Assembly: GCA_028355955.1 (NCBI GenBank)
Contig: JAOMTQ010000011.1
Span: 1 to 39,161, forward strand
Direction of reading: 5' to 3'
Length of the DNA stretch: 39,161 nt
DNA from: Methylophilaceae bacterium
GTDB lineage: Bacteria; Pseudomonadota; Gammaproteobacteria; Burkholderiales; Methylophilaceae
The translations under genes and the position numbers were made by a program. Of this stretch, positions 1-39,161 are shown one piece after another (position 1 is the first letter of the stretch; each line of letters opens with the position of its first letter). Under the pieces are notes generated by a model that was not told the DNA's origin, searched no databases, and was given only the letters and a program-made list of their open reading frames with translations.

Positions 1-1378
1 TTCTTTCTGTTAAGTTTTGGTTAATTTTAGTGGTTCTTAAATACAAGCGATTACCCTCATCATCGATGTTGGCCACACCCATGGTTTTGACATAGGTGTT
101 GCTGACTAACACCGGTTGCCCTACATTTCCTTTCATAACCCAAGGCGAAGTTCCTGAGAGGGTATAGTTGGCACTGGTCGCTAAGCCATATTGACCTAGA
201 CCCCCCGATATCACCTCATTTAAATCGACATCGCCATCAATATCCGTATTCGCATCCCCATTAATTGACTGCCAACTTGCAAAATACAAGGTATTATTCG
301 CTCCGTCACTTTTAATTGCACCCTCAATTCTCGCATTTCGATCCAGATAAACGGTATTGTTTATAGAGGTAGCATCCGCAGAAACGGCATTCTGAACAGC
401 ATTAATTCCCCCACTCACAAATACTTCATTGTGGTCACTTCGCGTAAATCTAATTCCGTCTCGTGCTGAAGTAATTTGCCCGGAAATAACGATAGTATTA
501 TCATCGGATGTGGTGTCGAGCGCTGAACCAAAATTAATAGCCGCCTGATTAGCGAGTTGTGTTACGTTGCCATCGATAATAATGAGGTTATCTGTAGATT
601 GATCAAAAATTTGAATGGTGGGTGATCCTGAAGTCGCTGTTGTTGTCAGATTGCCATTCACCACAACCACATTGTTAGTTGATCCCACACTGATTTTAAC
701 AGCGCCTCCTCCTGTGGATTGCGCATTGCCGTTGACCACGATATTGTTATCCTTTGAATAATTGCCGATATCAATACTATGCCAGACAGTATTAATATTA
801 CCATTTACAGTTATCACATTATCGCTTGATAAATTATCAGCATCCGTACCTAATATCCGGACCCCAAAGGCATTTGTCGCGCCGGTTATATTAATATCGC
901 CGGTGAGTGTAATATTATTATTGTCAGCACTAGCGCGAATTAAAATACCTGATAATGTATTACCTGAAGTCGAAATGTTACCTGTGATATTGACTGTATT
1001 GTTACTTGCACTGTTGGTGATAGCTATCCCGTTAGCACTTGTAGCACTTCCATTGGTTATCGTTTCAATATCTCCAGTCATATTAATGACATTATTTACG
1101 GCATCGACGTTACTAATACGGATTCCCATAGCAGCATTTGCAGTGCCGGTGGTGGTGGTAATGTTGCCATCTATAGTGAGCGTGTTTAATCCATTTGTGA
1201 TGTTAATTCCTTTTTCATCTGTGGTACTGATGGAAGAATCAATATCAATGGTTTGATTGCCTGATATGGTAATACCACAGTTTAGCGCTGAGGTGTCTGT
1301 ACAGTCATCAGCATAAACGGAGGTGGAGGATAAAAGTGCAGAGGCGACGAGTAGTTTTAATTTTTTCAAATTATTCAT
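1..1378 (-). CDS. Secreted repeat protein, autotransporter/adhesin-like (3' end outside window)
   Basis: An open frame runs leftwards from an ATG at 1378 to the window edge, 459 codons without a stop. A stop codon four codons upstream makes this ATG the only usable start. The protein opens with a signal peptide (MNNLKKLKLL, then a hydrophobic stretch ending SVYA before DDC). The rest is Asn/Thr/Gly/Ile-rich and built of degenerate units of about 25-30 residues with a core like NNxVxVxGNI (TVNITGNI, ITLTGDI, IVVNGNA, VVVVNGNL, LIIIDGNV, TIVISGQI). This is the pattern of a parallel beta-helix passenger. Family knowledge: such passengers are usually followed by a C-terminal outer-membrane beta-barrel, which would lie beyond base 1 and is not seen. 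GC is visibly higher than in most of the window. The start lies 19 nt from the hppA terminator hairpin and lacks a Shine-Dalgarno. Adhesin function is inferred. Confidence 0.75.
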   Translation of the reverse strand, partial: MNNLKKLKLLVASALLSSTSVYADDCTDTSALNCGITISGNQTIDIDSSISTTDEKGINITNGLNTLTIDGNITTTTGTANAAMGIRISNVDAVNNVINMTGDIETITNGSATSANGIAITNSASNNTVNITGNISTSGNTLSGILIRASADNNNITLTGDINITGATNAFGVRILGTDADNLSSDNVITVNGNINTVWHSIDIGNYSKDNNIVVNGNAQSTGGGAVKISVGSTNNVVVVNGNLTTTATSGSPTIQIFDQSTDNLIIIDGNVTQLANQAAINFGSALDTTSDDNTIVISGQITSARDGIRFTRSDHNEVFVSGGINAVQNAVSADATSINNTVYLDRNARIEGAIKSDGANNTLYFASWQSINGDANTDIDGDVDLNEVISGGLGQYGLATSANYTLSGTSPWVMKGNVGQPVLVSNTYVKTMGVANIDDEGNRLYLRTTKINQNLTER

Positions 1379-1393
1379 ATATATTTTTTATAT

Positions 1394-1423
1394 AAAAAAA
1401 GCCCGCCCCAAAGGGCAGGCTTT
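1394..1423 (-). terminator. Rho-independent terminator after hppA
   Basis: On the minus strand AAAGCCTGCCC, a short loop and GGGCGGGCTTT form an 11-bp stem with one A/C mismatch, followed by a run of seven T. It begins 16 nt after the hppA stop codon and ends just before the start of the adhesin-like gene, so it could also act as a leader structure for that gene. Confidence 0.85.
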
Positions 1424-1439
1424 GAAATTAAAATAAAGA

Positions 1440-3482
1440 TTACAGTATCGGTACGATAAGTAAAGCGACGATATTGATGATTTTAATCAAAGGATTAATC
1501 GCTGGACCTGCTGTATCCTTATATGGATCACCCACAGTATCACCTGTCACTGAAGCCTTGTGTGCTTCAGATCCTTTACCACCATGATTACCATCTTCGA
1601 TATGTTTCTTAGCGTTATCCCAAGCACCGCCACCTGTACACATTGAAATCGCAACAAATAAACCAGTTACGATAGTTCCCATGAGTAAGCCACCTAGCGC
1701 TTGAGGCCCTAAATAAATACCTACGACAACTGGAACCGCAACCGGAAGAATTGAAGGCACAACCATCTCTTTAATTGCTGAGGCTGTTAATAGATCAACG
1801 GCTTTCGCATAATCTGGTTTTCCTTTACCCGTCATAATACCTTTGATTGTTTTGAATTGACGTCTCACTTCTTCAACTACTGAAGCTGCAGCACGTCCAA
1901 CGGCTTCCATCGCCATCGCTGCAAATAAGAAAGGAATCAAACCACCAATGAATAAACCTATAATCACCATCGGCTCACTTAAGTCAAAGTTTGTCATGAT
2001 GTTGTAGGTTTCAAGTTTGTATGTGTAATCAGCGAACAGAACTAAAGCAGCAAGGCCCGCTGAACCAATCGCATAACCTTTTGTGACCGCTTTCGTTGTA
2101 TTACCTACCGCATCTAATGGATCAGTAATATCACGCACTTTTTGTGGAAGACCTGCCATTTCAGCAATACCACCTGCGTTATCTGTAATAGGACCGTATG
2201 CATCAAGTGCCACGATAATACCTGCCATACTCAACATCGATGTTGCTGCAATCGCAACCCCATAAAGCCCAGCGAAATCGAAGGAAGTATAAATTGCTGC
2301 ACAAACTGAAAGTACTGGCAATGCCGTTGATTTCATTGAGATGCCAATACCGGCAATAATGTTTGTTGCGTGACCTGTTTCAGATGCTTTAGCCACGTGC
2401 TGAACAGGCTTATATTCTGTCCCTGTGTAGTATTCAGTAATAAATACTAGTAAGGCAGTTAATACCAAACCCACCACCGCTGAACCAAATAAAGCTGTAG
2501 ATGAAAAAGTTTGATCATTAATTTGAATACCTTCTGGGAACATTTGAAGGCTGACATAATAAAATGCAATCGCTGAAAGAATTCCAGCAACGGCTAAACC
2601 ACGATAAAGTGCTGGCATCACATTAGTCATTTTCTTGTTAGCTTTAACAAAAATACAACCTATGATGGATGCAACAATTGAAACCGCACCTAGCATTAAT
2701 GGATAGAGCACTCCGTTGATATCAGATACCATGAGCGAACCTAACACCATTGTTGCAATAATTGTAACTGCATAAGTCTCAAACAAGTCAGCTGCCATAC
2801 CCGCACAATCACCGACGTTATCACCCACGTTATCAGCAATCACTGCTGGATTTCTTGGATCATCTTCTGGAATTCCTGCTTCTACCTTACCCACTAAGTC
2901 AGCACCGACATCAGCACCCTTTGTGAAGATACCGCCACCTAAACGAGCGAAAATAGAAATGAGTGATGAACCGAAAGCTAAACCAATTAGAGGATTTAAA
3001 GCTTCTGTTGTTGAGAGTGTTTCGCCACCGAGGTAGAGGTAAAAACCTGCGACACCCAATAAACCTAAACCCACGACTAACATACCTGTAATAGCACCAC
3101 CTTTAAAAGCTACATCAAATGCTTGAGGTAAACCTTTTGTAGCAGCTTGTGCCGTTCTTACGTTGGCACGCACAGAAACGTTCATACCAATAAAGCCACA
3201 TAAGCCTGATAACACAGCTCCAATCACAAAACCAATCGCAGTATTACAATCAATAAAGTAATAAATTAGTGCTGCTAAAATAATTCCAACAATTCCAATC
3301 GTTTTATATTGTCTTGTTAGGTAAGCGGCTGCTCCATCTTGAATAGCGCCGGCAATCGCTTTCATCTTTGCATTGCCTGCAGGTAGGTTAATGATCCATT
3401 TGGACATAACCAAACCATAAATAACAGCTAAGATGGCTGCACCTATAGCTATATTAATTACTGGGTAATCGACTAGTGACAT
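1440..3482 (-). CDS. hppA: Membrane-bound proton-translocating pyrophosphatase (K+-independent type)
   Basis: A 680-residue polytopic membrane protein of full family length. It couples hydrolysis of pyrophosphate to ion export across the inner membrane. The substrate loop is intact: [20 protein letters not shown] followed by [20 protein letters not shown], around residues 190-235. A second conserved acidic block (DNAGGIAEM) and the C-terminal [15 protein letters not shown] are also present. At the site that distinguishes potassium dependence it reads [16 protein letters not shown]; the lysine after NTT marks K+-independent H+ pumps such as that of Rhodospirillum rubrum. A strong Shine-Dalgarno (GGAGGA) precedes the ATG, a good sigma70-type promoter lies 65-92 bases upstream and a terminator follows, so it looks monocistronic. 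Likely role: recovering energy from biosynthetic pyrophosphate. Confidence 0.97.
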
Positions 3483-3546
3483 ATTTCCTCCGTGAGTTTT
3501 TAAAATTCAAATCTAAATATATAAGACTTGAAAAAAATAATGCGTA

Positions 3547-3574
3547 ATTATAACTGTTTTGAGATAAGGTTCAA
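3547..3574 (-). promoter_or_regulatory. Sigma70-type promoter of hppA
   Basis: On the minus strand TTGAAC (3574-3569) and TATAAT (3552-3547) are separated by 16 nt. The predicted transcript start near 3540 leaves a leader of about 58 nt before the ATG at 3482. The -10 is perfect and the -35 matches four of six consensus bases. Confidence 0.7.
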
Positions 3575-3619
3575 TCAAAAAATGAATTAAAAATAGACAG
3601 TTAGAAAATGCAAACCTGC

Positions 3620-4411
3620 TTAATTTAAGAGCATCATAATTCCAATTATGACCAACAATAAGCTGAATAACCTTTTGATCAGAAGATCATCTAATTTTAA
3701 AAGCCATCCCGCAGACAATTTGATAAAAATAAGACTAGGCAGGGTCAAAAATAGAATTGCGGGAGTATAGATAAAACCAAATGTCTCTTGGTTATTCAGT
3801 CCAGAATAAAGATAACCTATATATATGGCAATTGATGCACTCAGTCCGATGAAAAAACCTAATACACTGGATGTTCCAATGGCAAGCTTGGGAGGGATGT
3901 TATTTTTAATTAAAAAGGGGACAAATAAGGTAGCCCCGCCGATACCAACGATGCCTGAAATAATCGAAAAAACAAAACTAATCACATTTGAGAGCAATCG
4001 ATTGGGTAAGGTACTTTTCTTTGAAGCTTCTTGATGTTTAAACAATTTATAGGCAATCGTGAAAGCATAAAAAATAAAGAAATATTTTAAGAGGTCACCG
4101 GGAATGCTTTTGATGAAAAATCCTATTGTTAAAGATCCTATTATTAAGCCTGGGATAAATCTTTTTATCATCGCATGGTCGACATTATTATTTCTGTTGT
4201 GAGCATAGGCTGCCATTGCTCCTGTAATGACCATCGATGCTAACGATGTACTCACACCAATAATGATGGCTTGATCAAACGGGGTGTAGGAAAAATAAAC
4301 TAAGCAATAAGTTACGACTGGCACAATCATGAGGCCACCGCCTAATCCAAATAATCCTGCTGCGATACCAATAAAGATACCAGAGAAAATGAAGATAATA
4401 ATTTCAGCCAT
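3620..4411 (-). CDS. TSUP (TauE/SafE) family permease
   Basis: About 263 residues with roughly eight hydrophobic segments. It has the two glycine-rich repeats typical of the TauE/SafE family (FGLGGGLMIVPVV near the N terminus and SGIVGIGGATLFVPFL near residue 160). Family members export sulfite, sulfoacetate or related organosulfur anions, or move them in either direction; the substrate cannot be told here. I start at the ATG at 4411; a TTG two codons upstream is also in frame. It lies 10 nt downstream of dciA on the same strand and could be co-transcribed with it, although no functional link is obvious. Confidence 0.9.
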   Translation of the reverse strand: MAEIIIFIFSGIFIGIAAGLFGLGGGLMIVPVVTYCLVYFSYTPFDQAIIIGVSTSLASMVITGAMAAYAHNRNNNVDHAMIKRFIPGLIIGSLTIGFFIKSIPGDLLKYFFIFYAFTIAYKLFKHQEASKKSTLPNRLLSNVISFVFSIISGIVGIGGATLFVPFLIKNNIPPKLAIGTSSVLGFFIGLSASIAIYIGYLYSGLNNQETFGFIYTPAILFLTLPSLIFIKLSAGWLLKLDDLLIKRLFSLLLVIIGIMMLLN

Positions 4412-4421
4412 GAGCAATTAT

Positions 4422-4844
4422 TTAATTTTTGGGTTTAAATAACCCATTTAATATGTTTTTTAAAGGTGAGTCACTCATTTCTGCTTTCAGATCTTTAAGG
4501 GATTGATTTGCTGAAGCAGGAATATTTTTTATATTTCTTTTTGGATTTTTTGGATGATGAATAGCTACATTAATTTTAATTTTATTTATTTTTGTTTCAA
4601 TTTTTTTTGAGTTATTAATTTGTTCTATAAGCGATGCGCTTGCCATTTTTAATTGAGAGGCAACAGCACTATTTATCGCTTCAATCGTAAATACATCATT
4701 GAGAATATTTTTTGCGAGCACTTTTTCTTTAAATTTCTTATCTAAGCAGTTTAAAAGAATTTTTTGCAGCGAATCGTGCTCTTTTTTCTTTGCATTAAAT
4801 TCAGAAAATTTTTGACCATCTAACAACTTTTTTATGGGTTCCAT
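4422..4844 (-). CDS. dciA: DciA-like helicase loader (DUF721)
   Basis: A 140-residue basic protein. Its first half resembles the DUF721/DciA domain: an amphipathic region followed by SAVASQLKMASASLIEQIN (about residues 60-78), matching the family's W/S-A-x-L-R-x-x-x-x-x-L-L-x-x-LN pattern. The second half is a lysine-rich, apparently disordered tail. DciA helps load the replicative helicase DnaB in bacteria lacking DnaC. The call is supported by position: in many Betaproteobacteria a DUF721 gene sits next to an M23 peptidase and secA, here divergently. Similarity is modest, so the family call is good and the precise function is inferred. Confidence 0.75.
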   Translation of the reverse strand: MEPIKKLLDGQKFSEFNAKKKEHDSLQKILLNCLDKKFKEKVLAKNILNDVFTIEAINSAVASQLKMASASLIEQINNSKKIETKINKIKINVAIHHPKNPKRNIKNIPASANQSLKDLKAEMSDSPLKNILNGLFKPKN

Positions 4845-4893
4845 ACTATAATGCTACATTATTTTATTAATAGAATAACCAATAACTTTATAG

Positions 4894-5787
4894 ATGAAAA
4901 TTTTATTTCTTAATAAGAATGCCAAGAAACCTAAAAGTATCAGTTTTTATTCGTTATGTTTAATAATTTTGATAATTTTTACTATAGGTTTTGCCTTTGC
5001 GTTCACTATATTTAGTAAACAAGTAAAACAAGATAAAGAAGAAACTCTTAACCCACAGCTATTGTCTGACGAAGGTAAAGGAGTTAATCTTTCTCAACAA
5101 GAAATAGATCTTTATGTAGATCAGATTGGAGAACTTAATGCACGGATAATTCAGCTCGATGTGCAGTCTGAAAGAATTCAAGAAATAATGAAAAGTCAGA
5201 TTTTGGGTAAAGATAAATTGCCTAAGTTTAAAGAAAAAAAAAATAAAAGTTCGGGTGGCCCTTTTATTAATGAAAATTTAACATCAGGAGATATTCACAA
5301 AGTTTTATCGCATTTGCTAGGGAAGGTTGAAAAAAGAGAAATTTTTTATAATAAAAAAGAAGCGCTTCTTTTGAAGCACTCGGTACTAAAAGAAACATTG
5401 CCAACACTTTATCCGGTTGAAGTCCCATATACCTCATCAAGTTTTGGCTGGAGAAGAGACCCTTTTCTAGGTATCCGTGCTTTCCATTCAGGATTAGACT
5501 TTAGTGCGGCTCACGGCGAGAAAATAATGGCGACTGGAGCCGGTATAGTCACAATGGTTGCAAAAGAAAAGAATTATGGAAATGTTTTGAAGATTAAGCA
5601 TGGTGATGGTTTAGAAACAAGGTATGCACATTGCTCAAAAATTTTAGTTAAGAAGGGCGATATCGTCGAAAGAAACCAGGTGATAGCGTTAGTTGGCAAT
5701 ACAGGACGATCAACTGGTCCACATTTGCATTACGAAATAAGGTTGAATGGAAGAGCCCTAGATCCAAGGCAATATTTAAAAAAATAA
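4894..5787 (+). CDS. Membrane-anchored M23 (LytM-type) peptidase
   Basis: A 297-residue protein with one N-terminal membrane anchor (about residues 20-40), a periplasmic linker/coiled-coil region with QEIDLYVDQIGELNARI, and a C-terminal M23 metallopeptidase domain. The zinc and catalytic motifs are complete: H198 and D202 in HSGLDFS, and HLH at 277-279. The domain should cleave peptidoglycan cross-bridges or regulate amidases during wall remodelling. It is the first gene of a plus-strand run with secA (12-nt gap) and a DUF1289 gene, and it diverges from dciA across 49 bases. Confidence 0.93.
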   Translation: MKILFLNKNAKKPKSISFYSLCLIILIIFTIGFAFAFTIFSKQVKQDKEETLNPQLLSDEGKGVNLSQQEIDLYVDQIGELNARIIQLDVQSERIQEIMKSQILGKDKLPKFKEKKNKSSGGPFINENLTSGDIHKVLSHLLGKVEKREIFYNKKEALLLKHSVLKETLPTLYPVEVPYTSSSFGWRRDPFLGIRAFHSGLDFSAAHGEKIMATGAGIVTMVAKEKNYGNVLKIKHGDGLETRYAHCSKILVKKGDIVERNQVIALVGNTGRSTGPHLHYEIRLNGRALDPRQYLKK

Positions 5788-5799
5788 TATAAGACAATT

Positions 5800-8469
5800 A
5801 TGCTAAAAAATTTATTAGGAAGTATTTTTGGAACACGAAATGATCGATTAATTTCTAACTATAAAAAATTAGTTACCAAAATTAATGCTTTAGAAGAAAA
5901 GGTAAAAAAATTAAAAGATGCTGACTTCAAGAATAAAACAGAGGAATTTAAAGAGCGAATTAAGAAAGGTGAATCTCTTGAAAGCATGCTTGTTGAGGTT
6001 TTTGCTCACGTAAGGGAAGCAGGAGTTAGGTCTTTGGGTATGCGCCATTTTGATGAACAACTAATTGGCGGCATGGTTTTGAATGACAACAAAATTTCTG
6101 AGATGCGAACAGGGGAGGGAAAAACGCTGGTTGCTACACTTCCCGTTTACCTAAATGCTCTTTCAGGCAAGGGAGTCCATGTCGTTACAGTTAACGATTA
6201 TTTAGCAAGGCGTGATGCGGAATGGATGGGCAAGCTTTATAACTTCCTAGGTTTAACCGTAGGTATTAACCTCTCAAGAATTGCACCGGAAGAAAAGAGA
6301 AAAGCCTATGAATCTGATATTACCTATGGAACAAACAATGAATTTGGATTTGATTATTTACGTGACAACATGGTTTATGCTGCATCAGAACGTGTTCAAA
6401 GACCATTAAGTTTTGCTGTCGTTGACGAAGTAGATTCAATATTAATTGATGAGGCAAGAACGCCTTTGATTATCTCAGGGCAAGCAGAAGACAATATTGA
6501 TTTATATAAAAAAATAGATTCAATTATTCCTCAATTAAAAAAACAAGATAAACCCGATAGTAAAGGTGATTTTTGGCTTGATGAAAAATCAAATCAAGCA
6601 GTTTTATCAGACGATGGACACATTAACATTGAAAAAATACTTGTTAAGGCTGGAATACTTGAAAAAGATTCTAATTTATATGATGCCGCAAATATAAATT
6701 TACTCCACCATATCAATTCTTCCTTAAGAGCTCATTATTTGTTTATTAAGGATAAGGATTATGTTGTAGCGGACGGTGCAGTAACTATTGTTGATGAATT
6801 TACCGGTAGGATGATGCCCGGGAGGCGCTGGGGAGACGGACTTCATCAAGCTATAGAAGCGAAAGAAAACGTCGCCATTCAAAAAGAGAATCAAACTTTA
6901 GCGGGCATTACTTTTCAAAATTATTTTAGAATGTATGACAAGCTTTGCGGAATGACAGGAACTGCCGATACCGAGGCAGAGGAGTTCAATTCTATTTATG
7001 GGCTCGAGACTGTTGTGATCCCTCCTCACTTACCAACCGTTAGAAAAGATAAAATTGATAAAATTTATCGTACCTCTGAAGAAAGATATTTGGCAGTATT
7101 GGAAGATATCAAAGAATGCGCAAAAAAATCTCAACCTGTTTTAGTTGGGACAACATCAATTGAAAATTCAGAATTGATTTCAAAGCTTTTAAATAAGGCA
7201 AAATTAAATCATCAAGTCCTGAATGCTAAGCAACATGAAAAAGAGGCAAATATTATTGTTCAAGCTGGCCAACCAAGCATGATTACCATTGCAACAAATA
7301 TGGCGGGACGAGGAACAGATATTGTTTTAGGTGGCAATGTTGAGCCCGAAATTGAGGCAGTAAGAAATAACAGTAAGCTTAATCAAGCTCAGCAAGATAA
7401 AAAAATCAAAGAAATTAAGGTTAAATGGGATGACCTTCATAAAAAAGTTTTGGATGCGGGAGGCTTACACATTATTGGCACAGAGCGTCATGAATCAAGA
7501 AGAGTGGATAATCAACTAAGAGGAAGGTCAGGTAGGCAAGGTGATCCAGGTTCCAGCTCCTTCTATCTTTCGCTTGAAGACTCACTCCTTAGAATATTTG
7601 CATCAGATCGAGTTTCATCAATCATGGAAAAATTAAAAATGCCTAAAGGTGAGGCTATTGAGCATCCATGGGTAAATAAATCAATCGAAGGTGCACAAAG
7701 AAAAGTTGAAGCAAGAAATTTCGATATTCGTAAACAGCTATTAGAGTTTGATGACGTTCCAAGTAACCAAAGAAAAGTCATATATGAGCAAAGAAATGAT
7801 ATTTTAGATAGTACTAGTATGAAAGATACAGTTACACGTATTAGGGAAGACGTGATTACTCAAACAATATATGACCATATGCCCCCAGAAAGTATTGAAG
7901 AGCAGTGGGATCTTCCGGCTTTAGAAAGTAAATTACAGGGTGAATATAACTTAAAAGTTGATATAAGGGGTTGGTTTAAAAAGGAACCTAATCTCGCGAT
8001 AGAGGAAGTCGTAAAACGAGCTAATGAAATGGCCAATAGTGTTTACGCAGAAAAAGAGAAATTAGCGGGTGTAGAGGCGCTTCATCATTTTGAAAGATCA
8101 GCGATGCTTCAAATTATTGATCATCAATGGAGGTCGCATCTATCTAGCTTAGATCAACTTAGACAAGGTATTGGTTTAAGAGCCTATGGACAAAAGGATC
8201 CAAAGCAGGAATTTAAAAAAGAAGCTTTTGCTTTATTTGAAGCGTTACTTGAATCAATAAAATATGAAAGTACGAGAGTTCTAATGCTCGTGCAGGTTAA
8301 GAATGAAAAAGATGCATCTGCAATCGACAAAAAAAATTCTGAGCAAGTTAAAAATGCCCAAGTAAATGAGAAAAAAAATGATAAACAATTAAAAAAAGTT
8401 GGAAGAAATGAATCGTGTCCATGCGGCAGTGGGAAAAAATATAAACATTGTTGTGGAGCATTGAAGTAA
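5800..8469 (+). CDS. secA: Preprotein translocase ATPase SecA
   Basis: An intact 889-residue SecA, the motor that drives unfolded preproteins through SecYEG. Visible landmarks are Walker A MRTGEGKT (GEGKT at 105-109), the DEAD-type block [20 protein letters not shown] near 210, the second-motor motif [24 protein letters not shown], and the C-terminal zinc tail with Cys 873, 875, 884 and 885 ([15 protein letters not shown]). The zinc tail is the SecB/ribosome-binding element. The downstream DUF1289 ATG overlaps the stop as TAATG, suggesting translational coupling. Despite several long A runs this gene has no frame break, unlike many genes further right. Confidence 0.99.
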
Positions 8470-8648
8470 TGAGTGACGATAATGAATTTTCCACACCCTG
8501 TATAGGCGTCTGTCAGTATGATAACGAGGATATCTGCCGAGGTTGCTTTAGGACGCTTGATGAAATTTCAAATTGGGCTTTAATGACAGAAGAGGAAAGA
8601 AAAGAAATTATGAAGAAACTGAATCAAAGAGCTGAATCTTTGTTTTAA
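8469..8648 (+). CDS. DUF1289 small cysteine-rich protein
   Basis: A 59-residue protein opening [19 protein letters not shown] and continuing ICRGCFRTLDEISNW. This is the DUF1289 signature with four cysteines (C-x3-C, C-x2-C) that probably bind a metal or Fe-S cluster. Function is unknown. The ATG overlaps the secA stop by one base, which fixes the start. Its 3' end overlaps nth by four bases through the palindrome TTAA, each strand using it as TAA. Confidence 0.88.
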   Translation: MSDDNEFSTPCIGVCQYDNEDICRGCFRTLDEISNWALMTEEERKEIMKKLNQRAESLF

Positions 8649-9277
8649 AGCACCTTATTTTTATATTCACATAAAGTCTTAATCACACACCCTCCACATT
8701 GCGGAGCAACAGATTTGCAGACATACCTTCCGTGAAGAATTAAGAGGTGATGAGCGTCGGTTAAAAATTCACTAGGTATTAATTTTGTTAATCTTTTTTC
8801 AACAGCTAATGGTGTTTTGGCTGGCGCTATATTAATTCTGTTAGCAAGTCTAAAAAGATGCGTATCAACCGCAATAACTGGTTCGTTAAATAATGTATTT
8901 AAAATTACATTTGCTGTTTTACGTCCTACCCCAGGAAGGCTTTCCAGATCAGTTCGATTAGAAGGCACTGTGCTGTTAAATTCTTTTAGTAATTTTAGGC
9001 TTGTTGCCTGAATATTTTTTGCCTTATTTTTGTAAAGACCAATTGAGTTAATTAACTGTTCAATTTTGATAATGTTTAAATTACTTAAAGATAAAGGGGT
9101 GTTTGCAATATCAAATAATTTTTTTGTCACTTTATTGACCGCAATATCTGTTGTCTGCGCAGAAAGAATGACCGAAATTAATAGTTCAAATGGAGACTGA
9201 TAAACTAACTCAGTAGTTGGATTGGGTGTATTTTCTTTTAAGAGTGTAAATATAGCCCTTCTTTTTTCTGTGTTCAT
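8645..9277 (-). CDS. nth: Endonuclease III (DNA glycosylase/AP lyase)
   Basis: A 210-residue base-excision repair enzyme removing oxidised pyrimidines. It has the helix-hairpin-helix LESLPGVGRKTANVILNT with its catalytic lysine, the catalytic aspartate in AVDTHLFRLANR, and the C-terminal 4Fe-4S loop C187-x6-C194-x2-C197-x5-C203. It lies 33 nt downstream of the RnfB-like ferredoxin on the same strand, an association common in Proteobacteria, where the ferredoxin has been suspected of serving Fe-S proteins. Confidence 0.97.
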   Translation of the reverse strand: MNTEKRRAIFTLLKENTPNPTTELVYQSPFELLISVILSAQTTDIAVNKVTKKLFDIANTPLSLSNLNIIKIEQLINSIGLYKNKAKNIQATSLKLLKEFNSTVPSNRTDLESLPGVGRKTANVILNTLFNEPVIAVDTHLFRLANRINIAPAKTPLAVEKRLTKLIPSEFLTDAHHLLILHGRYVCKSVAPQCGGCVIKTLCEYKNKVL

Positions 9278-9310
9278 AGTTTTGTATCTAAGTTACGATT
9301 AATTACGCAT

Positions 9311-9892
9311 TTACTTTTTTTTTAATCTAGCCATAGCGTTTGCAATTGCCTGCTTTTTTTCGGCAGTGGTGACGCGATTAGCTTTTGTATTATTTCTCTC
9401 TCTCAATATACGTTGTTGTTTAAATTCATATCGAGATCTTGCTAAGGAAGCCCTTTTATTTTCAATTGATTCGCTATCTTCAACATTTAAAGGCTCCATT
9501 TTTATACAGTCAACGGGGCAGGGCTCAATACATAATTCACACCCTGTACATTCATCTGAAATCACTGTGTGCATACTTTTACTTGCACCTAATATTGCAT
9601 CGACTGGACAAGCTAAAATGCAAAGTGTGCAACCAATACATTCATTCTCTTCAATAATTGCTATTTCTCTTGGTTTAATTACGCCATGCCTCTCATTTAA
9701 TGGTTTGTACTCAACATTTAATAGTTGCGCAATCTTTAATATTCCTGTCTTACCACCTGGAGGACATTGATTGATATCTGCCTTACCCTCTGCAATTGCT
9801 TTGGCATAAGGCTTACATCCAGAAAAATCACACTTACCACATTGAGTTTGTGGAAGTATAGAATTTATTTTTTCTGTAATATCATCAAGCAT
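9311..9892 (-). CDS. RnfB/RsxB-like ferredoxin without membrane anchor
   Basis: 193 residues. Order: an Fe-S (4Fe-4S, Fer4-type) motif near the N terminus ([18 protein letters not shown] then QCPPGG), then two 4Fe-4S ferredoxin motifs, [17 protein letters not shown] (about 83-99) and [17 protein letters not shown] (about 113-129), then a basic tail ending AMARLKKK. The hydrophobic N-terminal helix of classical RnfB/RsxB is absent (it begins [15 protein letters not shown]), and no rnfA, C, D, G or E genes are present. It is therefore best read as a soluble ferredoxin related to RnfB. The divergently transcribed neighbour is a ferredoxin-NADP reductase, a plausible partner. Confidence 0.9.
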
Positions 9893-10005
9893 TTTGAAAT
9901 AATAATAGTTTTCAAGGATAAATGCATTGAAGATAGTGATTTATATTTAAAGTATAATGATGATAAATTTCGAAATTTTTTAAATTTGTTATTGGTTAGA
10001 AATAT

Positions 10006-10749
10006 ATGGAAGAGTGGTTAGAGGGTCAGGTTGTTAAGAATATAAAGTGGACAAAAAATTTAGCTTCACTAAAATTAAAGGCAAAAATAAATAATCATCA
10101 AGCAGGTCAATTCACAAGGATTGGCTTAAAAGTGAATGACGACTTCATAACACGCTCCTATTCTTATGCAAGTGCCCCAAAAGATGAGTTACTCGAGATT
10201 ATTTATGTAAATATTCCTAATGGTAAATTATCCCCTATTCTTCATAATCTTAAAATAGGAGATAAGGTATCTGTTATGCAACAGGCTATCGGTTATTTCA
10301 CGTTAGATGAAATACCTGATGGAGAAAATTTATGGATGTTGGCAACTGGAACTGCTCTGGGAGTATTTCTAGCAATATTAAAAACATCGCCCCCATGGAA
10401 AAGATTTAAAAAAATTATCCTAATTCATAGCGTGCGATATGCAGAGGAATTAATCTACCAAGACTTAATAGCAGAGATGAAACAACTGTATCCAGATCAA
10501 TTCATATATCTAAATTCTGTAACAAGAAGTAAGGTTAAGGGCTCCTTTAATTTTAGAATACCCGAAGGTCTTTCATCCAAAAAATTTCAAGAGTCTACTC
10601 AAATAGAAATTAATGAAGATTCTCAATTTATGATTTGCGGTAATCCCGAAATGATCAAAGAAACAACAGAGGTATTAAAAAGTTTTGGGCTTAATAAAAA
10701 TAGAAGAGCAAAGCCAGGAAATATTACTGTAGAAAGATACTGGGTATAA
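10006..10749 (+). CDS. fpr: Ferredoxin-NADP+ reductase, E. coli-like subclass
   Basis: A 247-residue FAD enzyme passing electrons between NADPH and ferredoxin or flavodoxin. The FAD site reads RSYSYASAP and the NADP loop LATGTALGVFLAI, with CGNPEMIKE near the C terminus. It ends ERYWV, with an aromatic C-terminal residue as in E. coli Fpr. This differs from the second Fpr at 14360, so the two are not recent duplicates. The glycine-rich loop GTALGV is slightly degenerate relative to the usual GTGIGP-type loop. Only a weak ribosome binding site is seen. It ends 8 nt before the convergent ETF-QO gene. Confidence 0.93.
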   Translation: MEEWLEGQVVKNIKWTKNLASLKLKAKINNHQAGQFTRIGLKVNDDFITRSYSYASAPKDELLEIIYVNIPNGKLSPILHNLKIGDKVSVMQQAIGYFTLDEIPDGENLWMLATGTALGVFLAILKTSPPWKRFKKIILIHSVRYAEELIYQDLIAEMKQLYPDQFIYLNSVTRSKVKGSFNFRIPEGLSSKKFQESTQIEINEDSQFMICGNPEMIKETTEVLKSFGLNKNRRAKPGNITVERYWV

Positions 10750-10757
10750 GTTACTAG

Positions 10758-12418
10758 TTACATTTTTGAATAAATAGGCCCACTTCCGCCTTCTGGTGGA
10801 ACCCAGTTTATATTTTGTTTCGGATCTTTAATATCGCAAGTTTTACAGTGAATACAGTTTTGGCTATTAATTTGAAGCTTTACCGAGTCACCCTCTTTGA
10901 TAATCTCATAAACCCCAGCTGGACAATACCTTTGTTCAGGTGAATTATATTTTGGGTAGTTGTAAGTAATAGGTATTTCTTGATTACTAAGTTTCAGATG
11001 ACATGGTTGATTAGCATCATGGCCAATATTGCTTAAACTGATCGAATTTAACTTATCAAAAGTGTATATACCATCTGGTTTTGGATAATTTATAGGTTTC
11101 GCTTTATTTATATCTATCAATGTTTCATGGTCACCCTTTTTATGGTGAAGTGTCCATGGAAGATTAAATTTAAAAGAGGCTAGCCACATCTCAATACCTC
11201 CAAAAAAGCATACCTAATCGAGTTCCAAACTTTGTTATCAGAGGTTTAATATTTCTAACTGCATAAAGATCAGTCCAAATCCAAGAGTCTTTTATTTTTT
11301 GATTATATGCTGTCAATTTTCTATTATGTATTTTTGTAGGATCGATTATGGCATCAACAGTTGCTTCTGCTGCCAATATCCCTGATTTCATCGCATTGTG
11401 TGTTCCTTTGATTCTCGGTACATTCACCATGCCAGCACTACAGCCCAAAAATAATCCCCCTGGGAAAACTAGACTTGCCCAAGACTGAATGCCACCTTCA
11501 TTAAGCGCCCTGGCTCCATAGCTTATTCTTTCTGCGCCAGTTAATAATTTTTTAATTTTAGGGTGTGTTTTAAACTTTTGAAACTCATCAAATGGAGATA
11601 GATAAGGGTTTGAATAGTCAAGATGAACAACAAATCCTAAAGAAACTAAATCTTCGCCATAGTGGTAAGTAAAAGAGCCACCTCCAGTATTGTCCTGTAA
11701 TGGCCATCCTAAGCTGTGCTCTACAAGTCCAGGTTTATGCATATCTTTTTTTAAACGCCATATTTCTTTGAAACCAAGCCCATATTTTTGTGGGTCGCTA
11801 TTTTTCCTTAAAGATAATTTTTGTTCAATTAATTTTGTAACTGAACCTCTGGCACCTTCAGCAATTAAGGAATACTTGGCATGAATTTCAATACCTGGAA
11901 CATAATTATTTGTTTCATTCCCTTTAGCATCTCTTCCCATATCTCCAGTTAAGATGCCTATGAGTTCATTTTGATCATTAAATAATGGTTCTTGAGCAGT
12001 AAAACCTGGATAAATCTCTACACCTAGGTCTTCAGCCTCCTTTGAAAGCCAATGGCTTAAATCGCCTAAGCTAATAATATAATTATTCTTATTATTCATT
12101 AATGGAGGCATAAGGATTTGAGGAATTGTAAGATAATTTTTCTCGCTAAATAAGCTAAAGTTATCTTCGCTTACTTTTGTATTTAGAGGAGCCCCTTTTT
12201 CCTTCCAGTTAGGAATCAATTCGTTTAAGGCGACAGGATCAATGACAGCACCTGATAAAATATGAGATCCAACTTCAACACCTTTCTCAACAAGGCAAAC
12301 TGAAATATCTTTTTTTTTCATTTTTAGCAAGTTGTTTAATTTTTATTGCAGCAGATAGACCAGAAGGACCTCCTCCAATAATTAAAACATCATATTCCAT
12401 CACATCACGTTCATTCAT
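10758..12418 (-). CDS. Electron-transfer flavoprotein:ubiquinone oxidoreductase (two frame breaks)
   Basis: About 552 residues once two one-base errors are resolved. The N-terminal FAD Rossmann motif (VLIIGGGPSGLSAAIK) is in one frame. The central part (VEKGVEVGSHILSGAVIDP, ARGSVTKLIEQKL, FPGGLFLGCSAGMVNVPRIKG) is in a second. The C-terminal 4Fe-4S domain (RYCPAGVYE, then NCIHCKTCDIKDP) is in a third. Breaks fall in a T9 run at 12310-12318 and an A6 run at 11202-11207; removing one base at each restores continuous conserved sequence, for example RLGMLFGGIEMWLASFK. The enzyme moves electrons from ETF into the quinone pool at the inner membrane. It diverges from etfBA, its natural partner. The start is the ATG at 12418; an in-frame ATG two codons upstream is possible. 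Confidence 0.93.
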
Positions 12419-12636
12419 AAGCATTAATAATATTCAATTAAATAAATTTTATCTTAATTACTTTTGTTTCCCATTTCTCATTTCAGTTCACTTTTTTAAG
12501 AAAGCATATTACCAAGTTGATCAGATATTGATATTTAGTGCATAAGGAAATAGAAATATTATACATACAATCAATAGGATAAAACTATTTCAAGATGTAT
12601 AATTTGGTCTTGAAAAAATTTGAAAGTCATAAAAAA

Positions 12637-13389
12637 ATGAAAATATTAGTTGCAATCAAAAGAGTCCAAGATTACAACGTAAAAGTTAGGCCCAAAAGTG
12701 ATGGATCTGATGTTGACATAGATGGCATAAAGATGGGTATTAATCCCTTTGACGAAAATGCTCTAGAGGAAGCTCTTCGTTTAAGGGAAAAAGAGCTAGC
12801 AACTGAAATCACAGTCGTTTCAATTGGAGATTCAAAAAATGAGGATGTCTTAAGGCATGGCCTTGCAATGGGCGCTAACAGAGCTATATTAATTGAAAGT
12901 GAAGAATATCTTCAGCCACTTAGCGTAGCTAAGGTTTTAAAGGGGTTGGTAGAAAAAGAAAAGCCTGATCTAATTTTGTTGGGAAAATTAGCCCTGGATA
13001 GTGATGCAGGACAAACTGGTCAAATGCTTGCTGGGTTACTTAATTATCCCCAAGGTACCTTTGTTTCAAAAATTGAAATTAATAACAATAAGCTCATAGT
13101 GACCCGGGAAATTGATGGGGGTACGAATATTTTAGAAATGAGCGTGCCAGCAGTATTAACTGCAGATTTAAGATTAAATGAACCGCGTTTTGTGAAATTA
13201 CCTAATCTTATGATGGCCAGAAAAAAAACAATTGAGAAAGTTAAGGCGAGTGAACTAGCTAGTGACACATCAACAAATATTGAATTACTTGAGGTTTCAG
13301 TACCACCATCTCGTAAGGCGGGTATTAAGGTAAGTAGTGCGAAAGAGTTGCTACAAAAATTGAAAGATAATGAAGGAATAAAGCTATAG
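12637..13389 (+). CDS. etfB: Electron transfer flavoprotein beta subunit
   Basis: 250 residues. It opens MKILVAIKRVQDYNVKVRP, the standard EtfB start. It carries the AMP-binding and signature regions (MGINPFDENALEEALRL, GKLALDSDAGQTGQMLAG, EIDGGTNILEMSVPAVLTAD). An upstream in-frame ATG at 12595 would add 14 residues (MYNLVLKKFESHKK) that are not typical, so I use 12637. EtfB pairs with EtfA to carry one FAD and one AMP, collecting electrons from flavin dehydrogenases for ETF-QO. etfA follows directly. Confidence 0.96.
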   Translation: MKILVAIKRVQDYNVKVRPKSDGSDVDIDGIKMGINPFDENALEEALRLREKELATEITVVSIGDSKNEDVLRHGLAMGANRAILIESEEYLQPLSVAKVLKGLVEKEKPDLILLGKLALDSDAGQTGQMLAGLLNYPQGTFVSKIEINNNKLIVTREIDGGTNILEMSVPAVLTADLRLNEPRFVKLPNLMMARKKTIEKVKASELASDTSTNIELLEVSVPPSRKAGIKVSSAKELLQKLKDNEGIKL

Positions 13390-14337
13390 TTACTCAATTA
13401 AAAATTTTAGTAATAGCAGAGCATAATGATTCTGAGCTTAATGATTCAGTGTTTAAAGTTATATCTGCAGCAAAATCCTGGGATGGTGAAATTGATTTGT
13501 TAATTATGGGCAAAAATACCGCAGATGTTGCACAAAATGCAGCAAAAATTAAAGATTTAAGCAGCATCATAAGACTAGATGGAAATCACTTGGAACACCT
13601 TCTTGCAGAAGATGCTGCAAAAATTGTTGAAATGTTAAGTGATAGTTACCAGGTAATACTAGCTGCTCACTCCTGGTTTAGTAGAAATTTCTTGCCTAGG
13701 GTAGCTGCAATTTTAAATGTATCATTAATAACAGATGTTTTAAAAATAGAAAATAACAATGTTTATACCAGATCTATATATGCAGGCAATGTTCATGCAA
13801 AAATACACAGCAAAGACCCCATTCAATTACTTACTATTCACACAAGTCTTTTTGATGCATGCGCCAAGGATGGTGGAGATGCCAAGGTAATAAAAAAAAG
13901 ATTCACCAGCACCAATGAATCTGACAAGCTGGAAGTCAGAGAAAATAAATAAATCAGATAGACCTGCATTAATCGATGCTAAAATTGTAATATCAGGAGG
14001 TAGGTCTCTTGGAAGCAAAGAAAATTTTGATAAAGTTTTATCACCTCTGGTGGATGAGGTAGGGGCTGCACTTGGTGCAACAAGAGCTGCGGTCGATGCC
14101 GGATACGCACCTAATGAGATTCAAGTTGGTCAAACTGGAGTTGTTGTAGCGCCTGAATTGTATATGGCTGTAGGTGTCTCTGGAGCAAATCAACATGTTT
14201 ATGGAATGAAAGATAGCAGAGTTGTTGTTGCAATAAACAATGACCCTGATGCAACTATTTTTCAATTTGCAGATTATGGTTTAGTAGCTGATTTATTTGA
14301 TGCAATTCCAGAAATTAATAAATTAATTAAAGAATAA
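13386..14337 (+). CDS. etfA: Electron transfer flavoprotein alpha subunit (frame break; start unclear)
   Basis: About 316 residues after repair. The N-terminal part (QLKILVIAEHNDSELNDSVF ... LAAHSWFSRNFLPRVAAIL) and the C-terminal FAD-binding part (SGGRSLGSKENFDKV, VDAGYAPNEIQVGQTG, AVGVSGANQHVYGM) lie in different frames. Dropping one A from the A4 run at 13942-13945 joins them as EVREINKSDRPALIDAKIV. No ATG, GTG or TTG precedes the conserved N terminus in frame; the frame is closed upstream by a TGA at 13371, and the best candidate is ATA at 13386 overlapping the etfB stop. Either a rare AUA start is used or that base is miscalled (ATG would give MVTQLKILVIAEH). Confidence 0.92.
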
Positions 14338-14359
14338 ATTTAAAGAAAGTAATTAATAA

Positions 14360-15145
14360 ATGAGTAATAACAGTAAATATTCAACAGAAAAAGTATTAAG
14401 TGTTAATCACTGGAATGATACTTTATTTAGTTTTAAAACAACCCGTCAAGATGGGTTAAGATTCGAAAATGGACAATTTGTGATGATAGGTCTGGAAGTA
14501 GACGGAAGACCTTTGGCACGTGCCTATAGTGTTGCTAGTCCAAATTACGATGAACACCTTGAATTTTTAAGTATAAAGGTCCAAGATGGCCCATTAACCT
14601 CAAGGCTACAACATATCAAAGTTGGTGATGAGCTTCTTGTTAGTAGAAAACCTACAGGAACACTGGTCATCCATGATCTTAAACCCGCAAAAAACCTCTA
14701 CTTATTTTCAACAGGTACAGGCCTTGCGCCGTATATGAGTTTGATTCAAGATATTGAGGTTTACGACAGATTTGAAAAAGTTATTTTGGTTCATGGCGTA
14801 AGAAAGGTAGATGATTTAGCCTATAAAGATTTTATAGAAAAAGAATTACCAAAAAATGAGTTCTTTGGTGATGAAGTAAAAAATAAATTAATTTATTATC
14901 CAACGGTAACTCGTGAGGCATTCAAAAATGAGGGAAGGTTAACTGACCTAATTAAATCAGGTAAATTATTCAAAGATATTGGATTAGAAAAAATGAATCC
15001 TAAGGATGATAGAGCAATGATATGTGGCAGCCCAGAAATGTTAAAAGACACCCAAGATCTTTTAGATTCAATGGATTTTAAAGTGTCTCCTCGCATTGGT
15101 GAGCCAGGTGATTACGTAATTGAACACGCTTTTGTTGAAAAATAA
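14360..15145 (+). CDS. fpr: Ferredoxin-NADP+ reductase, Azotobacter/Pseudomonas-like subclass
   Basis: 261 residues, intact. The FAD motif is RAYSVASPNYDEHLEFLSIK and the NADP loop FSTGTGLAPYMSLIQD. ICGSPEMLKD occurs near the end, and the C terminus is GDYVIEHAFVEK. The RAYSxASPNYxEHLEF stretch and the VEK ending are hallmarks I associate with the Azotobacter/Pseudomonas subclass, in contrast to the ERYW-type enzyme at 10006. It lies 22 nt after etfA on the same strand, probably in one transcript with etfBA. A role in passing electrons between NADPH and a ferredoxin is expected from the family; a link with ETF is inferred from position. Confidence 0.95.
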   Translation: MSNNSKYSTEKVLSVNHWNDTLFSFKTTRQDGLRFENGQFVMIGLEVDGRPLARAYSVASPNYDEHLEFLSIKVQDGPLTSRLQHIKVGDELLVSRKPTGTLVIHDLKPAKNLYLFSTGTGLAPYMSLIQDIEVYDRFEKVILVHGVRKVDDLAYKDFIEKELPKNEFFGDEVKNKLIYYPTVTREAFKNEGRLTDLIKSGKLFKDIGLEKMNPKDDRAMICGSPEMLKDTQDLLDSMDFKVSPRIGEPGDYVIEHAFVEK

Positions 15146-15268
15146 TTTTCAACTGTAATTAAAGAGCCAAAATGATTATAATTGTATCCAAGACTTATTT
15201 TTGTATGCATAGAACACGTTTATTTTAGTTTTTATTATAAAACTTTATAAAATTGATTTAGGAAAATT

Positions 15269-16139
15269 ATGTTTCAAGGAAGTATGGTAGCAATTGTTAC
15301 ACCGATGAACTCTGATGGTTCATTGGATATTAAAAGCTTTAAAGGGCTTTTAGACTATCATATAGAATGTAAAAGTGATGGTGTTGTTGTTGTTGGCACA
15401 AGCGGTGAAGCCCCCCACTATTGATTTTGATGAACATACATACCTTATCAAAGAAACTGTCAAACATATTGATGGTAAAATTCCTGTTATAGCCGGTTCA
15501 GGTGCAAACTCAACTAAAGAAGCAATATTTTTAACAAACAAATCTAAAGAATTGGGCGCTGATGCATGCTTGCTCATTACGCCATATTATAATAAACCGA
15601 ATCAAAGAGGGATGTATGAGCATTTTAAGGCCATCAATGATAATGTCGATATCCCACAAATTTTATATAATGTGCCATGTCGCACGGGTGTAGATATTGA
15701 TAATAAAACTGTCACAGAATTGAGTTTTCTTAAGAATATTATTGGAATAAAAGACGCAACTGGAGAAATTGATAGGATAGATGATCTGAAAAAAAATGTA
15801 GGTAAAGAATTCTTATTTCTCAGTGGTGATGACACAACTTTTTTAGACTATATGAGGCATGGAGGTAAAGGGGCAATTTCAGTTACAGCAAATATTAGAC
15901 CTGATTTAATGCAAAGTATATGTAAAAATATGCTTGATCAAAAGTATGAGGATGCAAAAAAAATCAATAAAAAATTAGTGTTGTTACATGACGCCATGTT
16001 TGTTGAATCGAATCCTATTCCAGTTAAGTGGCTACTAAATTATTTAGGAAAAATTAATTCAAAAATAAGACTTCCATTAGTCTCTCTTGATGAAAAATAC
16101 CATCAACAATTAATCACGGCTTACGAGGCAACTTTATGA
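15269..16139 (+). CDS. dapA: 4-hydroxy-tetrahydrodipicolinate synthase (frame break)
   Basis: About 289 residues after one correction. The start MFQGSMVAIVTPMNSDGSLD follows an AGGA ribosome binding site. The frame changes in the C6 run at 15411-15416; removing one C gives GTSGEAPTIDFDEH, the conserved substrate-binding loop. Further on are YYNKPNQRGMYEHF, YNVPCRTGVDI and the Schiff-base lysine in GIKDATGEIDR. The enzyme condenses pyruvate with aspartate semialdehyde in lysine and diaminopimelate synthesis. Its stop overlaps the bamC start as ATGA. No recognisable lysine riboswitch precedes it in the 123-base gap. Confidence 0.96.
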
Positions 16140-17558
16140 AGAAGCTTATTGGCTTGCCAATTTTAGCTTTAATTTTATGCTCATGTACTTTTAAGCCTCT
16201 CACAGATAAATTTAATGAGGTAACAGCTCCAGATTACGTAAATTCATCAAAAGCAGAAAAACTTCAATTACCACCTGATTTATCAGAATATGAAACTTCT
16301 GATACATACAATGTACCAGGGGCAGCAACTTCTTATACAGACTTTGAAAATCAAAGAAATAGAAAAATAGAAAAAGTTGAGCTTTTAAAAGATCCAGATG
16401 GTATTAAATTAGTCAAGTCTGGAAACTTTAGATGGCTCATTGTAAATAAAAGTCCTGATAAAATTTGGCCTTATTTGGAAGATTTTTGGTACGAGCAAGG
16501 TTTTAATATGAAAAAGATGAATCGCAGATTGGGGGTGATGGAGACAGAATGGACAGCACCTCAAAATATTGAAGAAGAATTAAGTATCGGCGACACAATG
16601 GATGTATGGCTTGCATCTCTCACTGGATCAGACGAAAAAACAAAGTTTAGGACGAGGCTTGAAAAAGGTTCTCAGGCAAATTCTACTGAAATATTTATTT
16701 CACATCGAAAGAGGGAGGGGGTCAATTCAGAACGTATAGAAGCAATAAATCGAGCGCTGGAGGGAACATACAATCCTTCAACAGTTTATTCAATTCCCGA
16801 ATATAAATCATCAGATGATGAATCAAAAGAACCTACCTTACCAGGCGATTCAAAATTAACAGAAGTTGATGTTGAGGTTAATGCAGAAATTATGCGAAGA
16901 TTATTAGTTTTCTTAGGAATGCAGGATTTAGATGCTAAAAAAAACTGTTGAAAAACCCCAAACTGTTATTAAAGCAAAGTTAGTAAATAAAAATGGTACC
17001 TCTATTGAGCTTTATGAACCTTTTGATCGTTCATGGAGGAGAGTCTCTATTGCATTAGATATGATAGGATTTCTAACAGAGGATAGAGACCGAAGTAAAG
17101 GGCTTTATTATGTAACCTATACGGATTTAGATATTGGTGAAGCAGATAAAAAAGCAAAAGAGGAAGAGGGGTGGTTAGATTCAATTGATTTTTGGAGTGA
17201 TGATGAAGCTGAGGCAAAAGAAATGGCTGAGGAAGAAACAGGAGTTAAAGATGGAGATATAAGAAAAAAGGGGAGAAGAGGTGAGAAGAAAAAAGATGAA
17301 GAGGTGCTAGATGTAGACGCCGCAAGAGCATTAAATAAAGGAGGTGCTAATAATAATGATGGTCCTGGATATAGATTTGATTTAGATTGTATGTTTAGTG
17401 ATGAATGTGACAAAGAACCAGAGCCTAAAAGTTATCTGATTAAATTAAATGAATCAGATGGTGGGACATTCGTCTCAGTTGAAAACTCAGACGGTACAAA
17501 AAATAATTCTCCGACGGCAGATTCAATCTTAAATATTCTTTATGAATATTTAAAATAA
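16136..17558 (+). CDS. bamC: BamC (NlpB) outer-membrane assembly lipoprotein with acidic insert (frame break)
   Basis: About 473 residues after repair of an A8 run at 16937-16944 (one A too many). The lipoprotein signal peptide is MKKLIGLPILALILCSC, with lipidation expected at the last Cys. The unstructured PPDLSEY segment, which in BamC contacts BamD, follows, then the first helix-grip domain (FRWLIVNKSPDKIWPYLEDF, GVMETEW). After the break the second helix-grip domain begins (IKAKLVNKNGTSIELYEPFD ... RSKGLYYVTYTDLD). It is interrupted at about residues 335-430 by a very acidic, then Lys/Asp-rich low-complexity insert before the final strand SYLIKLNESDGGTFVSVENS. The dapA-bamC-MBL order is typical of Betaproteobacteria. 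The E. coli protein is about 344 residues, so this one is unusually long. Confidence 0.9.
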
Positions 17559-18329
17559 ATGGAGTTTTGTTCATTAGGTAGCGGTAGTTCGGGAAACGCC
17601 TTTATTGTAAAAAATAATCAAACACTTTTGATGGTTGACTGTGGCTTCGGCTTGAAAGAAACAATTGATAGACTAGAAAGATATCAAATACACCCAAGTA
17701 AAATTACCGCGATATTGTTAACTCATGAGCATGAAGACCATATTAAGGGGGCATTTATTCTGGCTAATAAGTTTCAAATCCCAATTTATCTTAGTTATGG
17801 TACTTATCAAATGAGCCATAAAAAAATTAATGATGGATACAAAATAAAATTTGAATTAATTAATAATTTTGATTCATTCATGATTGATAATATATCAGTT
17901 TCACCTATGCCAGTCCCTCATGATGCAAGAGAACCACTTCAATATAGATTTGATTATAAGGACAAAAGCATTGCAATCATCACTGATTTGGGAAAAATTA
18001 CTAAACATGTTGTACAAAAATTATCGAGGATAAATCTTTTAGTACTTGAATTTAATCATGACGAAGAGATGCTTAGAGATTCTGATTACCCTGCCTCATT
18101 AAAAAAAAGAATTAACGGGGAATATGGGCATCTTGAAAATAAAGAATCATTAAAACTTTTGGCATCTATAAGCCATTCAGATCTAGCATGGGTTATAGCT
18201 GCTCATTTAAGTGAAAAAAATAATAAAATAGAGCTTGTGAAGAAAATGATATTTGAAATAGTTGATAAACATAAGTCAAATGTTGGTGTAATCGACCAAG
18301 ATTTAGGATTAGAATGGATTTCAACATAA
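17559..18329 (+). CDS. MBL-fold metallo-hydrolase, YycJ/WalJ-like
   Basis: 256 residues. It begins MEFCSLGSGSSGNAFIVKN, the diagnostic start of this metallo-beta-lactamase subgroup, and has the metal motif LTHEHEDHIKG. Further ligands are likely in PVPHDAREP and IITDLG, with a C-terminal VIAAHLS. Members have been linked to nuclease activity and cell-wall/replication control in Firmicutes; the role in Proteobacteria is not settled. The ATG abuts the bamC stop with no spacer, indicating a dapA-bamC-MBL operon. Confidence 0.92.
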   Translation: MEFCSLGSGSSGNAFIVKNNQTLLMVDCGFGLKETIDRLERYQIHPSKITAILLTHEHEDHIKGAFILANKFQIPIYLSYGTYQMSHKKINDGYKIKFELINNFDSFMIDNISVSPMPVPHDAREPLQYRFDYKDKSIAIITDLGKITKHVVQKLSRINLLVLEFNHDEEMLRDSDYPASLKKRINGEYGHLENKESLKLLASISHSDLAWVIAAHLSEKNNKIELVKKMIFEIVDKHKSNVGVIDQDLGLEWIST

Positions 18330-18344
18330 AATAGTTAAAAAAAT

Positions 18345-19349
18345 ATGTATAGATACATTAGATTCTTTTTATTTTTATTTAATCCAGAATTAGCCCATCA
18401 TATATCAATGAAAGGTTTAAAGCTCGCTTGTTTTTTTGGATTTATAAGAAATAAGAATACACATTCTAAACCAATCACAATAATGGGACTAAAATTTCCA
18501 AATAGAGTTGGACTTGCAGCGGGATTAGATAAAAATGCAGAGTATATAACTCCTCTTTCAAGACTAGGATTTGGTTTCATTGAAGTAGGCACTGTCACAC
18601 CAAGAAGTCAGCCAGGTAATATTAAGCCACGATCTTTTAGGTTGATTAAAAATGAAGGCATTATTAATAGATTTGGTTTTAATAATGTTGGCATTGATCA
18701 ATTTATTAAAAATTTAAAAAAAGCTAAGTTTAAGGGTGTTTTAGGCATAAACATTGGGAAAAATTATGATACACCTATTGACAAAGCAGTTGAAGATTAT
18801 TTAACTTGTTTCAGGAAGGCATATCCCTATGCAGGATATATTGCGATAAACGTTTCATCTCCAAATACTAAAAATTTACGTAATTTACAAAGTGATAAAA
18901 ATCTTGAAATATTACTAAAAGCCTTAAAGAATGAGCAAAAAACTCTTCATAAAAAGTTTAAAAAAATAGTCCCCTTTGTAGTTAAGGTTTCTCCAGACAA
19001 TTCAATTAAACAGTTAGATTCGATAGCAAAATTACTCCTAAAATATAAAGTTGATGGAGTTATTGCAACCAATACAACAATTGATAGAAAAAGAATTTTG
19101 TCCTCTAAATATGCAAAGGAAGAAGGGGGGTTATCAGGAGCTCCATTAAATAAAAAATCTACAAATGTTATTAAACATCTTAACAAACGTCTGAAGGGGA
19201 AAATAACCATTATCGGAGTAGGAGGAATAATTACCGCGGATGATGGCATTGAAAAAATTAAAAATGGAGCATCTTTAATTCAAATTTACACAGGGCTTAT
19301 TTTTAAGGGGCATGGACTTGTAAATGATTTATGTAAGGCAACTAGATAA
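18345..19349 (+). CDS. pyrD: Dihydroorotate dehydrogenase (quinone), class 2
   Basis: 334 residues, intact. The N-terminal membrane-associating helical part (MYRYIRFFLFLFNPELAHH) marks class 2 enzymes that reduce ubiquinone. FMN/orotate motifs: RVGLAAGLDKNAEYITPLS, EVGTVTPRSQPGNIKPR, NRFGFNNVG, NVSSPNTKNLRNLQ with the catalytic serine, KVSPD, and the C-terminal GVGGIITADDGIEKIKNGAS. It performs the fourth step of pyrimidine synthesis. It starts 15 nt after the MBL gene, probably in the same transcript. Confidence 0.97.
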   Translation: MYRYIRFFLFLFNPELAHHISMKGLKLACFFGFIRNKNTHSKPITIMGLKFPNRVGLAAGLDKNAEYITPLSRLGFGFIEVGTVTPRSQPGNIKPRSFRLIKNEGIINRFGFNNVGIDQFIKNLKKAKFKGVLGINIGKNYDTPIDKAVEDYLTCFRKAYPYAGYIAINVSSPNTKNLRNLQSDKNLEILLKALKNEQKTLHKKFKKIVPFVVKVSPDNSIKQLDSIAKLLLKYKVDGVIATNTTIDRKRILSSKYAKEEGGLSGAPLNKKSTNVIKHLNKRLKGKITIIGVGGIITADDGIEKIKNGASLIQIYTGLIFKGHGLVNDLCKATR

Positions 19350-19963
19350 AGTAAGGCAGGAAAAACCTTTGTTGTTTTCGTATCGAAGGTGCCCATATGC
19401 TATGAGAGCTCGGATGGCATTATTATCATGCGGTATTGACTTTGATATATTTGAGATTTCTCTAAAAGATAAGCCAAAACAAATGATTGAAATTAGCCCT
19501 AAGGGAACGGTACCAGTTTTTGTATATAAGGATCTAGTGTTAGATGAAAGTATAGATATTATGAATTGGGCAGCAGAACAAAAAAATAATACCTCTATTA
19601 AAATAAATCCTAATGATTTGGAAACAATTAAAAGTCTGATAAAAAGCAATGATGGGGAATTCAAAAATAAATTAGATCTATATAAATACACAAGCAATAA
19701 AGAAGCTTCTTTAAAAATAAGATACAGAAAAGAGTGTGAAGTTTATATTAGAAATATTGATGAAATACTAGAGACACAGGAATATTTATTATCAAATAAG
19801 ATCGGTTATTTAGATATAGCTATTTTTCCATTTATACGACAGTTTTTTTAACGTAGATCTTAAGTGGTTTGAGCAAGCTTATTACAATAACTTAAAAAAT
19901 TGGGTAGATAGAATAACTAATTCTGATTTATTTATTCAGATAATGAAGAAGCCAGAATTCTAA
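19324..19963 (+). CDS. Glutathione S-transferase family protein, SspA/YibF-like (frame break)
   Basis: About 212 residues after repair. The thioredoxin-like N domain reads LLFSYRRCPYAMRARMALLS, with KGTVPVFVYKDLVLDES carrying the cis-Pro glutathione-site motif. The helical C domain ends GYLDIAIFPFIRQFF and then, in another frame, NVDLKWFEQAYYNNLKNWVD. The break is the T7 run at 19843-19849, one T too many. The start is uncertain: the ATG at 19324 lies 26 nt inside pyrD; homologs usually begin a few residues before KPLLFSYRRCP. The stop overlaps the clpA stop on the other strand (CTAA, 19960-19963). Confidence 0.85.
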
Positions 19964-22216
19964 ACGGAAGCTTTTTCATCCTCTTTGATATTAAGGACGA
20001 TTGCCTCCTTATCATCAATATCAATTTCAACTTCACCACCGTTAATTAATCGTCCAAATAAAAGTTCATCAGCAAGTGCTTTTCTAATAGTATCTTGAAT
20101 AAGCCTAGCCATAGGCCTTGCACCCATTTGTTCATCGAAACCTGATATTGCAAGATAATCTTTTAAATCTTTTGTAAATGAGGCATCAACTTTTTTATCG
20201 TGTAATTGAGTCTCTAATTGAATTAAAAACTTATCTACAACTTTCAAAATAATTTCATTGTCTAGTGAAGTAAATGAGACTGTAGCGTCAAGTCTATTTC
20301 TAAACTCAGGTGAAAAGACTTTTTTAATCTCACCATTTTCATCTCCACTTTTTTTAGTTTGTGTGAAGCCAAAATTTGATTTTGATAATGCTTCTGCACC
20401 GGCATTAGTAGTCATGATAATGGTAACATTTCGGAAGTCAGTTTTTCGACCATTGCTATCGGTCAATATACCGTTATCCATAACTTGAAGAAGAATATTA
20501 AAAATATCAGGATTTGCTTTTTCAATTTCATCAAGTAATAAAATAGAGTAGGGATTTTTGTTTACTTGTTCTGTTAGGATTCCACCTTGATCGTAACCAA
20601 CATACCCTGGAGGCGCTCCTATGAGTTTAGAAACAGAATGACGTTCCATATATTCACTCATATCAATTCTAATTAGCTCTATACCTAATGTATACGCAAG
20701 CTGTCTTGCTACTTCAGTCTTACCAACTCCGGTTGGACCACTAAAGAGAAAGCTCCCAATTGGTCTATCTATTGGACCAATCCCACTTCGTGACATTTTA
20801 ATTGCATTAGATAGGGTTTCAATAGCTTTGTCTTGGCCAAATATCACTGCTTTTAAATCTCTCTCAAGGTTTTTGAGTGAGCTTCTGTCATCTTTATTTA
20901 TATTTTTAGCTGGTATACGTGCAATTTTCGCGATTACATCTTCAATTTCTTTTGAGCCAATATTCTTTTTTTGTTTTGATTTAGGTAAAATTCTTTGCGC
21001 CGCACCCGCTTCGTCAATAATATCTATTGCTTTGTCAGGCAAACGTCTGTCATTTAAAAATTTTGCAGACAATTCAGCTGCACTAATCAATGCATTATTA
21101 GTAAACTTAACATTATGATGACTCTCAAAATGAGTTTTTAAACCCTTAAGAATTTCTATAGTGTTTTTAACGGATGGCTCTTCAACATCTATTTTTTTGG
21201 AATCGTCTTGTCAAGGCGTGATCTTTTTCAAATACTGATCTAAATTCTTGGTACGTTGTTGCACCTATACATTTAACATTGCCTCTTGCCAAAGCGGGTT
21301 TTAAAATATTTGATGCGTCCAATGTTCCTCCACTTGCTGATCCTGCTCCAATAATAGTATGAATTTCATCAATAAATAAAATAGAATTTTTTTGTTCTCC
21401 AAGCTGTTTTATCACAGTTTTCAGTCTTTGCTCAAAATCACCTCGATATTTTGTACCAGCAATAAGTGCACCTAGGTCAAGTGAATATATAGTCATATTT
21501 TCTAAAACTGTAGGAATATTTCTGTCTACAATTTTCTTGGCTAAACCCTCTGCAATTGCAGTTTTACCTACACCTGCTTCACCAACCAGAAGTGGATTAT
21601 TTTTTCTTCGTCTACAAAGAATTTGCACAACTCTTTCAACTTCCGGTTCTCTTCCAATTAATGGATCAATCTTACCTTCACTAACAAGTTTGTTTAAATT
21701 CACCGCATAAGTTTCTAAGCCCTTACTCGTTTTTGTATCAGAACTAGTTGTTTCTTGTGCCTGTTCTTTTTGATTATTTTCAGTAGTCTTGGCTATGCCA
21801 TGAGCAATAAAATTGACGACATCTAATCTTGCTATACCTTGCTGGTGAAGAAAGTAAACTGCATGTGAGTCTTTTTCACCAAAAATAGCAACCAAAACAT
21901 TTGCACCTGTTACCTCTTTTTTTCCTGATGATTGAACATGCAGCATTGCTCTTTGAATTACTCTTTGAAAACCCAAAGTTGGTTGGGTATCTACATCATC
22001 TTTCCCTCCAACCTTTGGTGTATGCTCTTCAATATGGCCTACAACATCTTCCCTAAGTTTGTCTAGATTGGCCCCACAGGAATTGAGAACCTCAGAGGCA
22101 GATGGGTTATCTAGCATAGCCAGTAATAAATGTTCGACGGTAATTAACTCATGACGTTTTTGTCGAGCATCCATAAATGCCATATGTAAACTAACTTCTA
22201 ATTCTTGTGCAATCAT
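19960..22216 (-). CDS. clpA: ClpA, ATP-dependent Clp protease unfoldase subunit (frame break)
   Basis: About 751 residues after removal of one base from the T7 run at 21192-21198, which restores RRFQKIDVEEPSVKNTIEIL. Present are the N domain that binds ClpS (MIAQELEVSLHMAFMDARQK), the first AAA+ module (GEAGVGKTAIAEG, ILFIDEIHTIIGAG), the second module (FSGPTGVGKTEVARQLA, GAPPGYVGYDQGG, LLLDEIEKANPDIFN) and a C-terminal D2-small domain (GARPMARLIQDTIRKALAD). It unfolds proteins for ClpP. It is the last gene of the minus-strand run and follows clpS by 7 nt. Confidence 0.97.
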
Positions 22217-22223
22217 AATTTAA

Positions 22224-22538
22224 CTATATCTTTTCTATAATACATTGCAAGGGGTGCTGAGATTCTTTTGATAAATTTAATACTTGATTCATTTTAGTCT
22301 CTGCAATTTCTAATGGAAAAATACCACAAATGCCGATACCTTCTGTGTGTATTTGAAGCATTATTCTTGTTGCTTCATCATACGACTTTTTAAAAACTTT
22401 TTGAATAACATCAACCACAAATTCCATGGGTGTATAGTCATCATTTAATAATATGACCTTATAATTCTTAGGAAGTTTCGGCTTAACCTGCGAATCTTTT
22501 ACTACTGTATCTTCAAGCTGATCTGGTTTAATATTCAT
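22224..22538 (-). CDS. clpS: ClpS adaptor for N-degron substrates
   Basis: 104 residues, intact. It has the core KVILLNDDYTPMEFVVDVI, whose NDD motif contacts the N-terminal substrate residue, with IMLQIHTEGIGICGIFPLEI. The flexible N-terminal arm (MNIKPDQLEDTVVKDSQ) precedes it. ClpS binds the ClpA N domain and delivers proteins with destabilising N-terminal residues. It lies directly upstream of clpA, the usual order. Confidence 0.97.
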   Translation of the reverse strand: MNIKPDQLEDTVVKDSQVKPKLPKNYKVILLNDDYTPMEFVVDVIQKVFKKSYDEATRIMLQIHTEGIGICGIFPLEIAETKMNQVLNLSKESQHPLQCIIEKI

Positions 22539-22555
22539 GCAATCATTTTAATCGT

Positions 22556-23809
22556 CTATTTGTAAATTTTAATTTTTTTGATGGTTTGCTCATATATATT
22601 AATAATCTCAAATTTTGTTTCATGCATTTTAAAGCTTGTGTTGGTTTCTGGAATATTTTCAAGAAATTCAATAATCAAACCACTAATGGTAATAGGACCA
22701 CTAGTAGGTAGCTTCAGGTTCAATTTTTTATTAAGATCTCTAATTGAAATTGCCCCATCAACAATCCAACCATCATCTTCCGTTATGATTTTTGAGAGTT
22801 TAGAGGGTATATCTGTATTAAATTCTCCAATAATTTCCTCAAGTAAGTCTTCCAAAGAGACTAAGCCAAGGAAGTCACCATGCTCATTTACAATAAACCC
22901 TTTTTTTTCTTGATTATCTTGAAAATATTGAATTTGTTTGTAGATGGTAGTCCCAGATGGAATAAAATATGGGGGCTCTATCAATTCACGCAAAGATTCA
23001 TGCGTGATTCCATCATTTTGTTCTTTAACAACTAATTTTAATAATTTTTTTGAATCAATTACACCGATAATTTCATCATTATCTTTGACCACCATCTGGC
23101 GATAATTAGAATTAATGACTTTTTCGAGGATTTCATCTATAGATTGTTTAAGACAAATTGATTCTACATTTGTATGAGGCATCATTACTTCATCAATCGT
23201 CACTTTATTTAAATCAATTAAGTTTAAGAAAATAGATTTATTTTTTTGAGGTATAAACGTACCGGATTCACTAATGATACTTTTTAACTCATCCATATTA
23301 ATCAAGTCTTTTTGATTAAAGTTCGTTTTAATGTTTACTAGTTTCAAAAATCCAAGAACAAAAAAATTCAAAAATAAAACGATAGGATAAAAGACTTTTA
23401 AGAGAGGGTAGAGTATAAAACTACAATAGGGAGCTAACTTTTCTGGGTGGGCTGCTCCGATAACCTTTGGAGAAATTTCACTAAAAATGACAATCATAAA
23501 TGTAGTAATGATTGTTCCAATAAAGATTATACTTTCTTGAGTACCAAAGAATTCAACAACAATAAGTGTTACAAGCGCAGCAGCAGCTGCATTTGCAAAG
23601 TTATTACAAAGTAAAATTACACTAAGTAATTTATCTGTTTCATTAAGAAGTTTTACAGCAAGCTTTGCTCCTACATTCCCTTGTTTACTAAGATGCTTGA
23701 GCCGATATCTATTGACAGACATTAAACTAGTTTCAGATATAGCAAAGAATGCTGAAAGCACAAGAAGAACAGCTAAGAGAGTGAGCTGAAAATTTAAATT
23801 AAAATCCAT
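22556..23809 (-). CDS. CNNM-type transporter with CBS pair (HlyC/CorC family, YfjD-like)
   Basis: 417 residues. Order: CNNM transmembrane domain with three or four helices (LLAVLLVLSAFFAISETSLM, FSEISPKVIGAAHPEKLAPY), then two CBS domains (about 195-330; VMMPHTNVESICL, GFIVNEHGDFLGLVSLEDLL), then a CorC/HlyC C-terminal domain (WIVDGAISIRDLNKKLNLKL, GPITISGLIIEFL). Homologs are implicated in Mg2+/Co2+ transport; the old haemolysin name is misleading. It sits 12 nt after secF and 17 nt before clpS. Confidence 0.93.
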   Translation of the reverse strand: MDFNLNFQLTLLAVLLVLSAFFAISETSLMSVNRYRLKHLSKQGNVGAKLAVKLLNETDKLLSVILLCNNFANAAAAALVTLIVVEFFGTQESIIFIGTIITTFMIVIFSEISPKVIGAAHPEKLAPYCSFILYPLLKVFYPIVLFLNFFVLGFLKLVNIKTNFNQKDLINMDELKSIISESGTFIPQKNKSIFLNLIDLNKVTIDEVMMPHTNVESICLKQSIDEILEKVINSNYRQMVVKDNDEIIGVIDSKKLLKLVVKEQNDGITHESLRELIEPPYFIPSGTTIYKQIQYFQDNQEKKGFIVNEHGDFLGLVSLEDLLEEIIGEFNTDIPSKLSKIITEDDGWIVDGAISIRDLNKKLNLKLPTSGPITISGLIIEFLENIPETNTSFKMHETKFEIINIYEQTIKKIKIYK

Positions 23810-23821
23810 ACTAAAATTTTT

Positions 23822-24742
23822 TTATTTTTCTACTTTGACGTCTACAACCGCAAGGTTAGATTGATTTGTTCCTAGCCAAATTGCTAAAGGGCAACCCACC
23901 ATAATTGAAGAGTAGATACCAAATAAAATTCCTATAGTTAAAGCTATTGAAAAATTATGTAAAATTTCTCCACCAAAGATTAACATACATATAACAACTG
24001 TTTGGGTAGATAGATGTGTCATGATAGTTCGTGACATTGTGCGTGTAATTGCATTATTAACAACCTCAATAACTGAAGACTTGCGCATAAGTCTAAAATT
24101 CTCCCTAACTCGATCAAAGACAACAACAGACTCATTTACTGAATAACCTAATACGGCCAATACGGCTGCGAGCACAGTTAGATTAAATTCCCATTGAAAA
24201 AAGGCAAAAAAACCAAGTATTATTACAACATCGTGCATATTGGCGACGATTGCAGCTACAGCAAATCTCCACTCAAAACGAAGCCATAGATAGAGCATAA
24301 TTCCTATACCAACAAATAGTATTGCCAAAGCACCATCTTCATAAAGTTCATCACCTACTTGAGAGCCAACGGACTCGACTCTCTCAATTTCAACCTCTGG
24401 ATTAGATTCCTTTAATGTAAAAGCAATTTTTTCTGATAGATCTGCAAGTGATAAATTTTCTACTACTGGAAGTCTGATTAAAACATCACTGCTCGTTCCA
24501 AAATTTTGAACTTGTGCCTCTGGTAAATCAATTTTTTTAAGTGTTGTCCGAATTTCTTCGAGGTTTGCTGCTTGAGGATAGCTCACTTCCATCAAGGTAC
24601 CTCCAGTAAAATCAACACCTAAATTCAATCCACGAGTGACCAGAAATAAAATTGAAGCAATAAATATTGAAGTAGAAATAATTGCGGAAATTTTTCTAAA
24701 TTTCATAAAAGGAATATCTGTTTTTACTCTAAAAATTTCCAT
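23822..24742 (-). CDS. secF: Protein-export membrane protein SecF
   Basis: 306 residues, intact, with six expected membrane segments. It has the SecF start (KFRKISAIISTSIFIASILF), the periplasmic motif LGVDFTGGTLMEVSYP, LAVLGYSVNESVVVFDRVRE in the fourth helix region, and TRTMSRTIMTHLSTQ. With SecD it forms a proton-driven unit that pulls preproteins out of the SecYEG channel. It begins 3 nt after secD. Confidence 0.97.
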   Translation of the reverse strand: MEIFRVKTDIPFMKFRKISAIISTSIFIASILFLVTRGLNLGVDFTGGTLMEVSYPQAANLEEIRTTLKKIDLPEAQVQNFGTSSDVLIRLPVVENLSLADLSEKIAFTLKESNPEVEIERVESVGSQVGDELYEDGALAILFVGIGIMLYLWLRFEWRFAVAAIVANMHDVVIILGFFAFFQWEFNLTVLAAVLAVLGYSVNESVVVFDRVRENFRLMRKSSVIEVVNNAITRTMSRTIMTHLSTQTVVICMLIFGGEILHNFSIALTIGILFGIYSSIMVGCPLAIWLGTNQSNLAVVDVKVEK

Positions 24743-24745
24743 AAG

Positions 24746-26646
24746 TTAATTATTTTCAACTTTAAAAATTTCTCCGATGGAGATTTTTTTTATTGTTCTT
24801 TTATTCCCATAAATATAATTTACGATTCCTCTAGAGACAAAGATAGCACTATATACAGAGGTTAAAATACCAAGTACAAGAACCACAGCAAATCCTTTAA
24901 TTGGGCCAGAACCAAACATAAATAAAGCAAGACCAGCAATCATGGTTGTAATATTTGAATCAAGTATTGTCCCCCACGCTTTATCGTAGCCCTGACTAAT
25001 GCTTTTTTGAGGAGGCATCCCATTTCTAATTTCATCTCTTATACGCTCGTTAATTAGAACGTTAGCATCAATAGCCATACCAATTGTGATAGCAATCGCA
25101 GCAAGACCAGGTAATGTTAATGTTGCTTGTATTGCAGATAATAATGCTGTTAAGAACAATAAATTTACCGATAAACCAATGACTGAAACAACTCCAAAAA
25201 ACATGTAGTAAGCAATCATTAAAACAACTATAGCTGCAAAGCCCCACATCGTTGAATTAACACCGCGAGCAATATTTTCTTTTCCCATACTTGGTCCGAC
25301 CGTTCTTTCTTCTACTATCTCCATTGGGACAGAAAGTGACCCTGCTCTTAAAAGCAATGAGATATCAGTAGATTCTTGAGCATTTTCCATACCAGTAATC
25401 ATTACATTACCGCCACCAATCTCACTCTTAATTTTTGGTGCTGTAATAACTTCAGTATAATTTTTTTCAATAAGTAATAAAGCAATTCTTTTACCTATAT
25501 TCTTTCGGGTAATTTCTTTAAAAATATTAGTACCTACAGAATCTAAATCAAGATATACAACAGATTGTCCTGTCATTTGATCCACTCCTGGTGAAGCATC
25601 TTCTAATCTTTCACCAGTTAAAATTACTTCTTTTTTTTACTAAAAGAGGGTTCCCAGAGCGATCATAATAGAGTTCAGTCCCAGGGGGTAGTTGCCCATT
25701 CTCCGCTTTTTCTATGGTGGCTGGATCTGATCTGTCCTCATCTACCATTCTCATCTCTAGAATTGCGGTTCTGCCAATAATTTCTTTTGCTTTTGCAGTA
25801 TCTTGAACGCCTGGTAGTTGAACAACAATTCGATCTTGACCTTGTTGTTGGATAATTGGTTCAGCAACACCCAGCTCATTGACTCTATTATGTAAAGTTT
25901 CTAGGTTTTGCTTAAGAGCAAAGTTGACATTCTCTTCATCGGTATATTGATTATTTTTAATTTTCAAAATAAACTCATTATTATTTTTAATTTCTGAAAA
26001 ATTAAATGCTTCAGTCTCTTTTGTAGGGGAATTGCCTCCAAAAATTGAACGACCCGAACCTTGAGCTCTTATAATATTTTTTGCTTCATTTAACGCATCT
26101 TCTGATTTGAACTTTAATTGAACATAATTATTAATGACTTTTGAATCATAGTATTTAATATTTTCTTTTTGTAATTCTTTTCTTACATTTACTAAAAAAA
26201 CCGTCATTCTTTTTTTCTGACAGTTTCGACAAATCAAGTTGCATTAGAAAATGAACACCACCTCTGAGATCTAGACCTAAATACATTGGTAAAGCACCAA
26301 GATTAGATAACCAATCGGGGGAGTTTGATATAAGATTTAGCGCTACAACAAATTTATTACCTAAACTTTTTTCAATAACTTGCTTTGCATTTAATTGATC
26401 GGTTGCCTCTTTAAATTTAATTTTTATATCAGTATCTTCAAAAGAAATTCCAATATTTTGGATATTTGCTTTTTCAAGGGCTGATTCAACTAATTTAAGT
26501 GTAGACCGATCAACTGTCTCGCCTGCTTTCACAGGCATCACTTGGACAGCAAAGGATTCGCCATAAAAATTTGGTGTGACATACAGAAAACTTAATCCTA
26601 TAGTTAAAAGGATTAATATATATTTCCAACTAGAATACTGATTCAT
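24746..26646 (-). CDS. secD: Protein-export membrane protein SecD (two frame breaks)
   Basis: About 632 residues after two corrections. Segment 1 holds the first membrane helix and GLDLRGGVHFLMQLDLSKL. Segment 2 holds the periplasmic P1 region (RVNELGVAEPIIQQQGQDRI, VVQLPGVQDTAKAKEIIGRT). Segment 3 holds the rest of P1 and the five-helix membrane block (AIAITIGMAIDANVLINERI). Breaks lie in an A7 run at 26194-26200 and a T8 run at 25631-25638 (plus-strand letters), each one base too many; repair gives KKNDGFLVNVRKEL and LLVKKEVILTGERLEDASPG. Both joins match the family. Partner of SecF in the same transcript. Confidence 0.97.
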
Positions 26647-26665
26647 TTAGATAAACTTAAACAAT

Positions 26666-26948
26666 TTATATTGATTTAATTGTTCCCTTAGGAAGGACGG
26701 CTTGAACCGTTTGTTTTTGAATTTTGATTTGTGAATTGGCATTCACTTCTAAAATTGCAAATTGATCATTTAATTTAGTTATTTTTCCTAAAATGCCACC
26801 ACTTGTTGAGACTTCGTCTCCAACTTTTAACTCAGCCAACATTGCTTTTACTTTTTTTTGCTTGAGCCATTTGAGGTCTAATTAGCATAAAGTAAAATAG
26901 AACAAAAATAATAATGAATGGTAAAAATCCTGACAGTGCTTCGTTCAC
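26666..26948 (-). CDS. yajC: YajC, Sec translocon accessory subunit (frame break)
   Basis: About 93 residues, read from a GTG at 26948 preceded by GAGGGG eight bases upstream. The single membrane helix (FLPFIIIFVLFYFMLIRPQM) is followed by the cytosolic domain VGDEVSTSGGILGKITKLND in another frame. The join lies in the T8 run at 26852-26859, one base too many. YajC associates with SecDF. Its place between tgt and secD is the conserved Proteobacterial order. Neither half is long enough to stand out as a reading frame on its own. Confidence 0.93.
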
Positions 26949-26994
26949 GTTGTAATCCCCTCAAAAAAACATGATTTTATCATAAGAAAGAGCT

Positions 26995-28099
<1,105 letters not shown>

Positions 28100-28199
28100 A
28101 AGCCATTTGGATATCTGAATATAGAATCTAATATTATAAAATATTAATAAGTCTTAAACGATGATTATTCCGTGATTGTAGGATAAAATCAGGAAATAA

Positions 28200-28974
28200 A
28201 TGAAAATTAAAATAAAAAATAATAAAAAAGATATTTTGGGTAAAAAAGGATTTTATCTCCTTCCAAATATTTTTACCACAGCATCTTTGTTCGCAGGTTT
28301 TTATGCCATAGTGCAGGCAATGAATGGGGCATTTGATCATTCAGCTATTGCAATTTTTATTGCGCTTATTTTGGATGGGCTTGATGGAAGAGTTGCAAGG
28401 TTGACCAATACAGAAAGTAATTTTGGTGCTGAATACGATAGTTTGTCAGATATGGTGTCTTTTGGAGCCGCGCCAGCATTGGTGATATATGTGTGGGCAT
28501 TAAATCCTTTAGGAAAGTTCGGTTGGATTATCGCATTTATATATTGTGCCTGTGCAGCATTCAGGTTAGCTCGTTTTAATGTAAAGTTAGACATTGAAAA
28601 TAAGAAATATTTTTCTGGCTTGCCATCTCCAGCAGCAGCTACATTACTTGCTAGTTTCATTTGGATATCCTTTGATAATGGAATTAATGGGAATGATATT
28701 TTTTTTAGGTTTTTTCCAGATGCAATGGTTTGCTGCAGTTTTAACTTTTTTTTCTGCATTAGCTATGGCGTCTGATTTAAAATATTACAGCGGTAAAAAT
28801 CTAAATTTTAGAAAAAGTCAGCCATTTATTGCCATTTTGATTATTGTGATTATTTTTGGTGTGATTTCTCATAACCCAGCTGAAATAGTTTTTTTAATTG
28901 CTCTTTTATATGCATTATCTGGACCATATAGCTATTTGCAGTCTAAGAAACTTTCAAATTATATTAATTTTTAA
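28200..28974 (+). CDS. pssA: CDP-diacylglycerol-serine O-phosphatidyltransferase (frame break)
   Basis: About 257 residues, polytopic. The CDP-alcohol phosphotransferase motif D-G-x2-A-R-x8-G-x3-D-x3-D is complete ([20 protein letters not shown] then LSD). It starts at an ATG with AGGAAAT upstream; the opening [20 protein letters not shown] is typical of the PssA subgroup. The frame changes in the T8 run at 28699-28706; the conserved continuation is [20 protein letters not shown]. It makes phosphatidylserine, the precursor of phosphatidylethanolamine. Eight bases separate it from leuA, an arrangement common in Betaproteobacteria. Confidence 0.95.
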
Positions 28975-28982
28975 ATAAAAAT

Positions 28983-30516
28983 ATGAATGAATTAATCATT
29001 TTTGACACAACGCTTCGCGATGGCGAACAAAGCCCAGGAGCTTCGATGACTCAAGAAGAAAAGTTGAGGATTGCAAAGCAGCTTGAAAAATTAGGTGTGA
29101 ATGTCATAGAAGCTGGATTTGCTGCTGCTAGTCCCGGAGATTTCAGTTCAATTAAAGCTATCTCAAAAATTATAGAAAAATCAACTGTTTGTTCATTAGC
29201 AAGAGCGCTTGAAAGTGATATAAAAAAAGCAGGTCAAGCTATTCAGCCAGCTAAGCATAAAAGAATTCATACTTTTATCGCAACAAGCAAAATTCATATG
29301 GAAAATAAGTTAAGAATGACCCCTGATCAAGTTTTAAAGAGGGGGGTTGAAGCTGTAAAGTGGTCATTGGATTATACTGACGACGTTGAATTTTCAGCTG
29401 AAGATGCAGTGAGATCGGATGTAAATTTTTTAATTGAAATTTTCGATGCTGTTATTAAGGCAGGTGCTAAAACGATCAACGTACCAGACACAGTAGGGTA
29501 TTCAATACCTAAGAGCTGGGGGAACCTTATGAATGAATTAATTTCAAAAGTACCAAATTCACAAAGCGTTATATGGTCGACACATTGTCATAACGATTTA
29601 GGTATGGCGGTCGCAAATTCTTTATCTGCTGTTCAAAATGGTGCAAGACAAGTGGAATGCACAATTAATGGCTTGGGAGAGAGGGCTGGTAATGCAAGTC
29701 TTGAGGAAATTGTAATGTCTGTCAAAACGAGAAAAGATATTTTTAATCTCGAAACTAAAATTAATACTGAGCAAATTGTGGCAACTTCTAGGTTAGTCTC
29801 AAACATCACTGGCTATCCTGTTCAACCAAATAAGGCGATTGTGGGCGCAAATGCATTTGCTCATGAATCAGGTATTCATCAAGATGGTGTTTTAAAACAT
29901 CGAGAAACTTATGAAATCATGAGAGCACAAGATGTAGGTTGGGGGGCCAACAAGATTTCATTAGGTAAGTTATCTGGGCGAAATGCATTCAAAAATAGAT
30001 TGGTAGAACTAGGTATTGAATTAGATTCTGAGGAGGTTTTAAATTCTACATTTGATAGATTTAAGGCGCTCGCTGATAAAAAATCTGAAATTTATGATGA
30101 GGATATTCATGCACTAGTTACTGAAGAATTTGTATCTGTTGCTGTTGATCGATTTAAACTTGTTTCATTAAAATCTATTACTGATACACAAAAAAAAACC
30201 TTATGCAGAAATTGAAATTTCAGTAGACGGAGAGTTAAAAAATGCAAAGGCAGAAGGTGGAGGTCCAGTTGACGCAACGTTTAAAGCCATTGAACTAATT
30301 GCAAAATCTAATACAGAGCTCTTATTGTACTCGGTAAACAACATTACCTCAGGCACAGACTCAAAAGGTCAAGTCACTGTAAGGCTTGCCAAAGGAGGAA
30401 GAGTAGTAAATGGTTTAGGTTCGGATACTGATATTGTTATTGCCTCATCGATGGCCTATCTCAACGCACTAAATAAACTCGTTTCCAAAGCAGAGCGAGC
30501 TCACCCTCAAGTCTAA
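28983..30516 (+). CDS. leuA: 2-isopropylmalate synthase (frame break)
   Basis: About 510 residues after correction. The TIM barrel opens [20 protein letters not shown] and includes [17 protein letters not shown] with the metal-binding His pair and [14 protein letters not shown]. The linker holds [14 protein letters not shown]. The C-terminal regulatory domain, which binds leucine for feedback inhibition, starts at the break: the A9 run at 30190-30198 has one base too many, and repair yields [19 protein letters not shown]. It ends [20 protein letters not shown]. It commits 2-oxoisovalerate and acetyl-CoA to leucine. Confidence 0.97.
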
Positions 30517-30530
30517 GACGAAAAACCTTT

Positions 30531-31194
30531 ATGAACTTAGCAATTTTTGATCTTGATAATACGCTACTAGATGGAGATTCTGATTATAACTGGGGACTTT
30601 ACCTTGTAAAAAAGGGTTTTCTAGATGAAGAAAAATATAAAGCTCAGAACCAAAAATTCTTTGAGGAGTATCAAGCAGGTAAATTAGATATTTTTGCTTT
30701 TGCTGAATTTCAATTCCAATTTTTAAAAAATAACACAAGAAAATTTTTAAATGATGTTCGGTCTGGCTACATTGATGAAATCATTAGGCCTATGATCTTA
30801 AAAAAAGCAGAAGATTTAGTAAATCAACATAAAGAGGCTGGGGACAGCTTATTAATTATTACAGCAACTAATACCTTCATTACCAAGCCAATTGGGGAGA
30901 TTTTTGGAATTGATGAGCTTATTGGAACAGATCCCGAGGAAAATCTAGGTGAATTTACAGGTAAAGTAAAAGGCACTCCCTCCTATAAGGACGGAAAGGT
31001 GACGCGATTATTTGATTGGTTGAATGAAAAAAAAATTAAAACTAGCAGATTTTGAAAAAACTTTTTTTTATAGTGATTCTCATAATGATCTAGCGTTACT
31101 AGAATTTGTAACTAACCCAGTTGTTGTTAATGGGGATAAAATTCTCTTAAAAAAAGCACAAGAAAAAAACTGGCCTACCCTTAATTTAAAATAA
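30531..31194 (+). CDS. HAD-superfamily phosphatase, subfamily IB (frame break)
   Basis: About 220 residues. Motif I is AIFDLDNTLLDGDSDYNW, with the nucleophile and acid aspartates. The large cap follows, then motif II LLIITATNTFITKPI. In a shifted frame come motif III/IV FFYSDSHNDLALLEF and VVNGDKILLKKAQEKNW. The break is the A9 run at 31027-31035, one A too many. It resembles the HAD-IB hydrolases often annotated as SerB-like or histidinol-phosphatase-like; the substrate is not clear from sequence. It lies 14 nt after leuA and ends 3 nt before the convergent ypjD. Confidence 0.88.
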
Positions 31195-31197
31195 CTT

Positions 31198-31983
31198 TCA
31201 AACTAAAACCATTTCTACAACAAACTTTGTTCCAAGATAAGCAAGAATCAAGAAAGCAAAAGCGAGCAAGGAAATGATTATTGATTTCTTTCCTCTCCAT
31301 CCGAATTGAACTCTCCCAAATAAAACTAATGCATAGGAAAGCCAAGCAAGAGTAGTGAAGATTGTTTTATGATTCCAATCAAGTGATTGACCAAATAGAT
31401 AATTTGAAAAAAATAAGCTTGAGAATAAAGTAAATGTTAAAAATATGAACCCTACCCAATAAATTTGAAATAATTTATTTTCTACATCAAGTAATGGCTC
31501 ACTGCTTGAGATCATTGATGAATTTTTAGTTTCGGCATGTAAGCTTTTTTCAAATAAAAGTAAAAATAAAGAAAATATAGAACCAAAAGCAAGCAATCCA
31601 TAACCAAGCATAGCAATAATAATGTGAATACTTGCGGAAATTGAATAATACTGGATGGTCTGATGGTCAGGCTGAATCAAAGGAAATACGAGAACGATTA
31701 TTAATGCAGGAATTAATGTAAATATTTCTAATCCTTGGTATTTTGATTTGTTGTTCAATAAAAGATATATCAAAACAATTATCCAGCTTAATAGTAATGT
31801 TGAGTTGGCAAAACTTAAATCTACCCCTTGATTAAAGACGTGATTATAAATTAACAAAGCATGCGTAATTAAGCCTATAGCAACAAGAAAGCTATAATTT
31901 TTTATAATTTTTATATTTGAGAGTGAAGACAGGCATGGAATCAAATATAAAATCAATGTAACTAAATAAAGGGTTTCATTCAT
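31198..31983 (-). CDS. CcsA-like cytochrome c assembly family protein YpjD
   Basis: 261 residues with about eight membrane helices. Family features: the conserved region SIHIIIAMLGYGLLAFGSIF (around 120-140), a middle helix pair, then DWNHKTIFTTLAWLSYALVL and FGRVQFGWRGKKS at the C terminus. It belongs to the CcsA/CcmC-related inner membrane proteins called YpjD, regularly found beside ffh in Proteobacteria. A haem-handling role is suggested by family membership and not shown. It diverges from ffh across 79 bases. Confidence 0.88.
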   Translation of the reverse strand: MNETLYLVTLILYLIPCLSSLSNIKIIKNYSFLVAIGLITHALLIYNHVFNQGVDLSFANSTLLLSWIIVLIYLLLNNKSKYQGLEIFTLIPALIIVLVFPLIQPDHQTIQYYSISASIHIIIAMLGYGLLAFGSIFSLFLLLFEKSLHAETKNSSMISSSEPLLDVENKLFQIYWVGFIFLTFTLFSSLFFSNYLFGQSLDWNHKTIFTTLAWLSYALVLFGRVQFGWRGKKSIIISLLAFAFLILAYLGTKFVVEMVLV

Positions 31984-32014
31984 GTTTATATTTTAATTAA
32001 TTAATAAAGACAAT

Positions 32015-32020
32015 TATAAT
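32015..32020 (+). promoter_or_regulatory. Possible -10 box of ffh
   Basis: TATAAT lies 42 bases before the ffh ATG in the divergent gap with ypjD. The region 17 bases upstream (TTTAAT) is a poor -35, so this is only a candidate. Confidence 0.35.
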
Positions 32021-32062
32021 GTAAATAACAACTATTCAACAATTTACAAATTAATAAACTTT

Positions 32063-33414
32063 ATGCTTGAAAATTTAACAGACAAACTTCAATCGGTAGT
32101 AAAAACAATTCGGGGACAAGCTCGCTTCACAGAAGAAAATATCAGTGATGCAATGAGGGAAGTGCGTATAGCACTGATTGAGGCAGATGTTGCAATACCA
32201 GTAGTTAAATATTTTATAGATAAAGTAAAAGAAAAGGCATTAGGGGCTGAAGTTTTAAAAAGTGTTTCTCCTGGGCAAGCAATTATCAAGATAGTGCAAG
32301 ATGAACTGACAAGTTTGATGGGGAGTGATAATGCTGAGTTAAATATTGCTACAAAACCACCTGCTATTGTTTTGATGGCAGGTCTTCAGGGTTCAGGTAA
32401 AACAACAACAGCAGCTAAGTTAGCCAAAATTCTAAAAGAGGAGAAGAAAAAAGTTTTGTTAGTCAGCGCAGATGTTTATCGACCTGCAGCGATAGAACAA
32501 CTTAAAACTTTAGCGGATTCATTAGAAATAGAATGTTTTGATTCGTCAGTAAAGGATAAACCAAAAAATATTGCTTCCTCCGTTCTGACTTATGCAAAAA
32601 AACATTATTTTGATGTGATTATTTTTGATACCGCCGGTCGTCTGGGCATTGATGAATTAATGATGAAGGAAATTAAAGAACTTCACAAAATATTAAATCC
32701 AATTGAAACACTTTTTGTTGTTGATGCAATGCAGGGGCAAGATGCTGTTAATACAGCAAAAGCTTTTGGAGATACGTTACCTCTAACAGGCATTGTATTG
32801 ACAAAATTGGATGGAGATTCAAGAGGTGGAGCAGCTTTATCGGTAAGACATGTGACTGGAAAGCCAATTAAATATATTGGTGTGAGTGAAAAAGTGTCAG
32901 GCCTGGAGGTTTTTTACCCAGATCGTATATCTTCTCGAATTCTTGGGATGGGAGATATTGTAGGTCTAGTTGAAGAGGCTCAGAAAAATGTAGATATTAA
33001 AGAAGCTGAAAAAATAGCAGATAAAGTCAAGTCTGGCAAAAATTTTGATTTAGATGATTTTAAAAATCAAATTGGACAGATGAAAAAGATGGGAGGCGTT
33101 GGGGCAATGATGGATAACTCCCATCTCAGTTAGCAGGTAATGCATCAAAAATAGATCCAGAACAAGGAGATAAGTCGATGATGCAAATTGAAGCAATTAT
33201 TAATTCCATGACGAAATTAGAGAAAACAAAGCCTGAAATCATCAAAGCAAAAAGAAAGATAAGGATTGCAAACGGATCTGGAGTAAAAGTCCAAGATGTT
33301 AATCGCCTTCTTAAGCAATTTGGAGAAATGCAAAAAATGATGAAAATGTTCTCAAAAGGTGGAATTGGTAAAATGATGAGAGGCCTTGCGGGTAAAATTC
33401 CGGGTATAAACTAA
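32063..33414 (+). CDS. ffh: Signal recognition particle protein Ffh (frame break by base loss)
   Basis: About 450 residues. The N domain is followed by the G domain with [43 protein letters not shown] and [14 protein letters not shown]. The methionine-rich M domain ([12 protein letters not shown], then [20 protein letters not shown]) binds signal peptides and 4.5S RNA. The reading frame breaks at 33116-33117, where one A appears missing: restoring AAA gives [15 protein letters not shown]. This is the only break in the window that needs an added base. Ffh is essential, which argues strongly for an error and not decay. Confidence 0.97.
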
Positions 33415-33497
33415 TAACCTTAAAATTCTAGCAATACTGAATTTTTTTTTCAATATTTTGTCATTGAAATAGTTAATTAATTATCTAGTAAATTTTA

Positions 33498-33526
33498 TTG
33501 ACCCAACATTGTTAATGTTGGATAAT
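33498..33526 (+). promoter_or_regulatory. Sigma70-type promoter of tRNA-Lys
   Basis: TTGACC (33498-33503) and GATAAT (33521-33526) are spaced by exactly 17 bases, each matching consensus at five of six positions. The expected transcript start near 33533 lies about nine bases before the mature tRNA. Confidence 0.75.
33503..33521. repeat. Perfect inverted repeat inside the tRNA-Lys promoter spacer
   Basis: CCAACATT-GTT-AATGTTGG, an 8-bp perfect inverted repeat with a 3-base centre. It occupies the whole spacer between the -35 and -10 boxes and shares one base with each. It is not followed by a T run, so it is not a terminator for ffh. An operator for a dimeric regulator is possible; chance cannot be excluded. 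Confidence 0.6.
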
Positions 33527-33541
33527 TCATGTCTTCGTTTT

Positions 33542-33617
33542 GGGGAGTTAGCTCAGCTGGTAGAGCACCGGACTTTTAATCCGTTGGTCACGCGTTCGAT
33601 CCGCGTACTCCCTACCA
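33542..33617 (+). tRNA. tRNA-Lys (anticodon TTT)
   Basis: 76 nt with encoded CCA. The acceptor arm GGGGAGT/ACTCCCT includes one G-T pair. The D arm is GCTC/GAGC, the anticodon loop CTTTTAA, and the T arm ACGCG-TTCGATC-CGCGT. It reads both lysine codons. Confidence 0.98.
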
Positions 33618-33715
33618 ATTTCTTTTGATTAATATAATAAATTTATTACTTTGTAATGGCATATTTATTTTAAATATATATTGAATTAAGTAAGCTTTAT
33701 GACATCTTATCAATT

Positions 33716-34720
33716 ATGTATATTGTTAAAAAATTAATTTTTACTCTCCTTTTCTTATTACCATCACATTTACTTGCATATCCAGCACAATCTGAATTAT
33801 TTGGGTTGAGTGAGTCGATGACTCATATTTGGGTTACCTTTAAAGATGGCGTTACCGGAACAGGCTCAGGCATTGTTGTAAAGAAGAATCATGTAGCAAC
33901 GAATTGTCATGTATTAGCAGATTCTAGAGGTGTTAATGCAGTGAAGTATTTTAAAACATATGTACCGATTGCGATTTATGCAGATTGGGAAAATGATTTA
34001 TGTATTTTAAAATTTGATGACTTGCCTTTACCTCCGGTCAACGTCGGAAAATCTGATAATCTCAATTATGAAGATAAAGTATTTGCTTTGACTTTTCCTA
34101 ATGACAATCCGGTTCCATTACCATCTTATGGTCATGTTAAAGCACTTTATCCTTTTAAAGGAGGTAATGTTATTCGAACATCTGCCTCATTTACGCTTGG
34201 TTCAAGCGGAGGTGGTTTATTTGATTTAGATTTTAATCTAATCGGGATTACAACCTTCAAAAGCCCTGGCAGAAGATTTGGAAATTTTTATTGTATCCCA
34301 TCAGAATGGATCGAAAGACTTTTATTGGAAGAGCCGCAAATAGACTTAACTAGCACAGGTAGGCCATTCTGGAGTTTACCCGACGAAGAAAAACCATTCT
34401 TTATGCAAATTATAATGCCTATGGAAAAGAAGAAATGGGAAAAAATGTTAGATATTGCTAAAAGATGGACACAAGCTGATGAGGATAGTGCAGATGCTTG
34501 GTATTATCTAGGTTATGCAAAAGCAAAAATGGGCAGTTTAGATTATGCAAAACTATTTCTAAAGCAGGCTTATAAACTGAATGACCGACATTTAGAATCA
34601 CTGGTTGAGTTATATGATATATCTGTAATCCAATCAGATACAAATGAATCACAGAGAATCTTAGGATTAATCAAAGTAATAAATCCAGAGAGAGCAGATT
34701 ATATAGCTAAAAAATCTTAA
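33716..34720 (+). CDS. Secreted trypsin-like serine protease with C-terminal helical repeat
   Basis: 334 residues. A signal peptide (IFTLLFLLPSHLLA, cleavage near residue 21) is followed by a trypsin-fold domain with the triad His65 (VATNCHVLAD), Asp94 (WENDLCILKF) and Ser164 (TLGSSGGGLFD). There is no PDZ domain, so it is not a standard DegP/DegQ. The C-terminal 90 residues (about 240-325) look like TPR-type helices (DSADAWYYLGYAKAKMGSLD, YAKLFLKQAYKLNDRHLESL). It probably works in the periplasm or at the surface, the repeat serving as a partner-binding arm; substrate unknown. No clear ribosome binding site is seen. The stop lies 7 nt from the 3' end of the converging tRNA-Arg. Confidence 0.85.
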   Translation: MYIVKKLIFTLLFLLPSHLLAYPAQSELFGLSESMTHIWVTFKDGVTGTGSGIVVKKNHVATNCHVLADSRGVNAVKYFKTYVPIAIYADWENDLCILKFDDLPLPPVNVGKSDNLNYEDKVFALTFPNDNPVPLPSYGHVKALYPFKGGNVIRTSASFTLGSSGGGLFDLDFNLIGITTFKSPGRRFGNFYCIPSEWIERLLLEEPQIDLTSTGRPFWSLPDEEKPFFMQIIMPMEKKKWEKMLDIAKRWTQADEDSADAWYYLGYAKAKMGSLDYAKLFLKQAYKLNDRHLESLVELYDISVIQSDTNESQRILGLIKVINPERADYIAKKS

Positions 34721-34726
34721 AGTAAT

Positions 34727-34803
34727 TGGCGCGCCCGAGAAGATTCGAACTCCTGACCCCTTGGTTCGAAGCCAAGTACTCTATCCAGCTGAGCTACGGG
34801 CGC
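34727..34803 (-). tRNA. tRNA-Arg (anticodon TCG)
   Basis: 77 nt with encoded CCA. Acceptor GCGCCCG/CGGGCGC, discriminator G, anticodon stem CTTGG/CCAAG with loop CTTCGAA, T loop TTCGAAT. Identical to its neighbour except at base 34 (T here). The TCG anticodon is less usual in Proteobacteria than ACG or CCG; it should read CGA and CGG. Confidence 0.95.
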
Positions 34804-34831
34804 TTTTAGTAATTAAAATTCTTAAAGTAAT

Positions 34832-34908
34832 TGGCGCGCCCGAGAAGATTCGAACTCCTGACCCCTTGGTTCGTAGCCAAGTACTCTATCCAGCTGAGCT
34901 ACGGGCGC
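34832..34908 (-). tRNA. tRNA-Arg (anticodon ACG)
   Basis: 77 nt with encoded CCA, the same cloverleaf as the downstream copy, anticodon loop CTACGAA. A34 would be converted to inosine by TadA, so it reads CGU, CGC and CGA. It is promoter-proximal; the TCG copy follows after 28 bases, so both are likely on one transcript. Confidence 0.97.
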
Positions 34909-34917
34909 ACTCATGTC

Positions 34918-34923
34918 ATTATA
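34918..34923 (-). promoter_or_regulatory. Possible -10 box of the tRNA-Arg pair
   Basis: TATAAT on the minus strand ends 9 bases before the tRNA-Arg(ACG) 5' end. No good -35 is seen at the usual spacing (ACTTCC at 17). If real, it overlaps the spacer after the lipoprotein gene and gives a leader of only a few bases. Confidence 0.4.
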
Positions 34924-34945
34924 TCTCAAATAAAATAACAGGAAG

Positions 34946-36056
34946 TTAATTAACAGGTAGTGTTAATGTGGGACCTGATTCTTTAATTTCACCAGATTGC
35001 AGTGATTCAATCTGATTTAAGAGCATAAAAGTGTATTTTGATGTGATGTCAGAATCTTTGATATAGAACCAGTAATCCCGATAAAATACCTTTGCCGAAT
35101 CCTGCTTAGGTTCATTTTTTGATGAATATATTGTTATTAATTCACCTGTAATTTCAGACCAATTAAACTCAGTTCCATCAGGATTTTTGGTTATTTGAAC
35201 CAACCCTTCTTCTAAATGCTCTTGGGGAACATTAATGCCATGACTTAGGAAAAATTGGATACCGGCAAGAGATCTAAAGTCAATCTGGATTTCAGAGCGA
35301 TCCTCTTCAGTTTCTAATTCTGCATAGATAGGATAAATATTCGATTTACCATCAAGATTCATTAGCTTAATCAAATTCTGAACATTAGGGTTTAGCAAAG
35401 ATTCTTTTTTTAAAGTATAGGGCTAGTTGCTTGTCTTTATTCTCGTGCAAAATATATCCAAACTGCAAGTCAGCCCTTTCTATGGCTACCATTGACGCTA
35501 AAAATTTGTCAAACTTTTTAAAATTAGGCGCCAGTTCAGGTGTCGGGCCTGAAGCTGTGTGGGCATTATCAATACCATTTATATTATTAACAGTTAAGTT
35601 TAATATACGATCCATTCGCCAGCCTGATCTAGATAAAAGCATTAACATATCAACATCTACCGGACTAAGGACCTTCTTAATAAAGTCCCCACCTTTTAAA
35701 GGTAGATAGGTAATAGTTGGTTTTTCGGTATATCTAGCTGAGCCTCCAAAACCTGCGTTGTTTGCATCAGGCCCGCCATCGAAAATTGTCAAAGCTAAGC
35801 TACCACCTCGTTGCCATTCAATTGATGTTGACACGCTACTTACTTCTAAAACGGATATTGAATCACCATATCTTCTTTTAACTAAGTTGAGTAACGATTG
35901 CGAATCGTTAGTATCGGAAATAACTTGATTAAATTCTCCGCGAGAATCTTGAACACTGTCTGGTCCGATTTGAAGGAACTCATCAAAAATAGAACAACCT
36001 CCTAAAAAGAGAGCTAAGATTAATGGGAATATTTGAGAAATTAATTTTCTATTCAA
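34946..36056 (-). CDS. Lipoprotein of unknown function (frame break)
   Basis: About 369 residues after repair of the T7 run at 35405-35411 (one T too many; join YFKKESLLNPNVQNL). The signal peptide MNRKLISQIFPLILALFLGG ends in a lipobox with Cys21. The block SLLNLVKRRYGDSISVLEVS (about residues 54-73) recalls a family of uncharacterised proteobacterial lipoproteins with an LVxLRYxDxPxFLxVSS pattern. The remainder is mixed alpha/beta with no motif I recognise. It likely sits in the outer membrane facing the periplasm. It stands alone on the minus strand between the tRNA-Arg pair and msrA. Confidence 0.75.
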
Positions 36057-36103
36057 TTAGAGAACTTTATTTTTTAAAAGAACATCATGATAAATTATTT
36101 TTG

Positions 36104-36602
36104 TTAATAATTGAAGTTTCTTTTGAAGTGACATGAGTAACCGTTAGGGTTTTTGGTAAGATATTTTTGATGAGATTCCTCAGCAGGATAAAATTTGTCA
36201 AAAGCAATTATTTCAGTAACGACTTTTTGATCCCAATGCTTTGATGCATCTACTCTTTGAATCACATTTTCAGCTGTAGCCTTTTGGCTATCTGAGGTAT
36301 AAAAGATAGAGGATCGATACTGTGTTCCGATATCATTTCCTTGTTGGTTAGGTGTTGAGGGGTTGTGAAGCTTGAAAAATTCTAGTAGTAAGCTTTCGAA
36401 AGAGAGTTGATCTTTATCAAACTTAATCATGATAGTCTCTGCATGCCCAGTATTACCGGAAGAAACCTCATTATAGGTAACATTATCAATATGACCTCCA
36501 GAAAACCCTACAACTGTTTCTTGTATGCCTTTAATTTGGGCAATTAGGTTTTCAAGCCCCCAATAGCAACCCCCCCGCAATGTATGTTGTTTCTAGATTC
36601 AC
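36104..36602 (-). CDS. msrA: Peptide methionine sulfoxide reductase A (frame break near start)
   Basis: About 165 residues. Catalytic cysteine in AGGCYWG (usually GGCFWG), then GFSGGHIDNVTYNEVSSGNT, GHAETIMIKFD and GNDIGTQYRSSIFY. The true start is a GTG at 36602 with AGGAT eight bases upstream, reading NLETTYIAGGCYWG. A C7 run at 36570-36576, one base too many, shifts the frame just before the active site, so the downstream frame appears to start at MRGGCYW. It repairs oxidised methionine (S-sulfoxide). Confidence 0.96.
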
Positions 36603-36706
36603 TTTATTTAATCCTCAATATAAAATTTACAGACAAACTCGTATTAAATTAATTTACTTTATATTGTAATATTAAATAAATCATTTTAAAAAAAAGGAAT
36701 AAAAGA

Positions 36707-37214
36707 ATGTCTATATCTATGTATGAAATATCAGTCCCTATGTTTATTAATATGCTTGAGAACTTATCATCTATTTTAAAAAAAGCAGAGCGACATGCCG
36801 AAAAAAGAAAAAATTGATAAAGAGATTTTTATAAATGCTCGCTTGATTGCAGATATGAGGCCACTAACGAGTCAAATACAAATTGGAACAGATATGATTA
36901 GGTTGGGTATTGGGAGATTGGCTAATGTAAAAGCTCCATCTTATAAAGATAATGAAAAAACATTTAGCGACCTTCAAAAAAGAATAAGTAAAACTATTAC
37001 TTTTTTAAAAAAAATCAATCCAAAAAAAATGGAAGATTCTGAAAACATGGAGATTAAGTTTTCAATCAGAAGTAATGAATTTAAATTTAAATCAGGTAAA
37101 GATTACTTAACGAAATGGATGATTCCTCACTTCTTTTTTCATGTGACGACCGCCTACGATATTTTAAGATCAAATGGTGTTAATCTTGGGAAAAGAGATT
37201 ATATAAAATTTTAA
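36707..37214 (+). CDS. DUF1993 family protein (frame break)
   Basis: About 168 residues. It starts MSISMYEISVPMFINMLENL behind an AAGGAAT ribosome binding site. In a second frame it continues FINARLIADMRPLTSQIQIG and LTKWMIPHFFFHVTTAYDIL. This matches DUF1993, a four-helix family related to DinB-like folds whose function is unknown. The break lies in one of two A6 runs at 36801-36813. DoxX follows after 14 nt, so the two are probably co-transcribed. Confidence 0.88.
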
Positions 37215-37228
37215 TAAAGGAATAAAAA

Positions 37229-37636
37229 ATGAAATCAATCGATAATATTTTGAATGCAATTATGGGTAATTTTTATCACCTTACGCCATGGCTTCTTAGG
37301 CTAGGTTTGGGGATTTCTTTTATATTTCATGGTCTAAATAAATTTCCATTACCTCCACAAAAGTTGATTGATTATTTTGGTTTTTCAGCTGAGCTTGCCT
37401 CATTTGTAGCTATTTCAGAATTAGGAGCAGGTATTTTGTTAATTCTCGGTGGTTTTTTAAAAGGATATGTAGGAAATTTAGTGACTCGGTTTGCTGCTGG
37501 CATAATTGTCATTGTCATGACTTTTGCATTCACATTGGCTCATAGTGATTGGTTTATTACACCCAAGCTATTTATGAGTGAGCAGATATTTTTGATGATT
37601 ATAGGTCTGTATTTTTTTGTAAAAGGGAATAATTAA
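37229..37636 (+). CDS. DoxX family membrane protein
   Basis: 135 residues with four predicted membrane helices. It has the DoxX pattern LLRLGLGISFIFHGLNKF near the N terminus, then FVAISELGAGILLILGGFLK, and a final helix. DoxX proteins are small membrane proteins of varied and mostly unproven redox or stress roles. A ribosome binding site (AAAGGAAT) precedes the ATG. The stop shares TTAA (37633-37636) with the convergent channel gene. Confidence 0.88.
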   Translation: MKSIDNILNAIMGNFYHLTPWLLRLGLGISFIFHGLNKFPLPPQKLIDYFGFSAELASFVAISELGAGILLILGGFLKGYVGNLVTRFAAGIIVIVMTFAFTLAHSDWFITPKLFMSEQIFLMIIGLYFFVKGNN

Positions 37637-38259
37637 TTCTTATTCTTTGATCCAAAAAGTGACACTACTCTACTTATCATTACTGCGAGAAACATAACGC
37701 CCATCATTGCTTCAGTGATTGACCACATTTTTGCAGTGTAAGATACAGGCGTGATATCTCCATAGCCTAATGTAGTTAGTGTCGTAAAGCTAAAATAAAT
37801 CATATCGATTGACAAATGCTCTTTATTTAAATTTCTAAAATAAAATGCATCAGGATCAATTATTAATAGAAACATAAAGAGTAAATACCAAAAGATTCCA
37901 ATTAAAATGTAAATAGATATGGCCGAACTAATTATGTGGAAATCTATTTTTTTTGTCCTAATTATCTCTTTAAATAATTCAATTATTGCGATACTAATAA
38001 TAAAGAGTTTTAAAAAATATTGAAATACACTCTGGTTGATATCAAAAAATAAAATATTTATTAAAATAATTAGTAACGAAATTACAGTTAGCTTAAATAA
38101 TTTTGAGTTATGTTCATGAAGGAAAATACTAAATATAAGAATAGTTAGAAAAAGTATTTCAAGATTCATTATTGAAAGAAGCCCACAATCGAATCCAATG
38201 GGGCCTAAAAAAAATACTAAAAGAATTGATGCTAAAAGATAATGATTGGCAAATTTCAT
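37633..38259 (-). CDS. Potassium channel family protein
   Basis: 208 residues with about six hydrophobic segments. The pore is near the C terminus: FSFTTLTTLGYGDITPVS holds the selectivity filter TLGYGD, followed by the inner helix (MMGVMFLAVMISRVV). The four N-terminal segments lack the arginine ladder of a voltage sensor, and no RCK/TrkA-N domain follows. It should pass K+ across the inner membrane; gating is unknown. It is 85 bases downstream of the SulP gene on the same strand. Confidence 0.9.
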   Translation of the reverse strand: MKFANHYLLASILLVFFLGPIGFDCGLLSIMNLEILFLTILIFSIFLHEHNSKLFKLTVISLLIILINILFFDINQSVFQYFLKLFIISIAIIELFKEIIRTKKIDFHIISSAISIYILIGIFWYLLFMFLLIIDPDAFYFRNLNKEHLSIDMIYFSFTTLTTLGYGDITPVSYTAKMWSITEAMMGVMFLAVMISRVVSLFGSKNKN

Positions 38260-38344
38260 AATTTTATTTTAGCGTATATAGACATATTAGGTAAGGTTCC
38301 AATTAGGAGGAGAGCTTGTCTAATAAAAGTAACTAATTAATAAA

Positions 38345-39161
38345 TTAACTTAGTTTGTCATCAGCAATATGATATTTAGGATCCTCAAGTAAGTTAAGCT
38401 CTACCATGCTTTTTGCACTATCAAGAACTTCCAAACAGTCTGGGCTTAGGTGTACAAGATGTAGTTTTTTCCCCATAGATTTATATTTGTTTGCCAAGGC
38501 ATCAATAGCCATAATTGCACTGTGATCAGCTACCTTTGATTGTTTAAAATCAATAATCACCTCATTCGGATCATCTTTAATTTTAAATAATTCGTTAAAG
38601 CTTTTAACTGATGCAAAAAATAGGGTGCCTTTCAATTCATATATTTTCCATCCTTCTTTATTTTTAGATGTAGTTACCTCAATTACTTTTGCGTGCTCCC
38701 AAGCAAAAACTAAAGCCGAAACGATGACACCTAAAATTACAGCAATAGCCAGATCTGCAATTATAGTGACCGCCCCAACAAGAAGACCAACAAAAATATC
38801 TTTTTTAGGTACTTTTCCAAATAGGCGAAAACTTCCCCATTCAAAAGTTTTCTCTGCAACAACGAACATAACCCCTATAAGTGCTGCAAGAGGAATCATC
38901 TCAATCCACTGAGAAAGAAATAAAACGAAGGAAGCTAAAAAAATTGCAGTAGCAATTCCAGATAAGCGCCTTACGGCACCGTTATTAATATTAATCATAC
39001 TCTGACCAATCATTGCACAACCACCCATTCCACCAAAAAAGCCAGTCACAATGTTAGCAAACCCTTGGGCTAAAGATTCCTTATTTGGCCTACCTCTCGT
39101 ATCTGTCATATCGTCAATTAAATTAAGCGTCAGAAGTGTTTCAATTAAACCTATTGCAGCT
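38345..39161 (-). CDS. SulP family anion transporter with STAS domain (5' part outside window)
   Basis: The C-terminal 271 residues are visible; the frame is open at the right edge (reading AIGLIETLLTLNLIDDM before MTDTRGRPNKES). The transport part has FFGGMGGCAMIGQSMININN and several helices. The cytosolic STAS domain follows (YELKGTLFFASVKSFNELF, EVIIDFKQSKVADHSAIMAI). SulP proteins carry sulfate, bicarbonate or other anions. The GGMGGCAMIGQS form occurs in a bacterial subgroup that includes candidate bicarbonate transporters, so the substrate is open. Confidence 0.9.
   Translation of the reverse strand, partial: AAIGLIETLLTLNLIDDMTDTRGRPNKESLAQGFANIVTGFFGGMGGCAMIGQSMININNGAVRRLSGIATAIFLASFVLFLSQWIEMIPLAALIGVMFVVAEKTFEWGSFRLFGKVPKKDIFVGLLVGAVTIIADLAIAVILGVIVSALVFAWEHAKVIEVTTSKNKEGWKIYELKGTLFFASVKSFNELFKIKDDPNEVIIDFKQSKVADHSAIMAIDALANKYKSMGKKLHLVHLSPDCLEVLDSAKSMVELNLLEDPKYHIADDKLS

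Follow-up and report, generated by a model that had tools for sequence, protein, structure and literature searches.

The window analysed here is a stretch of 39,161 nucleotides, contig C4 of a 1.09 Mb genome that is 78.6% complete and whose genus we take to be the marine OM43 of the family Methylophilaceae. Two adjacent tRNA-Arg genes lie on its minus strand (ARAGORN, Rfam RF00005). The first in the pair, with anticodon ACG, is the parental copy and occupies positions 34832-34908; the second, the switched copy with anticodon TCG, occupies positions 34727-34803. Both exceed the RF00005 cut-off, with 61.9 bits for the ACG gene and 64.7 bits for the TCG gene, and ARAGORN recognises the latter as a tRNA with anticodon TCG. 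The two copies differ at 1 of 77 positions, the wobble base 34, which is A in the ACG gene (t at 34874 on the plus strand) and T in the TCG gene (a at 34769 on the plus strand), exactly as the original prediction had described. A 28-nt spacer (34804-34831, minus strand) separates the genes, and sequence comparison identified the same 12-base trailer, tcttaaagtaat on the plus strand, downstream of both. The trailer of the ACG gene is found at 34820-34831 and that of the TCG gene at 34715-34726 (both minus strand), where it overlaps the last bases of a convergent open reading frame (33716-34720). When each gene was folded alone, the minimum-energy structure was a cloverleaf for neither copy (z -1.24 and -0.60).

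A TATAAT motif just upstream of the ACG gene (34918-34923, minus strand) is the probable -10 element for both genes, judging from the upstream sequences. This motif is kept in nearly all relatives compared, with TGATAAT in L040. A generic promoter and terminator scan returned zero sites on the strand of the pair and did not flag the motif. Since a promoter-like site has no match on that strand of the spacer, we infer that a single promoter and a single transcript, starting from the TATAAT upstream of the ACG gene, would serve both genes. The product of the second gene, tRNA-Arg(UCG), should keep ArgRS recognition and arginine charging, because 76 of its 77 bases are the same as those of tRNA-Arg(ACG).

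The tandem ACG-TCG pair was found in 26 of 31 OM43 genomes (G000-G030), and Methylopumilus genomes also carry it, so that the TCG copy is conserved in sister genomes as had been anticipated. G010 has the TCG gene only, near a contig end, and no pair was found in G004, G005, G013 and G023. OM43 is the marine sister lineage of Methylopumilus (PMC10872708). A SecA tree of 27 sequences, in which the 21 OM43, 3 Methylopumilus and 3 outgroup rows each stand apart with 100/100 support, is compatible with that relationship.

For the family as a whole, a pattern search was applied to 150 Methylophilaceae genomes from 24 genera, comprising 23 OM43, 16 Methylopumilus and 111 others. The TCG tRNA pattern was present in 20 of the 23 OM43 and 10 of the 16 Methylopumilus genomes, and within this sample the TCG tRNA was observed in these two lineages only. 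Matches to the TCG pattern in 12 other family genomes are unlike tRNA-Arg(TCG); ARAGORN called zero tRNAs at the loci fetched from 6 of them, and the remaining ones were judged by eye. The tRNA-Arg(CCG) pattern occurred in 0/23 OM43, 0/16 Methylopumilus and 107/111 other genomes, and ARAGORN called tRNA-Arg(CCG) at 27 of 30 such loci fetched. As for the exceptions among the 111, G079 has a CCG tRNA (BLAST and ARAGORN), G154 has a 42-base piece of one at a contig end, and in G179 and G144 a CCG tRNA was not found. A CCG tRNA of the family served as BLAST query against 23 genomes, of which 16 belong to OM43 or Methylopumilus, and the matches typed from those 16 were other tRNAs only. Within the sensitivity of the searches (pattern, BLAST, RF00005), a hidden CCG gene in the OM43 or Methylopumilus genomes examined was detected by neither the pattern, nor BLAST, nor the tRNA inventory, and a conserved CCG gene accompanied by a TCG copy confined to this assembly is excluded to the same extent. 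No genome of the 150 was seen to have TCG and CCG together. The distribution of TCG and CCG in the sampled family is thus complementary, which supports the proposal that the UCG tRNA replaces tRNA-Arg(CCG); as OM43 and Methylopumilus may represent one evolutionary event, the genome counts are dependent.

The loss of C34 tRNAs in OM43 is broader than arginine. In two near-complete OM43 genomes (99% and 96%), 35 and 36 distinct tRNA genes were counted, the arginine tRNAs being ACG, TCG, TCT and CCT. G031 has CCG as well as Gly(CCC), Leu(CAG), Ser(CGA) and Thr(CGT), all of which are missing from both near-complete genomes; the tRNA list of G031 shows no Ser(GGA) and may be incomplete. A gene of the TadA family scored above the cut-off of a profile search in all 10 genomes tested, including the window's own, 4/4 OM43 and 2/2 Methylopumilus. 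One such gene lies at G000:C16, and in G003 and G031 the TadA-matched stretch contains one TAA. TadA is kept, and therefore the ACG gene should still yield inosine at position 34. The I34 tRNA would then read CGU and CGC, and the U34 tRNA would read CGA and CGG. Inosine does not read G (PMC3711424, PMC4041420), so that the loss of C34 tRNAs would have needed a new U34 tRNA in the arginine box only. CGG is rare yet still in use: five samples from OM43 and Methylopumilus have 8.8-18.0 of it per 10,000 codons.

We consider it highly probable that the pair is a two-gene arginine unit that completes CGN decoding without tRNA-Arg(CCG), and that it arose through duplication, anticodon switch, loss of CCG and homogenisation. 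In the order that we reconstruct, the tRNA-Arg(ACG) gene that follows an aspartokinase-like gene and tRNA-Ser(GCT) would have been tandemly duplicated in the ancestor of OM43 and Methylopumilus, and base 34 of one ACG copy would have changed from A to T. With CGA and CGG presumably read by the new tRNA-Arg(UCG), and CGU and CGC by the inosine tRNA, tRNA-Arg(CCG) would have become dispensable and would have been lost as the genome shifted towards AT and was streamlined, as were other C34 tRNAs from four-codon boxes. The copies may at times be homogenised by gene conversion or some similar process, with selection holding A and T apart.

A competing account, to which we give somewhat less than an even chance, is that the TCG gene is mainly an adaptation to CGA, in that AT-bias raised the demand for a codon that I34 reads poorly and CCG was lost only afterwards, as a by-product. 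It overlaps the main explanation, and differs on the order of events and the main driver. Codon use speaks for it, as the share of CGA among CGN codons is 17-43% for 13 TCG genomes and 3-22% for 16 ACG+CCG genomes; of the 13, 12 have more CGA than CGG, and in G001 the two are equal. The main explanation draws on codon use too: when CGA/CGT was divided by the A/T ratio of seven other boxes, the resulting measure was 0.66-1.65 in the 13 TCG samples (OM43 and Methylopumilus) versus 0.12-0.67 in the 16 ACG+CCG family samples (Mann-Whitney p 3e-6, for samples of 20-60 kb each, with kinship ignored among 29 genomes that are not independent). In this family, genomes with TCG avoid CGA far less, with GC content as a confounder. 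The GC trend among the ACG+CCG samples, itself weak (p 0.10), gives about 0.44 when extrapolated to 34% GC, and GC alone is not an obvious explanation of the higher CGA measure. GGA/GGT is likewise higher in TCG genomes, and a general relaxation of codon bias covaries with TCG, as does GC. Two further points favour the competing account: TCG can coexist with CCG, as it does in 15 of 49 genomes reached from tandem loci, and a change from A to C would have been equally simple and would have given CCG itself, yet T was chosen. Against it stand the sampled family, where TCG and CCG were not seen together in any genome, and two Orbaceae that have TCG and no CCG match but still avoid CGA (0.15 and 0.36), which counts against the main explanation too. 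Elsewhere, the CGA measure was 0.83, i.e., no avoidance, in an Oleiphilus MAG with TCG, and 0.36, 1.03, 1.26 and 1.38 in four genomes with both TCG and CCG. The relief of poor I34-CGA reading, which the original prediction had offered as a second possible benefit, hence fits the codon use of Methylophilaceae but is not universal.

The history of the locus can be followed in relatives. Three states occur at one type of locus, which is marked by tRNA-Ser(GCT) and a neighbour with AA_kinase and ACT domains, presumably an aspartokinase-like gene: a single ACG (L059), ACG-ACG (L043), and ACG-TCG, the last in OM43, Methylopumilus and several Gammaproteobacteria. In the window's genome, the Ser gene and its neighbour are at the start of a separate contig (L023, C17), and the linkage is seen in relatives. 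Because unswitched single and double states exist at a matching locus, a history in which tRNA-Arg(ACG) was duplicated and one copy then underwent a single A34-to-T anticodon mutation, as originally proposed, is supported as the probable one. L043 (G057:C366) comes from a genome assigned to another family; its two ACG tRNAs are identical to the Methylophilaceae ACG tRNA of L059, and a similar aspartokinase gene is in its neighbourhood. It may be a misbinned contig or a genuine unswitched precursor.

Duplicated or separated copies were also observed elsewhere in the order. L339 (G040:C1) has an alternating array, Ser(GCT)-Arg(ACG)-Glu(TTC)-Arg(ACG)-Glu(TTC), with a duplicated ACG. An order-level sample of 130 genomes was searched with a combined TCG/CCG pattern, and among the matches listed, TCG tRNA-like sequences were present in G054, G311 and possibly G275, of which only that of G054 was typed. 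G054 does not have the same simple pair, since its TCG gene is 492 nt from the ACG gene and differs from it at 12 positions. In this 1.8 Mb genome (G054:C8, L341/L350) an aspartokinase-like gene is near the ACG and TCG genes, and by eye the TCG copy is more like the Methylophilaceae ACG type than is its own ACG copy.

The duplication in OM43 is old, not recent. Compared with one OM43 branch, the SecA of the window shows 64-66% identity, a level similar to that found with outgroups. Across the 26 OM43 pairs, 1 to 4 differences separate the copies, base 34 always being one of them. The copies are alike at 73-76 of 77 positions despite the large protein divergence within OM43, and later changes that they share hint at the cause. 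The comparison comprised 36 rows from OM43 and Methylopumilus, meant as one per genome, with 12 distinct pair sequences (15 repeated genomes were left out, and L242 may still repeat G085). Base 34 was A and T, respectively, in 36/36 pairs. A double change in the T-stem, for which the ancestral form was taken from the family members L059, L060 and L319, was present in both copies of all 9 genomes having the derived state, and may be one event. T16 in the D-loop occurs in 4 genomes, of which 2 (G017, G029) have it in both copies, and A at base 74 in 3, of which 1 (G009) has it in both; the tree places G017 amid genomes whose copies both have C, and G009 next to genomes whose copies both have G. 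Single shared sites of this kind could be explained by common ancestry, parallel change or re-duplication. The two trailers of a pair share an identical run of 12 bases in G000 and of 16 in G014, two related genomes in which the sequence of the run differs, and of 0-5 bases in the other 34 rows. A reading of the matching flanks as the mark of a simple recent duplication finds no support, since the pair is old and its copies have later changes in common.

Some changes are confined to the TCG copy. Column 45 (about nucleotide 44) has T only in TCG copies, in 12/36 pairs. This G-to-T change near tRNA position 44 is seen in more than one OM43 clade and may tune the switched tRNA. In 3/36 pairs, columns 6 and 68 change jointly, and in the TCG copy only, a covariation that appears to preserve a stem pair and would be a sign of a functional TCG copy. 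Changes in the TCG copy alone at columns 5, 6, 45 and 68 indicate that homogenisation is not constant. The simplest reading of these alignments is occasional homogenisation, probably by gene conversion, with selection keeping base 34 different.

The same observations bear on an unlikely alternative, in which the switch occurred independently, or the pair was re-created from ACG several times, across OM43 lineages. Re-duplication would also yield the derived T-stem in both copies of 9 genomes, and the identical trailers of G000 and G014, with their differing sequences, suit it as well. On the other hand, the gene order around the pair is alike in OM43 and Methylopumilus, T34 is present in all 36 pairs, the sister relationship of the two lineages (PMC10872708) accords with a single origin and the SecA tree is compatible with it, and repeated loss followed by an identical re-switch takes more events.

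The state of U34 matters to a further possibility. CmoB is needed for cmo5U34. Full-length CmoB matches were obtained in two Orbaceae (E 1e-155 or better), and none in the 8 Methylophilaceae genomes searched, where the matches were weak and partial (about 110/315 positions, 5 of them above the Pfam cut-off). These partial matches are probably other methyltransferases, and U34 is then probably not cmo5U. If U34 were unmodified, the TCG tRNA might superwobble over all four CGN codons and make the ACG gene mostly superfluous. For one Mollicute, tRNA-Arg(UCG) by itself is believed to suffice for the CGN box (PMC3711424), and the lack of a full-length CmoB match in those 8 genomes points the same way; but the ACG pattern is present in 20 of the 23 OM43 genomes sampled, TadA in all 6 OM43 and Methylopumilus genomes tested, and an ACG copy distinct at base 34 in 36/36 pairs, and we regard this possibility as improbable, more so than repeated creation of the pair.

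It is very improbable that the TCG gene was gained by horizontal transfer. Wald and Margalit infer transfer together with an A-to-T switch for Natranaerobius (PMC4041420); here, however, the TCG gene adjoins the resident ACG gene, 73-76 of 77 bases are identical in the 26 OM43 pairs, and the TCG copy has some lineage-specific variants of the resident ACG copy. That the pair is an assembly or sequencing artefact, as might be feared from the broken reading frames of several conserved genes in the window, can be practically dismissed, since the identical two bases recur in assemblies made independently, among them complete LSUCC genomes and the KB13 and HTCC2181 scaffolds, and the A/T difference at base 34 in all 36 OM43 and Methylopumilus pairs rules out an error of a single assembly.

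The window may have defects of its own. Several conserved genes look frame-broken or shortened at 19960-22216, 24746-26237, 28983-30215 and 32063-33133, and by domain matches they include a Clp ATPase, an HMGL-like gene and SRP54; we take the last two to be LeuA and Ffh, and a further one to be probably SecD. These broken frames suggest uncorrected indels in the assembly. SecA matches with many in-frame stops, 13 in L411 (G014) and 17 in L435 (G029), point to low-quality assemblies among the OM43 MAGs.

Tandem pairs of this kind are not rare, contrary to what had been expected of a parent and product lying side by side. A scan of 84,980 species genomes for ACG followed in tandem by TCG gave at least 117 loci, of which at least 110 were confirmed by ARAGORN as pairs within 60 nt, with a one-base difference in at least 12. 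Going by record titles, the lineages represented include, among others, Gilliamella, Orbus and other Orbaceae, Acetobacteraceae genera, Acidobacteria, actinobacterial MAGs, Ignavibacteria, Armatimonadetes, Chloroflexota and Legionellales. For 4 of the 45 representatives compared (L217, L188, L221, L193), the nearest match of the TCG gene is the ACG gene beside it and not a tRNA of another representative, which suggests independent origins for these four; for most of the remaining ones, the TCG gene of another representative matches equally well or better, in part because several share a lineage, and 77 bases give limited resolution. The CCG pattern was present in 19 of 49 genomes from tandem-pattern loci (15 confirmed by ARAGORN), and the other 30 gave no match; the absence of CCG in these 30 is uncertain, many being MAGs of unspecified completeness. 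L169, L260, L266 and L271 are MAG contigs titled Bifidobacterium breve, labels that may be wrong; the TCG tRNA of L169 has the same sequence as the one in an actinobacterial lake MAG (L220). When plasmids were searched with the locus, 9 records matched; the matches listed lie within the query's tRNA stretch and come from other genera.

It is about an even bet that the tandem ACG array is a recurrent switch point in many bacterial lineages, at which the downstream copy turned into TCG independently, after which the pair evolves partly in concert by gene conversion and selection purges conversion at base 34. If so, each pair would be a 77-bp natural experiment on one nucleotide, in which homogenisation is set against selection. 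It would also mark a stage at which the CGG-only tRNA is removed while CGG can still be read, and might act as a barrier to the reassignment of CGG.

The decoding set itself is already published (PMC4041420, PMC3711424), and the pair is a clear example of a published solution. Among the 319 genomes of Wald and Margalit (2014), 239 bacteria have ACG+CCG, 24 have ACG+UCG and 26 have both; UCG is used at low GC, and 2 of 5 gains inferred to result from anticodon mutation are ACG to UCG (PMC4041420). Their scenario iii is duplication followed by mutation, with flank similarity cited for one Gly case (PMC4041420). The OM43 pair resembles these cases in its ACG+UCG arginine set and ACG-to-UCG mutation, and differs from them, as they are presented there, in that parent and product are adjacent, single, double and switched states exist in relatives, and later changes are common to the copies even though base 34 differs (PMC4041420). 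Reduced genomes of Mollicutes lack tRNA-Arg(CCG), and some add tRNA-Arg(UCG), which helps read CGA and CGG (PMC3711424). Unlike the Mollicutes described in that account, the present lineages are streamlined Proteobacteria with TadA in all 6 OM43 and Methylopumilus genomes tested, and the tandem origin is visible (PMC3711424); a TadA loss of the Mollicute type is not the case in any of the 10 genomes searched. Anticodon switching was reported in 8 of 416 bacteria, and in a yeast experiment it replaced a deleted tRNA (UCU to CCU) (PMC3868979); there, as here, a single wobble-base change makes another isoacceptor for the same amino acid. In a further published system, a tandem isoacceptor duplication compensates for a missing C34 tRNA, as it would here; unlike the OM43 pair, the duplications reported for it are large (45-290 kb), with no anticodon switch in the isolates described.

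A limited literature search found no account of the ACG-TCG pair in OM43 or Methylopumilus. What is added here is the complementary distribution, the three-step locus, signs that the copies are homogenised except at base 34, and evidence for a wide occurrence of the tandem switch. For low-GC Firmicutes without tRNA-UCG, in which reassignment of CGG has been predicted (PMC8629427), the OM43 pair provides a comparison. Copies that stay nearly identical over long times except at base 34 may allow conversion and selection on one nucleotide to be measured. For OM43 and Methylopumilus, the pair would mean that a streamlined bacterium can lose a tRNA that is mandatory by wobble rules through making a broader isoacceptor next door.
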